NCBI GenBank assembly: GCA_947495075.1
Contig: CANLXH010000001.1
Coordinates: 1,674,001-1,738,000 of the forward strand
Direction of reading: 5' to 3'
DNA: 64,000 nucleotides
From: an uncultured Croceitalea sp.
GTDB taxonomy: Bacteria > Bacteroidota > Bacteroidia > Flavobacteriales > Flavobacteriaceae
Positions 1 to 64,000 of the stretch are shown here, piece after piece. How positions within the stretch are numbered: the first letter of the stretch is position 1; every line of letters starts with the position of its first letter. Under the pieces are notes generated by a model, which did no database searches, was not told where the DNA came from, and saw nothing but the letters and a program-made list of their open reading frames with translations. A program made the position numbers and the translations under genes.

Positions 1-1
1 C

Positions 2-271
2 CTTAGATTTTATACAGAGAGTGATATCAACGTAGTATCGGCCGACTATATAAAGTTAAGGGATATAACCTTTTCTTATGCTGTGCCTGAAGTAGTCAAC
101 AATATTCTTGACACTGACGAGATTAGTTTTCGCTTGCAACTTTCCAACGTGATGTTATGGAAAGCGAATAATAAAAATATAGATCCAGAATTCCACGATT
201 CTTTCCTTGGTACAAGGAGTAGCATTTTTAATCAAAAAACCATAACCGCCGGTTTTCACATTACCTTTTAA
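2..271 (+). CDS. SusC/RagA-type TonB-linked outer-membrane protein, C-terminal end (partial)
   Basis: The frame is open from the window edge and stops at 269-271, so only the last 89 or so residues are present. They contain YIKLRDITFSYAVP, a late-barrel block typical of SusC/RagA proteins, and finish in GFHITF, a terminus ending in an aromatic residue as in outer-membrane barrels. SusC proteins are TonB-driven outer-membrane channels that work with a SusD lipoprotein lid to import glycans or peptides. A SusD gene starts 26 bp downstream, which supports the call. The imported substrate cannot be told from this fragment. Confidence 0.85.
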   Translation, partial: LRFYTESDINVVSADYIKLRDITFSYAVPEVVNNILDTDEISFRLQLSNVMLWKANNKNIDPEFHDSFLGTRSSIFNQKTITAGFHITF

Positions 272-297
272 TTATATCAACTTTAAAATAAAAATCA

Positions 298-1737
298 ATG
301 AAAATATTCTATATAAAAAAAATGGCTATTTCATTTATAATGGGAATTATGTTGGCTTCTTGCTCAGATGACTTTTTGGAAGTAGATGTGAATGGTCGCT
401 TAATAGCTGAAACAACGGAAGACTACAGTCAATTATTGAGCAGTCCTTTTTTAGCCGGATACTTTAGTCCTACCCGTATTGCCTTGTCTCCTGAAGTTTG
501 CATGTTGGAACCGTTTAATTCAGGAGTCTTTTTTCCAACAAAACTACCTGCTTTTCGGTGGCAGGATGATATCTATCTTCCTGATGATGATATTAATGAA
601 ATTTCAGAATTTGCTCGCAGTCTCTACACATACAATAAGATTATAAATGAAGTGCTGAATTCGAAAGGCGGTAGCGAAAGTGAGAAACTAAGTCTACAAG
701 CCGAAGCTTATGCCGGGAGAGCATGGACTTATTTCCAACTTATTAATTATTTTGGAAAACCTTATGACCCAGCCACTTCCAGTACAGATCTTGGTTTTCC
801 AATTATTACCGAATCAGATATTACACAGACGAATTTTGAACAAGGAACTGTTGAAGATGTCTATCAATTCATACTTGATGATTTAAATAAAGCCATTCCA
901 AATTTACCCGATACATTCAATCGATTACGGATGTCTTTGGGTGCAGGCAAAGCTTTGTTGGCTAAAGTGCACATTTTCATGGGAGATTATGGACAAGGTT
1001 TGGATAATTTAAACGAGGCCTTTATACACTTTGACGCGGCTCCATTAGAGGTAGGTATATATGATTACAATATAACAACTTTGCCCGGCGGAGTTCATGC
1101 GCTTGGCTTTTTAGGACCTGGATTCGTAAATGCTAATGTAAATATTGAGAACCCCTATAGTAGGGAAAATATTAATTTTGATGGGTTTTTTGGTGCCGAA
1201 TTATTATTGGCTCCAGAAACAACCATGCTTTACGGTGCAACAGATATTAGACGTAATCACTTTTTCTCTAACTCTGCAAATGCTTTTGCGCCTCCGTTTG
1301 CATTGCCCAATATTTTAAGATTAACTTCAGGTCCTTCCGCTCCTTATGGAATAAACATTCCTGATCTATATCTATTACGAGCTGAATGTAAATTAAGATT
1401 GAATAATATTGATGGGGCAATCGAAGATTTACAATTTTTAAGAAGTCATAGAATGCCTGTGACGGATGCTTCCTTACCTGCGGGTTTATCCAAAGACGAG
1501 CTTTTAATATTTACAATAGAAGAACGTACAAGGGAATTCGCCGTTAGGGGCATGGAATGGTTTACAACCAGAAGGTTGTTTACCGATCCATTGTTTAGTG
1601 GTAAAACCCATACGCACACCATCTACAATACGGATGGAACTATCAAAGAAACCTTTGTTTTAACTCCAGAGCGCCTAGTGGTAAGGTTTAACAAAAGATT
1701 CATCAACCAAAACCCCAATTTCACAAATAACCCATGA
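298..1737 (+). CDS. SusD/RagB family nutrient-binding outer-membrane lipoprotein
   Basis: This 479-residue protein begins with a short basic stretch, a hydrophobic segment and the lipobox LASC, giving Cys22 as the lipidated residue followed by SDDF, a usual Bacteroidota surface-export context. The body has SusD features: an early YTYNKIINEVL helix, AEAYAGRAWTYFQLINYFGKPY, KALLAKVHIFMGDY (TPR-like helices), and the C-terminal block PDLYLLRAECKLRLNN followed by IEERTREFAVRGMEWFTTRRL, which is the signature end of the family. It sits directly behind the SusC end, so the two form a SusCD uptake complex. No glycoside hydrolase or sulfatase is nearby to hint at a glycan; the thioredoxin-fold genes that follow say little about the substrate. 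Confidence 0.93.
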   Translation: MKIFYIKKMAISFIMGIMLASCSDDFLEVDVNGRLIAETTEDYSQLLSSPFLAGYFSPTRIALSPEVCMLEPFNSGVFFPTKLPAFRWQDDIYLPDDDINEISEFARSLYTYNKIINEVLNSKGGSESEKLSLQAEAYAGRAWTYFQLINYFGKPYDPATSSTDLGFPIITESDITQTNFEQGTVEDVYQFILDDLNKAIPNLPDTFNRLRMSLGAGKALLAKVHIFMGDYGQGLDNLNEAFIHFDAAPLEVGIYDYNITTLPGGVHALGFLGPGFVNANVNIENPYSRENINFDGFFGAELLLAPETTMLYGATDIRRNHFFSNSANAFAPPFALPNILRLTSGPSAPYGINIPDLYLLRAECKLRLNNIDGAIEDLQFLRSHRMPVTDASLPAGLSKDELLIFTIEERTREFAVRGMEWFTTRRLFTDPLFSGKTHTHTIYNTDGTIKETFVLTPERLVVRFNKRFINQNPNFTNNP

Positions 1738-1892
1738 TAAAAAGAGTTAAAAAATAATAATCTCAAGGGTATTATCGAGTCGGTTCCAATTGACAGAAAC
1801 AATAACAACTGGTAAAACTCGATTATTGGCTCAGGCTATAAATAAAGACACGATAGTAATTTATACATCAATCAAGATTAAAAGCGCTTAAG

Positions 1893-3152
1893 ATGAAAAA
1901 AAGTATCCTCAATATTACTGTATTGATATTACACGTATTTGCATTCTCCCAGACAGAAGGTATTAAATGGGTAAAAACAACCGAAGGAAAGACATTTGAA
2001 CAGGTAAAGACCATGGCCAAGGAACAAAATAAACAGATCTTTTTGGATTTCTTTACTGTTTGGTGCGGACCCTGTAGACAAATGGACAAAAATGTATTCT
2101 CAAAGCAAAAAATCGGTGAGGTATATAATACTCACTTTATTAATTACAAAATTGACGCGGAGAAGACCATAGGCATAGAACTTGCTAACTTTTTTAAGGT
2201 AACAGGTTATCCCACCTACATTTATCTTGATGTGGATGGAAATCTAATTACCCGAAGATTAGGTGCTGAAGGTGAAATAAATACCGTTTCAAATATGTTG
2301 GTTTTTACCCAACAAATCATTAACGGACAAAAGCTAAAAACTTTCACTGATTATCAAAGAGAATATGATAATGGTAACCGTGAAGAGGATTTTCTTAGAA
2401 TATACATCAGTAAACTACACAAAGAGACAAAGAAAACTACACCTACTGAATTAACTATGGAATGGGTCAATGCGATTCCTGAGTTGGAAAGGTTTGAAAA
2501 TAAAGAGGACAGAAAACTATTGATTTTTGAATCCAATGCCAAACCTGGTAATGAAGTTTATAAATTAATAGTGGATAATTTAGAAAAGTTCCCATACCTC
2601 CATACAAAAGAAAATAAGATAAATTGGATTAAAAATGGGCTTAATGCCCATAAATCTGATTCTCTCTCCACAGCTAGTCTTTCTTTCTTAAAGGAAATTT
2701 ATATCCATGATTTTCCAGAATATGGATCAGTAGGTGTCGAGTATTTTGAGCTTTTAGAAGCACGCAGGAGTGGAATGTCTGATAAAGATTATTTGAAGGG
2801 ATATTTTGATTTTGTGAAAAAGTATCATTTGAAACCTACCACACATGAATTTATTTATATAGAAATGTTAGGAATGGAAATGGCAAAGAAAGAGCATTTT
2901 GAATTGGTACTTCCAGAAGTAAAAAAAATAGCCCAAGATGCTCATGAACATGCCGTTTCACAGTTTATTTATGTGTATTTTCTTTATAAATCAGGAAAAC
3001 AAGAGCAAGCAAAGGTACATATTAATAAGAATAAAGATTTACTTCTTTCTTTTGCCAAGAGTGATAAAGGACATCGGTTTATGCCTAATATGATTAAACA
3101 AATAAAGACCATTGAGGTTGGTGGAAAATTAAATCCCATTTCATTTTTCTAA
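1893..3152 (+). CDS. Exported thioredoxin-domain protein with long helical C-terminus
   Basis: The 419-residue product starts with MKKSILNITVLILHVFAFSQ, a signal peptide ending in FSQ. Residues of about 30-140 form a thioredoxin-like domain with FFTVWCGPCRQMDKNVF (Cys58, Cys61) and the cis-Pro loop GYPTYIYLD, the layout of the thioredoxin_7/DsbD-gamma-like group. The remaining 270 or so residues are charged and helical and I do not recognise them. A periplasmic thiol-disulfide role is likely from the motif; the partner is unknown. It lies 155 bp behind susD in the same direction, and such redox proteins often accompany SusCD operons in Bacteroidota, so cotranscription is possible but unproven. 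Confidence 0.85.
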   Translation: MKKSILNITVLILHVFAFSQTEGIKWVKTTEGKTFEQVKTMAKEQNKQIFLDFFTVWCGPCRQMDKNVFSKQKIGEVYNTHFINYKIDAEKTIGIELANFFKVTGYPTYIYLDVDGNLITRRLGAEGEINTVSNMLVFTQQIINGQKLKTFTDYQREYDNGNREEDFLRIYISKLHKETKKTTPTELTMEWVNAIPELERFENKEDRKLLIFESNAKPGNEVYKLIVDNLEKFPYLHTKENKINWIKNGLNAHKSDSLSTASLSFLKEIYIHDFPEYGSVGVEYFELLEARRSGMSDKDYLKGYFDFVKKYHLKPTTHEFIYIEMLGMEMAKKEHFELVLPEVKKIAQDAHEHAVSQFIYVYFLYKSGKQEQAKVHINKNKDLLLSFAKSDKGHRFMPNMIKQIKTIEVGGKLNPISFF

Positions 3153-3473
3153 AAATTCTTTTTGAAATCATCGTATTACAATATCATTATCAGAAAGAAA
3201 CACCTTCTTCTCAAAAGTAGGGTCTGCTTTTGGCATTAATTAGCTTATAAAAGTTTGTTTAATACTGCATTGATGAATCATAGCGAGGAAAATTCAATTG
3301 TCCATAGCGTATATAACCGATATAAATCAATATCATGAATGGTTAGAAAAAGTGATTATGATTATTAAGAAACATGAACACCAGTTCCCTTCTATATTAA
3401 CCTATTTTCTAACCTCTATGAGATGAATTATTTGCCAATAAGTACAAAAAACTTAAACTATAAATTAAATAAA
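3153..3473. other. Intergenic region, 321 bp
   Basis: AT-rich spacer between two exported thioredoxin-fold genes. I see no gene, no convincing hairpin terminator and no exact TAnnTTTG promoter element. TATAAAAGTTTG near 3246-3258 resembles one loosely but has the wrong spacing. The leader of the next gene presumably holds its promoter. Confidence 0.4.
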
Positions 3474-4484
3474 ATGAAAAAAATTATCCTCGTAGGACTA
3501 TGTGCCTTATCAAGTCTGTCTTGTAAGCAAGAACAGCCCCAAAAAGATTATGTAACGTTTTCAGGGAAGATACTACATCAAAATTCAGATTCCCTAAGGT
3601 TATTTTCAGAAAAATATACTAAGGTAATCAAAGTAAACAGAGATGGTTCATTTTCAGATACATTGAAAATAACTAATGGCAGGCATATGCTTGCTGATGG
3701 AAAAGAGATAATCCCTATATATTTAAAGAATGGATATGACCTTAGATTAACTTTAGATGCAAAAAAGTTTGTTGAAACGATGAGGTATCAAGGTATCGGC
3801 GCTGAAACGAATGATTACCTTGTTAAAAAAGCATTGATAGAAATCAAATCTCTTACAGGTTCAGAACTTTATGAACTGGAAAATAAAGCTTTCGACTCTA
3901 AAATAGAAGATACTTTTGGCAAGATTAATAATTTATTAGCAACAGCAAAAGATATAGATTCTACTTTTATAGTTGATGAAAGAGTTATTATTAAACGTGT
4001 AAAAGACTACATAACAAATTCTTATGAAGAAAAACAATATATAGCCACTGTTTTAGCAAAGGGAAATGTTTCTCCAGAATTTATTGATTATGAAAATTAT
4101 TATGGTGGAACTATTTCATTGAATGACTTAAAAGGGAAATATGTTTATGTTGATATATGGGCAACATGGTGCAAACCATGTATAGGCGAAATTCCCAGTT
4201 TGAAAAAACTGGAAAAAGAGTATAGTGATAAGAACATAGAATTTGTAAGTATTTCAATAGATAATCAAAAGGACTATGAAAAATGGAGGGAAATGGTTGA
4301 AAACGATGAATTGGGAGGTATACAGTTATACGCAAAAGAGGACCAAACCTTTATGGAAGCCTACAAGGTATCAGGTATTCCTAGATTTATACTAATTGAT
4401 CCCCATGGTTATATCGTCAATGCTAATGCACCAAGGCCTTCTGATTTAGATATAAAAATTTTATTAGACAATTTACCAATTTAA
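3474..4484 (+). CDS. TlpA/ResA-type lipoprotein thiol-disulfide oxidoreductase
   Basis: I take the ATG at 3474, since it gives a clean lipoprotein signal (MKKIILVGLCALSSLSC, lipidated Cys17) whereas the in-frame ATG at 3423 adds 17 polar residues. The N-terminal part (about 25-210) looks like the DUF4369-type beta-rich domain of Bacteroidota TlpA proteins (VTFSGKILHQNSDSLRLF). The C-terminal part (about 210-336) is a TlpA-like thioredoxin fold with DIWATWCKPCIGEIPSL (Cys233, Cys236) and the cis-Pro loop SGIPRFILIDPHG. It should be an envelope-anchored disulfide reductase or isomerase. Substrate unknown; cytochrome c maturation proteins are one known client of the family, but none is adjacent. 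Confidence 0.88.
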   Translation: MKKIILVGLCALSSLSCKQEQPQKDYVTFSGKILHQNSDSLRLFSEKYTKVIKVNRDGSFSDTLKITNGRHMLADGKEIIPIYLKNGYDLRLTLDAKKFVETMRYQGIGAETNDYLVKKALIEIKSLTGSELYELENKAFDSKIEDTFGKINNLLATAKDIDSTFIVDERVIIKRVKDYITNSYEEKQYIATVLAKGNVSPEFIDYENYYGGTISLNDLKGKYVYVDIWATWCKPCIGEIPSLKKLEKEYSDKNIEFVSISIDNQKDYEKWREMVENDELGGIQLYAKEDQTFMEAYKVSGIPRFILIDPHGYIVNANAPRPSDLDIKILLDNLPI

Positions 4485-4517
4485 AATATGTCATTTGATT
4501 TAGCCTGATATCGAGAC

Positions 4518-4787
4518 CTATCGTGCTCGCCCCAATTGTATATTCTCCAGTATATCCAATATCATGAGACGTAGGTCATATTTGGGTTTCCAATCCAAAT
4601 CCGTTCGGGTAATGGAATCATCAGTGCTCTCAGACCATCTCTCGGTTATACCTTGTCGGAAATCAGGTTTATATTTAATCTCAAAATTTGGGTAGTACTT
4701 TTTTAAATTCCAGTAGATTTCATCTGGAGTAAAACTCATTGTCGCTAGATTATAAGAGGTTCTAAAACTATCCACAACCAATATCAA
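4518..4787 (-). pseudogene. Remnant of an SDR-type L-threonine 3-dehydrogenase (C-terminal tail only)
   Basis: Only about 89 residues are open. They run SYNLATMSFTPDEI, then NFEIKYKPDFRQGI, then WSESTDDSITRTDLDWKPKYDL, which from memory corresponds closely to the last quarter of the SDR-type (UDP-galactose-4-epimerase-like) L-threonine dehydrogenase found widely in Flavobacteriaceae. The NAD-binding GxxGxxG motif and the Tyr-x3-Lys catalytic pair, which belong to the missing N-terminal 220 or so residues, are absent: upstream on this strand the sequence runs into the leader of the 4901 gene. I infer a gene truncated by deletion. It could also be a tiny expressed fragment, but it lacks everything needed for catalysis. 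Confidence 0.6.
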
Positions 4788-4900
4788 TATTTAACATTTT
4801 ATTCCTTTTAAAGAGGTAGGGTAATTGATAACTAAGTTGTTTTAGTATTGAAAAGTTGGGACTAAAAATTCCATTAACCTACTATTAATTTAAAATAAAA

Positions 4901-5497
4901 ATGAAAATGAGAAAATTAAGTGCATTGCTAAAGGTAATACTTATCGCTACTATAATTGTAGCTTGTGAGAACGATTCGGCTATGGAAGAAGAACCGCTAT
5001 CTGATGAGTTATCAATTGAAGAGATAATAGACGACTTGGATAAAGAAAAGGAAGAAGAACCTCAAGAATCCGGAAATTCAATCATCTACATCGAAAACCT
5101 TCAAGATTTGGAAGGCTTATGGGAAGTCAAGGAAATTAGAAATAAACAATCAGGAGGAGAATTTGTTACTGTAGATACAATAGATCCGAGTAAGTTATTT
5201 TATCCTGTAACTTCCGATAGTTTCTCTGATATTAAATTTATAAAACTAGAAGGAGATGAAATATCTTTAATCGATAACGACGGAGAGACTATTTTAAATT
5301 CATTTAAAGCCTCCAATTACGTTACTTCCTTAGGAACTCTCATTAGAGGGCTATTTATTGTAGATTTAAGTGCAATTGCCATGACCGATAAATCTAGTTC
5401 GAGGATGGTCGTAATCTCTGTTAATGGAGACCTCAGGTTAGGACAGCCCTCGGGCAGAAATGAAAGGTTAAGTTATAGACTGGAAAAAGTAAATTAA
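4901..5497 (+). CDS. Hypothetical lipoprotein
   Basis: The 198-residue product has a hydrophobic leader ending IIVAC (Cys22), a lipobox, followed by a very acidic linker (about residues 25-58, rich in Glu and Asp). The folded part, about 60-198, contains LQDLEGLWEVKEIRNK, reminiscent of lipocalin-like/META-type Bacteroidota lipoproteins that start with a GLWxV strand. I do not recognise a named family. An alternative start at 4907 removes two residues only. It is convergent with the msrA-like gene at 5531 and stands alone; the leader ends in an A-rich stretch typical of this genome. Confidence 0.6.
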   Translation: MKMRKLSALLKVILIATIIVACENDSAMEEEPLSDELSIEEIIDDLDKEKEEEPQESGNSIIYIENLQDLEGLWEVKEIRNKQSGGEFVTVDTIDPSKLFYPVTSDSFSDIKFIKLEGDEISLIDNDGETILNSFKASNYVTSLGTLIRGLFIVDLSAIAMTDKSSSRMVVISVNGDLRLGQPSGRNERLSYRLEKVN

Positions 5498-5530
5498 ACC
5501 ACAGAATACAATTACAAGTTTTTCTCGAAA

Positions 5531-6064
5531 CTAGCTGACAACAAGCTCCATAAGATTAGTACTTGTTAATTTCTTTGGAAATTTTTTGAGAAGTAGCTTT
5601 AGTTTTGGAGCTATGAATTTCTTACAAAAAGGTTTTTTTGGATTGCTAAAATAGTAATTTACATATTCTTCTTTCGTTGGCTTAAAACTTCTGAAGGGGT
5701 ATACTTTGGTTACTAGCAAATTATTAAAATCTTTTTGTAAGTCATCTAGTATTTGCTTGGCTTCTTCTGCTTGTGTTTTACAATACGTGTAGACAGCTGA
5801 ACGGTATTTTGTTCGAAAAGAATGGTTTGATGTACTTTTATGGGTGTGCAGATGAATTTCAATAAGGTCTTTCAAGTTAATAAGAGCAGAATCATAATGT
5901 ATTATCACTGCCTCTGAAAAAGTAAAGTTGAGACCAACTGAAGCGACAAAACCTTGCTCAACGCTTACTACACCATTTAAAGATTGAAATACTGCTTCGG
6001 TACACCAATGGCAACCTCCACCCAAAGCTATTTTCTTCCTATTATTAATTTCAACTTTATTCAT
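5531..6064 (-). CDS. Divergent peptide-methionine (S)-S-oxide reductase (MsrA-like)
   Basis: MsrA reduces the S-epimer of methionine sulfoxide in free or protein-bound form. The active-site block is ALGGGCHWCTEAVF, with the catalytic Cys18 in place but Phe of the usual GCFW replaced by His, and an extra Cys21. Downstream, YRSAVYTYC matches the conserved YRS segment, while the usual HAE and HDPT segments are replaced (FSEAVIIHYD, THKSTSNHS), so the protein is clearly divergent. At 177 residues it is of normal length. It is the last gene of the minus-strand run that begins with msrB, and its start lies 4 bp after the stop of the Rieske-ThDP gene. Activity is likely but not certain given the altered substrate pocket. 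Confidence 0.75.
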   Translation of the reverse strand: MNKVEINNRKKIALGGGCHWCTEAVFQSLNGVVSVEQGFVASVGLNFTFSEAVIIHYDSALINLKDLIEIHLHTHKSTSNHSFRTKYRSAVYTYCKTQAEEAKQILDDLQKDFNNLLVTKVYPFRSFKPTKEEYVNYYFSNPKKPFCKKFIAPKLKLLLKKFPKKLTSTNLMELVVS

Positions 6065-6068
6065 TTTA

Positions 6069-8024
6069 CTATACTAATTGTACATCAGTAATAATTTCTA
6101 AAAGCCCCGGACCGCTATGGGACATCAATTTATCGATAGCTCCAGATAATTCAGATTTTTTATTCACCTTAAGTCCTAAAGCACCGCAACCATTTGCAAA
6201 TTCTGCAAAATCGGGGTTAACCAAATCCGTTTGCCATACATCAAAGGCACCAGCGCGCTGTTCCTTAGAGATTTTCCCTAGCTCATTATTGTTCAAAATA
6301 ACCACCTTTATAGGCATGTTATATTTTACCGCTGTAGTTAATTCGGCAAGGTATTGGCAGAAACCACCGTCTCCAGCTACCGCAATAATTGGGCGGTTAT
6401 TTCCTACCGCCGCCCAAGCTCCCATTGCTGCTGGAAAAGCGAATCCTATAGAACCAAGATATCCCGACATCAAAAAGGACTGTTGACAGGACTCAAAATA
6501 GCGTCCTAAGGAATAGGCATTATTACCTACATCAACACATATTACAGCATTTTTGGGAACCTGTTTCGTAAGTTCATCAAATACAGCAATAGAACTTATA
6601 CCCTTATTATTGGTTTCCAATAATCGTTTTTGTTTTTCGGCTCTCCAGATTTTCCATCTCTCTGAAATTTCTAAGGTATGGTCCGTTTTATTTACTTTAT
6701 TTATATATTGCTCATTAAGCAACTGTACGGTAACCGATATTTCCCCCCAGAGAGCTGCATCTATCTTATGAAACTTACTCAACGCCAGAGGGTCAAAATC
6801 TATTTGAATTAGCTTTTTCTTAGAAGTAATTCCCGTGTGGTTAGAAAAGGATGCTCCTATAACTAAAAGCACATCAGATTCGTTCATAAAATAAGAAGCG
6901 ATTGGTGTACCACTTCGTCCCAAAACACCGCCTGCCAAAGGATGCATATCCGAAATCAATCCCTTAGCTTTAAAAGTTGTCAATACAGGGCATTTTAGTT
7001 TTTCTGCAAACGTTACTACTGAGTCCATATGAAAGCGTGCGCCATGACCAACTATGATGACAGGTCTTTGTGCCTCAGAAAGCATTTGCACTGCTTTATC
7101 CAACATCTTTTTTGGGGGAGAAATTTCCATAGTCGTGATTCTTCCCTCAGGAGTTTGGGCTTCTACATTCTTTCTGATTTTTACTGTTTGAACATCATCT
7201 GGGAAAGTGAGATGCGAAACATCTCTTCTTAAAAGAGCCTGTTTTATGGCCAACGCCATAAGTTCGCTATGGTCACTATTTTCTAGTACGCGATGATTGA
7301 ATTCTGCTACCGTGGAAAAAGCACGTACCAAATCTACTTCTTGAAAATTACCCGTTCCGACAACTTGAGTCGCAACTTGACCCGTAAGTGCAAGGATTGG
7401 CGCTCTATCTACTTTAGCATCCCATAAACCAGTAAACATATTGGTACTTCCTGGACCTGCAATAGCAAAACAGGCGGCGGGCTTTCCTGTTAACTTACCA
7501 TAAGCCGAGGCGGCAAAAGAAGCCGCGCCTTCGTGTCTAATACCTATGTATTTTAAATTGCCCTTTTCTTCTTGTCTTCTAAATGCATCTGCCAGACCTA
7601 AATTGGAATGCCCAACCATACCAAAAACTCTGTTCACCCCCCAATTAACCATTGTTTCGACCATAAGGTCGGAAACAGTAGTTTCATGCGGTGCTTCTGT
7701 TTCCAAACCAACATAAATAGCATCTTCCTTAATTTTGAGGGGAAAGGTCTCCAAGCCATCATCAAAATCTCCAGAACTTCCTCCATGTGGACAAAAATCC
7801 CAACCATGCCATGGACATCGTAACAGACCATTTTCTATAGACCCCTCCCCTAACGGTCCACCCTGGTGTGGACATTCGTTTTCTAAAGCTGTAAATTCAC
7901 CTTTATAATGCGATAAGCACAGGTCTTTGTGCCCAGCCGTTACAGTCATAACTCGACCTTCTGCAAGCTTTTTTCTGTTATCTAATACCTTGTGCCAAAT
8001 TGTTTTGGTTGATGTATCGTCCAT
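6069..8024 (-). CDS. Rieske [2Fe-2S] domain fused to a ThDP-dependent pyruvate oxidase/decarboxylase-like enzyme
   Basis: Two modules are joined in 651 residues. Residues of about 8-108 are a Rieske domain with CPHQGG (Cys51, His53) and CPWHGW (Cys70, His73), the complete cluster ligand set. Residues of about 113-651 are a thiamine-diphosphate enzyme: catalytic Glu164 in GIRHEGAASFA, the central domain with a Rossmann-like fold, and the Mg/ThDP motif starting GDGG at 551 and ending in NNN at 578-580. The closest relatives by overall pattern are pyruvate oxidase (PoxB), acetolactate synthase and related 2-oxoacid enzymes. The Rieske domain could accept electrons from a 2-oxoacid oxidation, which is inference. 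The gene is embedded among Msr, OsmC and redoxin genes, 16 bp after the DUF427 gene. Confidence 0.9.
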   Translation of the reverse strand: MDDTSTKTIWHKVLDNRKKLAEGRVMTVTAGHKDLCLSHYKGEFTALENECPHQGGPLGEGSIENGLLRCPWHGWDFCPHGGSSGDFDDGLETFPLKIKEDAIYVGLETEAPHETTVSDLMVETMVNWGVNRVFGMVGHSNLGLADAFRRQEEKGNLKYIGIRHEGAASFAASAYGKLTGKPAACFAIAGPGSTNMFTGLWDAKVDRAPILALTGQVATQVVGTGNFQEVDLVRAFSTVAEFNHRVLENSDHSELMALAIKQALLRRDVSHLTFPDDVQTVKIRKNVEAQTPEGRITTMEISPPKKMLDKAVQMLSEAQRPVIIVGHGARFHMDSVVTFAEKLKCPVLTTFKAKGLISDMHPLAGGVLGRSGTPIASYFMNESDVLLVIGASFSNHTGITSKKKLIQIDFDPLALSKFHKIDAALWGEISVTVQLLNEQYINKVNKTDHTLEISERWKIWRAEKQKRLLETNNKGISSIAVFDELTKQVPKNAVICVDVGNNAYSLGRYFESCQQSFLMSGYLGSIGFAFPAAMGAWAAVGNNRPIIAVAGDGGFCQYLAELTTAVKYNMPIKVVILNNNELGKISKEQRAGAFDVWQTDLVNPDFAEFANGCGALGLKVNKKSELSGAIDKLMSHSGPGLLEIITDVQLV

Positions 8025-8040
8025 GTGGGGTTACTTATTT

Positions 8041-8322
8041 TTATTGGGTTACTTCTACTCCATTCCAGAATGCAACATAATCCTTTATTTCCTTGGCAAG
8101 CGCAGAAGGGTTAGGGTAGTACCAGGCAGCATCTTGATTAACTTTACCGTCTACCTCTAACGAATAATAAGATGCTACTCCTTTCCATGGGCAAGTAGTA
8201 TGCAACTCTGTAGGTTTTAAATACTCTTTATTAACACTCTCTGGCGGAAAATAATGGTTGTTCTCAATAATTTTTGTTTCATTGCTCTCCGCAATAATTT
8301 GATTGTTCCAAATTGCTTTCAT
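8041..8322 (-). CDS. DUF427 family small protein
   Basis: This 93-residue protein has the DUF427 pattern: KAIWNNQIIAES near the N-terminus, YFPPESVN, then THTTCPWKG-like LHTTCPWKGVASYYSLEV and AAWYYPNPS towards the C-terminus. The family adopts a compact beta-rich fold and its function is not established. It lies between the redoxin and the Rieske-ThDP gene, with 60 and 16 bp spacers, in the msrB-led run, so a role in the same stress response is a guess from context only. Confidence 0.85.
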   Translation of the reverse strand: MKAIWNNQIIAESNETKIIENNHYFPPESVNKEYLKPTELHTTCPWKGVASYYSLEVDGKVNQDAAWYYPNPSALAKEIKDYVAFWNGVEVTQ

Positions 8323-8382
8323 AGTCTACTATTTTTATTTATTTGCTATTGGTCTTACATGGTTTATAATCCAGTGGTTAAA

Positions 8383-8853
8383 TCATTCTTTAATATCCAC
8401 TTGGTTCAGTTCATTTATTTTCAAATCAATCCTAAGTAGTGCTTTATTTGGGTCGGACCCGAATATGGATTGCACTATATTTCCATCTTTATCAAGAAGA
8501 ATCCAATGAGGAGTTCCACCAGCTTCGTATAATGTAAACGTTGTTGCCGGATGTACATCTCTGTAATAAGGAAAGCGGATATGAAATTCATCTTTGGCAC
8601 TTCTTAATTCTTCGTCAGAATATGTTCTTCCTTCAAAACGGGTATGGATGCCAACAACATTTATATTCGTTTTTTCATAAACTAATCGATTTGCATATGG
8701 AATGGCTCGTCCTTTACAACCAGGGCAACCCATATAAAAGAATAGGATGAGTAATGGTTTTCCCCTAAAATCTTTTAACAACGGTACTTTTTCATCAAAT
8801 AATGATTCTAAAGACCACTCTGGTAATTTCTTATGTTGTTCTAAACCGCTCAT
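8383..8853 (-). CDS. Cytosolic redoxin/TlpA-like thioredoxin-fold protein with CPGC motif
   Basis: The 156-residue protein has no signal peptide. Its fold is thioredoxin-like: the strand PLLILFFYMGCPGCKGRAIPYA carries Cys43 and Cys46 in an unusual CPGC arrangement, and the cis-Pro loop GGTPHWILLDKDG follows. It resembles the AhpC-TSA/redoxin families more than true thioredoxin. It may be a thiol peroxidase or a disulfide reductase. The start codon overlaps the stop of the upstream membrane-protein gene by 4 bp (ATGA), so translation of the two is coupled. Together with MsrA, MsrB and OsmC in this run, a role in thiol recycling is reasonable, though inferred. Confidence 0.75.
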   Translation of the reverse strand: MSGLEQHKKLPEWSLESLFDEKVPLLKDFRGKPLLILFFYMGCPGCKGRAIPYANRLVYEKTNINVVGIHTRFEGRTYSDEELRSAKDEFHIRFPYYRDVHPATTFTLYEAGGTPHWILLDKDGNIVQSIFGSDPNKALLRIDLKINELNQVDIKE

Positions 8854-9245
8854 TTTTCTGAACTATGGTTGTTCACAAACTGCATTTTTCTGATGGCCAC
8901 AGCTCTAAAAGCATAGATTATCAAAAAAGTCAAAGCAATGAATACTAGAATAGTACCAATATAGAGGATGATACTTGGTACGCCCCAAGCATTATCACTA
9001 GGTTGTGCTACACCAAATATGCCAGAGAGCACATAGCAACCCGTCGCCACATAAAGAAAAGCACTCGCTCGAGTCAATAGTCCCAACTGTTTTATTTTGT
9101 TATCAGAAATTTCATGCTCAAAAGCCGTACACTTCTTTGCGAGGAGCCGACTTATCTCATTACTGACACTTAACATCTGGGTAGCTGTTGAAAGAATGAG
9201 CATCCCTATTCCTGGAATAATTGTAATGGGTAAGTACCAGTTCAT
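8850..9245 (-). CDS. Small inner-membrane protein, DUF2721-like
   Basis: The 131-residue product has three likely membrane helices: residues of about 3-24 (LPITIIPGIGMLILSTATQM), about 60-82 (SAFLYVATGCYVLSGIFGV) and about 92-115 (IILYIGTILVFIALTFLIIY), with a charged cytoplasmic stretch between the first two (ISRLLAKKCTAFEHEISDNK). This arrangement matches DUF2721 membrane proteins, of unknown function. The family assignment is from pattern memory and is moderate. It sits 59 bp after the GNAT gene and overlaps the redoxin start by 4 bp. Confidence 0.55.
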   Translation of the reverse strand: MNWYLPITIIPGIGMLILSTATQMLSVSNEISRLLAKKCTAFEHEISDNKIKQLGLLTRASAFLYVATGCYVLSGIFGVAQPSDNAWGVPSIILYIGTILVFIALTFLIIYAFRAVAIRKMQFVNNHSSEK

Positions 9246-9304
9246 ATCAACGTTGTATTGGAATTAGTTTATTTTTTGGAAAAATCCTTAAAATCAAAAT
9301 CATC

Positions 9305-9574
9305 TTAGCCTATAATTGTGTTCCATTTTTCACTTCGCCTCGCCACTATTTTAATGAAAGGACAAACCGCTATTGCCTTATGACCTTCTTCTGTTAACTT
9401 CTCAAAAGTTTTTTCAACTAGTACTTTTCCTATTCCTTTGTTTCGCAATTGTCGCGGAACTTCTGAATGTACTAAATACATTTTCCCATCTCGGATATTG
9501 TATTCCACCAAGGCTTTTTCATCATCGATGTCAAGAACATACCTTTGATTGGTCTTATCATGTGTAATTTCCAT
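9305..9574 (-). CDS. Small GNAT-type N-acetyltransferase (YidJ/Gtn10-like)
   Basis: The 89-residue protein is a minimal GNAT of the GNAT_acetyltr_2 group: central strands ALVEYNIRDGKMYLVHSEVP, the acetyl-CoA pyrophosphate loop RNKGIG at residues 44-49, and the C-terminal CPFIKI with a Cys at residue 71 that is conserved in this group. The acceptor substrate of these very short GNATs is not established. It belongs to the minus-strand stress run, separated from osmC by 135 bp that hold alternative hairpins. A second, degraded member of the same family is encoded at 12145 on the other strand. Confidence 0.85.
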   Translation of the reverse strand: MEITHDKTNQRYVLDIDDEKALVEYNIRDGKMYLVHSEVPRQLRNKGIGKVLVEKTFEKLTEEGHKAIAVCPFIKIVARRSEKWNTIIG

Positions 9575-9642
9575 AGCTTCTTATCTCTATATATTTCTTT
9601 TTTATTCTTAAAAAGAACAACCTAATCAAATCTGGATCATAG

Positions 9643-9675
9643 AACCTTAATTGAATAAGGTTTCGGGGGAACCTT
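9643..9675 (-). terminator. Alternating hairpins between osmC and the GNAT gene
   Basis: Three copies of one 6-base arm occur in a row: AACCTT (9643-9648), AAGGTT (9657-9662) and AACCTT (9670-9675). The middle copy can pair with either neighbour, giving two mutually exclusive hairpins with loops of 8 and 7 bases. The site lies in the 135-bp gap of an otherwise tight operon, so it may attenuate downstream transcription or simply be a weak terminator. No long T tract follows on the minus strand. Confidence 0.4.
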
Positions 9676-9709
9676 TTCTTTTCATCAACAATTGAAGAGC
9701 GTTCTGAAA

Positions 9710-10108
9710 TCAATCAATACTTACAGATAACTTTTCTCCATTAAAATGGACATGACTATACAACTGAATAGGCTGCGATAGCACTCGTCTTATATAAGAT
9801 TTCTCTGCAGCTTTATGCAGGTTCTTAAGTTGACTTTCGGTCACTTCTCCTTCGATTTCCAAATGAATCATGAAAGTTGATACCTTGGTTTCACGATTTC
9901 TGTCTAAATCTACCTTTACACCAACATTGGAAACCTTATAGTTACGGCGTTGCGCTTCCTTATCTACGGTTGACCTTGTACATTTTGCCAATGCCCCAGC
10001 CAGCAAATCTGATGGGTCAAATTCTTGTACCTCCAAAACTGCATTTTTCTCATTAATTAATACAATTTGTTTTGAATTGGCAGATTTTCTAACCTCAATT
10101 TTTGTCAT
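9710..10108 (-). CDS. OsmC/Ohr-family protein with a single conserved cysteine
   Basis: OsmC/Ohr proteins are thiol peroxidases that reduce organic hydroperoxides. This 132-residue protein has the family layout, including DPSDLLAGALAKCTRSTVD with the first cysteine (Cys43) on the central helix and the ITVHLEIEGEV-like strand MIHLEIEGEVTE. The second cysteine, normally in a CPVHR-type segment, is replaced: the corresponding stretch is AAEKSYIRRVLSQ. It therefore has only one of the two redox cysteines and may need an external thiol or have another function. Its start overlaps the end of msrB by 4 bp, so the two are translationally coupled. Confidence 0.85.
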   Translation of the reverse strand: MTKIEVRKSANSKQIVLINEKNAVLEVQEFDPSDLLAGALAKCTRSTVDKEAQRRNYKVSNVGVKVDLDRNRETKVSTFMIHLEIEGEVTESQLKNLHKAAEKSYIRRVLSQPIQLYSHVHFNGEKLSVSID

Positions 10109-10554
10109 GATTTAGCTAACTTCATTGACTCTGAATTAATACAATATCGTAGTCCAGAAGGTTCGGGTCCATCAGGGAAGATATGACCTAAGTGAGCATC
10201 ACATGTATTGCACATAACTTCTACACGCACCATTCCAAAAGAATTATCCTTTTCGTATTTAATTGCGTTTTCTGTTATAGGTTGAGAGAAACTTGGCCAC
10301 CCTGTACCAGATTCAAACTTAATTGAAGAGTCAAACAGCGACGTGTCACAGCAGATACAATTATATTTTCCTGCTTCATAGATACTACAAAGTGCTCCGC
10401 TATGTGGGGATTCTGTTCCTTTTTGTCGCGTGATTCTAAATTGACTTGGGGTTAGAATCTTTTTCCATTCTTCTTCCGTTTTTTCAACTCTACGTTCGGG
10501 CTTCGGATTTCCTGATACCGTAAAATGTATAATATCTTTCCAGGTAAGTTCCAT
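10105..10554 (-). CDS. msrB: Peptide-methionine (R)-S-oxide reductase MsrB
   Basis: MsrB reduces the R-epimer of methionine sulfoxide in proteins. The 149-residue protein shows the full motif set: the two zinc CxxC pairs (Cys66/Cys69 in CICC and Cys115/Cys118 in CNTC), the substrate-pocket segment ESGTGWPSF, HLGHIFPDGP, and the catalytic Cys138 in GLRYCINS. There is no signal peptide, so it acts in the cytosol. It is the first gene of the minus-strand run that continues with osmC (4-bp overlap), GNAT, membrane protein, redoxin, DUF427, Rieske-ThDP enzyme and msrA. Confidence 0.96.
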   Translation of the reverse strand: MELTWKDIIHFTVSGNPKPERRVEKTEEEWKKILTPSQFRITRQKGTESPHSGALCSIYEAGKYNCICCDTSLFDSSIKFESGTGWPSFSQPITENAIKYEKDNSFGMVRVEVMCNTCDAHLGHIFPDGPEPSGLRYCINSESMKLAKS

Positions 10555-10908
10555 TTTGCTTTTTTAATTAAATTTTATGTTATTAAAAGTAATCCTTGTG
10601 GTACTTTTTAAATTGCGTGTTCTAAGGTCAATATTTATTAATATACCTATTCTTCTTGTTGTCCTGACCATAGGAAAGTGTTTGTTTTATTATTTATAAA
10701 ATTATAAAATGGAAGCACCTAAATCAATACATAGATTTCCTTTCAAATTGTACATTTTTCCTTAGAATCCTCTATTATAACTACTTTTTCTAGGTAAACT
10801 ATAACGTCTACACCAGCCAAATGAAAGACCTACTCAAAATAAAAAAAGGCAATAACCACAAAAATGTTGATTAATATTTTTGAGTTTGCTCACTTAGCTA
10901 AAAGTGAA
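10555..10908. other. Intergenic region upstream of msrB, 354 bp
   Basis: This AT-rich stretch separates the msrB-led operon from the AraC gene on the same strand. It should hold the operon promoter. I find no exact CAAAnnTA (reverse of TAnnTTTG) element; CAAATTGTA at 10744-10752 comes near with one extra base. No gene and no direct repeats like those at 50.9 and 51.5 kb were seen. Confidence 0.35.
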
Positions 10909-11688
10909 TTAAGCTGTCATTCTATTTTGGCTATAAGCCTTTCTAAATTGTAATGGTGAGATGCCACAGTTACTTTTGAATAATTGAGAAAAATGACTTG
11001 GATTATCAAACCCAACCCCCATGCCAACTTGGGTAATATTGTCTTCAGTCTTCATAAGAAGTTCTTTGGCTTGGTCAAGTTTGAGTCTAATTACGCATTG
11101 ATGAGGTGTTTCTCCCGTAGTTCTTTTAAACATGCGTATAAAATGATGAACACTTAGGCCGGCGATTCTCGCCAAATCTCCAGTAGAAATTGATTCCTCC
11201 ATTCTATCCTCGATATACTTATGTATGTTTTTTATTTGGTAAGGTGAAATACCCATTTTTAAACAACCACTTAATAACTTTTGTTCACAAAGTAACTTAA
11301 CTAAGTAATTACCTAAGGCACATACCATATTTTCACTTTGGATACTATCCTCAGAAGAAGATTGAATCAGTTCCTCCATTAAGTACATCGCGAGTTGACT
11401 GCTAAGACCATTTTCCATAAAACTCATGGGCTTAAAACTGTTCAAATCCATACTTCTATCTAAACACCCAAATACACCATTGTATTGACCAATGATTATT
11501 GGTTCAGTTCTTTTAAAGTCTTCACAAGGCTTAAAATGAAAATAATAAGACATCCTTTTTACATTTTCAGTAGAAAAGGTGTTTGTACTTTCATTTACTA
11601 AAAAAAGAATTATTGGGTTCAACTGTAAAACATTATTCATGTTTTCGGCTGAAGTTGCCATACGATTTAAACTACATAGATATTTCAT
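10909..11688 (-). CDS. AraC-family transcriptional regulator
   Basis: The C-terminal 100 or so residues of this 259-residue protein form the AraC double helix-turn-helix: TGDLARIAGLSVHHFIRMFKR for the first and DNITQVGMGVGFDNPSHFSQLFK for the second, ending GISPLQFR. The N-terminal 150 residues are a divergent sensory domain that I do not recognise. The ATG at 11688 gives an N-terminus with no counterpart I know, and an ATG at 11640 (MNNVLQLNP) is an alternative. It lies between the msr/osmC run on the same strand and the GNAT/dioxygenase genes on the other, so it is the likely regulator of one or both. The inducer is unknown. Confidence 0.88.
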   Translation of the reverse strand: MKYLCSLNRMATSAENMNNVLQLNPIILFLVNESTNTFSTENVKRMSYYFHFKPCEDFKRTEPIIIGQYNGVFGCLDRSMDLNSFKPMSFMENGLSSQLAMYLMEELIQSSSEDSIQSENMVCALGNYLVKLLCEQKLLSGCLKMGISPYQIKNIHKYIEDRMEESISTGDLARIAGLSVHHFIRMFKRTTGETPHQCVIRLKLDQAKELLMKTEDNITQVGMGVGFDNPSHFSQLFKSNCGISPLQFRKAYSQNRMTA

Positions 11689-12144
11689 GGCCTTAATTTT
11701 TATGATTCGTTCTAATTAAGACAAGGGCCGTGCCACAAGAGATTAAAAAAAATTATACTATTTTAAATAGCTGTAAATAAGATAGTTAAAAAATAATCAA
11801 GCAAAAATTTAGCATAATTTCTTTTTAAAAAATGTACGGTATGTTGTAGTTATACAATACACTGTAGTATATTTAGGATGACTAATTTAAAATTTGAACT
11901 CAATCTGATGGTAGGAAAGAAAAAGGTAAATTTTACGATAAAATTGCGGTGATATCTATCTTATACAGCAATTTTTCGATAGTATCGCAACTTAATCATT
12001 AAATGAAACCACCACATTGTCGAATTTTGTTTTAATAAAAGATAGCACTCTAAAAAGAGATAAGTCGTTGGTCTATGGACTTCATAAAACTAATTGACTT
12101 TTATCTTAATTTATCGCGCGAGTGCAGTTTAAAAAGAAACGAAT
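11689..12144. other. Divergent intergenic region, 456 bp, with several inverted repeats
   Basis: No gene is visible. The region holds AAAATTGC (11940-11947) paired with GCAATTTT (11968-11975) across 20 bases, next to the odd-centred palindrome CGATAGTATCG (11977-11987), and a tandem TGTAG pair 18 bp apart around 11844-11867. These could be operator sites for the divergent AraC gene and the 12145 gene. AraC proteins usually bind direct repeats near 21 bp apart, so the fit is imperfect. Confidence 0.35.
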
Positions 12145-12462
12145 ATGGAAACAATACCATTAACACAGAGAACCGTAAACGGTAGATTTTTTTATGAACT
12201 CCAAATTAATGATCAAAAAGCGTTTATAGAATATCATATATTTAACGATAATCTAATATTATTAATATCTTCAGGAATAACACCAAAGCTTATCAATCAT
12301 CATCAAGTTAGCGAAGCTTTAATTGAACGTGTTTTGGATCGTATAAGAAGATCAAATTCTAAAGCTATATCATATTGTCCACTAATAAATAGCTTTGTAA
12401 ATAAGAAAAAACAATATAAAAACATGATGATATCAAATCAGAGTCTCAGTAGGGTTTCATAA
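12145..12462 (+). CDS. Degenerate GNAT_acetyltr_2-like protein
   Basis: The 105-residue product aligns by eye with the small GNAT at 9305: KAFIEYHIFNDNLILLIS matches the central strands, and YCPLINSFV matches the CPF-containing C-terminal segment. The acetyl-CoA loop, RNKGIG in the intact paralogue, is replaced by PKLINHHQVS, so cofactor binding as in other GNATs seems impossible. It may be a non-catalytic relative or a decaying copy, but the frame is intact. It is transcribed away from the AraC gene and followed by a hairpin at 12470-12494. Confidence 0.55.
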   Translation: METIPLTQRTVNGRFFYELQINDQKAFIEYHIFNDNLILLISSGITPKLINHHQVSEALIERVLDRIRRSNSKAISYCPLINSFVNKKKQYKNMMISNQSLSRVS

Positions 12463-12469
12463 TAACGAA

Positions 12470-12494
12470 AAGAGTTTTTCAATGAAAAACTCTT
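12470..12494 (+). terminator. Hairpin after the degenerate GNAT gene
   Basis: A perfect 11-bp stem, AAGAGTTTTTC (12470-12480) and GAAAAACTCTT (12484-12494), closes on a 3-base loop 8 bp after the stop codon. The following bases GATATTTAA lack a strong T tract, so it may terminate weakly or protect the mRNA end. Confidence 0.5.
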
Positions 12495-12622
12495 GATATT
12501 TAATCACTATATCTAATTTTAAATGGGTAAACTTTTAGAAAGACTTAAAAAAATAAGGTCTTCGACGCAGAACCCACAAATTATATTTCTACCTAAAGCA
12601 ATAAATATTTAAAAAAACATCT

Positions 12623-13435
12623 ATGGGTATTTTTAGTTTATTTAATTCAGAATCTCAAAAATTGTCTTTCAAAAAAGTAAATAACTTTTTCGGAGTTGAA
12701 GTTTTTGGTCTTCCAAATGTTCGTAAAATTACTGATTCTCAAATTGAGCAATTAAAAGAACTAATTTCAATCTATGGATTAATAGTTTTAAGAAATAAGG
12801 TTACTTGGACAGAAGCGGAACAGATAACATTTACCAATATGTTGGGCAAGCTAGATTCTCCAGTAATTTATTCAACGACTAACCCTTCTGATCCAAAGGT
12901 TTTGAAAATGTGGCCCAATGCTCAACAATCTGGTTTACAGTGGCATAGTGATAGGTCTTATTTAGAACGCCCTTCTCATCTTAGCGTATTTCAGATGGTA
13001 GAGCGACCGTCAATAGGGAATGAAACAGCTTTTCTGAGTTTATTAGAGGTTTACAAAAACCTACCAGATGATATAAAACACAAATGGGCCAATTATCATA
13101 TAGTTTACGCAACTAAAAAAGTAATACATCCACTCTTTTGGATTCATCCATTTAATGGAAAAGAAACCATGTATTTTGACTTTCGATTTGCAGAAGAGAT
13201 TGTAGATATCTGTAGCACCTCAAAAGAGCGCATGACTATAAAGGACATCAATGAAGTTGTACGAGTCATTGATCAGGTATTTACAGAAGAAAAGGCTAAA
13301 TACATCCATGTTTGGGAGCAAAATGATGTGATTGTTTGCGATAACTATGCCATTTCGCATAAAGCAAATCTAGTTTCTAAGACTGAGGAATCTAGAGTGT
13401 TGGTTAGATCGTCTACAGAAGGAATCTATTTTTAA
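12623..13435 (+). CDS. TauD/TfdA-family Fe(II)/2-oxoglutarate-dependent dioxygenase
   Basis: Enzymes of this family hydroxylate or cleave small molecules such as taurine or 2,4-D using Fe(II), O2 and 2-oxoglutarate. The iron triad is present: His108 and Asp110 in LQWHSDRSYLERPS, and His246 in CDNYAISHKAN. Arg258 or Arg262 near the end (SRVLVRSS) would bind 2-oxoglutarate. The 270-residue length fits. GLIVLRNKVTWTEAEQ matches the N-terminal family block. It is cytosolic. The substrate is unknown. It lies 160 bp after the degenerate GNAT gene and 175 bp before gapA, in the same direction. Confidence 0.9.
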   Translation: MGIFSLFNSESQKLSFKKVNNFFGVEVFGLPNVRKITDSQIEQLKELISIYGLIVLRNKVTWTEAEQITFTNMLGKLDSPVIYSTTNPSDPKVLKMWPNAQQSGLQWHSDRSYLERPSHLSVFQMVERPSIGNETAFLSLLEVYKNLPDDIKHKWANYHIVYATKKVIHPLFWIHPFNGKETMYFDFRFAEEIVDICSTSKERMTIKDINEVVRVIDQVFTEEKAKYIHVWEQNDVIVCDNYAISHKANLVSKTEESRVLVRSSTEGIYF

Positions 13436-13504
13436 TTTTACCACAAACTACTTATCTTAAGCATTACTTTCTGGGATTCATATTTATTCCATAAAGATTA
13501 TTAC

Positions 13505-13521
13505 TTGGTTAACCAATTTGG
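13505..13521. promoter_or_regulatory. Palindrome upstream of gapA, possible operator
   Basis: TTGGTTAACCAA (13505-13516) is a perfect 12-bp palindrome, and its right half runs into a second inverted repeat, CCAATTTGG (13513-13521). It lies about 90 bp before the GAPDH start codon, where an operator would be expected. No regulator can be assigned. Confidence 0.35.
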
Positions 13522-13610
13522 CTAGTTTGAATATAAAAGGTGCTACTGGCTATGGTAAAAGTTTATTATTATACAGATACTAATTAATCTATTTTAAAAA
13601 TCATAAGATA

Positions 13611-14606
13611 ATGAAAATTGCAATTAATGGAATGGGCAGAATAGGTAGAGCCGCATTAAAGGTTATTCTAGACACAGATGGATTAGAATTAGTAGCTGTA
13701 AACGATATTGTTTCTATAGAAAACCTAGCTTATTTAATTAAATACGATACGGTTTATGGAAAGTATGAATATCCAGTAACCCATGATGCGAATTCTTTCA
13801 CAATCAAAGGGAATAAGATTATGTATACCAGCGAACGAAATCCAGAACTCCTTTCTTGGGGAGCTCTAGGCATTGACTTGGTCATTGAAAGTACTGGTAT
13901 ATTTACGGAGATAGAAGGTGCTGAAAAACATATTAAGGCGGGTGCAAAAACTGTTATTATTTCTGCTCCTACAAAAAGTAAAGAGGTACCCACTGTAGTC
14001 CACGGTGTTAATACTAAAACTGGTCATACTTCTATTTTCTCCTGTGCTAGTTGTACAACGAATAACATAAGCCCAATTGTGGAAATTCTTGGAAGGCGTA
14101 TTGGTGTAAAAAAAGCAATAATGACAACCGTACATGCCTACACGGCATCGCAACCTACGGTAGATGGGCCTTCTAAAAAAAACTTTAGAATGGGGAGGTC
14201 CGGTGCGGCGAATATTGTACCTACAACTACTGGCGCGGCGATTGCCACAACAAAAGCGTTACCTGAATATGAAGGTAGATTTGACGGTGTAGCCATACGC
14301 GTACCCATTCCGGTTGGATCATTGTCAGACATGACTTTTGTGATGGACAAAAATGTAACTGTAGAAGAAGTAAATTCTATACTAAAAGAGGAAGCTACCA
14401 GTGAAAAATATAAAGATATAGTTGATACAACGTATGACCCAATTGTCTCTTCTGATATTGTTAAAAGTCCGTATGCTTCAACAATAGATTTAAGTATGAC
14501 TCGCGTGGTAGATGGTGATTTATTAAAAGTAATGACTTGGTATGACAATGAATGGGGGTTCACCAATCAAATGATAAGACAGATTATTGATATTAAAAAT
14601 CAATAA
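13611..14606 (+). CDS. gap: Type I glyceraldehyde-3-phosphate dehydrogenase
   Basis: GAPDH catalyses the phosphorylating oxidation of glyceraldehyde 3-phosphate in glycolysis. The 331-residue protein has INGMGRIGR, Asp32 in NDI (NAD preference), the catalytic Cys148 in CASCTTNN and His175 in TTVHAYTASQ, and the phosphate-binding segments GRSGAANIVPTTTGAA and RVPIPVGS, ending WYDNEWGFTNQM. The second cysteine of the usual CTTNC motif is Asn here, which removes one site of over-oxidation. Placed among stress genes rather than glycolytic ones, it may be an additional isozyme; whether the genome has another copy cannot be seen here. Confidence 0.97.
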   Translation: MKIAINGMGRIGRAALKVILDTDGLELVAVNDIVSIENLAYLIKYDTVYGKYEYPVTHDANSFTIKGNKIMYTSERNPELLSWGALGIDLVIESTGIFTEIEGAEKHIKAGAKTVIISAPTKSKEVPTVVHGVNTKTGHTSIFSCASCTTNNISPIVEILGRRIGVKKAIMTTVHAYTASQPTVDGPSKKNFRMGRSGAANIVPTTTGAAIATTKALPEYEGRFDGVAIRVPIPVGSLSDMTFVMDKNVTVEEVNSILKEEATSEKYKDIVDTTYDPIVSSDIVKSPYASTIDLSMTRVVDGDLLKVMTWYDNEWGFTNQMIRQIIDIKNQ

Positions 14607-14693
14607 ATTATAAATTGAATAAAGAAGATAGTATAGTAATTCATAGTTATCATAGTAAAACCAACATTTAGATATAAGAGAACCTACTTCTGA

Positions 14694-16796
14694 TTATGCT
14701 GCTTTGGGCTCTTCTACATAAATCTCGTAGTTGGTTCCTTCTTCTCTTGAAATTTTAATTGTTCCATGCAGCTGATCTACTAGACCTTTTACCAATTGCA
14801 TCCCAAATGATTTTAGTTTATCGATATCAAAATCCTCCGGAAGCCCGATGCCGTTATCTTGTATTTTTAACTTATAAATGTCCGGCTTGTCCGTCCCTTC
14901 AAACTGAATCATTATTTTATTGGTCGCGACGTTATTTTTAAATGCGTATTTGTATGAGTTGGTCACCAATTCATTGATGATAAGCCCAAGAGGTACCGCT
15001 AAAGAAATATTGATTTCTTTATTTTCAACCTCGGTCTCAAAATGAATAACCCTATCAGTAGAGTCAAAGGTGTTTTTAACTTGCTCCATTAATTCTTCAA
15101 AATAGGTATTCACCTTTACCTTAGCAAAGGTGTTTGATTTATATAGGTTCTGGTGGATAATGGCCATTGACTTGATTTTCGTCTGGCTCTCTTTGAGTGC
15201 CATTTTCAACTTTTCATCACTTCCGGTACTATTGGCCTGTGCGTTTAAAAGACTTAGTATGATCTGGAGATTGTTCTTTACCCTATGATGGATTTCTTTC
15301 ATCAGTAATTTGTTCTCCTCGTATTTTTCATTCAATACGCGATTCAGCTTCTGTTTTTGGCTATAACTTCTGTACAAGACCAACAACAATGTTAACAAAG
15401 CAGCCATTCCAATACAAAGCCCAATAAAATAGCTCGTACGTTTTTCACTTTTCAATTGTTGCACCTCGGCTTCACTCTTCAGGAGTGAAATCTCCTGATC
15501 TTTCTCTGTTATTTCATAAGCGGATTCCAGATTTTCCAGAGCTTTCAAATCATTTTCCTTGCCAATACTATCCTTATAAGCTATGTAAGAAGAATAATTA
15601 TCAAGTGCACTTTTGTGATCTTGAAAGGTAGTATCGATTTGATAGAGTCCATGATAAGCGTCTCTAATTTTGGTCCTGTTCTTGCGTACTTTATAGACCG
15701 TGATTGCTTTATGTAAGTTTAATTTTGCTATTTCTAAAATTTCACGTGCCTTAGTCTTCTTATTTGATTTAACATATAGGAAACCTATCTTTTTCTGGGT
15801 ATTCCCCATTTGTTCTAGGTCTTCCATTTGTTCCCCTATCCCGACCGCTTTTTGATAATATTCTACGGCCAAATCAAAGTCACCTAGTGCTTTTGAACAA
15901 TCAGCTACACCATAATAATTAAATATGAGTTGTCTTAAATAGTTGGAAGACCCGACTAAAGCAATAGATTTAAGGTAATATTCTCTTGCCTGTTCATATT
16001 CTTTAAGTTCAAAGTAATTGTAGGCAATGTTTCCCGAGGTTGTAGACGCATCCCAATTATTACTATTTTTTCTTATATCAAAAGATTTTTTATGGAATTC
16101 TATAGCTTCTTTAAATTCTCTATGGCTCCATTTAAGATAGCCCATAGATGCATAAAATGATGCTTTGTTATCATCTGTTGTCGATGGAGTATTTACCTGT
16201 GGAGAAATTTTGTTGAGAACAACCAGTGCCTTTTCTAATTCTCCCAGTTCAAAATAATGGTTTATCAGACTAAAGGCTTCTTTTAATTGTACTGTAACGG
16301 GCTCTTGTAACTTAACCGAAAGTGCATATGCTTTTTCTCCATAAATAACTCCCTTCCTAAATTCACGTTTTCGATCATAAACATATCTAATTGTTCTATA
16401 CGCTAAAAGCACTATTTTCTTGTACCCAAGTTCTTTGGCATTTTTAAGGTTTGCTTCCAATTCTAAAAGAGCACTATCAAATTCACCTTCCATAGCTTTT
16501 AATGTCGCAAGTTTTATACGCGCTTCGAGCTCTTCCTGACGTTTATTTAATTTTAAACTAATTTCAAGAGCTTTGTTTGCATAGTATCTTGAGCTATCAA
16601 TGTCTTTATTGAAATCTGATCCATAAAATGAAGCTACCAATAAGGTTTGATCAATCACTTCTTCTGGGTCTGAATTGGTTATTATATTCTGTAAACTATC
16701 CAGGTAACTTTCTGAATGTCTATATTCTTGGGCTCCTAACTTAAAAGTTATAAGAAACCCTATTAATAAACTACTGTAAAATATTTGCTCTTTCAT
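14694..16796 (-). CDS. TPR-containing HisKA_2 sensor histidine kinase (copy 1)
   Basis: The 700-residue protein has a signal peptide (ends near LGAQ), then about 400 residues of TPR-like helical repeats in the periplasm (for example REYYLKSIALVGSSNYLRQ and DLAVEYYQKAVGIGEQM), a transmembrane helix at about 455-476, a short coiled coil, and a cytoplasmic kinase. The phosphoacceptor region EIHHRVKNNLQ (His503/His504) is of the HisKA_2 type, followed by the HATPase N-box NELVTNSYKYAF near 608, DNGIGLP near 647 and SFGMQLV. The final 240 residues are identical to those of copy 2 except for one Asp/Asn difference, while the TPR parts have diverged. It is the last gene of the run acnA-dps-response regulator-kinases. 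Confidence 0.93.
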   Translation of the reverse strand: MKEQIFYSSLLIGFLITFKLGAQEYRHSESYLDSLQNIITNSDPEEVIDQTLLVASFYGSDFNKDIDSSRYYANKALEISLKLNKRQEELEARIKLATLKAMEGEFDSALLELEANLKNAKELGYKKIVLLAYRTIRYVYDRKREFRKGVIYGEKAYALSVKLQEPVTVQLKEAFSLINHYFELGELEKALVVLNKISPQVNTPSTTDDNKASFYASMGYLKWSHREFKEAIEFHKKSFDIRKNSNNWDASTTSGNIAYNYFELKEYEQAREYYLKSIALVGSSNYLRQLIFNYYGVADCSKALGDFDLAVEYYQKAVGIGEQMEDLEQMGNTQKKIGFLYVKSNKKTKAREILEIAKLNLHKAITVYKVRKNRTKIRDAYHGLYQIDTTFQDHKSALDNYSSYIAYKDSIGKENDLKALENLESAYEITEKDQEISLLKSEAEVQQLKSEKRTSYFIGLCIGMAALLTLLLVLYRSYSQKQKLNRVLNEKYEENKLLMKEIHHRVKNNLQIILSLLNAQANSTGSDEKLKMALKESQTKIKSMAIIHQNLYKSNTFAKVKVNTYFEELMEQVKNTFDSTDRVIHFETEVENKEINISLAVPLGLIINELVTNSYKYAFKNNVATNKIMIQFEGTDKPDIYKLKIQDNGIGLPEDFDIDKLKSFGMQLVKGLVDQLHGTIKISREEGTNYEIYVEEPKAA

Positions 16797-16918
16797 TTTG
16801 TAAAGACTACTACATTGTTCTATTGTTATAGATTCCAGTTAATTTTATAAATCTAACATTTTAAAACCATTGAAACATAAAATTAAAATACCATAATACC
16901 TTCTTAATCACCTTAAGT

Positions 16919-19024
16919 TTAAGCTGCTTTAGGCTCTTCTACATAAATCTCGTAGTTGGTTCCTTCTTCTCTTGAAATTTTAATTGTCCCATGCAGCTGA
17001 TCCACTAGACCTTTTACCAATTGCATCCCAAATGATTTTAGTTTATCGATATCAAAATCCTCCGGAAGCCCGATGCCGTTATCTTGTATTTTTAACTTAT
17101 AAATGTTCGGCTTGTCCGTCCCTTCAAACTGAATCATTATTTTATTGGTCGCGACATTATTTTTAAATGCGTATTTGTATGAGTTGGTTACCAATTCATT
17201 AATGATAAGCCCAAGAGGTACCGCTAAAGAGATATTGATTTCTTTATTTTCAACCTCGGTCTCAAAATGAATAACCCTATCAGTAGAGTCAAAGGTGTTT
17301 TTCACTTGCTCCATTAATTCTTCAAAGTAGGTATTCACCTTTACCTTAGCAAAGGTGTTTGATTTGTATAGGTTCTGATGTATAATAGCCATTGACTTGA
17401 TTTTGGTCTGGCTTTCTTTGAGTGCCATTTTCAACTTTTCATCGCTACCGGTACTATTGGCCTGTGCATTTAAAAGGCTTAGTATAATCTGGAGATTGTT
17501 CTTTACCCTATGATGGATTTCTTTCATTAACAATTTGTTCTCCTCGTATTTTTCATTCAATACGCGATTTAGCTTCTGCTTTTGGCTATAACTTCTGTAC
17601 AAGACCAACAACAATGTTAACAAAGCACCTATTCCAATACAAAGCCCAATAAAATAGCTCGCACGTCTTTCGCTTTTTAATTCTTGTACCTCAGCTTCAC
17701 TCTTCAGGAGCGAAATCTCCTGGTCTTTCTCTGTTATTTCATAAGCAGATTCCAGGTTTTTAATAGTTTTTAGATCATTTTCTTTACCAATACTATCCTT
17801 ATACACTATGTAAGAAGAATAATTATCTAGTGCTCCCTTGTAATCTTGAAAGGTAGTATCGATTTGATAGAGCCCATGATAAGCGTCTCTAATTTTGGTC
17901 CTGTTCTGACGTACATTATAGATTGTGATTGCTTTATGTAAGTTCAGTTTTGCCGTTTCTAAAATTTTACGTGCCTTAGTTTTCTTATCTAACTGCTTAT
18001 ATAGGAAGCCCACTTTTTTCTGGGTATTCCCCATTTGTTCTAAATCTTTCATTTGTTCGCCTATCCCGACCGCTTTTTGATAATATTCAATGGCTAGGTC
18101 AAAATCGCCCAGTGCTTTTGAACAATCAGCTACACCATAATAATTAAATATGAGTTGTCTTAAATAGTTGGAAGACTCGATTAAAGCAATAGATTTAAGG
18201 TAATATTCTCTTGCCTGTTCATATTCTTTAAGTTCGTAATAATTGTAGGCTATATTTCCTAAAGCAGTCGACATATTTAAAATTTTCCCATCTTTTCTTA
18301 GTAAATCATAAGCTTTGTTGTGAAAATTAATAGCTTCTCTATACTCTCTGTGAGACCATTCAAGATGTCCAAAAGACGCATAGTATTTCCCTTTTAATTC
18401 ATTTGGTACTAACGGATTATTTATTTGAAGGCTAATCTTGTTAAGAATCTTCAACGCTTTTTCAAATTCCCCTAGTTCATAGTGTAGGTGTACGAGGTTA
18501 AGAGCTAATCGTAACTGTGGTTCAACAGGTTCTTGTTGCTCTATAGAAAGTTTATATGCTTTTTCACCATAGATAACTGCTTTTCTAAATTCTCGATTTC
18601 GATTATAAAGTAATGATAATCCATCATATGCCTGATATATTTGCCTTTTATATCCCCGTTCTTCAGCTATTTTAAGATTAGACTCTAATTCTAAAAGTGC
18701 ACTATCATATTTACCTTCTATTACTTTTAATCTAGCCAGTCTCACACGAGCTTCGAGCTCTTCCTCACGTTTATTTAATTTTAAGCTAATTTCAAGAGCT
18801 TTGTTTGCATAGTGTCTTGAGCTATCAATGTTTCTGTTGCCTTCCTCACTGTAAAATGCAGCTATTTTTAAAATTTCATCAATAGATTCCTCTGGTTTTG
18901 TTTTATTAATTATGATATGTAAGCTATCCAGATAGTCTTTTGAGTCTTTATATTCTTGAGCGCTTAATTTAAGCGTAAGAAGAGAACCGAAAAGCATAAT
19001 TATGTAAAAGGTTCTATTCTTCAT
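16919..19024 (-). CDS. TPR-containing HisKA_2 sensor histidine kinase (copy 2)
   Basis: The 701-residue protein has the same architecture as its downstream neighbour: signal peptide ending LSAQ, periplasmic TPR helices, one transmembrane helix around 456-477, and a kinase with EIHHRVKNNLQ and a complete HATPase domain. From the coiled coil onward (LNRVLNEKYEEN to PKAA) it matches copy 1 with a single residue change (KPNIYK against KPDIYK), and the DNA is also nearly identical. The N-terminal TPR part is only roughly two-thirds similar. This implies a recent tandem duplication with fast sensor divergence, or gene conversion of the kinase. It starts 30 bp after the third kinase and is followed by 122 bp before copy 1. 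Confidence 0.93.
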   Translation of the reverse strand: MKNRTFYIIMLFGSLLTLKLSAQEYKDSKDYLDSLHIIINKTKPEESIDEILKIAAFYSEEGNRNIDSSRHYANKALEISLKLNKREEELEARVRLARLKVIEGKYDSALLELESNLKIAEERGYKRQIYQAYDGLSLLYNRNREFRKAVIYGEKAYKLSIEQQEPVEPQLRLALNLVHLHYELGEFEKALKILNKISLQINNPLVPNELKGKYYASFGHLEWSHREYREAINFHNKAYDLLRKDGKILNMSTALGNIAYNYYELKEYEQAREYYLKSIALIESSNYLRQLIFNYYGVADCSKALGDFDLAIEYYQKAVGIGEQMKDLEQMGNTQKKVGFLYKQLDKKTKARKILETAKLNLHKAITIYNVRQNRTKIRDAYHGLYQIDTTFQDYKGALDNYSSYIVYKDSIGKENDLKTIKNLESAYEITEKDQEISLLKSEAEVQELKSERRASYFIGLCIGIGALLTLLLVLYRSYSQKQKLNRVLNEKYEENKLLMKEIHHRVKNNLQIILSLLNAQANSTGSDEKLKMALKESQTKIKSMAIIHQNLYKSNTFAKVKVNTYFEELMEQVKNTFDSTDRVIHFETEVENKEINISLAVPLGLIINELVTNSYKYAFKNNVATNKIMIQFEGTDKPNIYKLKIQDNGIGLPEDFDIDKLKSFGMQLVKGLVDQLHGTIKISREEGTNYEIYVEEPKAA

Positions 19025-19054
19025 TTAACAAAAATTGTTATTTACTCTACTTTA

Positions 19055-21229
19055 TCAAGCAGCTTCAGGTTCTTTGATAAATATTTCGTACCCAGTTCCT
19101 TGACTTTTTATAATAGAAATAGTGCCATGTAATTGATCTACAAGCCCTCTTACCAATTGCATACCAAAAGAGGTTAATTTTTCTATGTCAAAATCATCTG
19201 GCAACCCAATACCATTGTCCAGTACTACCAATTTATATGTATCCGGTTTTTCAGTTGAATTAAAATTAACAATTATTCGATTGCTTTTAAGGCTTTGATT
19301 GAAGGCATATTTATAAGAATTCGTAACCAATTCATTAACAATTAGTCCTACAGGAACAGCCATAGACATATTTATTTCTTTATTTTCAACATTGGTCTCA
19401 AATTGAATTGATTTGTTTTCTGTTTCAAATGTTTGGCTTACCTGATTTAAAAGCTCCGCGAAATAATTATTAACCTTGACCTTGGTATACGTTTGTGAGT
19501 TATACAAACTTTGATGGATAATCGCCATTGACTTTATTTTGGTCTGGCTTTCTTTTAATGCTACCTGAAGTTCTTTATCACCTTTAGCACTATTTATTTG
19601 TGCGTTTAAAAGACTTATTATTATCTGCAAATTATTTTTTACTCTATGATGAATCTCACCCATCAGCAATTTATTCTCCTCATATTTTTCTTTAATGGTT
19701 TTGTGCGCAACTTGTTTTAGATTTAAAGCTTTTAGTACTATAAATAATAAAGTCAATAGAAAAATACTACCTAGAGCCAGACCTATCGCAAAATTACCTT
19801 GTTGCTTATTCTTCTCATCTTGCAAAGTACTATTTACTTTGAGCATTGATATTTCCTTATCCTTTTTTTCAGTCTCAAAAGCCAATTCCAACTCTTCAAT
19901 TGTTTTGAGTTTTTCAAGATTATAAACACTATCCCTATGGTGTTCTATTTCTTTTTGTATTCTGGCAAATTGCTTATGATAGGTAAGGCTTGTTTTATAG
20001 TTTTTTTCTTCTTCATGAAGTTGAGACATTAATAAATGGGCGTCTCTTAATACTTCTCTATATTTTCTATGTTCAAAATTATCATCATTACCAGATAAGA
20101 ATACAATTATTTGATGGGTTATTTTTTTGGATTGACTTAATTGCCCATTTCGATAATAAGCTTGACTTAAACCATACTGCGAGGGTATGCTCAACGCACC
20201 ATAAGCCTTGGGAAATAATTTTGAATTCTCGATGGCACGTTTGTAATATTTTATACTAGTACTATAATCTTTAAGTTCTAAACTCGTGTTTCCTAATCTT
20301 TCAAGCAGATTATAAACTTTGTGTATATCTACTTCTTCTATTTGGTTTAAAGCTTTTCGATAATAATTGCGTGCAGCTATTAAGTTGTTCTGCTTTTCGC
20401 TTACTTGTCCCAAAATTTTATACGCTAAGTAGGTATTTGATGGATGCTCATTAGCCTCTAGGGCCTTTTTAGCAAAAGAACTAGCTTTCTCATTTAGGTC
20501 TAATTTCCTATAGTTCATGGCCAAGTTTGTATATGTTTTGGCAAGAAGAAAAGAATCTAGTTCTATATTTTCCTCATATTGGTTAACAATATCTAGTAAA
20601 ATTTTTACAGCTTTTTCATTATCATAGGTATAGAAGAGAATAGATGCTAACCCTAATGAAGCCTCCACAAATTTATTTACACCTAAAACATTTTTACCGT
20701 AATTAATGGAGTTATTCAAATGTATTTCAGATTCATATAAATTACATACCTCGCCAGTATTGAAACCTCTATCTCGAAATAGTTCTCCTAGTGCTTTGTG
20801 GAGCAAGGCAGTAGATTTATCTGATTGGTTCCTTACTGCTATTTCTATTTTTTCATAGAGTAAAGATGTAGCATCATCGTATTGTCCTCGGACTTGTAAT
20901 ACTTTTGCATGTAAAATGCTACCTTTTATTTGTGTTTCGAAGTTCCCTGTTTGTTTTCCTAAGTTTAATATTTCATCAGCGTATCGAAAAGCACTTTCCA
21001 TATCTTTAGATGAAGTAGTCTTTCCATTCAGATATAATTCCCCCAGGGTAATCATATGTTCAACCTTTACCAAACTTGAATTTGTGTCAAACAAAAGTTG
21101 TTTTACACTGTCTATTTCTCTAGTTTTTTCCTTAGGGGCTGGATGTTGACCAAAACATGACAATACCATTAGGAAAGAAAGTTCTAAAAGGAACTGTATT
21201 TTTAATGAATTTGATTTATAAGTGTGCAT
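19055..21229 (-). CDS. TPR-containing HisKA_2 sensor histidine kinase (copy 3, most divergent)
   Basis: I place the start at 21229 because MHTYKSNSLKIQFLLELSF then gives a normal export signal ending SCFGQ; an ATG at 21265 would add 12 residues. The 724-residue protein repeats the plan of the two kinases behind it: about 440 periplasmic residues with TPR motifs (for example AARNYYRKALNQIEEVD and STSIKYYKRAIENSK), a membrane helix (FAIGLALGSIFLLTLLFIVL), then EIHHRVKNNLQIIISLL, NELVTNSYKYAF and DNGIGLPDDF. The kinase part is clearly homologous to copies 1 and 2 but not near-identical, so this copy is the oldest branch. It lies 46 bp after the NtrC-type regulator, its probable partner. Confidence 0.92.
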   Translation of the reverse strand: MHTYKSNSLKIQFLLELSFLMVLSCFGQHPAPKEKTREIDSVKQLLFDTNSSLVKVEHMITLGELYLNGKTTSSKDMESAFRYADEILNLGKQTGNFETQIKGSILHAKVLQVRGQYDDATSLLYEKIEIAVRNQSDKSTALLHKALGELFRDRGFNTGEVCNLYESEIHLNNSINYGKNVLGVNKFVEASLGLASILFYTYDNEKAVKILLDIVNQYEENIELDSFLLAKTYTNLAMNYRKLDLNEKASSFAKKALEANEHPSNTYLAYKILGQVSEKQNNLIAARNYYRKALNQIEEVDIHKVYNLLERLGNTSLELKDYSTSIKYYKRAIENSKLFPKAYGALSIPSQYGLSQAYYRNGQLSQSKKITHQIIVFLSGNDDNFEHRKYREVLRDAHLLMSQLHEEEKNYKTSLTYHKQFARIQKEIEHHRDSVYNLEKLKTIEELELAFETEKKDKEISMLKVNSTLQDEKNKQQGNFAIGLALGSIFLLTLLFIVLKALNLKQVAHKTIKEKYEENKLLMGEIHHRVKNNLQIIISLLNAQINSAKGDKELQVALKESQTKIKSMAIIHQSLYNSQTYTKVKVNNYFAELLNQVSQTFETENKSIQFETNVENKEINMSMAVPVGLIVNELVTNSYKYAFNQSLKSNRIIVNFNSTEKPDTYKLVVLDNGIGLPDDFDIEKLTSFGMQLVRGLVDQLHGTISIIKSQGTGYEIFIKEPEAA

Positions 21230-21311
21230 CGAGCAAGATTCTATTTTGTGTCTACTTATCAGCATTAATAAAGCTATTCAAAGTTCTTTTAATACATCAT
21301 TGCTAAAGACA

Positions 21312-22688
21312 TCAATACGATTTTTTGTTTATACCTAACTTTTTTATCTTAAAGTCCAAAGTATTTGGATGTAACTTTAGTATCGAAGCTGCACCATCAT
21401 CTCCTCTTATTTTACCATTACAGAATATAAGAGTTTGTATAATCTGCTCTCTTTCTATTTCTTCAAGTGATTTCATTTGAAACTCCTTTTGATGGGAAGA
21501 TTCGTTTGTTGAATCTGTACCATTTTCAATCGCAATATCAAGTTCTTCGCCATCAGAAAGTATAACTCCTCTTTCAACATAATGTTGAAGTTCTCGCACA
21601 TTTCCCGGCCAAGAATATCGTTGGAAGGCTTGTTGCGTTGTCTTAGAAATAGAAACCATTTTTTTATTGATTTTTTCAGAAAAAAGTTTCAAAAAATGGT
21701 CTGCAAGTACTAAGATATCATCTCCTCGCTCCCTCAATGGGGGAATGTGGATTGGAAATATGTTAAGTCTAAAAAAAAGATCTGCCCTAAAGTTACCTTC
21801 TTGTACTTCTTTGGTAAGATCCCTATTGGTAGCAGCAATAATTCTTATATCTACTTTTTTTAGTTCATTCCCTCCAATAGTTTCGATTTCTTTTTCCTGT
21901 AGGCATCTTAGCAGCTTTGATTGACTTGATAAGGGCAACTCCCCAATTTCATCCAAAAAAAGTGTTCCCCCATCCGCTAGTTCAAACTTACCTAGTCTTT
22001 TCTCTGTCGCCCCAGTAAAACTTCCTTTCTCATGACCAAATAATACAGATTCAATTAACTCTGCCGGTAATGCCGCACAATTTACTTTTACTAGACTATT
22101 CTCGCTGCGCGCAGACATTTGATGTACCGCTTGCATGAACAGTTCTTTTCCTGTTCCAGTTTCTCCATGTATTAAAACAGTTACATCTGTCTTGGCTACC
22201 TGCTTAACTTTTTTTAATGCTTCTTGAACAACCTTGCTATCACCAATAATCTCATAGCTACTCGTAGCCTTCTTATCCTTTGTAATGGATTTATTTTCGG
22301 TAGCATCGGATGGTGGACGATGCAGTTTGGAAAAACTTATTTCAAGGGCCACTCTAATATCACGTTCATCAAACGGTTTAAGAATATAACCGAGTGGGTT
22401 CGTAGTATTCATTTGTTCAAGAGTATCCGCATCTGAATAGGAAGTAACATACAAATACGGAATGTTATATTTTTCATCGATTTTTTTGGCCAAATCGATT
22501 CCTGTTTCCTCACCAATGAGGCGTATGTCCAGAAATACCAAATCTGGTTTTTCTTTTTCTATCTTCTTGAGGGCATCTGCAACCGTTTTAGCATGTCCCA
22601 TTACGGCATAACCAAGATTGGTAACTATATTTTTTAAATCTTGTGCTATAACAAATTCATCCTCGACTATTAAAAGTTTACCTGCCAT
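21312..22688 (-). CDS. NtrC-type sigma-54-dependent response regulator
   Basis: The 458-residue protein has three modules. Residues 1-120 are a receiver with Asp54 in LVFLDIRL as the phosphoacceptor, Thr/Ser around 82 and Lys104 in ILKPFDE. Residues of about 145-385 are an AAA+ domain with Walker A GETGTGKE (175-182), the sigma-54 contact loop GSFTGA (222-227, Ser in place of the usual Ala) and Walker B GGTLFLDEIGE (240-250). The C-terminus has a Fis-like helix-turn-helix (GAASILKLHPNTLDFKIKKLGI). It activates sigma-54 promoters when phosphorylated, presumably by the adjacent HisKA_2 kinases. I could not find a convincing -24/-12 site in the window. Confidence 0.94.
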   Translation of the reverse strand: MAGKLLIVEDEFVIAQDLKNIVTNLGYAVMGHAKTVADALKKIEKEKPDLVFLDIRLIGEETGIDLAKKIDEKYNIPYLYVTSYSDADTLEQMNTTNPLGYILKPFDERDIRVALEISFSKLHRPPSDATENKSITKDKKATSSYEIIGDSKVVQEALKKVKQVAKTDVTVLIHGETGTGKELFMQAVHQMSARSENSLVKVNCAALPAELIESVLFGHEKGSFTGATEKRLGKFELADGGTLFLDEIGELPLSSQSKLLRCLQEKEIETIGGNELKKVDIRIIAATNRDLTKEVQEGNFRADLFFRLNIFPIHIPPLRERGDDILVLADHFLKLFSEKINKKMVSISKTTQQAFQRYSWPGNVRELQHYVERGVILSDGEELDIAIENGTDSTNESSHQKEFQMKSLEEIEREQIIQTLIFCNGKIRGDDGAASILKLHPNTLDFKIKKLGINKKSY

Positions 22689-22758
22689 TTATGTATTTAA
22701 ACGCTACTATTTATATATGCTACAATTTACTGAAATTTTAAGATATTCTTCTTTGGTT

Positions 22759-23235
22759 TCAGTCCTTATTCAAATAAGCGTTAAACATCCATATCAATTT
22801 CTCTTGTTCCCTTATATAATCGCTCATTAATGCGCTGGTTCCCTCATCATTATGTTCTCCTGCAAGTTCTAATAAGTCACGTTCTATAGGTAGTAGGACC
22901 TCATACCCCTTTAGGATTTCCATGATAGCCTTGTCTCCCTCACTAATGTTTTTGGCTTCTGCTATTTTAGATACTTTCATATAATCAGAGTATGCATGAA
23001 CCGGAGTGAAACCTAAAGTCAATATCCGTTCAGCAATTTCATCTATTTTTACAAGTGATTCATTGTACAGCTCTTCAAATTTTGCATGAAGCTCAAAAAA
23101 TTTATTGCCTTTAATATTCCAATGAAATCCTCTAGCGTTCATATAAAACACCTGATAATTTGACAAAAGTTCATTTAGCTTGTTCGAAATAATTTCTGAC
23201 TCTCTTGATTTAAGTCCAATGTTGTTTAATGTCAT
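22759..23235 (-). CDS. dps: Dps-family ferritin-like DNA-binding protein
   Basis: Dps proteins form 12-subunit shells that oxidise and store iron and protect DNA from hydrogen peroxide. The 158-residue protein has the ferroxidase signature: MNARGFHWNIKGNKFFELHAKFEELY, with His38, His50 and Glu54 near the inter-subunit iron site, and Trp39. The tail is not lysine-rich, so direct DNA binding is uncertain. It begins 31 bp after the stop of acnA and lies 70 bp before the response regulator. Pairing with aconitase makes sense, since damaged 4Fe-4S clusters release iron that Dps can sequester; that link is inferred. Confidence 0.94.
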   Translation of the reverse strand: MTLNNIGLKSRESEIISNKLNELLSNYQVFYMNARGFHWNIKGNKFFELHAKFEELYNESLVKIDEIAERILTLGFTPVHAYSDYMKVSKIAEAKNISEGDKAIMEILKGYEVLLPIERDLLELAGEHNDEGTSALMSDYIREQEKLIWMFNAYLNKD

Positions 23236-23266
23236 TTTTTCTGTTTTTAATATGTTATTATGATAA

Positions 23267-25951
23267 TCAATCTAGTTTTTTAGCAGACAAAGTTTTTAGG
23301 TAATTACGTAATACATAATGTAAGATTCCTTCGTTTTTATAGTATGCTACTTCAATCTTGGAATCTAAGCGACAAACGACATCAAATTTTTTAATATTTC
23401 CATGCTCGTCTTCTGCGGTAATTTCAATAACTTTTCGTGGTGTTAACTCAGAAGTAATACCTGAAAACGTAAATTTTTCAGAGCCTGACAAACCAAGAGT
23501 ATTCGCATTTTCTCCGTTCTTGTACTCCAAAGGAAGTACGCCCATCCCCACCAAATTGCTTCTATGAATACGCTCGTAGCTTTCTGCAAGGACCACCTTG
23601 ACTCCCAGTAATATAGTACCTTTTGCAGCCCAATCCCTAGAGGAACCACTCCCGTATTCCTTACCGGCTAAAACTAAAAGTGGCACATTGTCTTTAAGGT
23701 ATTTTTGCGCTGCATCAAATACAGTCAATTCCATATTGTCGGGGAAATACGTTGTAAAACCACCTTCTTTTTTTGCAAGTTTGTTTTTTATACGCACATT
23801 GGCAAAAGTACCTCGCATCATAACTTCGTGATTTCCTCTTCTAGACCCGTATGAATTGAAGTTTTCAATAGCCACACCAGATTCTATTAGGTATTTTCCA
23901 GCTGGAGCATTCGCGGCAAATCTACCTGCAGGTGAAATGTGATCCGTTGTAACAAAATCTCCTAACATTAATAAAGCTCGTGCATCTTTTATTTCGGTTA
24001 CTGGATTTGGTTCTTTTGAAATTCCTTCGAAAAAAGGAGCTTCTTTAATATAAGTGGAGTCTTTATTCCAGATATAGTTTTGACCTGAAGGAACTTCCAT
24101 TTTCTTCCATTCTTCTTCCCCATCAAAAATTACATTATATGTTTCTTCAAAATCTTTTTGGGAAAGTGCTGCCGTAATAATTTCTTGTATCTCCTCTGTC
24201 GTTGGCCAGATATCTTTCATAAAAACGGGAACACCGTTTGCATCAACCCCTAAAGGTTCGGTGGTAAGGTCAATATTAACCGTTCCCACTAAAGCATAAG
24301 CAATTACCAATAAAGGGGAGGCCAGGAAATTCATCTTTACTTGTGGGTGTACTCTCGCTTCAAAATTTCTGTTAGAAGAGAGTACGGCAGAGACGTTTAA
24401 TCCATCTGTTTCTACGGCATTGGCAATAGCCTCTGGAAGAGGACCACTATTTCCGATACAACTAGTGCAACCATAACCCACTGTATAAAAATTCAATGCT
24501 TCTAAATCTTCTTGTAATCCTGATTTAGTAAGGTAATTGGTTACAACCTTAGAACCTGGAGCTAGACTGGTTTTTACCCAAGGTTTTACGTTTAAACCAC
24601 GTTCTCTAGCTTTTCTAGCTACAAGTCCTGCACCTACCATAACATACGGATTGGAGGTGTTTGTACAACTGGTGATGGCAGCAATAACAACAGAACCATC
24701 ATTTAAATTGAAGCTGGTATCGTTCATAGTCACCGCCGTGCTTTTCAGCTCAACTTCGTTGGTTTTTTGATATTCTTTACCCACAGCTTCGTATTCGAGC
24801 TGTATCAATTCTTGAAAACGTTGTTTTAGATTTTTAACTAAGATTTTATCTTGAGGTCTTTTAGGGCCTGATATCGTGGGCTCTAACGTAGATAAATCTA
24901 GTGTAACTATATCTGTATAATTTATTTTTTCATTTCCGGTACGCCAGAGAAAGTTTTCTTTTGCATAATACTCAACCAAATTCAAGGTCTCAATTGGGCG
25001 ATTGGTTTTTCTCATGTAGTCTATGGTCTGGTCATCAATTGGAAAATAAGTGGCCGTACAACCAAACTCAGGCGACATATTGGCGATTGTAGCTCTATCA
25101 GGCACAGATAAATAATCCAAGCCATCACCAAAGACTTCTACAAATTTACCTACCACACCATAATCTCTAAGTAGTTTTGTTACGGTAAGTACCATATCTG
25201 TAGCATTGGTTCCTATGGGTAGTTTTCCAGTCAGTTCTAAACCAATAACCTCTGGAGTTGCCATGTATATAGGCTGATCTAACATTGCAGCTTCTGCTTC
25301 TATTCCACCCACACCCCAACCTAAAACTCCTATTCCATTAACCATGGGTGTATGAGAATCTGTACCCACTAAGGTATCTGGGAATAACCATCCATTACGC
25401 TGCACAACACCTTGAGCTAGGTTCTCCAAGTTTACTTGGTGGCATATCCCCATACCTGGAGGTACTACCCTAAAATTATCAAATGCTTGCTGCCCCCATT
25501 TTAGGAGTTTATATCTTTCGTGATTGCGTTCATATTCTTTTTGAACATTTTTATCGTAGGAATCTTTACTGCCGTAATAATCAACCTGTACCGAATGGTC
25601 CACAACAAGGTCCACGGGAACACTAGGATTAATTTCAACACCTTCATACCCCTTTCTAATTACTTCGGAACGAATAGATGCAATGTCTACAATTGCGGGA
25701 ACGCCGGTAAAGTCTTGCATTAGAACCCGAGAAGGTTTAAAAGGGATATCTTGACCAATAGCTTCTGAACTCCAATTGCTTAAGATATCAACATGGCTTT
25801 GCGTAACCGCTAGTCCATCTAGATTGCGAATACTATTTTCCAATAAGATTCTTATGGAATAAGGCATGGTCTCTATGCCTTTGATAGCAGCAAGATTGAC
25901 TACGTTAACTAGGTTTCCTTTGTAATTGAGTTTTTTTTTAAGTTCTAGCAT
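23267..25951 (-). CDS. acnA: Aconitate hydratase AcnA
   Basis: Aconitase interconverts citrate and isocitrate in the TCA cycle using a 4Fe-4S cluster. I use the ATG at 25951, giving 894 residues, the normal AcnA length; an ATG at 26044 would add 31 residues unlike the family. The protein shows VDHSVQVD, SHTPMVNGIGVLGWGVGG, the cluster cysteines in TSCTNTSNP and GYGCTSCIGNSGPL, and swivel-domain motifs TTDHISPAG and YGSGSSRDWAAKG. It is the first gene of a probable operon with dps, the NtrC-type regulator and the kinases. A double terminator lies between it and the upstream NTF2-like gene, so it has its own promoter. Confidence 0.96.
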   Translation of the reverse strand: MLELKKKLNYKGNLVNVVNLAAIKGIETMPYSIRILLENSIRNLDGLAVTQSHVDILSNWSSEAIGQDIPFKPSRVLMQDFTGVPAIVDIASIRSEVIRKGYEGVEINPSVPVDLVVDHSVQVDYYGSKDSYDKNVQKEYERNHERYKLLKWGQQAFDNFRVVPPGMGICHQVNLENLAQGVVQRNGWLFPDTLVGTDSHTPMVNGIGVLGWGVGGIEAEAAMLDQPIYMATPEVIGLELTGKLPIGTNATDMVLTVTKLLRDYGVVGKFVEVFGDGLDYLSVPDRATIANMSPEFGCTATYFPIDDQTIDYMRKTNRPIETLNLVEYYAKENFLWRTGNEKINYTDIVTLDLSTLEPTISGPKRPQDKILVKNLKQRFQELIQLEYEAVGKEYQKTNEVELKSTAVTMNDTSFNLNDGSVVIAAITSCTNTSNPYVMVGAGLVARKARERGLNVKPWVKTSLAPGSKVVTNYLTKSGLQEDLEALNFYTVGYGCTSCIGNSGPLPEAIANAVETDGLNVSAVLSSNRNFEARVHPQVKMNFLASPLLVIAYALVGTVNIDLTTEPLGVDANGVPVFMKDIWPTTEEIQEIITAALSQKDFEETYNVIFDGEEEWKKMEVPSGQNYIWNKDSTYIKEAPFFEGISKEPNPVTEIKDARALLMLGDFVTTDHISPAGRFAANAPAGKYLIESGVAIENFNSYGSRRGNHEVMMRGTFANVRIKNKLAKKEGGFTTYFPDNMELTVFDAAQKYLKDNVPLLVLAGKEYGSGSSRDWAAKGTILLGVKVVLAESYERIHRSNLVGMGVLPLEYKNGENANTLGLSGSEKFTFSGITSELTPRKVIEITAEDEHGNIKKFDVVCRLDSKIEVAYYKNEGILHYVLRNYLKTLSAKKLD

Positions 25952-26120
25952 ACCAGTTGGTGATTTATACTGTTCGGAAATTAGAGTATATTTAATAAAC
26001 CATAGGCGCAAAAACCAAGCATTTTTTAAGCTTAGCTTCCTCACTTATGTTTTTATCTCTAAGATTATAAATTTTAGTAAAAATCGTCACATAGTTTTTT
26101 AATATTATGCTAAAATGTAA

Positions 26121-26143
26121 AAAAATTGCCGTTTGCAATTTTT
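26121..26143 (-). terminator. Hairpin with T tail on the minus strand
   Basis: AAAAATTGC (26121-26129) and GCAATTTTT (26135-26143) form a perfect 9-bp stem with a 5-base loop. On the minus strand the right arm runs into seven T residues, as in intrinsic terminators. It follows the longer hairpin at 26180-26241 and lies about 170 bp before the acnA start. Confidence 0.5.
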
Positions 26144-26179
26144 CTGTTCAAATTTTAGAAAATAGTGTACTCTATTTAA

Positions 26180-26241
26180 AAAACCCATCTTACTCTTTTT
26201 CCACTTCTTAAAGTGCATAAAATTTAGCAAGATGGGCTTTT
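26180..26241 (-). terminator. Terminator after the isochorismatase-OsmC-NTF2 operon
   Basis: AAAACCCATCTT (26180-26191) pairs with AAGATGGGCTTTT (26229-26241) apart from one G/T-type mismatch, with a small internal hairpin (CACTT/AAGTG) in the loop. It begins 7 bp after the stop codon at 26248 and on the minus strand ends GATGGGTTTTTT, so it reads as a Rho-independent terminator. Confidence 0.6.
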
Positions 26242-26247
26242 AGTAAG

Positions 26248-26604
26248 TTAAGCGTGGTAGTAACGTTCTCTGTATATCTTACCATCTCTCCATTCAGTAG
26301 CTACGATTTGTTCAGAAACTAAGGTCGTACCATCATTCAAATCTGCTGTAAAAACTGCATCATAAAATGAATGATTACCATTTACTGCGTAATTACCAGA
26401 CTTGTACCCAATGAATTTCTTTAACTCGTTCTTTATCCAATCTTCTTCAAATTGAATACAGGCTTTTTTTCCTACTTTGGGGTCTCCATTTGCTTCACGT
26501 ACAATTACGTCATCATGAAAGTACGTATCCATTGCTTCGATAAATTCACCTTTAGCTAAAAGTTCGTGAATATGCTTTAAGTTTTTTTCTATTGAATTCT
26601 CCAT
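26248..26604 (-). CDS. SnoaL/NTF2-like protein
   Basis: The 118-residue protein has the NTF2-like cone pattern: an N-terminal helix pair (LKHIHELLAKGEFIEAMDTYFHDDVIVREAN), then GNYAVNGNHSFYDAVFTADLNDGTTLVSEQIVATEWRDGKIYRERYYHA as curved strands. Members bind or isomerise small hydrophobic molecules or act as structural units; its substrate is unknown. It is the last gene of the minus-strand run from 30588 and is followed at once by a terminator. Two other NTF2-like proteins lie at 52803 and 60693. Confidence 0.8.
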   Translation of the reverse strand: MENSIEKNLKHIHELLAKGEFIEAMDTYFHDDVIVREANGDPKVGKKACIQFEEDWIKNELKKFIGYKSGNYAVNGNHSFYDAVFTADLNDGTTLVSEQIVATEWRDGKIYRERYYHA

Positions 26605-26663
26605 TTTAATATTGATTTAATTGTTTTTAATTAATTATTTAAAAAATCGATTTATATTTTGTC

Positions 26664-27875
26664 TTAAACGGCTTCCGTCAAAATTTGGGTCTCAGAAAGG
26701 AAGGTTCGATGTACCGGGCACTTATCTGCAATTTGCATTATTCTTTTTCGCTGTTCTTCACTTAGATTACCCTCAAGTTTGACTTCTTTACGAAAGGTGT
26801 CAATCTTTGCGGTAGGATTCTCACAATTCTCACAATCTTCCTTATGGCTTTTGTCATAACTTGTATGTACTTCTACACTTTTTAAATCCCATCCTTTTCT
26901 AGCAACATACATTTTTATTGTCATAGCTGTACAGGACGAAAGCCCTGCAGTAATGTAACCATAAGGAGTGGGACCAAAATCATTCCCCCCTACCCTTTCA
27001 GGTTCGTCGGCCACCATATAATGTTTGCCAACTTTAAGTTGCGTCGTAAACTCCTTAAGGTCGTCCAGTTTGGCTACTACGTGGTGGGTACTTTTTAAAA
27101 CCGATTCTTCAGGTATCTCTAAATACCTAGAGGCCCAACCTACTATTACATTGCCCACGTACTTAGAATCTTCTTTTCTAGATAATAAGTGGTCTGCCCC
27201 ATCAAGTGATACAAAGCTTTTGGGATGCTTTGCGCTTCTATAGAGTTCTTCTGCATTATTAATCCCAACAATGTTATCTTGAGGTGAATGTAAGACCAAA
27301 AGAGCTCTGCCCAACGAGCTAACAGTAGTAGACAAAGAATTAGATTCTATATCATTCACAAACTGTTTTTTAATGGTAAAGTCGCTTCCTCCAATATTTA
27401 CAATTGCTTTTCCGTTTGTGTTGATTTCCTCCAAGCTATTCTGAATCAGTTTTTTAACATGACTTGGATGGTACGGTGCCCCAATTGTTGCTACCACACG
27501 AATAGAATCAATTCTTGATGCTGCAAGAATTGAAGCAGACCCGCCCAAGGAGTGTCCTACAATAAGTGTTGGAGCAGAATAATTTTCCTTCAAATAATCA
27601 GATGCTGCGACGAGATCCTCCACATTCCCTGAAAAATTAGTGTCCTCAAACTCTCCTTCACTTTCTCCTAGACCAGCAAAATCAAATCGTAGTACACCAA
27701 AACCTTGTGAGCTTAGTGAATTGCTAATATTCTTCACGGCACTCAAATTTTTGGTGCAGGTAAAACAATGTGCAAACAAAACAAAATTATGGGCAAAGCG
27801 GTGCGCTGGTAATTCTAACTTACCAGACAAAATACTTCCATTTTTGTTTTTGAATGTAACTTTTGTTGTTTTCAT
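26664..27875 (-). CDS. Bifunctional alpha/beta hydrolase-OsmC fusion protein
   Basis: The start is the ATG at 27875; the frame extends 24 bp further to a TTG but that gives no extra homology. Residues of about 1-255 are an alpha/beta hydrolase with LFAHCFTC, the nucleophile elbow VGHSLGGS (Ser109) and LDGADHLL carrying the likely catalytic His. Residues of about 265-403 are an OsmC domain with both cysteines, Cys315 in GLSSCTAMTIKMY and Cys386 in DKCPVHRTF. This two-domain fusion is known from many bacteria. A role in clearing organic peroxides plus ester hydrolysis is plausible. It sits behind the deaminase-like gene with a short spacer. Confidence 0.92.
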   Translation of the reverse strand: MKTTKVTFKNKNGSILSGKLELPAHRFAHNFVLFAHCFTCTKNLSAVKNISNSLSSQGFGVLRFDFAGLGESEGEFEDTNFSGNVEDLVAASDYLKENYSAPTLIVGHSLGGSASILAASRIDSIRVVATIGAPYHPSHVKKLIQNSLEEINTNGKAIVNIGGSDFTIKKQFVNDIESNSLSTTVSSLGRALLVLHSPQDNIVGINNAEELYRSAKHPKSFVSLDGADHLLSRKEDSKYVGNVIVGWASRYLEIPEESVLKSTHHVVAKLDDLKEFTTQLKVGKHYMVADEPERVGGNDFGPTPYGYITAGLSSCTAMTIKMYVARKGWDLKSVEVHTSYDKSHKEDCENCENPTAKIDTFRKEVKLEGNLSEEQRKRIMQIADKCPVHRTFLSETQILTEAV

Positions 27876-27905
27876 CTCAGACAAATTTTGATTAGGCAAT
27901 TGGTT

Positions 27906-28397
27906 TTAGTGAAACCAAGAGAAAGATAAAGGTCTTCTTGTTGTTCTTTCATTAATTGATGTTTTAGAAAGATCTTTAATATCTCTTTCTAAAATACCCG
28001 AAGTAATTGCTGGAGATGCTCCCCAAGAAGGAACTTCTTTGGTTTCCAAAACCTTGATTTCCGAAGTATGCCCTCCAACATAATCTATTGGAGTCCCATA
28101 TATTACCTGAGGAATGTTGTAATGACGAATCATGTAAGAACACATTAGACAAGGTTCTCTGGTAGAATAAAGAAAACTATCCTTTAATACATCGGAATTT
28201 ACAAACTCTATAGCTGTATTAATGGCTATTATCTCAGCCCTGTTTGTTACGTTTTTTGTAGTCTTAACGGAGTCTACTCCAGTTCCTATAACCTCTCCTT
28301 TTAGTACTATAATTGTACCTACGGGATCATCTCCTCTTATAAGAGCTATTCGCGCTAATTTAACTGCATGCTGCATAAATTTTTCATGTAATTCCAT
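27906..28397 (-). CDS. Cytidine/deoxycytidylate deaminase-like protein with altered zinc ligand
   Basis: The 163-residue protein has the deaminase layout: AVKLARIALIRGDDPVGTIIV, then TNRAEIIAINTAIE, and EPCLMCSYMIRHYNIPQVIYG with Cys83 and Cys86. In active members the first zinc ligand is His (or Cys) in an HAE motif; here the residue is Arg53, encoded by AGG, with Ala54 and Glu55 intact. The zinc site is therefore incomplete and activity as a hydrolytic deaminase is doubtful unless another residue takes over. It begins 1 bp after the flavoprotein gene, so the two are surely cotranscribed. Substrate: unknown; the family includes guanine and cytosine deaminases. Confidence 0.8.
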   Translation of the reverse strand: MELHEKFMQHAVKLARIALIRGDDPVGTIIVLKGEVIGTGVDSVKTTKNVTNRAEIIAINTAIEFVNSDVLKDSFLYSTREPCLMCSYMIRHYNIPQVIYGTPIDYVGGHTSEIKVLETKEVPSWGASPAITSGILERDIKDLSKTSINERTTRRPLSFSWFH

Positions 28398-28398
28398 C

Positions 28399-29784
28399 TT
28401 AATTAATTTTTATGTTATCAAGTAATTCAAGTTCTCCCAACATTGTGGGTATAAGTTCCGATACAGTAGGGTGGATATGTGTTGATTTCTGAATCTTTTT
28501 ATAAGATAGACCCGTATTCATTGCGACAATGAGCGCATGAATTACTTCATCTCCTCCTACACCTAGAATAGCTGCTCCAAGTATTTCTTCAGTATCTTGA
28601 TCGATTAGCACTTGCATAAAACCAGCATCTTCACTTTTTTCTACGGCACGTGCCACATTGCTAAAAGGACGATATCCTTTTAATATTTTACGTCCTGTTT
28701 TCAATGCTTGCATTTCGGTCATACCCGTTCTAGCTAATGGAGGATCGGTAAACAACGCATAACATAATGCCCTATCCGAAATACTTCTTTGGCCGTCGCC
28801 GAAAAGTTGGTTTACCACTATTTCAAAATCATTATATGTGGTGTGCGTAAACCCTCCTCTTCCATTTATATCTCCAAGCGCCCAAATACCATTAACATTA
28901 GTTTTTAGATGGTCGTCTACTATAATATACCCTTGCTCGTTAAGATTTAAGTCTGTATTTTCAATACCAAGGGTGGTTGTATTAGGTACACGACCAATAG
29001 CTACCAAAGCATGAGACCCAGAAACTGTAGGACTCCCTTCTTTGCAAGATAAATCGGCAATAAAATTTTTATTTTCTTTTGATAGCGCAATACAATCTGC
29101 ATCAAATCTAAAGTTAATGCCCTCTTGCTCTAAAATCTTTTGAAGTTCTAACGAGGTTTGTTTGTCTTCTCGAGAAATTACCCTACTTCCACGTTCTATA
29201 ACAGTAACCTCGCTCCCAAAACGTCGATACATTTGAGCAAATTCAAGACCAATATAACTCCCTCCAATAACCAATAAATGTTCTGGAATAAAGTCTAGAT
29301 TCAACATTTCAGAATGTGTAAAATATCCTGTTTCTTCTGAACCCTTTAATTGTCTTGTACTGTTACCTGCATTTATGAATATTTTTGGCGCTTTTAAAAT
29401 TTCTGCACCTACCTCAACAGTTTTATTATCTACAAACATGGCATTGCCCATGTAAAGGTCTAAATTTGAAATTCCTCTTAACCATTTTTCAAGACCCTGA
29501 CTGTAATTTTTTATAATAGCATCTTTTCTAGCCATTACCTTTTTTATATCTACATGAAAATTACCATCGATATTAATTCCAAAATCACCACTCCGTTTTA
29601 CCATATGAGCGGCTCGCGCGCTAGCAATCAGTGTTTTTGTTGGTGTACAACCATCGTTGACACAAGTACCGCCAAACCACTTTCGTTCGATTAGTGCAAC
29701 CTTTTCTCCTTTTGAAGTAAGGGTTGCTGCCAAAGATGGTCCTGCTTGGCCTGCACCAATGATTATGGAATCGTAATTTTTCAT
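28399..29784 (-). CDS. Mercuric-reductase/RclA-like FAD disulfide oxidoreductase
   Basis: The 461-residue flavoprotein has an N-terminal FAD motif (IIIGAGQAGPSLAA), the redox pair Cys41/Cys46 in GGTCVNDGCTPTK, an NAD(P)H-binding motif (LLVIGGSYIGLEFAQM), the second FAD motif (IWALGDINGRGGFTHT) and a C-terminal interface with IHPTVSE that supplies His438 and Glu. It lacks an N-terminal HMA domain and the C-terminal CC of true mercuric reductases. Overall it resembles the group that includes E. coli RclA, a Cu(II) reductase for reactive chlorine defence, but that subgroup call is by memory only. It lies 66 bp after the isochorismatase gene and 1 bp before the deaminase-like gene. Confidence 0.88.
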   Translation of the reverse strand: MKNYDSIIIGAGQAGPSLAATLTSKGEKVALIERKWFGGTCVNDGCTPTKTLIASARAAHMVKRSGDFGINIDGNFHVDIKKVMARKDAIIKNYSQGLEKWLRGISNLDLYMGNAMFVDNKTVEVGAEILKAPKIFINAGNSTRQLKGSEETGYFTHSEMLNLDFIPEHLLVIGGSYIGLEFAQMYRRFGSEVTVIERGSRVISREDKQTSLELQKILEQEGINFRFDADCIALSKENKNFIADLSCKEGSPTVSGSHALVAIGRVPNTTTLGIENTDLNLNEQGYIIVDDHLKTNVNGIWALGDINGRGGFTHTTYNDFEIVVNQLFGDGQRSISDRALCYALFTDPPLARTGMTEMQALKTGRKILKGYRPFSNVARAVEKSEDAGFMQVLIDQDTEEILGAAILGVGGDEVIHALIVAMNTGLSYKKIQKSTHIHPTVSELIPTMLGELELLDNIKIN

Positions 29785-29850
29785 TATTACTGTAGATTAA
29801 TTTTTTAAATACTTATAGCTTGGTAATAGGTTCTTCAAATTCAGACCCTG

Positions 29851-30588
29851 CTATTTTTTAGCCATTTCCGACACTAATTCTTCTGTAGTGTATAATTTGC
29901 TTGAAATGAGTTTGAAGTTAACTTGTGCAGCTTTGTTCCCATCCAAATCAGGAAGCTTTGCAGAAGCGGTGGCATCACCAACTACAGCCACTTCAAATCC
30001 GTTTTCAATGAGTTCTCTCATATGAGATTCTACACAAAGATTACCAGACATACCTCCCAATATTACTTTGTCAATACCTTGTTTTCTTAATTGAAGTGCA
30101 AGATCATTTGATTCTGGACCATAAACTTTATGTGGACCTGACACTGTTACATTGCCACCATTGATGTATTGTTTGTATTGTGGCATCCAATCAGCTCCTG
30201 AACCCTCAAATCCTTTGCTACTTACTTGACTTTCACGGTCAAACATTTTTATGTCATGCATAAGTTTTTCTAAAACACCTTCGAATTTCCATTTGTGGTC
30301 ATGTGGATAATAGTAATGCGGAGATACAAATACTGGTATTTTGTATTGCTCACCCAACTTAAATAGTGTTTCAATATTTGCGATAGTGTTGTTTTCCATA
30401 ACACTTTCTCCTACGGCTCCCCATGCTACTCCTTTAGTACTTAGAAAATCAATCTGAGGATCTGTAATGACGATGGCAATGTTACCATTAATTTCAAATC
30501 CTGGTTCTGGAAGTTGTGCATTTGCTACTTGGACCATACATAATCCAACAACTAAGTTAAATAACTGTTTTAATGTAAAAGTTTTCAT
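29851..30588 (-). CDS. Exported isochorismatase-like cysteine hydrolase
   Basis: The first 25 residues (MKTFTLKQLFNLVVGLCMVQ and then VANAQ) form a signal peptide with an ANAQ cleavage site, so this 245-residue protein acts in the periplasm. The isochorismatase-fold triad is visible: Asp in ITDPQIDFL, Lys in the PHKVYG/SSKLY region, and the nucleophile Cys in GGMSGNLCVESH. Members hydrolyse isochorismate, nicotinamide, N-carbamoyl compounds and others; the substrate here is unknown. It is the first gene of the minus-strand run and is transcribed away from the hydrolase-SDR run at 31085. Confidence 0.9.
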   Translation of the reverse strand: MKTFTLKQLFNLVVGLCMVQVANAQLPEPGFEINGNIAIVITDPQIDFLSTKGVAWGAVGESVMENNTIANIETLFKLGEQYKIPVFVSPHYYYPHDHKWKFEGVLEKLMHDIKMFDRESQVSSKGFEGSGADWMPQYKQYINGGNVTVSGPHKVYGPESNDLALQLRKQGIDKVILGGMSGNLCVESHMRELIENGFEVAVVGDATASAKLPDLDGNKAAQVNFKLISSKLYTTEELVSEMAKK

Positions 30589-31084
30589 TTTTTAAATTTT
30601 AAGTAAATAATAGATTAATAGTTTATCGTTTGACCTTTTTACAAGACCACAAAAAATGTCTTTGGTAATGAAGTTTCTTAAATTAAAAATGATTGAATTA
30701 CATTTTCATCTTCAATAATCCTCATTACCTATTTCGTTCGAGACAAAATTCGCAGAAACTAAGTTTCTATTTCTCGGATATTATGCTGTACTGTCGAAAA
30801 ATTGCTCGTTTACGAATTTGAGCACCAAAAAGTGAATTAAGATTATTTAAGGAAGCTGAACTTTAGATTCATACATTCTTAAGAAAAGCACACTTCTCCT
30901 AACTATATATAAGGTATAAAGTAAGACTCCTATGTGAAGAACAGTTTAAAGTGTTGATTCTGAAAAAAGTATTACCGCATAATTCTTACAATAAGGCAAT
31001 TTTTGAAAAAAACGAAAAGTAAACTTATGCCACTTTTGTAACATCAATACAAGTAAACTTTTTAAATAACTAAAATATTACCAG
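30589..31084. other. Divergent intergenic region, 496 bp
   Basis: No gene is visible. It separates two oppositely transcribed operons and so should carry both promoters. It contains an odd-centred palindrome AGAAACT-A-AGTTTCT (30754-30768), a 10-bp direct repeat described separately, and CACTTTTG at 31031-31038, which resembles a Bacteroidota -7 element (TAnnTTTG with one mismatch) 46 bp before the start at 31085. Confidence 0.4.
31017..31060 (+). promoter_or_regulatory. Direct repeats flanking the putative promoter of the 31-43 kb operon
   Basis: AAGTAAACTT occurs twice on the plus strand, at 31017-31026 and 31051-31060, 34 bp apart, on either side of the CACTTTTG element at 31031-31038. 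An exact 10-bp repeat around a promoter suggests an operator, possibly for the AraC regulator encoded at 33503. The repeat differs from the operator motif seen at 50.9 and 51.5 kb. Confidence 0.4.
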
Positions 31085-32074
31085 ATGAAAAAAGGTTCAA
31101 AAATACGGTCAGTAGGGTTATTAATATTATTAATATTCTCATTTCTAATCTATAATAGTTTTAAAGCAGCAGACAACTTAAATGTTGTGGAAAACGCTGC
31201 TAAAAAGGTAACTGTTCTTTACAAAACCAAAAATATCGAAGGAGTTGATATTTTTTACAGAGAGTCCGGTGACCCTAAGAATCCTACTTTATTATTATTT
31301 CATGGTTTTCCATCTTCATCACACCAATATAGAAAAGTACTGAAAGCTTTAGGAGACGACTATTATCTAATAGCCCCTGATTATCCAGCATTTGGACAAA
31401 GCGAATTTCCTAGTCCAAAAGAATTTGATTACACCTTTGATAATATGGCTCATATAATGAATGAGTTCGTTGCATCATTTGAACTTGAATCTTATTCTAT
31501 AATGATGCATGATTACGGAGGACCAGTAGGTTTTCGCATTGCTTTAAAGAATCCTGAAAAAGTAAATGGACTAATCATAAAAAATGCCAATATCTATGAG
31601 GAAGGGCTTGGAGCTGCTTGGATGGATGTTAGAAAATTATGGAAAGCAAACACTCAAGAAAACAGAGAGCCACTTAAAAAGGTGTTCCATATTGAGAGTC
31701 TAAAATGGCAATACACTCATGGTGTAAAAAAACCAGAAATGGTGAACCCAGATAACTGGGTACTGGATGCTCATAACATGAGCTCACCAGAAATGAGAGA
31801 AGTACAACTAGACCTTTTTTATGATTACCGTAAAAACTTAGACGAGTACCCAAAATGGCAAAAGTATTTAAAAAGAAATCAACCTCCTATGCTCATTGTA
31901 TGGGGTAAGAATGATGCATTTTTTCCAGAATCGGGTGCTGAGGCATATAAAAAAGATGTTCAAAAAATTGATTACAATATCTACGATACAGGGCATTTTG
32001 CGCTAGAGGAACATGCACATGATATTATCCCTGAGATACGCTCATTTTTAAATCAGCTTTCAAAAAAAAATTAA
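31085..32074 (+). CDS. Membrane-anchored or exported alpha/beta hydrolase (epoxide hydrolase/haloalkane dehalogenase-like)
   Basis: The 329-residue protein starts with a hydrophobic segment (VGLLILLIFSFLIYNSF) that serves as signal or anchor. The hydrolase core has the oxyanion motif LLFHGFPSSSHQYRK, the nucleophile elbow MMHDYGGPVGF with Asp143 in place of Ser, LIVWGKNDAFFP, and the catalytic His in DTGHFALEEH. An Asp nucleophile is typical of haloalkane dehalogenases and epoxide hydrolases, which attack carbon electrophiles rather than esters. It heads the long plus-strand run; the next gene (SDR) begins 30 bp later. Detoxification of a halogenated or epoxidised compound is a plausible inference. 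Confidence 0.9.
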   Translation: MKKGSKIRSVGLLILLIFSFLIYNSFKAADNLNVVENAAKKVTVLYKTKNIEGVDIFYRESGDPKNPTLLLFHGFPSSSHQYRKVLKALGDDYYLIAPDYPAFGQSEFPSPKEFDYTFDNMAHIMNEFVASFELESYSIMMHDYGGPVGFRIALKNPEKVNGLIIKNANIYEEGLGAAWMDVRKLWKANTQENREPLKKVFHIESLKWQYTHGVKKPEMVNPDNWVLDAHNMSSPEMREVQLDLFYDYRKNLDEYPKWQKYLKRNQPPMLIVWGKNDAFFPESGAEAYKKDVQKIDYNIYDTGHFALEEHAHDIIPEIRSFLNQLSKKN

Positions 32075-32104
32075 TAATTAAGACTCTAAACAAATTATAA
32101 AAAA

Positions 32105-32860
32105 ATGAAAAAGCAAGCAATTATCATCGGAGGGACAACAGGAATGGGTAAGGCCACAGTAGAACTTTTATTAAAAGAAGGAATTGAAGTCATCGTCACA
32201 GGACGTAAGGAGGAAAACTTAAAAGTTGTGCAAAAAGAACTTTCTGCACTTGGCTCGATTAAAGCGGTAGGATTTGATTTATTAGATGTTTCTCAAGTAA
32301 ACGATTTTATAAAGACTTTGAGTGATATTGCACCCAATGTAAAGTATTTGCTTAATGCAGCAGGCTATTTTAATCCAAAGCCATTTTTAGAGCATACTGT
32401 TCAAGATTATGACATTTATCATGATTTTAATAGAAGCTTCTTTTTGATTACTCAGGAAGTAGTAAAAATCATGAAGGAAAATGGTGGAGGGTCTATCGTC
32501 AATATTGGCTCTATGTGGGCTAAACAAGCTATTAAAGCAACACCTTCTTCTGCATATTCTATGGCAAAAGCAGGACTCCACAGCTTAACACAACATCTAG
32601 CCATGGAATTAGCGCAATATAATATTCGAGTCAATGCTGTATCTCCTGCAGTTGTTGTTACACCTATTTACGGAACGTTTATGGACAAAGACAAAATTGA
32701 AGAAAATTTAAAAGGATTTAATGATTTTCATCCTATAGGACGAGTAGGAAGACCAGAAGACGTGGCGCGTACAATTAGATTCTTAATGTTAGATGATAGC
32801 TCATGGGTAACAGGGGCAATATGGGATATTGATGGTGGCGTAATGGCTGGCAGAAACTAA
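32105..32860 (+). CDS. SDR-family NAD(P)-dependent oxidoreductase
   Basis: The 251-residue classical SDR has the cofactor loop GGTTGMGKA (9-17), the NAAG motif (84-87), Ser136, Tyr151 and Lys155 as catalytic residues (SSAYSMAKAG), and a typical C-terminus ending [11 protein letters not shown]. Arg34 in VTGRKEEN after the second strand suggests NADPH preference. It is a close paralogue of the SDR at 49749: the second halves share long identical blocks such as GGGSIVN and [15 protein letters not shown]. Both are linked to AraC genes. The substrate is likely a carbonyl compound, unknown. Confidence 0.93.
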   Translation: MKKQAIIIGGTTGMGKATVELLLKEGIEVIVTGRKEENLKVVQKELSALGSIKAVGFDLLDVSQVNDFIKTLSDIAPNVKYLLNAAGYFNPKPFLEHTVQDYDIYHDFNRSFFLITQEVVKIMKENGGGSIVNIGSMWAKQAIKATPSSAYSMAKAGLHSLTQHLAMELAQYNIRVNAVSPAVVVTPIYGTFMDKDKIEENLKGFNDFHPIGRVGRPEDVARTIRFLMLDDSSWVTGAIWDIDGGVMAGRN

Positions 32861-32936
32861 TTCTTACGATTGATAAGAGGATTTCGACTATAACAAATTA
32901 GAAATTTTAAAAAAGTTAACCTATAAAATTAGCATT

Positions 32937-33434
32937 ATGAAAAAGTTCAAATACATCTTGGCAATTAGTATGCTAGCATTAGGAATAGTATGGGGACAAG
33001 CTCAAGACACACAACCTGATACTTCTGTTCAACGATTGAACACAGATGGAGAAACAGCAATTTTCTTAACACCTGAAGATTTAAAATGGGAAACTGCTTT
33101 TGATGGTTTTGCTATCAATTTTGCAAAGGTTAGCGGAAGCACTTTTAAAACACCGCATAGTACATTTTCAAAATTTCCAGGTGGAAATTTTATAACACCC
33201 CCTCATATCCATGCACATAGTTATCAAGCCGTGGTAATATCTGGTAAAATGATTAATCCTATGGAGGGTGAGAAACCTGAAGATGCAAAGGTTATGGGTC
33301 CAGGATCCTACTGGTATGTGCCTGCCAATCAGGTACACACAACAGGTTGTGTATCTGAAGAACCCTGTGTTTTTTATATGCACCAACCTGTCCCATTCAA
33401 CTTTGAACAAATAACATCAAAAGAAAAAAAATGA
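32937..33434 (+). CDS. Exported cupin protein (DUF4437-like)
   Basis: The 165-residue protein has a signal peptide (MKKFKYILAISMLALGIVWG, then QAQ). The cupin barrel contains two metal-binding blocks: PPHIHAHSYQAVVISGKM with His residues of cupin motif 1, and GPGSYWYVPANQVHTTGC for motif 2. SGCVSEEPCVFYMHQ supplies two further cysteines that could form a disulfide in the periplasm. The pattern fits DUF4437-type cupins of unknown function. It lies between the SDR and AraC genes with 76- and 68-bp gaps. Confidence 0.82.
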   Translation: MKKFKYILAISMLALGIVWGQAQDTQPDTSVQRLNTDGETAIFLTPEDLKWETAFDGFAINFAKVSGSTFKTPHSTFSKFPGGNFITPPHIHAHSYQAVVISGKMINPMEGEKPEDAKVMGPGSYWYVPANQVHTTGCVSEEPCVFYMHQPVPFNFEQITSKEKK

Positions 33435-33502
33435 TAAATGAGCTATTAATAAGGCTCTAATAGATAGAATTAAAAATGTGAAAACCTTAAAATTTTAGAC
33501 CA

Positions 33503-34357
33503 ATGAAACATGATTTTATTAATCCCGAAAATGGCGGTCTGTTCACCGTAACCGATTTTGAAAATATGAACTACACTCCTTTATTCATGGATAGTGCCTT
33601 ATATAAGGTCTTTTTGAATACTTCAGGAGAAACAAAGTTGTTCGTTGACGGTGTTTTAAAAGTAATACAGAAAAATCAACTTTTCTTCTGTAAGCCTTTA
33701 AACTGTGTAGAGGTAGTTGGTAAATCAGATGGTTTAAAAGCTATTGCTTTTAACAAAGCATTTTATTCGATTCAAGACTATGAAGATGAGGTTTCGTTTT
33801 ATTGGTTCTGGTTTTTTGGGTCAAAATATCCCATGCTTCTTTCGCTCTCAGAGATGGACGTTGATACTTTCGAAAATATGTTTGATTGTTTTGAACGTGA
33901 ATTTGAAAACAAGATAAATAGGGTACAAGAAGAAATGTTGCGTTACGCGTTAAAAAGGGTTTTGGTAATGTCAAACTCATATGTAAAAGATGAAGGTGCT
34001 AACTGCAAACTACACAATAGTCAATTGGAAATGATACGAAAGTTCAATCAATTGATTGAAAAAAATTTTAAAGAGAAGCACCAGGTTTCGGACTATGCAG
34101 CCATGTTGTACAAATCTCCCAAAACCATATCTAATATGTTTAGAAAGCATACTGATAGTACTCCTTCTGATACTATTCGAGATAGGATAATCCTTGAAGC
34201 AAAAAGGCTTCTACTTCGAACAGATCAAACCATTGAAGAAATTACTTATGAGTTGGGCTATGAAACAGTTGGACATTTTTCTAAACTCTTCAAGAACGTA
34301 GTAGGTATGTCTCCCTCAATATATAGAAAAGCTGAAACAGAAGTATTAACAAGCTAA
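33503..34357 (+). CDS. AraC-family transcriptional regulator
   Basis: The 284-residue protein has a C-terminal AraC double helix-turn-helix: VSDYAAMLYKSPKTISNMFRKHT for the first and TIEEITYELGYETVGHFSKLFKNVVGMSPSIYRKA for the second. The N-terminal 170 residues form a sensory domain of about the same size as in the AraC protein at 51732, and shared features (KSPKT, FNKAFYSI/FNRAFYCI, FFG) show the two are paralogues. It is encoded inside the run it probably controls, 11 bp before the MsrA-like gene. The inducer is unknown; reactive chlorine or electrophiles would fit the gene content. Confidence 0.92.
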   Translation: MKHDFINPENGGLFTVTDFENMNYTPLFMDSALYKVFLNTSGETKLFVDGVLKVIQKNQLFFCKPLNCVEVVGKSDGLKAIAFNKAFYSIQDYEDEVSFYWFWFFGSKYPMLLSLSEMDVDTFENMFDCFEREFENKINRVQEEMLRYALKRVLVMSNSYVKDEGANCKLHNSQLEMIRKFNQLIEKNFKEKHQVSDYAAMLYKSPKTISNMFRKHTDSTPSDTIRDRIILEAKRLLLRTDQTIEEITYELGYETVGHFSKLFKNVVGMSPSIYRKAETEVLTS

Positions 34358-34368
34358 AATTAATTATT

Positions 34369-34935
34369 ATGGATACTAGATTAATAACATTTGGAGCAGG
34401 CAGCTTCTGGGCTGTAGAAGCAGTATTTCAAGAAGTAGAAGGCGTGGTAAAGGTTACCTCTGGCTATAGTGGAGGAACGCATGAACCTTATCCCAGTCAT
34501 TATGCCATGTGGCCCGAAATGAAAAATTTTGCTGAAGTAGTACAGGTAGAATATAACCCGGAAATTACCTCTTTGGCAGATCTTCTTTACATTTTCATGA
34601 CGATACATGATCCTACGTCTAAAATTCAAAATGGTTCGACTGCCGATTCAAGATATAGGTCGATTATATTTTATGAAAACAATTATGAAAAAGCCATAAT
34701 CGATTTGGTTATGGAAGACATGCAACTTGGTTTTAGTAACCCTATTATAACAGAAGTTAAGCGATTCGAGCGATTTTTTATAGCACAAGAAAATGACCAA
34801 AAATTCTATCAACGTCATAAAAAGTATGGTTCTTATATGCAATTTATTGATCAAATATTAATAAAATTTAGGAGGCAACATCCTGTTAAACTAAGAGCTA
34901 ACTTGTCTTATACAAAGCAATTAGAAAGCGCATGA
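34369..34935 (+). CDS. MsrA-like protein with catalytic Cys replaced by Ser
   Basis: The 188-residue protein is recognisably MsrA: LITFGAGSFWAVEAVFQEVEGVVKVTSGYSGG, then AEVVQVEYNPEI, LLYIFMTIHDPT and DSRYRSIIF. The catalytic Cys of the GCFW motif is Ser12, encoded by AGC, and the conserved His before AEVV is Phe54. Glu17-type and Tyr/Arg residues remain. A Cys-to-Ser change inactivates known MsrA enzymes, so this is probably a non-catalytic homologue that might bind methionine sulfoxide. Its stop overlaps the start of the HtrA-like protease by 4 bp, which ties the two proteins together in translation. Confidence 0.85.
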   Translation: MDTRLITFGAGSFWAVEAVFQEVEGVVKVTSGYSGGTHEPYPSHYAMWPEMKNFAEVVQVEYNPEITSLADLLYIFMTIHDPTSKIQNGSTADSRYRSIIFYENNYEKAIIDLVMEDMQLGFSNPIITEVKRFERFFIAQENDQKFYQRHKKYGSYMQFIDQILIKFRRQHPVKLRANLSYTKQLESA

Positions 34936-36026
34936 AGTCACTATTTATCATACTTCTATTAAGCTATCCGGTTTTTAGTTCTGCACAAAAGAGTAAATCT
35001 CCTTCGCAAAAGAACGTAGAATTTCAATCTAAAGTTTCAATAACAGAAAGGTCAACCGCCCAATTATATAAAGAGGCACTCCCGTCTGTAGTCACAATTT
35101 TCACTAGTGCCAATGTGCCTACAGACAATGGATTAAAATCAGGTGGTGGGCTTGGTTCAGGCGTCTTGGTATCTCCAAGCTGCCATATTCTTACGGCTGC
35201 TCATGTTGTAGCTCGATCCACTAAGATTTTGGTAAAAACACAAGATGGCCAAATGAGAAGTGCTTCTGTTCTTTTTAGTGAGCCAAATGCAGATATTGCA
35301 TTATTAAAACTTGATACTCCAGATGATAGCCTGTCTCATGCCAAATTGGGAAACTCCCAAGGGTTGGCTGTAGGGCAAAATGTCTATGCCATAGGTAGTC
35401 CCTATGGAATGGAAAACTCTTTTTCATCTGGTGTTGTTTCTGCTCTTAGAAGTTTTGATGAAATCTATAATGGCACGGTAAAAGTCGATTTTATTCAAAC
35501 CGATGCTGCAATTAATTCAGGAAATAGTGGAGGTCCATTGTTTAACTCTCAGGGCGAGGTAATTGGAATTGCTTCCAGCATTCTAACCGTATCTGGAGGT
35601 TTTCAAGGAATTGGTATGGCCGTTTCTATTGACACTGCTAAAGATTTACTCGAATTTGAAGAACGACCATGGATAGGTGTTAATGGAATTCTAATTGAGA
35701 AAGAAGAGTTTGAACAAATTTTCAACTTACCACTACAAGGTGGAATGTTAATCCAGAGTGTAGCCAAAGGGAGTCCGGCAGAAAAAGCTGGTTTACGACC
35801 CGGTTACATAAAAGCAGTCATTAATGGTAGGGATATAATTCTTGGAGGAGATATTATACTTTCTATTGAAGACCATAAAACTTGTCATATGGACTGCTTC
35901 TTTGAAACTAAACCTATGTTTAAAGATAAAACCAATCTTACAATAAGCTATTTGCGCCAAGGCAAAGAGTACACTACAACAGTAGATGTCTCAGAGTCAA
36001 GGAAGAATTTTCTAACCTTTAATTAA
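34932..36026 (+). CDS. Periplasmic HtrA/DegP-like serine protease
   Basis: The 364-residue protein has a signal peptide (ends near SSAQK) and a trypsin-like S1C domain with the full triad: His91 in LTAAHVVAR, Asp121 in NADIALLKLD and Ser199 in INSGNSGGPLF. One PDZ domain follows at about 245-355 (WIGVNGILIEKEEFEQ to YLRQGKEY). HtrA proteases degrade or refold damaged envelope proteins. Overlap of its start with the end of the Cys-less MsrA-like gene (ATGA) and the 7-bp spacing to the next gene place it in a tight block; it may be a protease dedicated to oxidised envelope proteins, which is inference. Confidence 0.92.
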   Translation: MKSLFIILLLSYPVFSSAQKSKSPSQKNVEFQSKVSITERSTAQLYKEALPSVVTIFTSANVPTDNGLKSGGGLGSGVLVSPSCHILTAAHVVARSTKILVKTQDGQMRSASVLFSEPNADIALLKLDTPDDSLSHAKLGNSQGLAVGQNVYAIGSPYGMENSFSSGVVSALRSFDEIYNGTVKVDFIQTDAAINSGNSGGPLFNSQGEVIGIASSILTVSGGFQGIGMAVSIDTAKDLLEFEERPWIGVNGILIEKEEFEQIFNLPLQGGMLIQSVAKGSPAEKAGLRPGYIKAVINGRDIILGGDIILSIEDHKTCHMDCFFETKPMFKDKTNLTISYLRQGKEYTTTVDVSESRKNFLTFN

Positions 36027-36033
36027 GATTTCT

Positions 36034-39000
36034 ATGGAAACGCTATTAAAATATAGTATAATAATCTTAGGGATATTATCTTCTACAAATGCTGTGGGGC
36101 AAAAAGCACCATTAGATAATACAATTTCACATAAATTTTATCTTGTTGGGGATATTGGGGAGTACAGCACTATTACAGACTTGAGTACTAATCTACAAGC
36201 CTTGAATAAGCAAATGCAGAAAGCTTCTACCAATAACAATACATTACTTTTTTTAGGGAACAACTTTTCAAAAAAAAGCTTAAAAGAAGTTGTGGGTTCC
36301 AAATCTGGTAAAGACTCGGAATTATCCCAATTGCTTCAACGTACAATCAATGGTTTTCAAGGTGAGACCTTATTTATTCCTGGTAATTTAGATTGGGATG
36401 CCGGTCTTCAAAACCTAAAAAAGCAAGAAAAATTTATTAACAAGACATTTGGAAAAGGAACTTTTCAACCAAATAATGGATGTCCTTTAGAACGTATGAA
36501 AATTAACGATGATGTCGATTTATTGCTAATTGATTCTCAATGGACACTTATGGGTTGGAGCCATTATCCAGAATTTAATGAAGAATGTGACATTAAAACA
36601 AAAGAAGAATTTTATGTCGAGGTTGAAAGTATTATAAAGAAAAGTGAAGGCAAGACAGTATTAGTGGCAACACACCATCCACTTAAAAGTTATGGAAAAT
36701 ATGGCGAACGGTTTAGTTTCGGAATCAACAATCAGGGAATAAGCAACGTACATTATAAAGAATTTAGCGACCGTTTGATAACCATAGCGCGCCAAACAAA
36801 CAATGTTGTATTTGTAAGTGGGCACGAAAATAATCTGCAATATTTTACACAAAATGGTGTTCCCATGGTCATTAATGGTGCAGGTGCGAGTGTGTCACGT
36901 GTAGGTAAAATAAAGGATGGTTTTTCTGAGGCTACACTAGGATTTTCTGAGGTAACAGTATACAATAATGGAGATGTATGGGTTAATTTTTATGGTAAAT
37001 CCAATAACTACGCCACTAGTCTTTACAGTAAACAAATTATTGTGTCCAAAGAAGATTATGTAACTAAAGAATATTCAGAATATGGGACCCCTGAATATGT
37101 CATGAAATCTATATATAAGCCAGAAGAACTTAAGCGCAGTGGTTTTTACAAGGCGCTATGGGGAGAGCACTACAGAGATGACTATGCCACTCAAATTAAA
37201 ATAAAAACAGCACTCTTAGATACACTTTATGGAGGCTTAACGCCTGTACGTAAAGGGGGTGGTCACCAAACCAATTCTTTACGATTAACAGATAAAGACG
37301 GAAGACAATACGCACTCCGCTCAGCCAAAAAGAGCGCACTACGGTTTATACAATACTTCCTGTTTAAAACTCAATACCTAGATACAGATGTAGAAGATAC
37401 TTATTTTGTACAGCTACTTCAAGATTACTGGACTACGGCAAATCCGTATGGAGCATTAACCATCGCAGACTTGGCAGATGCAGTGGGAATTCTTCATCCC
37501 AATCCAGAATTATATTACATTCCTAAACAAAAAGTTCTTGGCCACTACAATGAGGATTATGGAGATAAAATTTATTTTATCGAAGAGCGTCTTTCTGATG
37601 GACAGGAAGATGTAAATAGTCTTGGCAATAGTGATAAGATTATTAGTACTCTAGAATTGTTTGAAGAACTACGTAAAAAAGAGAATATAGAGATAGATCA
37701 GCAGCTATACATCCGTACTCGATTATTTGATAATCTAGTTGGTGATTGGGATAGGCATGCCGATCAATGGAAATGGGCGTTAACTAAGGGGGAAGATAAA
37801 ATTAATGTTAAACCCATACCTAGAGATCGTGACCAAGTATATTCAGATTTTGATGGTTTTATTTTAGGAGCTATTACTGCCCTTTCGCCTCCTTTGCGCT
37901 TTATGCAACGTTATGATAGCGATTATAATTCTGTAAGATGGTATAATGATGCTGGAGACGATGTAGATTTAGCAGTTTTAAAAGACCACAACCGTGAAGA
38001 TTGGGTAAAAGAAGCACGTTTTATAAAAAATAATATTACTCCAGATATTATAGACAAAGCTTTTGCAAACTTACCGCCCGAAATCGACCAAGAGAAAGTA
38101 ATCCGTAATAAAAAAGCATTTAAGGGTAGGCTTGCTAATATTGAGAAAAATGCCATAGATGTATATGAATATCTTAAAAAATGTCTGCTCATTACAGGAA
38201 CAGATAAGAAAGATTTATTCGTAATTACTAGACTAGATGGTGGAGTAACAAATATTAAAGGCTACACTATAAAGAAAAATGGAGCAAAAAAGCTTTTCTG
38301 GGATGTAGATTACAACAAGGAAGACACTAGAGAAATTTGGCTTTATGGTTTAGCTGGTGAAGATAAATTTGAAGTTAAAGGAAAAGGGAGCAAACCTTTA
38401 CATCTTAAAGTTATTGGCGGAAATGGAAATGACACCTATAATGTAGAAAACCGAAAAAATATCAAAATCTACGATCATAAAACCATTCCAAATACTTTTG
38501 AAACCCCAGTTTCAAAAATGTTATCGGATAATTATGATATGAATACGTATTATTTTATGAGGCATCGGAGAGATATAAGCAACTTCACACCTCTTTTAGG
38601 TTTTGATCCAGATAATGGTCTTGGATTAGGACTACAATATAATTATCAAAAGAATTCTCTAGTAAGAAACCCATTTACAGATGATCACCATATTGGTATA
38701 AAGTACTCTTTTGAGACTAGTGGTGTAGATCTATATTACAGTGGAGAATTCGCTCATGTTTTTGATAAAATCAATTTTGGGGTTGAGGCACGATTTACGA
38801 GTCCCAACTTTACTCGTAACTTCTTTGGCTTTGGAAATGAAACCATTAACCTTGATGATGAATTGGATATGGATTTTAATCGTGTTCGTATCCAACAATG
38901 GTCACTTTCACCGTCTCTAATCTATCGTTCTTATGGAGAGAGTATTATAAAATTTGGTGTGAGCTATGAGTATATAGAAGTTGAGAATACACAAGGTAGA

Positions 39001-39609
39001 TTCATAGAAATTGCTGGACTCAGTAATGCTGTTTTTGATGGCCAAGATTATTTTGGGATAGAAGCAACATATGAATATGACAATCTAAAATCCTCTATTA
39101 TTTCAAAATCAGGAATTGGTTTTAACTTTTCCGGAGGCTATAAAACTAACCTAGATTCTAATAACGGGTTTGGGTACATTAATCCTGCTTTAAGATTAGC
39201 TACAAGAATTGATAAAAAAGGATTGTTTGTTCTTGCAACTAAGCTCGATGGACAAATTAATCTGGGAGATGATTTTGAATTTTTTCAAGCTGCAACTTTG
39301 GGAGGTATGAGTGGATTAAGAGGATTTAGACAACAACGTTTTACAGGCAAAAGAGCTTTTAGCCAAAGTACAGATTTACGTATTTCTCTAGGGAAAATAC
39401 GCAATAGCATTATCCCTATCTCTATGGGAGCATATGGAGGGTTTGATTATGGTCGTGTTTGGATTGCTAATGATACTTCAAATGAGTGGCATACATCTCC
39501 AGGTGGAGGGTTTTATTTTTCCTTAGGAGGTTTCACAGCTTTAAATCTAGCATATTTTAATTCTGACGACGGCGGCAGATTCACATTTGGATTAAGTCTT
39601 CCATTTTAA
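36034..39609 (+). CDS. Giant exported protein: degenerate metallophosphatase, kinase-like middle domain, Omp85-type barrel
   Basis: The 1191-residue protein has a signal peptide (cleaved near VGQK). Residues of about 33-330 are a calcineurin-like phosphoesterase: Asp40 in LVGDIG, TFLGDN-like LFLGNNF (Asn76 for Asp), GNLDWD (Leu119 for His), ATHHP (His214/215) and GHENN (His264, Asn266 for His). Three metal ligands are thus lost. Residues of about 400-690 have KGGGHQTNSLRL, YALRSAKK, then GDWDRHADQW (571-579) and PIPRDRDQVYSDFDG (594-608), an order that recalls atypical kinases. The last 340 residues are strand-rich and end GRFTFGLSLPF, like an Omp85/patatin-associated barrel. Its neighbours at 7 and 11 bp are an HtrA protease and a DUF5996-like gene. 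Confidence 0.8.
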   Translation: METLLKYSIIILGILSSTNAVGQKAPLDNTISHKFYLVGDIGEYSTITDLSTNLQALNKQMQKASTNNNTLLFLGNNFSKKSLKEVVGSKSGKDSELSQLLQRTINGFQGETLFIPGNLDWDAGLQNLKKQEKFINKTFGKGTFQPNNGCPLERMKINDDVDLLLIDSQWTLMGWSHYPEFNEECDIKTKEEFYVEVESIIKKSEGKTVLVATHHPLKSYGKYGERFSFGINNQGISNVHYKEFSDRLITIARQTNNVVFVSGHENNLQYFTQNGVPMVINGAGASVSRVGKIKDGFSEATLGFSEVTVYNNGDVWVNFYGKSNNYATSLYSKQIIVSKEDYVTKEYSEYGTPEYVMKSIYKPEELKRSGFYKALWGEHYRDDYATQIKIKTALLDTLYGGLTPVRKGGGHQTNSLRLTDKDGRQYALRSAKKSALRFIQYFLFKTQYLDTDVEDTYFVQLLQDYWTTANPYGALTIADLADAVGILHPNPELYYIPKQKVLGHYNEDYGDKIYFIEERLSDGQEDVNSLGNSDKIISTLELFEELRKKENIEIDQQLYIRTRLFDNLVGDWDRHADQWKWALTKGEDKINVKPIPRDRDQVYSDFDGFILGAITALSPPLRFMQRYDSDYNSVRWYNDAGDDVDLAVLKDHNREDWVKEARFIKNNITPDIIDKAFANLPPEIDQEKVIRNKKAFKGRLANIEKNAIDVYEYLKKCLLITGTDKKDLFVITRLDGGVTNIKGYTIKKNGAKKLFWDVDYNKEDTREIWLYGLAGEDKFEVKGKGSKPLHLKVIGGNGNDTYNVENRKNIKIYDHKTIPNTFETPVSKMLSDNYDMNTYYFMRHRRDISNFTPLLGFDPDNGLGLGLQYNYQKNSLVRNPFTDDHHIGIKYSFETSGVDLYYSGEFAHVFDKINFGVEARFTSPNFTRNFFGFGNETINLDDELDMDFNRVRIQQWSLSPSLIYRSYGESIIKFGVSYEYIEVENTQGRFIEIAGLSNAVFDGQDYFGIEATYEYDNLKSSIISKSGIGFNFSGGYKTNLDSNNGFGYINPALRLATRIDKKGLFVLATKLDGQINLGDDFEFFQAATLGGMSGLRGFRQQRFTGKRAFSQSTDLRISLGKIRNSIIPISMGAYGGFDYGRVWIANDTSNEWHTSPGGGFYFSLGGFTALNLAYFNSDDGGRFTFGLSLPF

Positions 39610-39620
39610 AATTAAACACT

Positions 39621-40403
39621 ATGAATACATATCAAATATCAAATAAAAAAGTAGAGGTCGAGGTTCATAAAATCATCCAATATCTCGTAGCGGCAGGTAA
39701 TAGTTTCCTTCCCAAAAAAATAGAGGATAGTCGCACCAATCTTAAATCACTATTAGGATGTGGATATCTAACTACAAAGTCCTTAAACATAGAGGGAGAT
39801 GTACTCGTTTTTAGCTATTCTTCATTTTCCATAGAATGGTGGAAAGGTACAGGTGAAAAATACCAATTGCATCTAGACGGAAAAACCCATAAAGAGGTAA
39901 TCAACTGGATAGCAAAAAAGGCAAAAGAAAATAACATCTTGCTTCCATACAGCTATGATGCGGACAATATACAGATAACAGATGACTATGTTTATCTTCT
40001 AAAAAACAAATCTTGCTTAAATGAAATAATGGATTACCGAATCTTATCTCATCTGGCTTTAGCGGATACTTTGAAAGAATTAACATCACGCTCAGACATT
40101 AAAGTTTGGCCACATCATCTTGATCTTGCTTCCTTATATACAACGGACGAGAATGAACAACATTACATAGGATTGGGAATGTCTATTCCCAATGCTAATA
40201 ATCCAAATTTCTGCCTATACGCTAAAGATTATGTGAGTAATAGTACTCTAAATAGGTCAAATATTACCAACCTTGATAATGGGTACTGGGATGAAAATCT
40301 TAAGGGAGTGGTACTAGAACTTAACGAAAACAGCTCCATAAAAGCTGGAGGGTATTTTTTTAGACAAGCTATAGAAATCATGTTAACCCAAAGAAAAAAT
40401 TAG
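39621..40403 (+). CDS. DUF5996-like protein of unknown function
   Basis: The 260-residue protein has no signal peptide or membrane segment. Visible motifs are SFSIEWWKGTGEKYQLHLDGKTHKEVINWI in the first half and KVWPHHLDLASLYTTDENEQ with IGLGMSIPN further on; WPHHxD blocks are a hallmark of DUF5996, though the assignment is from memory. The C-terminus (DENLKGVVLELNENSS) is unremarkable. No catalytic role is known. It follows the giant phosphatase/barrel gene by 11 bp and precedes a 130-bp gap, so it closes a tight block from the AraC gene onward. Confidence 0.5.
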   Translation: MNTYQISNKKVEVEVHKIIQYLVAAGNSFLPKKIEDSRTNLKSLLGCGYLTTKSLNIEGDVLVFSYSSFSIEWWKGTGEKYQLHLDGKTHKEVINWIAKKAKENNILLPYSYDADNIQITDDYVYLLKNKSCLNEIMDYRILSHLALADTLKELTSRSDIKVWPHHLDLASLYTTDENEQHYIGLGMSIPNANNPNFCLYAKDYVSNSTLNRSNITNLDNGYWDENLKGVVLELNENSSIKAGGYFFRQAIEIMLTQRKN

Positions 40404-40533
40404 GTGTCTTTTTGTAAAAGTAAAAACAATAACGATAAGTACTTAAAAATTCAATAACACTAAGGAATTAAGTTCTTAATAATATATAATTTTTGATTGA
40501 TTGTCAGAACGTGTTTAATTATAAAAATTTAAA

Positions 40534-41283
40534 ATGGGAAAATTAGAAGGTAAAGTTGCAGTTATCACGGGTGGTAGCAGTGGTATGGGTTTGGCAACAG
40601 CTAAAGAATTTATTGACAACGGAGCTAAAGTAGTCATCTTTGGAAGAAAACAAGCATTGCTAAATGTTGCTCTACATGAGCTGGGAAACAATGCCCATGC
40701 AGTGCAGGGAGATGTAACCACTATGGATGACTTAAAACGTTTGTTTAATGAGACCAAATCCAAGTTTGGTAGTATTGACATTTTATACATCAATGTAGGT
40801 CAAGGAGTAATTGTTCCTATTTCTGAAACCGACGAAGCTTTATTCGATGCGCAGGTTGGAGTTAACTTTAAAGGTTCTTATTTTACGTTGCAGCAGGCAA
40901 TTCCATTTTTAAGTAAAGGTGCTTCTGTTATTATAACTACCTCATGGCTCAACCAAGTAGGGTTTTCAGGAAGTAGTCTATTGAGCTCAAGTAAAGCAGC
41001 GCTAAGATCATTAGTGCGTGTTGCAGCAGCTGAGTTGGCTGAAAAAGAAATTAGAGTAAATGCTATTAGTCCTGGACCTATCGGAACAGCTTTTTGGGGT
41101 AAAATAGGTTTGCCAGAAGATACGCTTAATGCAGCGGCAGAGGCAATAACTAATCAGACAACTCTAAAACGTTTTGGTAAGGCAGAAGAGATAGCAAAAT
41201 CTGTACTATTTTTAGCTTCAGATGATTCGTCATATATAACAGGTGAGGAATTAGCAGTCCAAGGAGGTATCACAGCCGTATAA
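40534..41283 (+). CDS. SDR-family NAD(P)-dependent oxidoreductase
   Basis: The 249-residue protein has GGSSGMGLA as cofactor loop, GRK after the second strand suggesting NADPH, NVGQG where NAAG is usual, and the pair Ser/Lys in SSLLSSSKAALRS. The catalytic Tyr of YxxxK appears to be replaced: the sequence reads SSLLSSSKAA, so position YxxxK is Leu or Ser-x3-Lys. That is noteworthy and may alter activity. The C-terminal ITGEELAVQGGITAV is standard. It is more distant from the SDRs at 32105 and 49749 than those are from each other. It is transcribed within the same run, 61 bp before the GreA-like gene. Confidence 0.85.
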   Translation: MGKLEGKVAVITGGSSGMGLATAKEFIDNGAKVVIFGRKQALLNVALHELGNNAHAVQGDVTTMDDLKRLFNETKSKFGSIDILYINVGQGVIVPISETDEALFDAQVGVNFKGSYFTLQQAIPFLSKGASVIITTSWLNQVGFSGSSLLSSSKAALRSLVRVAAAELAEKEIRVNAISPGPIGTAFWGKIGLPEDTLNAAAEAITNQTTLKRFGKAEEIAKSVLFLASDDSSYITGEELAVQGGITAV

Positions 41284-41344
41284 TTTGGAATATCAAATAG
41301 TGAATAATATAAGGTTCTGAAGAGAAAAACTTAAAGATTTTATA

Positions 41345-41788
41345 ATGGACAAGCAAAAATTAAAAGAAGCACTTATTGCCTTGGAGAAGGAACATATAAA
41401 TGAGGATGAAATGAAATATACTGAGTTTCTCAATGGTAATCTTTTGACCCGTAATGAAGTAGTTGATAGTGACGACCAATCTCATCATAGACAAAGTATT
41501 GAAATCTCTGATCAGTTGGAGGAACAAGCACATGTACACTTAGATCATTTGGAAACAATAAATAAAATTTCGTTTGAAACTAAAGAAATGATTGAGCCAG
41601 GAGCTGTAGTAAGTGTGAACGGCCGTTGTATGGTAGTTGCAGTTCCTAAATCCTCTTTTTCTATAGACGGTATAGAATATATTGGTATTTCTGCTCAAGC
41701 ACCTATCTATCAAGCCATGAAAGGAAAAGCATCAGGTGATTCATTTGAATTCAACAACCAAAATTTTGTGATAGAATCTGTGAATTAA
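41345..41788 (+). CDS. GreA/GreB C-terminal-domain-like protein
   Basis: The 147-residue protein has a charged helical N-terminal half and a C-terminal domain of about 75-147: VVSVNGRCMVVAVPKSS, GIEYIGISAQAPIYQAMKGKASGDSFEF. This matches the FKBP-like C-terminal domain of GreA/GreB transcript-cleavage factors (ISPxSPLGKALLGKKxGD). The N-terminal coiled coil that reaches the polymerase active site in GreA is here short, so it is more like Rnk or other RNA-polymerase secondary-channel proteins. A role in transcription under stress is possible. It lies 61 bp behind an SDR gene and 42 bp before a small conserved gene. Confidence 0.6.
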   Translation: MDKQKLKEALIALEKEHINEDEMKYTEFLNGNLLTRNEVVDSDDQSHHRQSIEISDQLEEQAHVHLDHLETINKISFETKEMIEPGAVVSVNGRCMVVAVPKSSFSIDGIEYIGISAQAPIYQAMKGKASGDSFEFNNQNFVIESVN

Positions 41789-41830
41789 ACTCAAAGCCCT
41801 CTATAAGAAATTATTGGTTTTAATAAGTCA

Positions 41831-42124
41831 TTGGTATACGTAACTTTTAAAATCCAACTCTCAGTGCAAGAAAATAAAATACTTAATATTATAACCTCTT
41901 TGCCTGAGGGCTATTTTGAAGGAGAATATCAGAAAAGAAAATATGGCATAACAAAGTCTATATTCAATAATGGTAATTCGTATAAATTATTCGCTAAAGA
42001 ACTAAGAGGTAATGATTTTATTAGTTTAAATTTTTATAAAACTACTCAAAACGAAATACTAAGACCTTGTGAAATGCCAAAACAAAAAGTAATTCATTTT
42101 CTTAAAAATGTAAAAATCATTTAG
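41831..42124 (+). CDS. Small conserved protein of unknown function
   Basis: The product is 97 residues if the TTG at 41831 is used. A GTG at 41864, giving 86 residues that start VQENKILNIITSLPEGYFEGEYQ, is an equally good start and may be the true one. Visible features are LPEGYFEGEYQKRKYGITKSIFNNGNSYKLFAKELRG, DFISLNFYKTTQNEILRPCEMPKQKVIHFL. I recall similar small proteins next to msrA in flavobacteria, but no domain function. It lies 19 bp before a canonical msrA gene, so a link to methionine repair is inferred only. Confidence 0.6.
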   Translation: MVYVTFKIQLSVQENKILNIITSLPEGYFEGEYQKRKYGITKSIFNNGNSYKLFAKELRGNDFISLNFYKTTQNEILRPCEMPKQKVIHFLKNVKII

Positions 42125-42143
42125 ATTAGGTAAAAAATAAAAT

Positions 42144-42638
42144 ATGGAAAATTATAAAAAAGCATATATCGCAGGAGGTTGTTTCTGGGGCATGGAAGAC
42201 CTCTACAGAGTTAGACCTGGCATTACGGACACAGAAGTAGGTTACATAGGTGGGGAGAATGACCATCCCACATATAGAAATCATCCCGGACATGCAGAAG
42301 GAATTGAAATAACGTATGATTCTAAAGTAACATCGTTCAAAGAAATTTTAGATTATTTTTTTCGAATTCATAACCCTACCACTATTGATAGGCAAGGTAA
42401 CGACCTAGGGTCTAGCTATCGTTCTGCTATTTTTTTTCAAAATGATGAAGAAAAAAAAGATGCCGAAGAAGTTATTAAAATAGTTGACGACTCCAATAAA
42501 TGGGAGGGCAAAGTTGTTACTACTTTGGAGCCATATACTACTTTTTGGCCTGCTGAGCCGGAGCATCAAGACTATCTTGTTAGAAAACCTAATGGATACA
42601 CTTGTCACTTCGAGAGATTTGATACAAGCTTTATTTAG
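42144..42638 (+). CDS. msrA: Peptide-methionine (S)-S-oxide reductase MsrA
   Basis: The 164-residue protein is a canonical Msr[16 protein letters not shown] with catalytic Cys13, [18 protein letters not shown] with the His-Ala-Glu segment, [23 protein letters not shown], and a C-terminal [13 protein letters not shown] containing a further Cys that may resolve the disulfide. It reduces methionine-S-sulfoxide in the cytosol. It is the only fully canonical MsrA among the three in the window; the one at 5531 is divergent and the one at 34369 lacks the catalytic Cys. It follows the small gene by 19 bp and precedes an aldo/keto reductase by 39 bp. Confidence 0.95.
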
Positions 42639-42677
42639 ATTTCTTAAAAAGATTAAAGAAGGCTACTCTATAGATTA

Positions 42678-43634
42678 ATGCAACAAAACGGCAATTTAGG
42701 ACTTGGAACTGCTGCCATCGGCAGACCACTTTACATTAATGTTAGACAAGAAAGCCCTAAAGCCTTTTCGTTGCCTCGATTTAGAGAGAGCGGTCTTCAG
42801 GTTTTGGAAGATGCTTATGACCAGGGAATACGATTCTTTGATACTGCTCCAGGATATGGCATGGCAGAAGAGTTACTAGTGGAGTGGCTAAAGAAAAAGA
42901 ACGACCCTAGCATAAGCGTTTCTACAAAATGGGGGTATACTTATGTGGCAGATTTTAATCCAGATGCCTTAACACATGAAGTGAAAGAACATTCCGTGGA
43001 TAAACTTAAGGAACAGTGGGAATTTTCAAGAATGCTCCTACCCTATCTAAAAATATATCAAATACACTCCGCAACTTTTGAAACCGGGGTTTTACACAAT
43101 CATGGAATTTTAGAACTCTTGCATCGGCTAAAAAAAGAGCATGATATAATTATAGGTTTAACAACAACTGGATTTAATCAAGTTGAAGTGATAAAAGAAG
43201 CTTTAATGGTAGAGGTTGAAAATGAAAAATTATTTCAATCATTACAATGCACTTTTAATATTTTGGACCAGAGTGTTCTAAAATTAAAGGATATACTAAC
43301 TGAAGCTAACGTGGAACTTATCATTAAAGAAGCACTTGCTAATGGTCGTCTTATAGTGAAGAATTCGCACAGTAGGTATCAAAAACTATATAAGTATCTT
43401 ACTACATTAGCACTAAAATACAACGTTGGAATAGACGCAATTGCATTGCGTTATTGTATAGATTGTTTCCCAAATGCTATTGTTTTAAGTGGTGCCAATA
43501 ACTGTACACATCTAAGTGCCAATCTTAAAGCACAACAGTTTTCGTTGAACTATGCGGAATTAGAGCAATTGAGTTCTATGGGTATCACCAGTAAAAAATA
43601 TTGGGAAGAAAGGACCCAATTAAACTGGAATTGA
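42678..43634 (+). CDS. Aldo/keto reductase
   Basis: The 318-residue protein has the AKR active-site tetrad: Asp55 and Tyr60 in RFFDTAPGYGMAEE, Lys84 in VSTKWGYTY and His130 in KIYQIHSATFE. The barrel strands LGLGTAAIGRPL and IIGLTTTGF and the C-terminal cofactor segment AIVLSGANNCTHLSANLKA are present, although the usual NADPH-binding Ser/Arg residues are partly replaced. Such enzymes reduce aldehydes and ketones, often sugar-derived electrophiles. It is the last gene of the 31-43 kb run; a strong hairpin terminator follows 100 bp later. Confidence 0.9.
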   Translation: MQQNGNLGLGTAAIGRPLYINVRQESPKAFSLPRFRESGLQVLEDAYDQGIRFFDTAPGYGMAEELLVEWLKKKNDPSISVSTKWGYTYVADFNPDALTHEVKEHSVDKLKEQWEFSRMLLPYLKIYQIHSATFETGVLHNHGILELLHRLKKEHDIIIGLTTTGFNQVEVIKEALMVEVENEKLFQSLQCTFNILDQSVLKLKDILTEANVELIIKEALANGRLIVKNSHSRYQKLYKYLTTLALKYNVGIDAIALRYCIDCFPNAIVLSGANNCTHLSANLKAQQFSLNYAELEQLSSMGITSKKYWEERTQLNWN

Positions 43635-44110
43635 CATAAAATACAGCCTGTTTGTTAGTGTATGGCAAATTAAAAGTCAATTATTATCATGACAAGAGTT
43701 AGTATTATCAATCACAAAGACTTCTCAATCACAGACGTAACGTTCATATCCTAACGTTACTATCTTTTTTATATGAAGAACCTCATCAAATATATCGCTC
43801 CTCTTTTTTAAACATGAGCAGAAAAACATCCGTTAAGGCAGTAAATATCTAGCAAAGCCACTGTATATAAAGCTCTCCGTAAGGGTTTTTCAACTAACTG
43901 AACACAATGCTTCATTTGATTTTACTGCTAAGCATATCTGTCCATTCTCTATTTGTAGCAAGAATCATTAAATTTTTTAAAAAGTAATTGCCTATAATTT
44001 AATGCATGCCATACCTCGAAAAGTATAAAGATTAGTATGTGATGTACAATCCTTTTCTTAAATTGGAATTTATTATCTCCTTAAATTTCTAAATACCAAT
44101 CACATATAGA
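43635..44110. other. Intergenic region, 476 bp
   Basis: No convincing gene. The upstream part has the terminator at 43737-43770. A 21-codon frame starting at 43689 overlaps it and is rejected. The rest is AT-rich and presumably contains the promoter of the LytS/LytTR pair; I see no exact TAnnTTTG element close to 44111. Confidence 0.4.
43737..43770 (+). terminator. Terminator of the 31-43.6 kb run
   Basis: GTAACGTT (43737-43744) and AACGTTAC (43753-43760) form an 8-bp stem with an 8-base loop, followed by TATCTTTTTT. It lies about 100 bp after the aldo/keto reductase stop and is a good Rho-independent terminator for the long plus-strand run. Confidence 0.75.
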
Positions 44111-46084
44111 TTGAAACCAACTATAAAAATAAATGTTCTTATTTCTAAAGATTTGATTCTATTTATAATCATGTCTACCCTCTTTTCTTGGATCAATGCA
44201 CAGAATATTGATTATACCAAGAATGGGGATTATCCTACTTTAACTGAAAAAGAAGCAATAGTTCAATTTTTGGATCTTGGTGATAGCTTGGTTTTAGCAA
44301 AAAATAATGAGAAAGCAGAAATAGCTTATAAGAAGGCCCATCAATTATCTAAAAAAGCAGGTGATAAAGAATTACTTATCACTACGGGATTTAAACTAGA
44401 AATATTTTTGTTTCATAATCTAAGAAAAGATACCGAAGCTTTAGAAATAATCAATTTTTTATTCAAATACTGTAGTAAGAATGAAGATTCTATTTGTTTG
44501 GTCAAGTCTTATTTTAGACTTAGCAAATTACAAAAGAGACAGTTGCAATATAATAAGGCCCTAGAGAATATTGAAATGGCTCAGCAATTGGCTAAGGAAA
44601 TAGGAAACCAAGGATTGATATGGGAATCACATTACTTAAAAGGAGATCTCTTTTTAACTATTGATGATTGGAATATGGCAAAAAAGGAATTTTTAAAATT
44701 GATTGACGTGGTTCCTGAAAAAAGCCAAGAATATTATCGAACAATGACATACATTAATATATCTTCTTCATATAATAATCCCGATTCCATACTTCATTAT
44801 TCACAGATAGCTGAAAAAAATTGTAACGGTTATAGCACTAAAAGAGAATGTGATCTTGCATATAATAATATAGCTTGGGCCTATGTCTTAAAAAATATGC
44901 CACAAAAAGCATTGGATATTATTAATAATAATATCAATATTAGCTCTGTGAAACATAGCTATGAAGATTCTTTGTATGCTTCTTTAATGCACACTTTAGG
45001 TATCATTCATTATAAACTAGGAAATTATAAAAAATCAATTGTCTATTATAAAATGTCGTTAGAATATGACATAAAAGACAATAATATCGTAGAGATTATG
45101 ATGACAAAAGAAGATATGTCGAGGAGTTATGAGAAGTTAGGAGACTTTAAATCAGCTATACAATTACTCAAGGAAGTGAAATTATTGGACAAAAAATCAG
45201 ATTATATTAATTTAAAAAGAGAAGTAGCCAGACTTGAAGTAAAAAAGATTCTGGATAAAAAAGAAGAGCAAATTGAGAATTTAGAACAAGAGAATCAAGA
45301 AATTAGCATCGCGAAAAGTAAAACAAAGATATTTAGTTACTTCTTAGGTCTCTTTCTGATACTGATACTCTCTACTGTGTTATATAGAGGGCATCAAAAT
45401 AGGGTGAGGTTTCATCAATTAAACGAAGAGTTGAGTTTGAGTAAAATGAAATCACTTAGATCTATGATGAATCCTCATTTTTTATTTAACTCTTTTAGTA
45501 CCCTTCAAAATTATATACTTAAAAAAAAGAACAAAGAGGCTAATGAGTATATGACAGAACTTTCCAGCCTTATACGTACCGTATTGGCTAGCACTGAGAG
45601 TATTTATATAAGCTTAAGTGAAGAAATTGCATTGTTAAAATCATATTTACGAATTGAACGGGAACGGTTTGATCATAAGTTTGAAGAAACGTTCGAGATA
45701 GAACAAGAGCTTTTGACAGAAGATCCTATAATACCATCGATGATTATACAACCTTATATCGAAAATGCAATTATTCACGGGTTTTCACATTTAGATAGAA
45801 AAGGTATTTTGTCTATAAAATTTAAACAAAATAAAAATGCTATGACCTGTATTATAACCGACAATGGAATAGGCAGATTGGCAGCAGAACGCTTTAAAAA
45901 AGCAAATAATGGGTCTAATCATTTATCTCTTGCAACGCGTAATACCAATGAACGCCTCAGAATTTTGGATCGTATTGCAAACAATAGCGCGAGTGTAATG
46001 ATTGAAGATTTGGTCTGTGAATCACATAAATCAAATGGAACAAGGGTTACCATAACATTACCTGTTAAGCAAAGAAATAAATAA
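44111..46084 (+). CDS. TPR-containing LytS-type (His_kinase) sensor kinase
   Basis: The product is 657 residues from the TTG at 44111; an ATG at 44171 would start at MSTLFSWINAQ, directly in the signal peptide, and may be the true start. About 370 periplasmic residues hold TPR repeats (for example YKKSIVYYKMSLEYD). A transmembrane helix (IFSYFLGLFLILILSTVLY) precedes the kinase. The phospho-acceptor block SMMNPHFLFNSFSTLQNYIL carries His456 (long numbering), followed by IPSMIIQPYIENAIIHGF and the ATP-binding DNGIGR. This is the LytS/YehU class that works with LytTR regulators; the regulator gene starts 1 bp after the stop. Confidence 0.92.
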   Translation: MKPTIKINVLISKDLILFIIMSTLFSWINAQNIDYTKNGDYPTLTEKEAIVQFLDLGDSLVLAKNNEKAEIAYKKAHQLSKKAGDKELLITTGFKLEIFLFHNLRKDTEALEIINFLFKYCSKNEDSICLVKSYFRLSKLQKRQLQYNKALENIEMAQQLAKEIGNQGLIWESHYLKGDLFLTIDDWNMAKKEFLKLIDVVPEKSQEYYRTMTYINISSSYNNPDSILHYSQIAEKNCNGYSTKRECDLAYNNIAWAYVLKNMPQKALDIINNNINISSVKHSYEDSLYASLMHTLGIIHYKLGNYKKSIVYYKMSLEYDIKDNNIVEIMMTKEDMSRSYEKLGDFKSAIQLLKEVKLLDKKSDYINLKREVARLEVKKILDKKEEQIENLEQENQEISIAKSKTKIFSYFLGLFLILILSTVLYRGHQNRVRFHQLNEELSLSKMKSLRSMMNPHFLFNSFSTLQNYILKKKNKEANEYMTELSSLIRTVLASTESIYISLSEEIALLKSYLRIERERFDHKFEETFEIEQELLTEDPIIPSMIIQPYIENAIIHGFSHLDRKGILSIKFKQNKNAMTCIITDNGIGRLAAERFKKANNGSNHLSLATRNTNERLRILDRIANNSASVMIEDLVCESHKSNGTRVTITLPVKQRNK

Positions 46085-46085
46085 G

Positions 46086-46835
46086 ATGGATCAGTCGCTT
46101 AATTGTATTATTATAGATGATGAAAAAAAGGATAGAGAAAACCTTTGTCTTTTGTTACAGGTGTATTGCCCATTTGTTACGGTTATAGGAGAAGCTAATG
46201 ATCGAGAATCTATTATAGATATACTCTCAAGATTAAAGCCAGATTTGGTTTTTATGGATATTCAATTAGGAACTGTACCCATTTTTGAAATTCTCAATAA
46301 TATTGATTATTTAAATTTTAGAATTGTATTTGTAACGGCTCACGATAAATATGCTATAAGGGGGTACCAATACGATGCCATAGATTATTTACTAAAACCC
46401 ATTGAGCCTAAACGGCTGGTTGAGGCTGTAAATAAGATGGTGCATTTAAAAAGTATGTCTTCTACTCAAAAAAATATTATCAAAGAATTTCATGCCAAAG
46501 CTGTTACATCACCCAAAATTTCTATTACCGATGCAAGAGGGGTACATATGGTCGAAACTATTGATATTTTGTACTGTATGAGCAATGGAAACTACACTAT
46601 TTTTATTTTGGTAAATGAAAGAGAAATTGTGATTTCAAAAAACTTAAAACACTTTGAGGTAAAGTTAAAAACCTACGATTTTTTACGAATTCATAAATCA
46701 TATTTAATAAACGTCAATCATATCGATTTTATGGTAAAAGAGCAGGGCGGTTATGTAGTTATGAAGAATGGAAAATCACTCCCAGTTTCTAAAAATGGAA
46801 AAAAAGAACTCTACGAAAGAATGAATATTTTGTAA
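46086..46835 (+). CDS. LytTR-family response regulator
   Basis: The 249-residue protein has a receiver domain with Asp58 in LVFMDIQLG as phosphoacceptor, IIIDDEKKDR for the acidic pocket and the Lys108-type residue in YLLKPIEP. Residues of about 150-245 are a LytTR DNA-binding domain (GVHMVETIDILYCMSNGNYT, FLRIHKSYLINVNHIDFM, LPVSKNGKKELYE). It is partnered with the LytS-type kinase 1 bp upstream. LytTR proteins bind tandem 9-12-bp repeats. The downstream metallopeptidase gene, 164 bp away with a long palindrome in its leader, is the nearest candidate target. Confidence 0.93.
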   Translation: MDQSLNCIIIDDEKKDRENLCLLLQVYCPFVTVIGEANDRESIIDILSRLKPDLVFMDIQLGTVPIFEILNNIDYLNFRIVFVTAHDKYAIRGYQYDAIDYLLKPIEPKRLVEAVNKMVHLKSMSSTQKNIIKEFHAKAVTSPKISITDARGVHMVETIDILYCMSNGNYTIFILVNEREIVISKNLKHFEVKLKTYDFLRIHKSYLINVNHIDFMVKEQGGYVVMKNGKSLPVSKNGKKELYERMNIL

Positions 46836-46943
46836 AAGCACTTAAATAATCTTTTAATATTTTAAAATTGTTAAAAGTACATGTTTGTAATCAATAGTGT
46901 ATTTAATACAACCATATCGTCGTTTAAAACATTTACAACTATC

Positions 46944-46965
46944 ATTAACAAAACATTTTGTTAAT
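46944..46965. promoter_or_regulatory. 22-bp palindrome upstream of the metallopeptidase gene
   Basis: ATTAACAAAA (46944-46953) and TTTTGTTAAT (46956-46965) form a perfect 10-bp inverted repeat around the two bases CA. It ends 34 bp before the start codon at 47000, overlapping the expected promoter. It may be an operator or an AT-rich hairpin in the leader; no T tract follows, so it is not a classical terminator. Confidence 0.45.
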
Positions 46966-46999
46966 TTTAGTTAAATACGAATATTTAAACTTTTGAAAT

Positions 47000-47995
47000 A
47001 TGAAAAAACATTTTTTAAAACTATGTGGTTGCGCATTAATGGGAATGGTATTAATTACTTCTTGTTCGCGAGAAGAAATCTCTCAAGAACCAGAAAATGA
47101 AGCAGCGGCATTAGATGCTTCAAAGCTTCAGGTTCTTGCCTATTTAGGGATAGAAACAGATGAGAAGGCCATTATTAATAGACCTCCATCAGATTTAGAA
47201 CCTTCTGGTGGGTATCTAATAGGAGATTATTTTATTAGTAATGATGAAATGGATATCTATTCAAATGAACTCGAAGAGTTAATTTCATCATCCAAAAATC
47301 AATCATCTACATCTAAGAGTGTACAAGCTTCTACTCAAAAAGCGTTTGCATCAACCGCTAGGATTAAATTGCCCAGAAAAGGCAAAAGAACAATTAAAAT
47401 AGGATTTAACAACCTTGGCCCCTCAAGTTTAAACAACACCATTCTTAGAGGGTTACAACAAGCAGCTCAAAGGTATAATAACTTGAACTTAAATAAAATT
47501 AAGTTTCAAGTTATTCCTCTTGAAGAAAGAGATGGTTTTCGTAGGCTTAGACTTGGTAAAATCGACACGTATGTTATCAACGATGTTGATTTTTCAATTG
47601 TACCTAGAGGATCTTTTGCTGATGCATTTGCAAGATTTCCTGTAAATGGTAATCCTGGAAGAATTATTGGTTTTAATCCAAATGCAGCTGCCTTTACCCA
47701 ACAAGAAGCTATGATTTTATTAATGCACGAAATAGGACATACTATAGGTATGGCACATTCTGATTTTAGAACGCGAAGAAGTTGTACAGGCAATACAGTA
47801 CCATTTAGAAATCCACTTGGCGATCTTGCCGGAGTACGTTTTGTTGATGGTGTAAGGCACATTCCTGGTACTGATGATACAGGGAACTTTACAAATTCAC
47901 TTATGAGAGCCTGTGGTTTCTTTGCCTTTAACGGATTTACCGGAGAAGATAAAAGAGCTTTTAGAAGACTGTACAGCAATGTAGGTTTTCCATGA
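47000..47995 (+). CDS. Lipoprotein zinc metallopeptidase of the M57 (HEIGH) type
   Basis: The 331-residue protein has a lipobox (VLITSCSREE, Cys23). A Glu/Ala-rich linker is followed by a pro-like region and a peptidase domain. The zinc site is HEIGHTIGMAH with His243, Glu244, His247 and His253, the pattern of Bacteroidota dual-action HEIGH metallopeptidases (M57). FNPNAAAFTQQEAMILLMHEIGH precedes it. Basic residues are abundant in the mature part. The protein is expected on the envelope. It stands behind the LytS/LytTR pair and is closed by a very strong terminator, so it is transcribed on its own or as the end of a three-gene unit. Confidence 0.9.
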   Translation: MKKHFLKLCGCALMGMVLITSCSREEISQEPENEAAALDASKLQVLAYLGIETDEKAIINRPPSDLEPSGGYLIGDYFISNDEMDIYSNELEELISSSKNQSSTSKSVQASTQKAFASTARIKLPRKGKRTIKIGFNNLGPSSLNNTILRGLQQAAQRYNNLNLNKIKFQVIPLEERDGFRRLRLGKIDTYVINDVDFSIVPRGSFADAFARFPVNGNPGRIIGFNPNAAAFTQQEAMILLMHEIGHTIGMAHSDFRTRRSCTGNTVPFRNPLGDLAGVRFVDGVRHIPGTDDTGNFTNSLMRACGFFAFNGFTGEDKRAFRRLYSNVGFP

Positions 47996-48030
47996 TATTT
48001 TATAAATACTACTCGTGAGTAGTTAAAAAT

Positions 48031-48069
48031 AAAAAAGGTTTGGCTTTGATTAAAGCCAAACCTTTTTTT
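48031..48069 (+). terminator. Strong terminator after the metallopeptidase gene
   Basis: A perfect 17-bp stem, AAAAAAGGTTTGGCTTT (48031-48047) and its complement (48052-48068), closes on GATT and runs into a T tract. A second small palindrome, ACTACTC-GT-GAGTAGT, sits at 48008-48023. The structure ends transcription on the plus strand and, being symmetrical with A and T runs, could also serve the minus strand. Confidence 0.92.
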
Positions 48070-48257
48070 ATATCATTTTATTGGGAGTTTATTTAAAACA
48101 TAACACTTAAGTTCACAATAGTCATAACCTATTTCTATGCGTTCTTTCATTCTTTAATATACAACTCTCACTATTGTTTTGTTCGTTGTAGATACAACTA
48201 TTATTCTTAGTTGTTTTCTAGGCATTTTTATGTATAGTCAGAAAGAACTTAACACTA

Positions 48258-48749
48258 TCATTCATTAAGACTTCTTATTTTTAAAACAATCAAAGTAATA
48301 ATTATAATAAAAAACCATAAAAAGAAGGTTTTTATAAATAACCATGATTGTATAATATCCATTACCGCTGTCCATAATTCTGAACTAAATAGTGATAATC
48401 CTGTTTCAGAAATAGCAAGTATTGTGGCCCCCGTTAAACTAATACCTCCTCCAATTAATAAAAAGATTGAAAAAATAAGTAACAACGATTTCCAAAAAGG
48501 ATATTTGGCCAACCAAGATTCCATAAGATTTATCGTATAGAGCCCCCCAAGAATAGAAGCAAAAGTAGAAACCAGCAAATAATTAAGAAAACGACCTGAA
48601 AAGTTGTATTCATTATCTCTTGGTTCTTCATATAGAATACTCCAATGTTCTTGAAAAAAGAAAAAGTTTGCAATCAAAACCCAAATCAAGACAATCCACA
48701 TAGTCTTCCTCTTAATTGATTTTTTGATGAGTTTCTTTAAAAATTCCAT
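48258..48749 (-). CDS. Integral membrane protein, tandem paralogue B
   Basis: The 163-residue protein has about four hydrophobic helices: near 18-35 (IVLIWVLIANFFFF), 51-70 (LLVSTFASILGGLYTINL), 84-110 (SLLLIFSIFLLIGGGISL) and 137-158 (FFLWFFIIIITLIVLKI). It is a clear duplicate of the gene 3 bp upstream: EHWSILYEEPRDNEYNFSGRFLNYLLVS matches EHTSLLYGELIDANYNLWGRFLNYLVVS. I do not recognise a named family; the layout recalls the membrane part of some Bacteroidota class III adenylate cyclases, but no cyclase domain is present. Function unknown. Confidence 0.6.
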   Translation of the reverse strand: MEFLKKLIKKSIKRKTMWIVLIWVLIANFFFFQEHWSILYEEPRDNEYNFSGRFLNYLLVSTFASILGGLYTINLMESWLAKYPFWKSLLLIFSIFLLIGGGISLTGATILAISETGLSLFSSELWTAVMDIIQSWLFIKTFFLWFFIIIITLIVLKIRSLNE

Positions 48750-48752
48750 GCG

Positions 48753-49268
48753 TTATATCGTTGTTTTCGATGAAGAGTCTATGTTTTTAATTTTAAGAAT
48801 AATCAAAGTTATGACTACAATAAAAAGCCAAAGGACAAAGGTTTTTATAAACAACCAACTTTGAACAAGGTCAAAGGTTTTTGTCCATAATTCGGTTTCG
48901 AAAAGAGAAAGACCAGTTTCGCTTCTTGTTAACGTTGCGGCACCAAATATACTAATGGCTCCCCCAATAAGGAGAAATTTACCTACAATCAGCAGACCAG
49001 CTAACCAAAATGGATATTTTATCAGCCAGGACTCCATTCTATTTACCGTATAAACACCACCTACTATGGCAGCAATACTAGATACCACAAGATAATTTAA
49101 AAATCTACCCCAGAGGTTATAGTTCGCATCTATTAATTCTCCATAAAGAAGGCTTGTGTGCTCGTAAAAGAAAAAGAAATTGGCAGTTAATATCCAAATC
49201 AGTATAATCCAAATAGTTCTTTTTGAACGAAGTATTTGTAACTTCTCCTTTAATAAATTCATTTTCAA
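48753..49268 (-). CDS. Integral membrane protein, tandem paralogue A
   Basis: The 171-residue protein has four predicted membrane segments at about 19-36, 54-75, 86-112 and 138-160, with RMESWLIKYPFW between the second and third. It shares the whole plan and many residues with the 163-residue protein encoded 3 bp downstream, so the pair arose by tandem duplication and is probably cotranscribed; they may form a heteromer. A similarity to the membrane domain of adenylate cyclases of Bacteroidota is suspected from memory only. No signal for regulation is visible; the nearest terminator upstream is at 49589. Confidence 0.6.
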   Translation of the reverse strand: MKMNLLKEKLQILRSKRTIWIILIWILTANFFFFYEHTSLLYGELIDANYNLWGRFLNYLVVSSIAAIVGGVYTVNRMESWLIKYPFWLAGLLIVGKFLLIGGAISIFGAATLTRSETGLSLFETELWTKTFDLVQSWLFIKTFVLWLFIVVITLIILKIKNIDSSSKTTI

Positions 49269-49748
49269 GTAGTTGTTTGGTTAAAGAAGTTACACAATAT
49301 ACAATTTTATTCTTTCTAAACGAGTTCCTGTGAACTGTGAATACAAAATATCTTGAATCTAAAGTAAAACCTTTGTATTTATTTCATGATTCAAAACAGT
49401 CTCTAAAATTACTTTTTAATGGTAAAATTCACCAAGAAATTTCAATATTAATTTTTGCATTCTTCTAGATTTTCTATTGTGCAAAATTGCCAGTATCTAG
49501 CTACTAACAGATGTACGTGTAAACAGTAAGGTATTCTTGAATTGCATAATTGGGTTACAAAAGGATAAAAAGACAAAAAATGAGTAAAAAAGAAGCCTCT
49601 CAAGTACTTGAGAGGCTTCTTTAATATAGGTGTAACCAATTTTAATTTACTCTAATTTAATAGTCTATTAGTTATAAACGATTGGTAATTCACAGGAATA
49701 TTTTTCAAATTATTCCTTTCTATTAATATTATACTTTTAATTAAATCA
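49269..49748. other. Intergenic region, 480 bp
   Basis: No gene is visible; the only marked structure is the terminator at 49589-49622, which belongs to the SDR gene. The rest is AT-rich and should hold the promoter of the membrane-protein pair transcribed towards lower coordinates. I see no repeats in it. Confidence 0.4.
49589..49622 (-). terminator. Terminator of the ahpD-trx-SDR run
   Basis: A 34-bp perfect palindrome: the 17-base arm AAAGAAGCCTCTCAAGT (from 49589 or a base before) is followed directly by its complement to 49622. On the minus strand it is followed by TTTTTACTCA, a T tract typical of intrinsic terminators. It lies 126 bp after the stop of the SDR gene at 49749 and ends that run. 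Confidence 0.9.
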
Positions 49749-50501
49749 TTAATTTCTACCTGCCATTACACCACCATCTACGTCCCAAATAGCACCAGTA
49801 GTCCAGCTTGCCTTATCAGAAAGTAAGAACGTTATAGCATTGGCCACTTCTTCTGCTGTACCATTTTTACCAATTGGATGAAAGCCATTAAAGCCTTCCA
49901 GGGCCTTTTCGGCCTCCTCTTTTCCTCCAAAAACACCATGGTATACTGGTGTATCTACTACTGCAGGAGATACCGCATTTACTCGAATGTTATAATCAGC
50001 TAACTCCATTGCAAGATGTTGAGTTAACGAATGTAACCCTGCTTTTTGCATAGAATATGCAGAAGACGGCGTAGCTTTTACAGCTTGTTTTGCCCACATA
50101 GAACCAACATTTACAATACTTCCCCCACCATTTTCTTTCATTTTTTTGGCTACTGCCTGGGTAATGAAAAAGAATCCGCGGTTTAAATCAAGGTAAGAAT
50201 CATAATCCTTAATTGTATGGTCTAGGAATGGTTTTGGACCAAAAATTCCAGAAGCATTAACCAAATAATCTACTTTTGGAAATGATGCTATCTTTGCGAT
50301 AAAATCTTCCAAATCTTCACTATTGGTAATATCTACTCTGTGAATATATACTTTACCAACTTCACCTATATCAACTTTTGCTTGGTTTAATTTTGACTCT
50401 GTAACACCTACTATGTGTACCTCTACATCTTGTGATGCTAATTGTATTGCTGTGGCTTTACCCATTCCGCTATTACCACCTAAAATTATTGCTGTTTTCA
50501 T
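49749..50501 (-). CDS. SDR-family NAD(P)-dependent oxidoreductase
   Basis: The 250-residue classical SDR has the loop [13 protein letters not shown], Ser135, Tyr150 and Lys154 in [10 protein letters not shown], and ends [11 protein letters not shown]. It is a close paralogue of the SDR at 32105, with the second halves nearly superposable ([18 protein letters not shown] against [18 protein letters not shown]). Both genes are within a few kilobases of paralogous AraC genes. The start is 10 bp after the stop of trx, so they are one transcript under the operator at 50899-50934. Probable role: reduction of a reactive carbonyl compound; substrate unknown. Confidence 0.93.
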
Positions 50502-50511
50502 GATTTGTTTA

Positions 50512-50832
50512 TTAAGCTGTTAAAAGATTGTTTAAATTTTGACTTAGTACATCTTTAGGCTGTACTCCATTTTGTTTTCCCACCACTTTTCCATTTTTGA
50601 AATAAAACAATGCAGGAATGCTGCGTACATCAAATTGTGATGATAGCTCGGGGTTCTTATCAACGTTAATTTTTGAGATGATAGCTTTACCTTCAAATTC
50701 TTTATCCAGTACTTCCAGTGTTGGACGTAAAGCATTACAAGGTCCGCACCAGTCGGCATAAAAATCAACCAATACTACATCATTATTATTTATGGTTTCT
50801 TGAAAATTTGATTTATCTAACTGTTGTATCAT
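50512..50832 (-). CDS. trxA: Thioredoxin
   Basis: The 106-residue protein is a classical cytosolic thioredoxin: [18 protein letters not shown] with Cys29 and Cys32, [29 protein letters not shown] with the cis-Pro loop, and no signal peptide. The residue after the second Cys is Asn rather than the usual Lys or Arg, a common variant. It reduces protein disulfides and can support MsrA/MsrB. It lies between the AhpD-like gene (111-bp gap containing an operator) and the SDR gene. Its promoter and operator are described at 50869-50934; this copy is therefore an inducible one and not necessarily the housekeeping thioredoxin. Confidence 0.95.
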
Positions 50833-50868
50833 CTTACTAAATTTTAATTGTTAATACTATTTATTATA

Positions 50869-50934
50869 CAAAGTTGGGAAGAAATTGACTGCTCATGGTA
50901 GGTATGTTTTCCTGATAAGTAGGCAATTCTTCCC
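50869..50934 (-). promoter_or_regulatory. Promoter and AraC-type operator of trx-SDR
   Basis: On the plus-strand text two 15-bp direct repeats, TAGGTATGTTTTCCT (50899-50913) and TAGGCAATTCTTCCC (50920-50934), are exactly 21 bp apart. After a 22-bp gap towards the gene comes CAAAGTTG (50869-50876), which on the minus strand reads CAACTTTG, one base from the Bacteroidota -7 consensus TAnnTTTG, 36 bp before the trx start codon. The 21-bp register is that of AraC operators (two helical turns). Spacing and motif are the same as upstream of the AhpD-like gene at 51519-51584. The operator overlaps the position of a -33 element, as for an activator. Confidence 0.75.
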
Positions 50935-50943
50935 AGCATGTTT

Positions 50944-51477
50944 TTATAGTTCAACAGCTACTGGAAAATCTATATCCACATTGGTTACATTATGGAATAA
51001 ATTAGTAATTGTAATTATACCTATAGCTACTATTAAGTCTACCAAGTTTGCTTCGTTATAACCTGCTCCATAAAAAGATTCCAATACTTCGTCTGAGACT
51101 TTTCCTTTTTTATCTGCAATTTCTCGTGCAGTCTGCGCTAAAACATTTGCTTTTTCATCCCAACTGGCTCCTCCTTTTCTTAGTTCTATGATTTGCTCGT
51201 CTGTAAAACCATTCATCTTACCAAGAGCTGTATGAGCAGCTTGGCAATAACGACAACCATTTAATTGGCTCACTGCTAAATCTATAATCTCTTTTTCCTT
51301 TTTGGAAAAGGAAGTAGGTGCAGCCGAAAATTGTAAATAACTACCCAAGGCACTTTCAGAGTTTGCCATGGCTGCGTAAATATTAGGTACAAAACCTACG
51401 CTCTTTTGTAGATTATCAAAAATTGCTTGATTGTTTCCAGATACTTCTCCTCTGGTTGGAACTTTGAATGTTGCCAT
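50944..51477 (-). CDS. AhpD-like carboxymuconolactone decarboxylase-family peroxidase
   Basis: The 177-residue protein has the AhpD core: LAVSQLNGCRYCQAAHTALGKMNGF with Cys75, Cys78 and His82, preceded by NIYAAMANSESALGSYL. AhpD-like proteins are alkylhydroperoxidase-type thiol peroxidases; the CxxC with nearby His and Glu forms the active site. The N-terminal half follows the 'peroxidase-related' pattern VGFVPNIYAAMAN. Thioredoxin, encoded next, is a plausible reductant. A paralogue lies at 56747. It is 254 bp behind the AraC gene, whose operator lies in the gap. This association resembles the RclR-RclX pair of Pseudomonas, although orthology cannot be shown here. Confidence 0.92.
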   Translation of the reverse strand: MATFKVPTRGEVSGNNQAIFDNLQKSVGFVPNIYAAMANSESALGSYLQFSAAPTSFSKKEKEIIDLAVSQLNGCRYCQAAHTALGKMNGFTDEQIIELRKGGASWDEKANVLAQTAREIADKKGKVSDEVLESFYGAGYNEANLVDLIVAIGIITITNLFHNVTNVDIDFPVAVEL

Positions 51478-51518
51478 TTTGTATTTATTTTAATTGTTAC
51501 TATTAAATTTTAACACTA

Positions 51519-51584
51519 CAAAGATGCAATAAGAATAAGGGGGATTAGTAGGTGAGAATGCCCGAATAATAGGCGATTCTTCCC
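51519..51584 (-). promoter_or_regulatory. Promoter and AraC-type operator of the AhpD-like gene
   Basis: Direct repeats TAGGTGAGAATGCCC (51549-51563) and TAGGCGATTCTTCCC (51570-51584) are 21 bp apart, and CAAAGATG (51519-51526; CATCTTTG on the minus strand) lies 22 bp closer to the gene, 41 bp before its start codon. The second repeat differs from its counterpart at 50920 in one base of 15, and the layout is identical, which makes chance unlikely. The AraC gene at 51732 is directly upstream and is the natural candidate to bind here. Confidence 0.8.
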
Positions 51585-51731
51585 TTTTTTACCATTAGTT
51601 TTGGAAAAATAGTGGCATATCCTGTTTACAGAAGACGGGGACTTTATATCTAGTTAGGGTGTTTTTTTGTTGTAATACTTACAAAACAACTTTTAGGTAC
51701 AATAAGGAAGGATTTTATCAGATTGTATTTT

Positions 51732-52565
51732 CTATTGAATTATTGTAATTTTCTTAAAGTCTGTTGGTGAAGTCCCTTCGTAATTTTTAAAAAAGCGACC
51801 AAAGGTCTGTAAATCTTCAAAACCTATTTCATAGGCTATTTCTTTAACACTCTTATCCGTGTAACGCAATAATCTTTTGGCCTCAAGTATTTTACGGTCT
51901 TGTATAAATTGAAGAGGTCTTTTAGACGAAAGTTTCGAAAAAAGATTGGAAAGGGTTTTGGGGGATTTGTGCAGCATTTCGGCATATTCGGCAACCGTGT
52001 TTTTGGTTCGGAAATGTTTTTCTACTAAAAAATTATATTCCCTAATAATATCGATGCTGCCTTCTTCTATTTTATGATAGTTGCTTTGTGATTTAAAGAC
52101 CCTCGTGCACATAATGATGAAACGCTTTAGCATGGACTGAAGCATTTCTAGTTGTAGCCCATCATTAGATTTAAGTTCAATTTCAAACATTTTCCATATC
52201 GTCTGGAATTTTTCAAGTTCTTCTTTAGGAATATCAAATACAGGTAATTGTGAAGCTCCAAAAAACAATATACCCTTGCACCCTACCTCGCTATCGTGGT
52301 CGATGATACAATAAAACGCTCTATTAAATCGAATCAATTTGGCATTGCAAACACCTGAAATATCCACTTTATGAAATTCGGTTAAGCTTATAATTTGATT
52401 CTTATGGAATTGATAAACAACATTATCAATAGTAATTTCATTATTGTCTTGCTCAAACCAAACAAATGTTAAAGGGCTTTCCATAGGTTCTTTTTGAACA
52501 AAACAATTGTTGCTGTGTATGTTCTCGAGCTGTAAGTACTCGCTTATAGGACCTTTGTATATCAT
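51732..52565 (-). CDS. AraC-family transcriptional regulator
   Basis: The 277-residue protein ends in the AraC double helix-turn-helix: VAEYAEMLHKSPKTLSNLFSKLSSK and SVKEIAYEIGFEDLQTFGRFFKNYEGTSPTDFKK. The N-terminal 170 residues share FNRAFYCI, FFG and similar segments with the AraC protein at 33503, so the two are paralogues. It is followed after 254 bp by the AhpD-like gene. Two cysteines near the N-terminus and several others in the sensory domain (NNCFVQKE, GVCNAK, FYCIIDHDSEVGCKG) could serve in redox sensing. I infer that it activates the AhpD-like and trx promoters through the 21-bp repeats. Confidence 0.92.
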   Translation of the reverse strand: MIYKGPISEYLQLENIHSNNCFVQKEPMESPLTFVWFEQDNNEITIDNVVYQFHKNQIISLTEFHKVDISGVCNAKLIRFNRAFYCIIDHDSEVGCKGILFFGASQLPVFDIPKEELEKFQTIWKMFEIELKSNDGLQLEMLQSMLKRFIIMCTRVFKSQSNYHKIEEGSIDIIREYNFLVEKHFRTKNTVAEYAEMLHKSPKTLSNLFSKLSSKRPLQFIQDRKILEAKRLLRYTDKSVKEIAYEIGFEDLQTFGRFFKNYEGTSPTDFKKITIIQ

Positions 52566-52600
52566 TAGTGAAATAGCATTTTTGATAGATTTACAACTAA

Positions 52601-52618
52601 AGTAACAATCTAGTTACT
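52601..52618. promoter_or_regulatory. Inverted repeat upstream of the AraC gene
   Basis: AGTAAC (52601-52606) and GTTACT (52613-52618) flank a 6-base spacer 36 bp ahead of the AraC start codon. It might be an autoregulatory site; a short repeat of this kind can also occur by chance. Confidence 0.3.
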
Positions 52619-52690
52619 AATACAGATATCACTTCTCAGTTAAGAGACTAAATCTAATGCGTCTCCATTCAAAGAATTTGATGTTACAGG

Positions 52691-52724
52691 TTATACTTCC
52701 ATGTCTTTTTGAACCGAAGTATAA
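52691..52724. repeat. Inverted repeat between AraC and lipoprotein genes
   Basis: TTATACTTC (52691-52699) and GAAGTATAA (52716-52724) form a perfect 9-bp stem with a 16-base loop. It lies about 80 bp after the stop of the lipoprotein gene at 52803. No clear T tract follows on the minus strand, so a terminator role is possible but not proven. Confidence 0.35.
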
Positions 52725-52802
52725 AAGAATTTCAATTTTGAAATCAATAATTCTAAAAATGATTCGTATCTATTCATTATATATCTCAGATTAAGGAAGT
52801 TT

Positions 52803-53726
52803 TTATCTGTCGTTGTTCGCTAATTGACGATACATTAGTAACTGTCTATCTTTTGTTCGTTTTCTTAAGTTCGACATATTACCTTCAAACGTCCCACCAT
52901 TGATTGAATCGCCCCAACCACCCTTGAAATGTCCATTAACTAGAACAAAATCCTTGAATTCGTAGATATCATAAAAGTTATGTGAGACGTAGACCGCCGC
53001 TTCTGCTTGATAGGTCTTTAACATATATGGTTTAATGTTATCCATCCCCACCAACATTTTTTCAAAGTGAGGCATATAAATTCCATCATGCGTAAATTCG
53101 TTAGCTCGAGCCTCTCCATCTCCAATCTCTACATTTTGAATAGCACTTTTGCTTAATTTCAAAATTTCACCTCTCAATTCGGGACTAATATTAGTTGGTT
53201 CCCTATCGGTATAATCTTTGACCGAAACTTTCGAGTATGGAACATCTTTGGGGTTTAGAAAAACATCGGAACCAAATATCTCTGATACAATTTTAAGTCC
53301 GCCATTTTGGTCTCCCTTCCAGATAATCATATATTTTCCTCTGTATTCATGAATTGAATCTAACTTTTGTTGAAATTCCATGTTATATTCTCCTATTTCC
53401 AGCACATGATTATCAACAGCTTGAATCTCGTAAACACTTTTTTTATATTGGATTAAATCTACGGTATCTAGCCACTTCTTATAAAACTCCTTTAGCTTAG
53501 GTTTCGAGAATATAGCCGTCTTATATTCTGGCATAAACGTGAATTTTTCTCCATAGACATCAACTATCGAATCGATGTTTTTGTTTTGTAATGATTGTTC
53601 GAAAAGCATATTATACACTTTTACTTTCTCGATAAAGTCAGAAGTGTTTGCTTTTCCTTCTGTTTTTTCCTTACAACCAAGGACGAATATTAAAAGAGTG
53701 AAAACTAGTACTAAATTTTTTTTCAT
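52803..53726 (-). CDS. Lipoprotein with two NTF2/DUF4440-like domains
   Basis: I start at 53726 (MKKNLVLVFTLLIFVLGCKEK), which gives a clean lipobox with Cys18; an in-frame ATG at 53738 adds four residues. The 307-residue mature protein holds two SnoaL/DUF4440-like repeats: residues of about 25-155 (FIEKVKVYNMLFEQSLQNKNIDSIVDVYGEKFTFMPEYK) and about 185-300 (SAIQNVEIGDGEARANEFTHDGIYMPHFEKMLVGMDNI). Each has the pattern of a helix pair, a short-helix entrance and curved strands. It should be envelope-anchored. The substrate or partner is unknown. It follows an exported alpha/beta hydrolase by 78 bp on the same strand. Confidence 0.75.
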   Translation of the reverse strand: MKKNLVLVFTLLIFVLGCKEKTEGKANTSDFIEKVKVYNMLFEQSLQNKNIDSIVDVYGEKFTFMPEYKTAIFSKPKLKEFYKKWLDTVDLIQYKKSVYEIQAVDNHVLEIGEYNMEFQQKLDSIHEYRGKYMIIWKGDQNGGLKIVSEIFGSDVFLNPKDVPYSKVSVKDYTDREPTNISPELRGEILKLSKSAIQNVEIGDGEARANEFTHDGIYMPHFEKMLVGMDNIKPYMLKTYQAEAAVYVSHNFYDIYEFKDFVLVNGHFKGGWGDSINGGTFEGNMSNLRKRTKDRQLLMYRQLANNDR

Positions 53727-53816
53727 GATTTTTACCAATTACCAAAAGTGATTTTTTATTTAGAACAACGTTCAGCACATAGGTAACAACCTATCATCAT
53801 TTTTAAAGGTAGGTAT

Positions 53817-54836
53817 CTAGTCATTCTGATTAATCCAATTAATTGAAAACTGATTAACTTCATCAAGATGATCAATCCATTCAGATTTTCCTGAACTATC
53901 CTTTTTGGTTTCTAAGAAATAATGGTCATAGTTTGGAAATACTTTATAAGTTAAATTGGTTTTCCCTTTTCTTAAAAACTCCAGTCTTGCATAGTCCATA
54001 TTGATAATATTTTGATTATTATCTGCACCACCCGCAACGTATAGTATTGGAATATCTAGTTTGAGCATATTCTCTATAGGAGATGTTAATGTGAAGCTAC
54101 TCCATTTATAGTATGTTTCCCCAAACCATTCCTTAGTTATTGATTCAGGGTCTTTATATATCTTTTCATACTCAATGAACAATGAATCAATATTGGATTG
54201 TGCTTGTCTGTTTGTAATTTTACCTTTTTCTGCTGATATTCTTTTGTTAATAATAAAATCGTAAAGTTGATTTAGTGAATTACCCATCATTGAAATAACA
54301 TGAGTGACTTTTGAATTTTTAACAGCAATAGCAGGTGCAACCTGAGAACCTTCAGAATGCCCCCAAACGATAATCTTACTTGTATCAGTTTTGAATTTTC
54401 TTAGTATATCATTTATCACTAAATCACCTGCATTAACTCGCCAGTTTAAGCTATAATATTTTTTATATGTGTCATTTGTAGGATAATACTTTCTTCCAGA
54501 TTCAGTTAATTTGATAGTATCAACAAAAGGGATACCAGGTTTGCTAATTAAAGCAATATGAAAGCTATTACTTAGCTTTTTGAAATTAAGTGTTGTTGAT
54601 GTACTATATTTTCCATTTGATTTTAAAAAATATAGAGGAAAATTCCCTGAACCATCTAAAAATAGTAATACTGGTTTTATCTTATCAATTTCATTCTTGT
54701 AAACATGATAATTGATAATTCCATTTTCTTTTGATAGAATTGATTCTGTTTTCCAATTGTTAGTTATTTGTTCATGTTGAGAATAACAGCCTAAGCTCAG
54801 AAAAAGAAAAAATATAGACCTTAGAAAATTTTTCAT
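53817..54836 (-). CDS. Exported alpha/beta hydrolase
   Basis: The 339-residue protein has a signal peptide (MKNFLRSIFFLFLSLGCYSQ, cut near SQHE; the Cys may also be lipidated). The hydrolase core shows LLFLDGSGNFPLYFL for the oxyanion region, the nucleophile elbow WGHSEGSQVAPAIA with Ser at about 150, Asp in YVAGGADNNQNI and His in FPNYDHYFLETK. This is a dienelactone-hydrolase/prolyl-oligopeptidase-like layout acting on an unknown ester or peptide in the periplasm. Gene order suggests cotranscription with the downstream NTF2-domain lipoprotein. Upstream is a 160-bp gap with a small possible frame (54855-54959). Confidence 0.85.
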   Translation of the reverse strand: MKNFLRSIFFLFLSLGCYSQHEQITNNWKTESILSKENGIINYHVYKNEIDKIKPVLLFLDGSGNFPLYFLKSNGKYSTSTTLNFKKLSNSFHIALISKPGIPFVDTIKLTESGRKYYPTNDTYKKYYSLNWRVNAGDLVINDILRKFKTDTSKIIVWGHSEGSQVAPAIAVKNSKVTHVISMMGNSLNQLYDFIINKRISAEKGKITNRQAQSNIDSLFIEYEKIYKDPESITKEWFGETYYKWSSFTLTSPIENMLKLDIPILYVAGGADNNQNIINMDYARLEFLRKGKTNLTYKVFPNYDHYFLETKKDSSGKSEWIDHLDEVNQFSINWINQND

Positions 54837-54996
54837 TATGTCGTTCTTTAAGAATTAAACTATGACAAGGATTTCTACTTTATTAAGACCGGCAACCTTA
54901 AACTTTATATGCTTAGAAAGAATATTTGTCATAGGTACCTCAGTCTCAAATTGAGCCATGGCTTAAAAGAGTTTAAAGCTCAAAACTATAACATTT

Positions 54997-56043
54997 CTAG
55001 GTAATATCCTGAATCATCTTGTTCGCAGTTTCAAAACCACTAACTATAGCGCCATCCATATAGCCTCCATTGATATAAGACGTTTCAGCTGCTGCGAAGA
55101 ATAGCTTTTCATTGTGATAAGACTTGTTAAAAAGAGCATTACCATAGAAAGATTTATAGGGTAGTGTTTTTCCATCTTCTATCGAAGTAAAATTATCTTT
55201 TGACCAATCTTTATCTGAATAAGTGAGATGGTTATTAATTTCCTTTCCAAATAGATTTTCAAGAAAATTTATAATAATGCGCTTCCTTTCTTCTTCTGAT
55301 ACAAAATGGAGTTCTTCATTTACAAAACCCATTAACCCAAATACTTTCCCATCTAAAGAAGAATGGTCATACATTTCTGTTACAGGGCTAGATTGTCCAA
55401 AAACAATCCCAGAAAACCCTTGTTCTCGCCAAAATGGACTTGAAAACGTAAGACCAACTTTGATAGCATGAGACATCCAAGTGTATGTTTTTTGCATTAA
55501 TTCAATCAAAGGATTTGGGAGGCTAGGCTCAAAGACCATCTGGCAAGCCAGTTTAGGAGGAATACAAACAACCGCTTTATGACATTTAAAAACTTTAGTT
55601 TTGGTATATAGTTTTAAACCTTCAGACGTATTTTCTACTTTTATTATTTTGGTTTGTAATTGAATTTTATGGGGAAAACCTTTAGCTAACTGTTCTATTA
55701 ATTTGTTAGAACCTTCAGCTATTCTGTATGTAGGAAGCCCATTTGCACCCGCCTCAAAATATTGTATTGGAGCACCAGATTTAGAAGTAATAATTCCTTT
55801 TCCTGAAACATATTGCTCAAAACTAACCATTTCCAACTCCTGAAGAATTTCGCGCACACGGTCATGGTGTTGTTGAAACCATGCAGCTCCAAGATCTATA
55901 CCTCCTTCTGTTAAAATCCTACCTCCAATACGGTTACGCCCCTCTAGTAGTATAAAATCTTCAATTCCCGACTTCATGAGTTGATAGGCAACGGAAAGTC
56001 CTGTTAACCCTGCTCCTACTATAATATATTTATAACTTGCCAA
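54997..56043 (-). CDS. FAD-dependent amine oxidase-like protein
   Basis: The 348-residue protein begins YKYIIVGAGLTGLSVAYQLMKSG, a dinucleotide-binding motif, followed by LLEGRNRIGGRIL, the GG-motif of flavin monoamine oxidases, and ends with NGGYMDGAIVSGFETANKM, the C-terminal FAD segment. FAAAETSYINGGYMDGAI matches monoamine oxidase family ends. At 348 residues it is shorter than typical MAOs (about 450), with the substrate domain reduced. It is probably cytosolic. It lies 39 bp after the ECF sigma gene. Substrate unknown; amine or polyamine oxidation yields hydrogen peroxide, which would add to the oxidant load that neighbouring genes address. Confidence 0.88.
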   Translation of the reverse strand: MASYKYIIVGAGLTGLSVAYQLMKSGIEDFILLEGRNRIGGRILTEGGIDLGAAWFQQHHDRVREILQELEMVSFEQYVSGKGIITSKSGAPIQYFEAGANGLPTYRIAEGSNKLIEQLAKGFPHKIQLQTKIIKVENTSEGLKLYTKTKVFKCHKAVVCIPPKLACQMVFEPSLPNPLIELMQKTYTWMSHAIKVGLTFSSPFWREQGFSGIVFGQSSPVTEMYDHSSLDGKVFGLMGFVNEELHFVSEEERKRIIINFLENLFGKEINNHLTYSDKDWSKDNFTSIEDGKTLPYKSFYGNALFNKSYHNEKLFFAAAETSYINGGYMDGAIVSGFETANKMIQDIT

Positions 56044-56082
56044 AATAGATGTCTTGGGAATTTTAGTTTTTATATTTATTGT

Positions 56083-56643
56083 CTATCCCATCAAATCACC
56101 TAATTTAAATTTCAAGGATTGTCTTGCCCTGTGCAATATTACCCATAAATTTGATTGATTTATACCTAGCTCTTCGCAGATATCATCAGTTTTCCATCCC
56201 ATTGTTTTGAGTTTTATTACTTGGGCTTGCTTTTTAGGCAAGTTTTTAATAGTTAATTGAATAAAATCGTTAACAGCATTGCTATCAAGTTTCATTATTT
56301 CTTTTTCAGAAGAAGAATCGGCCACTTTTTCTTCCAACCAATTGTATTCTTGGCATTTATTTGTTCTCTTTGCCCATTTAAAAGCTTTACCTTTTTGGGT
56401 ATTACATCTGCGATAGTAATCCACTATTTTTCGCTTTAATATAGATGTTAACCATGTGCTTTCTTTGGCATTTCCCTTGTAATTTGGAGCTGCTATAAAA
56501 GCAGCTAGAAAAGTTTCTTGTACCAAATCTTTAGCGGTTTCTAGATGACCTACTCTATTTAATGTATAGGTAACAAACATATCATTATAAGAATCAACCC
56601 ATGCATCCGGATTCAATATATGTTTTTTAATAACAGTATTCAT
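56083..56643 (-). CDS. ECF-type RNA polymerase sigma factor
   Basis: The 186-residue protein has region 2 (VGHLETAKDLVQETFLAAFIAAPNYKGNAKESTWLTSILKRKIVDYYRR) and region 4 (LPKKQAQVIKLKTMGWKTDDICEELGINQSNLWVILHRARQSLKFKL) of ECF sigma factors, separated by a charged linker. No anti-sigma factor with a membrane helix is adjacent: the next gene in the run (39 bp on) encodes the amine oxidase, and upstream is the AhpD-like gene (103 bp). It may be controlled by a distant anti-sigma or by expression level. Its target promoter is not identifiable in the window. Confidence 0.93.
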   Translation of the reverse strand: MNTVIKKHILNPDAWVDSYNDMFVTYTLNRVGHLETAKDLVQETFLAAFIAAPNYKGNAKESTWLTSILKRKIVDYYRRCNTQKGKAFKWAKRTNKCQEYNWLEEKVADSSSEKEIMKLDSNAVNDFIQLTIKNLPKKQAQVIKLKTMGWKTDDICEELGINQSNLWVILHRARQSLKFKLGDLMG

Positions 56644-56746
56644 ACTTTCTCATATTTAAAAATTATACTAAGGTCATTAATTATCGAGGGCCCACTATAT
56701 AGTAAGCCCTCAACAAATCAACCAAACCAACCAACTATAAAAAAAC

Positions 56747-57295
56747 TTAAACCAATTCTGTTTCTAATGGTTGCGCAACAGGAAAATCTACAGGAACACG
56801 CGTGGTATTATTAAGATAATTGGTCACGGTTTTGTCACCAGCTATCATAATAGCGTCTACCATATTTTCTTTGGTCCAACCATTATTAAAAAAGTTTTCG
56901 AGTACCTCGGGGCTCGTTCTACCTCTATTTTCCGTTATGTTTCTTGCGAATCTTGCCAAAGCATCAAGCCTTAAATCTTTTGATGATTTTCCTTGGCGGA
57001 ATTCTATTATTTCTTCTTCTGTGAAACCATTCATTTTTGACACCGCTGTATGGGCCGAAAGACAATATTCACAATTATTTACTTGGCTAACTGCCAAATT
57101 CACTACCTCTTTTTCTTTAGCCTTAAGTGAACTCTTTGCATTGGAAAAATCCAGATAGTTTTTCAATCCATTTTTAGAGTTTGCCATGGTAGCAAAAAGG
57201 TTTGGAACAAAGCCAATCGATTTTTTTAGAGTATCAAAAATCACCTGATTGTTTTCACTTACGTCCTCTCGTTTTGGTACATCAAATGTTATCAT
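56747..57295 (-). CDS. AhpD-like carboxymuconolactone decarboxylase-family peroxidase, second copy
   Basis: The 182-residue protein has Cys75, Cys78 and His82 in LAVSQVNNCEYCLSAHTAVSKMNGF, and the same VGFVPNLFATMANS block as the copy at 50944; the two are clear paralogues over the whole length. The C-terminus is slightly longer. It is followed by the ECF sigma gene. Upstream lie TTCCC repeats 21 bp apart at the same distance as the operator of the first copy, so both may respond to the same AraC regulator. It is expected to act as a thiol peroxidase in the cytosol. Confidence 0.92.
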   Translation of the reverse strand: MITFDVPKREDVSENNQVIFDTLKKSIGFVPNLFATMANSKNGLKNYLDFSNAKSSLKAKEKEVVNLAVSQVNNCEYCLSAHTAVSKMNGFTEEEIIEFRQGKSSKDLRLDALARFARNITENRGRTSPEVLENFFNNGWTKENMVDAIMIAGDKTVTNYLNNTTRVPVDFPVAQPLETELV

Positions 57296-57607
57296 AACTT
57301 TATTTTAAAATTGATTTATAATTGAGAATGTAAATTTCAGGAGAAAGAATATCTTCTGTAATAGTGGATTTTCCCTAATATTTATTCATACTTCCCGATA
57401 TGCTATAGTTTGGTTTTTGAACCATAGAATTACATTAATCTTTATTCTTTTATCATTAATAAGATGGTGGAACATTAGTTAACAGGATTAAGAAATTGAT
57501 TTTATCTTATTTTATGACTTATAGACACTATTTAAATAACACCTTAAAAAATGATAGATATTGCTTAAAGAGCCGTAAATTATATCGCTTAATCAAACCA
57601 TCAAGCG
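57296..57607. other. Divergent intergenic region, 312 bp
   Basis: This region holds the promoters of the second AhpD-like gene (minus) and the TonB receptor gene (plus). The only structured part seen is the candidate operator at 57331-57396; no further gene or hairpin is evident. Confidence 0.4.
57331..57396 (-). promoter_or_regulatory. Weaker copy of the AraC-type operator upstream of the second AhpD-like gene
   Basis: Two half-sites end in TTCCC at 57371-57375 and 57392-57396, again exactly 21 bp apart; the bases before the first read ATAGTGGATT and before the second TTATTCATAC, partly matching the TAGGnnATTC repeats at 50.9 and 51.5 kb. The -7 position predicted from those two promoters falls at 57331-57338, TAAATTTC on the plus strand, which is a poor match. 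The register agrees but the sequence is weaker, so this site is less certain. It could also influence the divergent TonB receptor gene. Confidence 0.45.
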
Positions 57608-60436
57608 ATGGAGACTATTATGAAAGTCCAACCCATAAAAATGCTAATGGTTTTCACCTTCTTTGTATATCATGTTTCTTCTGCACAAATTATATTCGAA
57701 GGAGAGGTTAGAGATGCGAGAGGAGAACCATTAATAGGAGCTCATGTGACGCTTCAACCAAATAATCGGTTTAGTATCACAGATATTAATGGAGTTTTCA
57801 AAATATTGGATATTTCTCCTGGCACATATTTTGTTTCAATTACGCACCTTGGGTCAAAAACATATACTGATACTCTTGAAGTAAATAATAATCCTATATC
57901 AATATCGGTAGTTTTAGAAGATGACTTACTTAGCCTTGAAAGTGTGGTGGTCACCGGAAGTTTTGAGCCTCGAACACAATTAGAATCGAATACCGCAATT
58001 ACTATTTTAACTTCTAAATCTTTAGTAAGGACGTTCCCACAAGGTACAGCTGATCTATTGCAAAGTATTCCCGGAACTTTTACAGACCCTTCGGCAGGCG
58101 AGGTATTTACAAGAGTATACACCAGAGGAATATCAGCATCGGTAGAAGACGATCTGGGTTGGTATTATGTTTCTTTACAAGAAGACGGACTGCCGGTAAG
58201 TTTGGTACAACATTCCTTTTATAGTCCAGATATTTTCCATAGAACAGATTTAACCATAAGAAAGGTGGAAGCAATTAGAGGGGGAAATGCCGCTATTACA
58301 GCACTTAATGGGCCAGGTGCAATTTTTAACTTTATATCCCGTGGTCCTTATGATCGTTTTAATGGGGAGTTCTCTCTTTCGGGAGGAATTCAGGGTGATG
58401 ATAATGAAGTCTCTAAACTAGAGGGAACCATTGGTGGTCCATTGGGTAATGACTGGTATTATAATATAGGTGGGCACTATCGTTGGGACGAAGGTGCCAG
58501 AAATGTAAATTATACTTTTAGTAAAGGAGGACAGGTAAAATTCAATATTACAAAGAACAATGACAAAGGCTACATTAAACTTTACGGTAAGCTGTTGGAT
58601 GATTTTACAAATAGGTATAATGGTGTAGCAGCAGTTAATTGGGATAATCCTAGTGCTGCATTTGGTCAAGATTTTAACTCTACGGCGCTTTTACTACCAA
58701 AATTAAATGCAACTATTCCAGATGGTCGCAATACACTCGGTGGTGCATCAAATTCTTTTAATACTTCTAGGGGATTGCATGCTCAAGATTTAGCTTTGGG
58801 GATTGATGTTCTTCAGGAATTTGATAAAGAATGGAACCTTCATCTAAACATAAAATACTCCAATAAAAGTGCCGAATGGGAAACATCTCAAGGGAATTCA
58901 TTGATTTCTTTGAACAACCCAGTTGCCTATTTTGCGAGCGGAGCCGAACTCCCCATAGGACAGGTTGTGTTTAGAGATGCAAACTCTAAAGAAGAAGTGG
59001 CTAGAGTTAACAATAGTGGCGTGGTTATGGGTGGGACCTTTGAATATTTGAGTGATGGTAGATTGCCTAATGATGCTATTATGGGTGCCTTACCATGGTA
59101 CAAACAAAACAAAACAAAAGAATGGATAGGCCAATTCTCCGTAAGTAAAGAATTGGATAAACATGATTTAAGCTTTGGTATTGCAGGTGGGTTTTCAGAT
59201 ACATCAGCATTCACGCAGGCAAGCTTCGCATATGTTACCTATGAACCCAACCCAAGAATGTTAGAAGTAACCCTTGAAAACCCTGGACAACCTGTGATTG
59301 CTTTGTCCGATCCAACTGGAATAAGTAATTATGGCCGTTTATTCTATGGCAACTCAAGAGCTAATGTTAGCCAATTGGCAGGCTATATCAATGACCGTTG
59401 GAATGTTTTTGATAAAGTACACCTAGATATAGGCTTTCGTTATGAGAACATTGGACACAAAGGAAGCAATGATAGATTCGCTCCCTTAGACCATGACGGT
59501 GGGCTAGATGGCAATGTTAACACCGCTTTTGATAATGAAATACTAAGTTCAACAGGTGTTGTAGATAATTTTAATTTTAATTACGACTACCTTTCCTATT
59601 CTATGGGTATAAACTATAAATTTTTGGACGTAGCTGCTCTTTTTGCTCGCTTTTCATCAGCCAATAAAGCACCTGAACTCAATTACTATTTTAATAATTT
59701 TTCCAATGTGCCCATTAATCAAGAAGGGCAAGTACAAAAAATCCAACAAGCTGAACTGGGCTTAAAGTGGAATAAAAAAAGATTCTCATCAACCGTCACA
59801 ACTTTTTGGAGTCAATTAAAAAATGTTGGTTTTATAGATTTTGAGTTTGACCCAGAAGATGGTAGCATTTTTTATGCCCCAGTACAATTTAATAATTCAA
59901 GGACAATAGGAGTGGAACTGGAAACTGCCTACGCACCTATTACTAACTTAAGCTTTTTTGTTAATGCTACCATTCAACATGCAAAAGCCATACAATGGAC
60001 GGTTTATGATGCAGCTGATACCGTAGATATGAGTGATGATTCCATTATTCACTTTTCAGGAAATAACTTGCCTTATAATCCAAACCTAATGCTAAATACA
60101 ACAATGGAGTATGATAATAACAAAATTAATACATTCTTAAAGTGGCAATTTATGGGGGAGCGTGAAGCTAACATAGCTAATGGGTTTCAATTGCCTGCTT
60201 ATAGTGTTTTCAATTTAGGTCTCGGTTATAGAATTAGTCAAAAGATAGCTGCAAATCTATTGATAACCAATATTTTTAATTCTGCTGGACTAACCAATTT
60301 TTTGGGAGTAAACCGTATAGGGGCTAATATAAATGATGTGACTACCGAGTTCGTAGTACAAAATCCAGATGTGAGTTTTGTAGTAGTTCCTATTCTACCT
60401 AGAAGTACTATTCTTAAATTGAATTATAAATTTTAA
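57608..60436 (+). CDS. TonB-dependent outer-membrane receptor
   Basis: The 942-residue protein has a signal peptide (cut near SSAQ). Residues of about 27-112 are a carboxypeptidase-regulatory-like domain (FEGEVRDARGEPLIGAHVTLQ), about 120-240 the plug (SVVVTGSFEPRTQLES, AITILTSKSLVRTFPQGTADLLQSIPG), and the rest a 22-strand barrel ending TILKLNYKF. It imports an unknown ligand across the outer membrane using TonB. No SusD partner follows; instead there is an NTF2-like gene 256 bp later and cytochrome P460 genes. A link to iron, heme or copper import is possible but not shown. Confidence 0.94.
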   Translation: METIMKVQPIKMLMVFTFFVYHVSSAQIIFEGEVRDARGEPLIGAHVTLQPNNRFSITDINGVFKILDISPGTYFVSITHLGSKTYTDTLEVNNNPISISVVLEDDLLSLESVVVTGSFEPRTQLESNTAITILTSKSLVRTFPQGTADLLQSIPGTFTDPSAGEVFTRVYTRGISASVEDDLGWYYVSLQEDGLPVSLVQHSFYSPDIFHRTDLTIRKVEAIRGGNAAITALNGPGAIFNFISRGPYDRFNGEFSLSGGIQGDDNEVSKLEGTIGGPLGNDWYYNIGGHYRWDEGARNVNYTFSKGGQVKFNITKNNDKGYIKLYGKLLDDFTNRYNGVAAVNWDNPSAAFGQDFNSTALLLPKLNATIPDGRNTLGGASNSFNTSRGLHAQDLALGIDVLQEFDKEWNLHLNIKYSNKSAEWETSQGNSLISLNNPVAYFASGAELPIGQVVFRDANSKEEVARVNNSGVVMGGTFEYLSDGRLPNDAIMGALPWYKQNKTKEWIGQFSVSKELDKHDLSFGIAGGFSDTSAFTQASFAYVTYEPNPRMLEVTLENPGQPVIALSDPTGISNYGRLFYGNSRANVSQLAGYINDRWNVFDKVHLDIGFRYENIGHKGSNDRFAPLDHDGGLDGNVNTAFDNEILSSTGVVDNFNFNYDYLSYSMGINYKFLDVAALFARFSSANKAPELNYYFNNFSNVPINQEGQVQKIQQAELGLKWNKKRFSSTVTTFWSQLKNVGFIDFEFDPEDGSIFYAPVQFNNSRTIGVELETAYAPITNLSFFVNATIQHAKAIQWTVYDAADTVDMSDDSIIHFSGNNLPYNPNLMLNTTMEYDNNKINTFLKWQFMGEREANIANGFQLPAYSVFNLGLGYRISQKIAANLLITNIFNSAGLTNFLGVNRIGANINDVTTEFVVQNPDVSFVVVPILPRSTILKLNYKF

Positions 60437-60692
60437 TTGGCTTTAAAATAGGTTGTACTAAAAGGAATCAGCAACTCTAATCTTAAAGCAGAATATAAAC
60501 TTTAACTAGGCAAATAGCATTTTCTATATTGTTGATTATTAACGCTTACCCTTCTAATTACTATTATTTCTAAGGTTATTTTCTCTATTAAATGTATAAA
60601 AAGGGAAAATAGTATAAATAGTAAGGAAACAATACTATTCTACGGTAAATTCTTCTCGGTTAATTTTGTTCACATAAAACCAAAGTACAGAA

Positions 60693-61049
60693 ATGAAACT
60701 TTCAAATTCGATAAGCCATTTTATAAGTCTTCTCAAGTGTCAGAAACTAGAAGATAGCGTAAAGTTATATATGGATGATAGTATTCAGATAGACCATAAC
60801 GGAAAAAGTAATAGAGTAGCCCACAACTGTTGGATAAGGTTTATGAAAAAAATATTTCTTAACCAAAGAACTTCAATTCTACAGCTCAATATTAGCGACG
60901 ATAGCATTAATGAAAATTCCAACGCATTTGTAATTCATATAATTTGTAAGAGAGAAAGTGGAGAATTATTTTTCACCGAAATACATATACAGAACATCTG
61001 GGTAAAAAACAAAATATCGAAACTTAGCTATAATACAATTCACTTTTAA
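60693..61049 (+). CDS. SnoaL/NTF2-like protein
   Basis: The 118-residue protein has an N-terminal helix pair (SHFISLLKCQKLEDSVKLYMDDSIQIDHN) and curved strands (AFVIHIICKRESGELFFTEIHIQNIWVKNKISKLSYNTIHF), a layout typical of NTF2-like cones. No signal peptide is obvious. TAATTTTG at 60661-60668, a match to the -7 element TAnnTTTG, lies 24 bp ahead of the start codon. The first cytochrome P460 gene follows after 10 bp, so the two are cotranscribed. Function unknown. Confidence 0.6.
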   Translation: MKLSNSISHFISLLKCQKLEDSVKLYMDDSIQIDHNGKSNRVAHNCWIRFMKKIFLNQRTSILQLNISDDSINENSNAFVIHIICKRESGELFFTEIHIQNIWVKNKISKLSYNTIHF

Positions 61050-61059
61050 ACAAATAATT

Positions 61060-62163
61060 ATGACAAACAAATTTAACATTTTCACAGTACTGGGTCTTTT
61101 GGTATTGTTGCAACTAACTTCTTGTAATGATGCGAAAGATCAGTACGTAGCAGTTACGCACTTTACAATAGATGCCAATGGAGAATTAGAACGCCCAACT
61201 GGTTATCGAAGTTGGGTCTACGTTGGAACTCCAGTAACACCCAACGACTTAAATGATGGAAAAGCACCTTTTCCGGAAATGCACAATGTATACATTGATC
61301 CTCATAGTTTTGACCACTACAAGAAAACTGGGGAATTCCGTGAAGGGGCAATTCTTGTTAAGGAATTGGTAAGTATAGGTTCTAAGGCAGCCGTTAGTGG
61401 AAACGGTTATTTTGCAGGAGAGTTTATTGGTTTAGAGGCATCTGTTAAGAGTAAAGAACATTTTCCAGATGAACCTGGTAATTGGGCCATATTTAGTTTT
61501 ACCAACCCTGAAGAAGGAACACTAAAACAAACCGCAGCAGCTTTACCAACGAACATGTGTAATGCATGCCACCAGGCTAATGCAGAAGATGACTTTGTAT
61601 TTACCCAATATTATCCTGTATTACGAGCAGCTAAGGGTATTGGTATGGATGTGAGTCCTGAAGATAGCGCAGAAAGAAAACCCTCAAAAAAGGAGGTGAG
61701 TATTTGGGATGCCACAGTACCAACCCCAGAAGGTTTAGTTCTTGAAATTCCCTTAGAGAGAAATCAATTATTCGCTTACCTAAAAGAAGGTAAATATAGG
61801 GCCTATAAAAATCAAGAAAAGAAATTGCACCCCTCAGAAGGGCCGCACCAAAAAGTAGGGTTACCTGTTAAGGTATTTATTAATGACATCTTAGCCAAGT
61901 CTCTAGAGGCTGGAAATACAGAACACCCTTTAGGTTCTGTATCAGTTAAAGAAATGTATGATGAAAATTCACAACCAGCAGGTTGGGCTGTTTTCGCCAA
62001 AACCCATGACAAATCTGATGGAGGTAATGGTTGGTTTTGGTATGAAGTTACAGATTCAGAAGATGCTACCAAAATTGCAGCGATTGGAAATGGTGTAATT
62101 GGATGCGCAAGCTGCCATACTATTGGAAAAGACATGGTACGTACCAAATTTCCGCTCAATTAA
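61060..62163 (+). CDS. Diheme cytochrome P460-family lipoprotein
   Basis: The 367-residue protein has a lipobox (LLQLTSCND, Cys23 or so). The first domain (about 25-205) is cytochrome P460-like: GYRSWVYVGTPVTPND, MHNVYIDPHSFDHYKKTG, EGAILVKELVSIG and the heme motif CNACH (Cys167, Cys170, His171). A second domain (about 215-367), also ending in a heme motif CASCH (Cys349, Cys352, His353), follows. Cytochromes P460 oxidise hydroxylamine or handle NO using a Lys-crosslinked heme; the Lys in ILVKEL is a candidate. The neighbour 23 bp downstream is a one-domain copy. Periplasmic detoxification of reactive nitrogen is a reasonable guess. Confidence 0.85.
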   Translation: MTNKFNIFTVLGLLVLLQLTSCNDAKDQYVAVTHFTIDANGELERPTGYRSWVYVGTPVTPNDLNDGKAPFPEMHNVYIDPHSFDHYKKTGEFREGAILVKELVSIGSKAAVSGNGYFAGEFIGLEASVKSKEHFPDEPGNWAIFSFTNPEEGTLKQTAAALPTNMCNACHQANAEDDFVFTQYYPVLRAAKGIGMDVSPEDSAERKPSKKEVSIWDATVPTPEGLVLEIPLERNQLFAYLKEGKYRAYKNQEKKLHPSEGPHQKVGLPVKVFINDILAKSLEAGNTEHPLGSVSVKEMYDENSQPAGWAVFAKTHDKSDGGNGWFWYEVTDSEDATKIAAIGNGVIGCASCHTIGKDMVRTKFPLN

Positions 62164-62186
62164 AATAATTTTTAAATCATATACAA

Positions 62187-62843
62187 ATGAAGTCTACAAA
62201 AGAAAATATTTTTCTTACGATTAAAAGCTTGTTCGCAATTGCGATTATAGCACTATTAACAGTCTCTTGCGCAGATAAAGCATCTGACGACTATAAAAGT
62301 ATTACCTATTTTAATATGGATGCCAATGATGAATTGGTTAGACCAACAGGTTATAGAAGTTGGGTCTATGTTGGGACTCCGGTTACACCAAATGATTTAA
62401 ATGATGGTAAGGCACCTTTTCCGGAAATGCACAATGTATACATTGACCCTCAAAGTTTTGACCACTACAAGAAAACTGGAAAATTCCGTGAAGGAGCTAT
62501 TCTTGTTAAGGAACTGGTAAGTATTGGCTCCAAGACAGCCGTTAGTGGAAACGGTTATTTTGCAGGAGAGTTCATTGGTTTAGAAGCATCTGTTAAGAGC
62601 AAAGAACATTTTCCTGACGAACCTGGTAATTGGGCTATATTTAGTTTTACCAATCCTGAAGAAGGAACGTTGAAACAAACAGCTGGAGCTTTACCAACGA
62701 ACATGTGTAATGCATGTCATCAAGCAAATGCACAAGATGACTTCGTATTCACACAGTATTACCCCGTATTACGAGCGGCCAAAAATATTGGTATGGATGT
62801 TAGTCCTGAAGATAATGCAAAAAGAATGACAGCAGCTAAATAA
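62187..62843 (+). CDS. Cytochrome P460-family lipoprotein, single-domain copy
   Basis: The 218-residue protein has a lipobox (LTVSCADK) and one P460 domain with CNACH (Cys174, Cys177, His178). Its body is almost identical to the first domain of the preceding protein (for example KTGKFREGAILVKELVSIGSKTAVSGNGYFAGEFIGLEASVKSKEHFPDEPGNWAIFSF), while the second domain is absent and the C-terminus ends at DNAKRMTAAK. It arose by tandem duplication of domain 1 or by loss of domain 2. Same likely role as its neighbour; probably one transcript, closed by an inverted repeat. Confidence 0.85.
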   Translation: MKSTKENIFLTIKSLFAIAIIALLTVSCADKASDDYKSITYFNMDANDELVRPTGYRSWVYVGTPVTPNDLNDGKAPFPEMHNVYIDPQSFDHYKKTGKFREGAILVKELVSIGSKTAVSGNGYFAGEFIGLEASVKSKEHFPDEPGNWAIFSFTNPEEGTLKQTAGALPTNMCNACHQANAQDDFVFTQYYPVLRAAKNIGMDVSPEDNAKRMTAAK

Positions 62844-62863
62844 TTAAAGTATATGTAAACTGG

Positions 62864-62921
62864 GTTGAGTTTACTTATTAAAAGTAAAGGTATAATTAGC
62901 TTTTTAAAAAGTAAACTCAAC
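62864..62921. repeat. Long-range inverted repeat after the P460 genes
   Basis: GTTGAGTTTACTT (62864-62876) pairs with AAGTAAACTCAAC (62909-62921), a perfect 13-bp stem with a 32-base loop between the second P460 gene and the next gene. It may be a terminator or a processed-mRNA stem. No T tract follows on the plus strand. Confidence 0.5.
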
Positions 62922-62979
62922 TCATTAAACATAAATAATGGCTCTTATGATATCATCCTATTACCATAAAGTATTGAAG

Positions 62980-63498
62980 ATGCAAAACTTGATTAAAGAA
63001 CATCCGGTTTTCTTTACAGTTTTGTTATTTTTTTTAGTAACATTTATTGGCTATGGGCAAGAGATTACATCGGATGTTTCCGAGAATAAGCATTCTAATA
63101 ATGGACCAGGGTTTGAGTTGGTAGTCTCCGGCGTTGTAATTTTCAACCCTGAAGCAGGGCATACAGACCCTTTAACAGAGCTTCATTTTACATACTGGAC
63201 GAGCCATACTTGGGCTTTTGGCGTTGGATATTCCTTAATCTATGAAGAAGAGGGAAGAGTTAGTCATGAAGTCGCTACTCTAGTGAGCCATAAACCTTGG
63301 CCAATATTGACTTTGAACGCAGGACCTAGTTTTGCTTTGGCAAATTCAGAAAGTGATTTTAAAGTTTCGGCATACCTAGAAGGGGAGTTGAATATTAGAA
63401 TTGGAAATAATGGGTTACATACAGGACCAGTACTTGGCACTCTGATAGGAGATGAGTTCAGGTATTTTGGTGGAATTCACTTAGGACTCGAATTTTAA
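62980..63498 (+). CDS. Exported beta-rich protein, possible outer-membrane protein
   Basis: I start at 62980 (MQNLIKEHPVFFTVLLFFLV), whose signal peptide ends near GYGQ; an ATG at 62938 adds 14 residues. The mature 140 or so residues alternate polar and hydrophobic positions (TDPLTELHFTYWTSHTWAFGVGYSLIYEEEGRVSHEVATLVSHK) and end GIHLGLEF, an aromatic terminus like that of small outer-membrane barrels. No named family is recognised. It follows the P460 genes in the same direction after the inverted repeat. Confidence 0.55.
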   Translation: MQNLIKEHPVFFTVLLFFLVTFIGYGQEITSDVSENKHSNNGPGFELVVSGVVIFNPEAGHTDPLTELHFTYWTSHTWAFGVGYSLIYEEEGRVSHEVATLVSHKPWPILTLNAGPSFALANSESDFKVSAYLEGELNIRIGNNGLHTGPVLGTLIGDEFRYFGGIHLGLEF

Positions 63499-63632
63499 GT
63501 ATAGGAGTATTAAAAGCTAATCATACAAATCTGGTATAAATTCAGAAATACATGTTATAATAAAAATAAGAGTAGATAAACGAACAATGATAAATACCAC
63601 ATTTACAACAATTTAATAATCGTTTTAATAGA

Positions 63633-64000
63633 ATGAAAAAAATAATAGCACTCGGCGCAAGTAATAGTAAAAACTCAATTAATAAAAAATTTGCTAAATG
63701 GGCGGCACATCATATTGAAGACGCATTGGTAGAAGTGGTAGATTTAAATGATTATCAAATGCCGTTGTATAGTCCTGATTTGGAAGAAAACGAAGGAATA
63801 CCCGACATTGTAAACGAATTGAAAATTAAACTCAACACAGCCGATGGCTTTGTCATATCTTTAGCAGAATACAACGGAAATTATACAGTTGCATTTAAAA
63901 ACACTCAAGACTGGTTATCAAGAATGGGTCGTGATATTTGGGGTAGCAAACCTACTCTTTTAATGGCTACATCACCAGGCAAAATGGGTGGCAAAAGTGT
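63633..64000 (+). CDS. NADPH-dependent FMN reductase-like protein, N-terminal part (partial)
   Basis: The frame opens with ATG at 63633 and runs off the window after 122 codons. It begins MKKIIALGASNSKNSINKKF, the FMN phosphate loop of NAD(P)H-dependent FMN reductases, followed by DLNDYQMPLYSPDLEENEGIP, SLAEYNGNYTVAFKNTQDWLSR and LLMATSPGKMGG, all at the expected places for this family (flavodoxin-like, quinone or azo-compound reduction). The remainder is outside the window. Its leader is 134 bp after the previous stop. Confidence 0.9.
   Translation, partial: MKKIIALGASNSKNSINKKFAKWAAHHIEDALVEVVDLNDYQMPLYSPDLEENEGIPDIVNELKIKLNTADGFVISLAEYNGNYTVAFKNTQDWLSRMGRDIWGSKPTLLMATSPGKMGGKS

Follow-up and report, generated by a model that had tools for sequence, protein, structure and literature searches.

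Paired direct repeats at a fixed distance from a Bacteroidota-type −7 box as predicted operators of an AraC-family regulator in Croceitalea sp. and its relatives

The stretch of DNA analysed here, called the window below, comprises 64,000 nucleotides of an uncultured Croceitalea sp. Its minus strand carries genes for an AraC-family regulator, an AhpD-like enzyme of the CMD family, a thioredoxin (trx) and an SDR oxidoreductase (Table 1). The latter two are separated by 10 bases and are probably co-transcribed. The CMD enzyme remained below the cut-offs of the AhpD equivalog TIGR00777 (19 bits, cut-off 191.95) and of the peroxidase-related family TIGR01926 (68.6 bits, cut-off 81.8). The regulator combines a C-terminal two-HTH domain with an N-terminal cupin-like ligand/dimerisation domain, which places it in the AraC-like subgroup of the AraC/XylS family. 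Its predicted structure (pLDDT 78.5, pTM 0.69) resembles the regulatory domains of RhaR, AraC and BgaR as well as DNA-binding domains of the AraC type. The best NCBIfam match, to the equivalog of HpaA, the 4-hydroxyphenylacetate regulator (TIGR02297), scored 99.4 bits against a cut-off of 274.65, and the match to the RclR equivalog NF040475 (18.7 bits, cut-off 400) was confined to the DNA-binding part.

Table 1. Genes and predicted regulatory elements of the window
Feature	Position	Strand	Evidence or remarks
277-aa regulator of the AraC family with a cupin-like sensor (Cys86/Cys96) and a two-HTH DNA-binding domain	51732..52565	−	Pfam HTH_18 1.8e-22
AhpD-like CMD-family enzyme with CxxCxxxH	50944..51477	−	Pfam CMD 3.1e-15; ahpD_dom TIGR00778 49.4 bits, cut-off 27.8
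Thioredoxin with WCGPC	50512..50832	−	TIGR01068 111.8 bits, cut-off 96.8
SDR oxidoreductase	49749..50501	−	Pfam adh_short_C2 1.1e-52
CMD (AhpD-like) promoter, predicted distal half-site GGGAAGAATCGCCTA	51570..51584	−	forward-strand letters TAGGCGATTCTTCCC
CMD promoter, predicted proximal half-site GGGCATTCTCACCTA, about −49 to −35	51549..51563	−	forward-strand letters TAGGTGAGAATGCCC
CMD promoter, −7 box CATCTTTG	51519..51526	−	forward-strand letters CAAAGATG; predicted start 51514
trx promoter, predicted distal half-site GGGAAGAATTGCCTA	50920..50934	−	forward-strand letters TAGGCAATTCTTCCC
trx promoter, predicted proximal half-site AGGAAAACATACCTA	50899..50913	−	forward-strand letters TAGGTATGTTTTCCT
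trx promoter, −7 box CAACTTTG	50869..50876	−	forward-strand letters CAAAGTTG; predicted start 50864
Candidate third operator GGGAAGTATGAATAA-ATATTA-GGGAAAATCCACTAT before the CMD paralogue	57361..57396	−	matrix 15.7; −7 box degenerate (GAAATTTA)
Possible fourth site with 21/22 geometry, TAATTTTG	60603..60668	+	strict pattern match; low confidence
Second CMD/AhpD-like gene	56747..57295	−	54% identical to the first

In gene orientation (minus strand), the site in front of the CMD gene is GGGAAGAATCGCCTA-TTATTC-GGGCATTCTCACCTA-N22-CATCTTTG and the one in front of trx GGGAAGAATTGCCTA-CTTATC-AGGAAAACATACCTA-N22-CAACTTTG. In both, the half-sites start 21 bp apart and are followed, after 22 bp, by CAnCTTTG; the trx operator begins 9 bases past the stop of the CMD gene. 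An earlier note on this DNA had described these 15-bp direct repeats, their 21-bp spacing and the 22-bp gap to the −7 element, and each was found exactly where the note had placed it. Its opinion that such an arrangement was unlikely to arise by chance could be put into numbers. The paired pattern occurred twice in the 3.73-Mb genome, both times at the window sites, and its reversed control not at all; a fuller consensus, allowing up to 3 mismatches, likewise gave 2 matches against 0. A matrix of 75 positions, trained on 65 distinct sites of other genomes only (from the best 80 of at least 551 AraC-relative loci), scored 68.1 for the CMD site and 59.4 for the trx site, whereas the best scores in 60 random windows had a mean of −18.8 (s.d. 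5.4) and a maximum of −5.9. The random windows and loci used with this matrix are first-order Markov copies, not exact shuffles. Because the training sites were picked by a strict pattern in which the RGG[AC]A boxes and the −7 box are fixed, these elements are invariant partly by construction; the matrix columns outside the pattern (TTGCCAA, CCTA and the start purine) are not so constrained. The two window sites are confirmed as real and lie far beyond chance.

Weaker candidates were also present. The site before the second CMD gene was third best in the window by matrix and higher than all 60 random windows. This second CMD gene has as neighbours two ORFs labelled by eye, one (56083-56643) resembling an ECF sigma factor and one (57608-60436) a TonB receptor. 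The possible plus-strand site at 60603, in front of the 118-aa ORF and a cytochrome P460 gene (region 60603-62163), came fourth with a matrix score of −13.4, inside the range of the random windows. A search of the genome with one mismatch yielded 6 matches against 3 for the control, which makes such matches, the one at 60603 included, unsafe. A minus-strand match at 10762 falls into the same doubtful class. None of the 12 best matrix matches in the window lay upstream of araC.

Among relatives the same arrangement recurred. The AraC protein found a match in 79 of 98 related genomes; two groups stood out, a top group with 52-61% identity and a sister group with about 42-46%. With flanks of 1.5 kb, a CMD gene adjoined the regulator in 23 of 30 loci (L003-L032). 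Twenty longer regions, 19 around CMD-adjoining regulators of relatives plus the sister module that lies in the same genome as the window (L042), were searched with a pattern that permitted gaps of 14 to 30, and 19 of them had the architecture with a gap of 22; the sole exception, L048, had no strict site. A larger set consisted of the best 80 of at least 551 confirmed AraC matches, picked only for their AraC relative, and thus leans to close relatives. These loci came from Flavobacteriales, Saprospiraceae, Chitinophagales, Cytophagales, Algoriphagus, Prolixibacteraceae, Ancylomarina and others, and 60 of the 80 had a strict site (66 sites in total). When 418 combinations of spacing and gap were scanned over 655,677 bases, 66 of 80 pattern matches fell at 21/22 and the other 417 combinations together accounted for 14. 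As to the 20 loci lacking a strict site, 13 had a matrix site of at least 35.9 immediately past araC, one had only a weak site (5.0) and six had none, the top score in 100 random copies of these loci being 14.2. The repeats and the 22-bp gap, which the earlier note knew from the window, are thus kept in these relatives, by strict pattern in 60 of the best 80 loci and by matrix in 13 more. At least seven loci are counted twice across the locus sets (L043/L115, L045/L120, L046/L137, L047/L158, L113/L184, L117/L190, L133/L208), so that the counts of first genes and of site-first loci given below do not all represent independent genomes.

The site was also linked to the presence of the regulator. 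The strict pattern occurred in 81 of 299 family genomes and the reversed control, counted by eye, in 14. For the 53 family genomes common to the AraC search and the pattern search (table compiled by reading the outputs), the site was present in 19/19 genomes with the AraC clade and in 2/34 without it (Fisher p 1.8e-12). The clade limit was set at E 1e-50, and no family genome fell between 1e-40 and 5.6e-60. A sample chosen from the sites comprised the first 40 listed loci of genomes outside the 98-genome AraC search; L184, L190 and L208 of these had also fed the matrix training. It contained 49 sites, 40 of them scoring above 10. A gene of the AraC clade was found within 1.2 kb of 35 of these 40 good sites, and 36 were followed by a gene of the CMD, small-Cys, isochorismatase-like or trx kind. 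The nine sites scoring below 0 had no clade AraC in the stretch, and one had a thioredoxin-like match. Good sites thus go with the regulator, and poor ones have the look of expected chance matches. The distance to the end of araC is some 30 bases or less for many sites. Taken as a genomic association, these observations support the view that the repeats would be read by the adjacent AraC-family protein.

Further indications came from the recognition helices, compared with the half-site letters in 116 distinct pairs of a site and the nearest AraC in the same locus (identical sites counted once, multi-site regulators more than once). The helix of HTH1 was near constant, KSPKTLSN in 84 of the 116 and close variants in 32, as was its presumed box GGGAA, which is fixed by the pattern. 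In HTH2, glutamine at residue 253 went with C at operator position 12 in 48/72 pairs, serine with A in 24/24 and alanine with A or G in 17/17; threonine, histidine and glycine occurred once each. CC at positions 33-34 accompanied glutamine in 59/72, serine in 2/24 and alanine in 5/17. Such covariation of HTH2 with box B is as direct reading of this box by HTH2 would predict, although 24 of the 72 glutamine pairs, with A or T at position 12, run counter to it. The covariation follows the clades, and part of it could come from shared ancestry.

The position of the repeats relative to the promoter hints at their mode of action. According to a transcriptome study of Flavobacterium psychrophilum (PMC9723704), the flavobacterial −7 box sits at −12 to −5. 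The starts in Table 1 were inferred from this placement and are 2 bases off those of the earlier note (50862 and 51512). On this scale, the start is consensus position 71, the proximal half-site spans −49 to −35 and the distal one −70 to −56. The predicted start was a purine in 64 of 65 sites, and start codons mostly lay 23 to 47 bases past the −7 box. Near −33, TTTG was found in 0/65 sites and TTG in 8/65. The gap contained a moderately conserved, pyrimidine-rich CCTTCTTTT-like stretch (positions 44-58), and the CG directly before the −7 box was moderately conserved too. Class II sites are marked by direct half-sites in tandem, about 21 bp apart and next to −35, and this arrangement was present in the window and in the 66 sites. 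We consider it very probable that the repeats serve as the operator of the adjacent AraC-family protein and that the latter acts as a class II activator in place of a −33 element. Two protein units would occupy the two head-to-tail half-sites, 21 bp or two helical turns apart. Within each half-site, the GGGAA box would be read by HTH1 and the box nearer the promoter (GCCTA/ACCTA) by HTH2. With its end at about −35, the proximal half-site would stand where the −33 element is missing, and from there the regulator may touch RNA polymerase carrying the primary sigma factor of Bacteroidota, bound at CAnCTTTG. It is this end of the second half-site and the absent −33 element that favor activation over repression. 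The AhpD-like gene and trx-SDR would be the targets in the window, possibly together with the second AhpD-like gene; control of the SDR gene would operate only via its presumed co-transcription with trx.

Similarities to E. coli AraC at araI1-I2 of araBAD are evident, since both belong to the same family, with direct half-sites 21 bp apart and a cupin-type sensor fold. The proximal half-site araI2 ends about −35, as does the proximal half-site here. There are, however, also differences: a Bacteroidota-type −7 box, no −33/−35 element seen and other half-site letters, as well as a Cys pair in the sensor and thiol-enzyme targets. The sigma-A promoters described in PMC9723704 share a −7 box of the TAnnTTTG type at −12 to −5; here the box takes the CAnCTTTG form and comes with a fixed upstream operator.

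First genes were scored behind 90 sites (L042-L061, L097-L176 and the window), with classes assigned by BLAST to one representative each. A CMD gene came first in 39 cases, an isochorismatase-like gene in 21, a gene for a small Cys protein, with CMD next, in 18 and a thioredoxin gene in 8; rarer were RskA_C anti-sigma (2), OsmC-like (1) and the 118-aa ORF of the window (1). The earlier note had the adjacent AraC protein activate its own peroxidase-thioredoxin-SDR module. The operator part of this proposal is supported by co-occurrence, by the position behind araC and by covariation, and activation is suggested by the position of the site; the target set was conceived too narrowly, as it is wider and also includes isochorismatase-like, OsmC-like and small Cys proteins. 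In several loci (e.g. L107, L117, L119, L120, L124, L125) the same-strand gene run headed by the site continues into araC, so that positive autoregulation is possible there. An operator also precedes the anti-sigma-K-like (RskA_C) genes at L140:2942-3962 and L169:3949-5064; such targets would tie the regulator to a sigma factor circuit.

The small protein of about 50 aa has a C-x9-C motif (..HCEQKHHHDFYCDAEKPF..) and is encoded first behind the operator at L042:4987-5148, on a second contig of the window's own genome, and in 36 further loci. It was mostly found in the sister AraC clade, with a few loci in the top clade (L129, L130, L141, L145, L150, L164, L203). Of 39 aligned ORFs, two of which (L190 and L196) seem to be chance ORFs, 36-38 retained C45, D52, Y54 and C55. 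In 30 pairs with at least 70% identity, 340 codon differences were synonymous and 359 non-synonymous. Ten of the loci had a second operator 249-270 bp on, before CMD. One member, when searched, had no Pfam match above cut-off and no NCBIfam match.

The sensor domain carries the motif FYC-x9-C. Both cysteines, C86 and C96, were present in all 116 site/regulator pairs and His90 in 113; the confidence of the structural model is low in this part, with residues 92-94 under 50. More distant relatives kept both cysteines in 14 of 20 cases. In the window's second AraC relative (33503-34357, 36% identical), which is outside this set of 20, Ser and Phe replace them (FYS, VSF), and the best matrix score in the 5 kb surrounding its gene was −8.1. 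Five of the 14 distant Cys-pair relatives had a matrix match above 10 (L218, L219, L225, L228, L234), three had the same geometry by eye at scores of 6.4, −0.4 and −5.1 (L217, L233 and L235), and six were without a site by matrix or eye (L220, L221, L222, L223, L226, L236). Being trained on the GGGAA class, the matrix may miss other half-site letters in distant relatives. The genes behind the distant sites were OsmC-like (L218 and L234 by Pfam, L233 and L235 by look), CMD (L219), cupredoxin (L217) and alpha/beta hydrolase (L228). Half-sites ending TCCAT or TCCAA, in the same 21/22 geometry before a −7 box, were seen at L219:819, L225:3013, L229:1111 and L230:1118; the distant AraC relatives at L229 and L230 have the first Cys only.

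The invariant Cys pair and the many thiol enzymes among the targets suggest a thiol or electrophile response, and we see about an even chance that the signal would be an oxidant or electrophile sensed by the C86-x9-C96 pair. RclR, the hypochlorite-specific regulator of E. coli, is an AraC-family protein too and senses by redox-active cysteines; its resemblance to the present regulator is limited to the sub-cut-off match in the DNA-binding part. The peroxide switches OhrR and OxyR likewise place thiol peroxidase genes under a thiol sensor, with other protein families and operators. The regulator described here is not a member of these families but would work alike if the Cys pair is the sensor. 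More tentatively, and with somewhat less than even confidence, a Bacteroidota-wide superfamily of AraC proteins with the FYC-x9-C sensor may control thiol peroxidases and detoxification genes through the rigid 21/22 design, with a CAnCTTTG-type −7 box and no −33 element. Only the half-site letters would then change as the recognition helices diverge, and the protein of about 50 aa would be a regulated effector. Our confidence in this extension was lowered by the six distant Cys-pair relatives without a site. If true, the superfamily would be the phylum's counterpart of OhrR/QsrR-type switches.

The main rival to thiol sensing is that AraC binds the repeats as proposed but responds to a small ligand in the cupin pocket, such as an aromatic compound, a quinone or an organic acid, and controls a detoxification or catabolic module. 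The match to HpaA and the likeness of the fold to the sugar-sensing domains of AraC, RhaR and BgaR are consistent with such a ligand, as are the isochorismatase-like hydrolases and the SDR among the targets; an aromatic compound could just as well be what a CMD/isochorismatase set responds to, and in one distant locus an ABM (monooxygenase) match of 21 bits stayed below its threshold of 23.1. It would, however, leave the retention of both cysteines in all pairs and in most distant relatives unaccounted for, as well as the thioredoxin and OsmC-like first genes. We regard this explanation as plausible, if on balance rather doubtful. Both readings can hold, as they are not exclusive.

The remaining explanations concern the site rather than the signal. 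Repression from the site, or mere autoregulation, is conceivable, as some AraC-family proteins repress, but the site is located upstream of −35, where it does not cover the −7 box, and the window has no site upstream of araC among its best matches. Moreover, TTTG is missing near −33 in 65/65 sites and TTG in 57/65, so that the core promoter looks weak alone; we take repression to be quite improbable. Marginally less probable still is that another transcription factor reads the repeats and AraC is a bystander in a conserved cluster. Good sites with no clade AraC in the 6-kb stretch (L191, L199, L211, L212) or with one 7.5 kb away (L190:3009) would fit this, although they may be read in trans. 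The match of presence and absence (19/19 against 2/34), the many sites close to the araC end and the covariation with HTH2 argue against it. Repeats arisen by chance, or a general promoter element in extended form, would agree with the nine of 49 strict site-first matches that look random and with the reversed pattern in 14 of 299 genomes. They would not produce the true pattern in 81 of these genomes, the outcome of the random-window and spacing controls or the link to AraC; their probability is negligible, and for both window sites they were rejected. The reading as an operator of the adjacent AraC activator is thus the one retained.

We found no description of this operator or regulator in the openly accessible literature searched, including passages of PMC10434189, PMC9723704, PMC9296495 and PMC12596196; the word AraC is absent from the main text of PMC9723704. 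A CMD-family protein of Zobellia galactanivorans, ZGAL_1598, is induced on fresh Laminaria digitata, according to PMC9296495. The best 80 of at least 551 AraC loci included no Zobellia locus that might tie ZGAL_1598 to an operator.

In conclusion, direct-repeat AraC operators are known, and the one predicted here would add a case in which the −7 box is of the Bacteroidota type and no −33 element is visible. The shared site, recurring beside relatives of the regulator, points to a stress-response switch that may so far have escaped description. Bacteroidota promoters lack the usual −35 logic, and to our knowledge few of the many AraC-family regulators of this phylum have a known operator. Here, regulator, operator, spacing rule and target set are all readable from the genomes, in dozens of them, which makes class II activation with an unusual primary sigma factor directly testable and the operators of related regulators predictable. 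For flavobacterial genetics, the sites may also supply candidate promoters that depend on an activator. Should the two cysteines prove to be the sensor, a phylum widespread in marine, soil and gut habitats would gain a thiol-stress switch.
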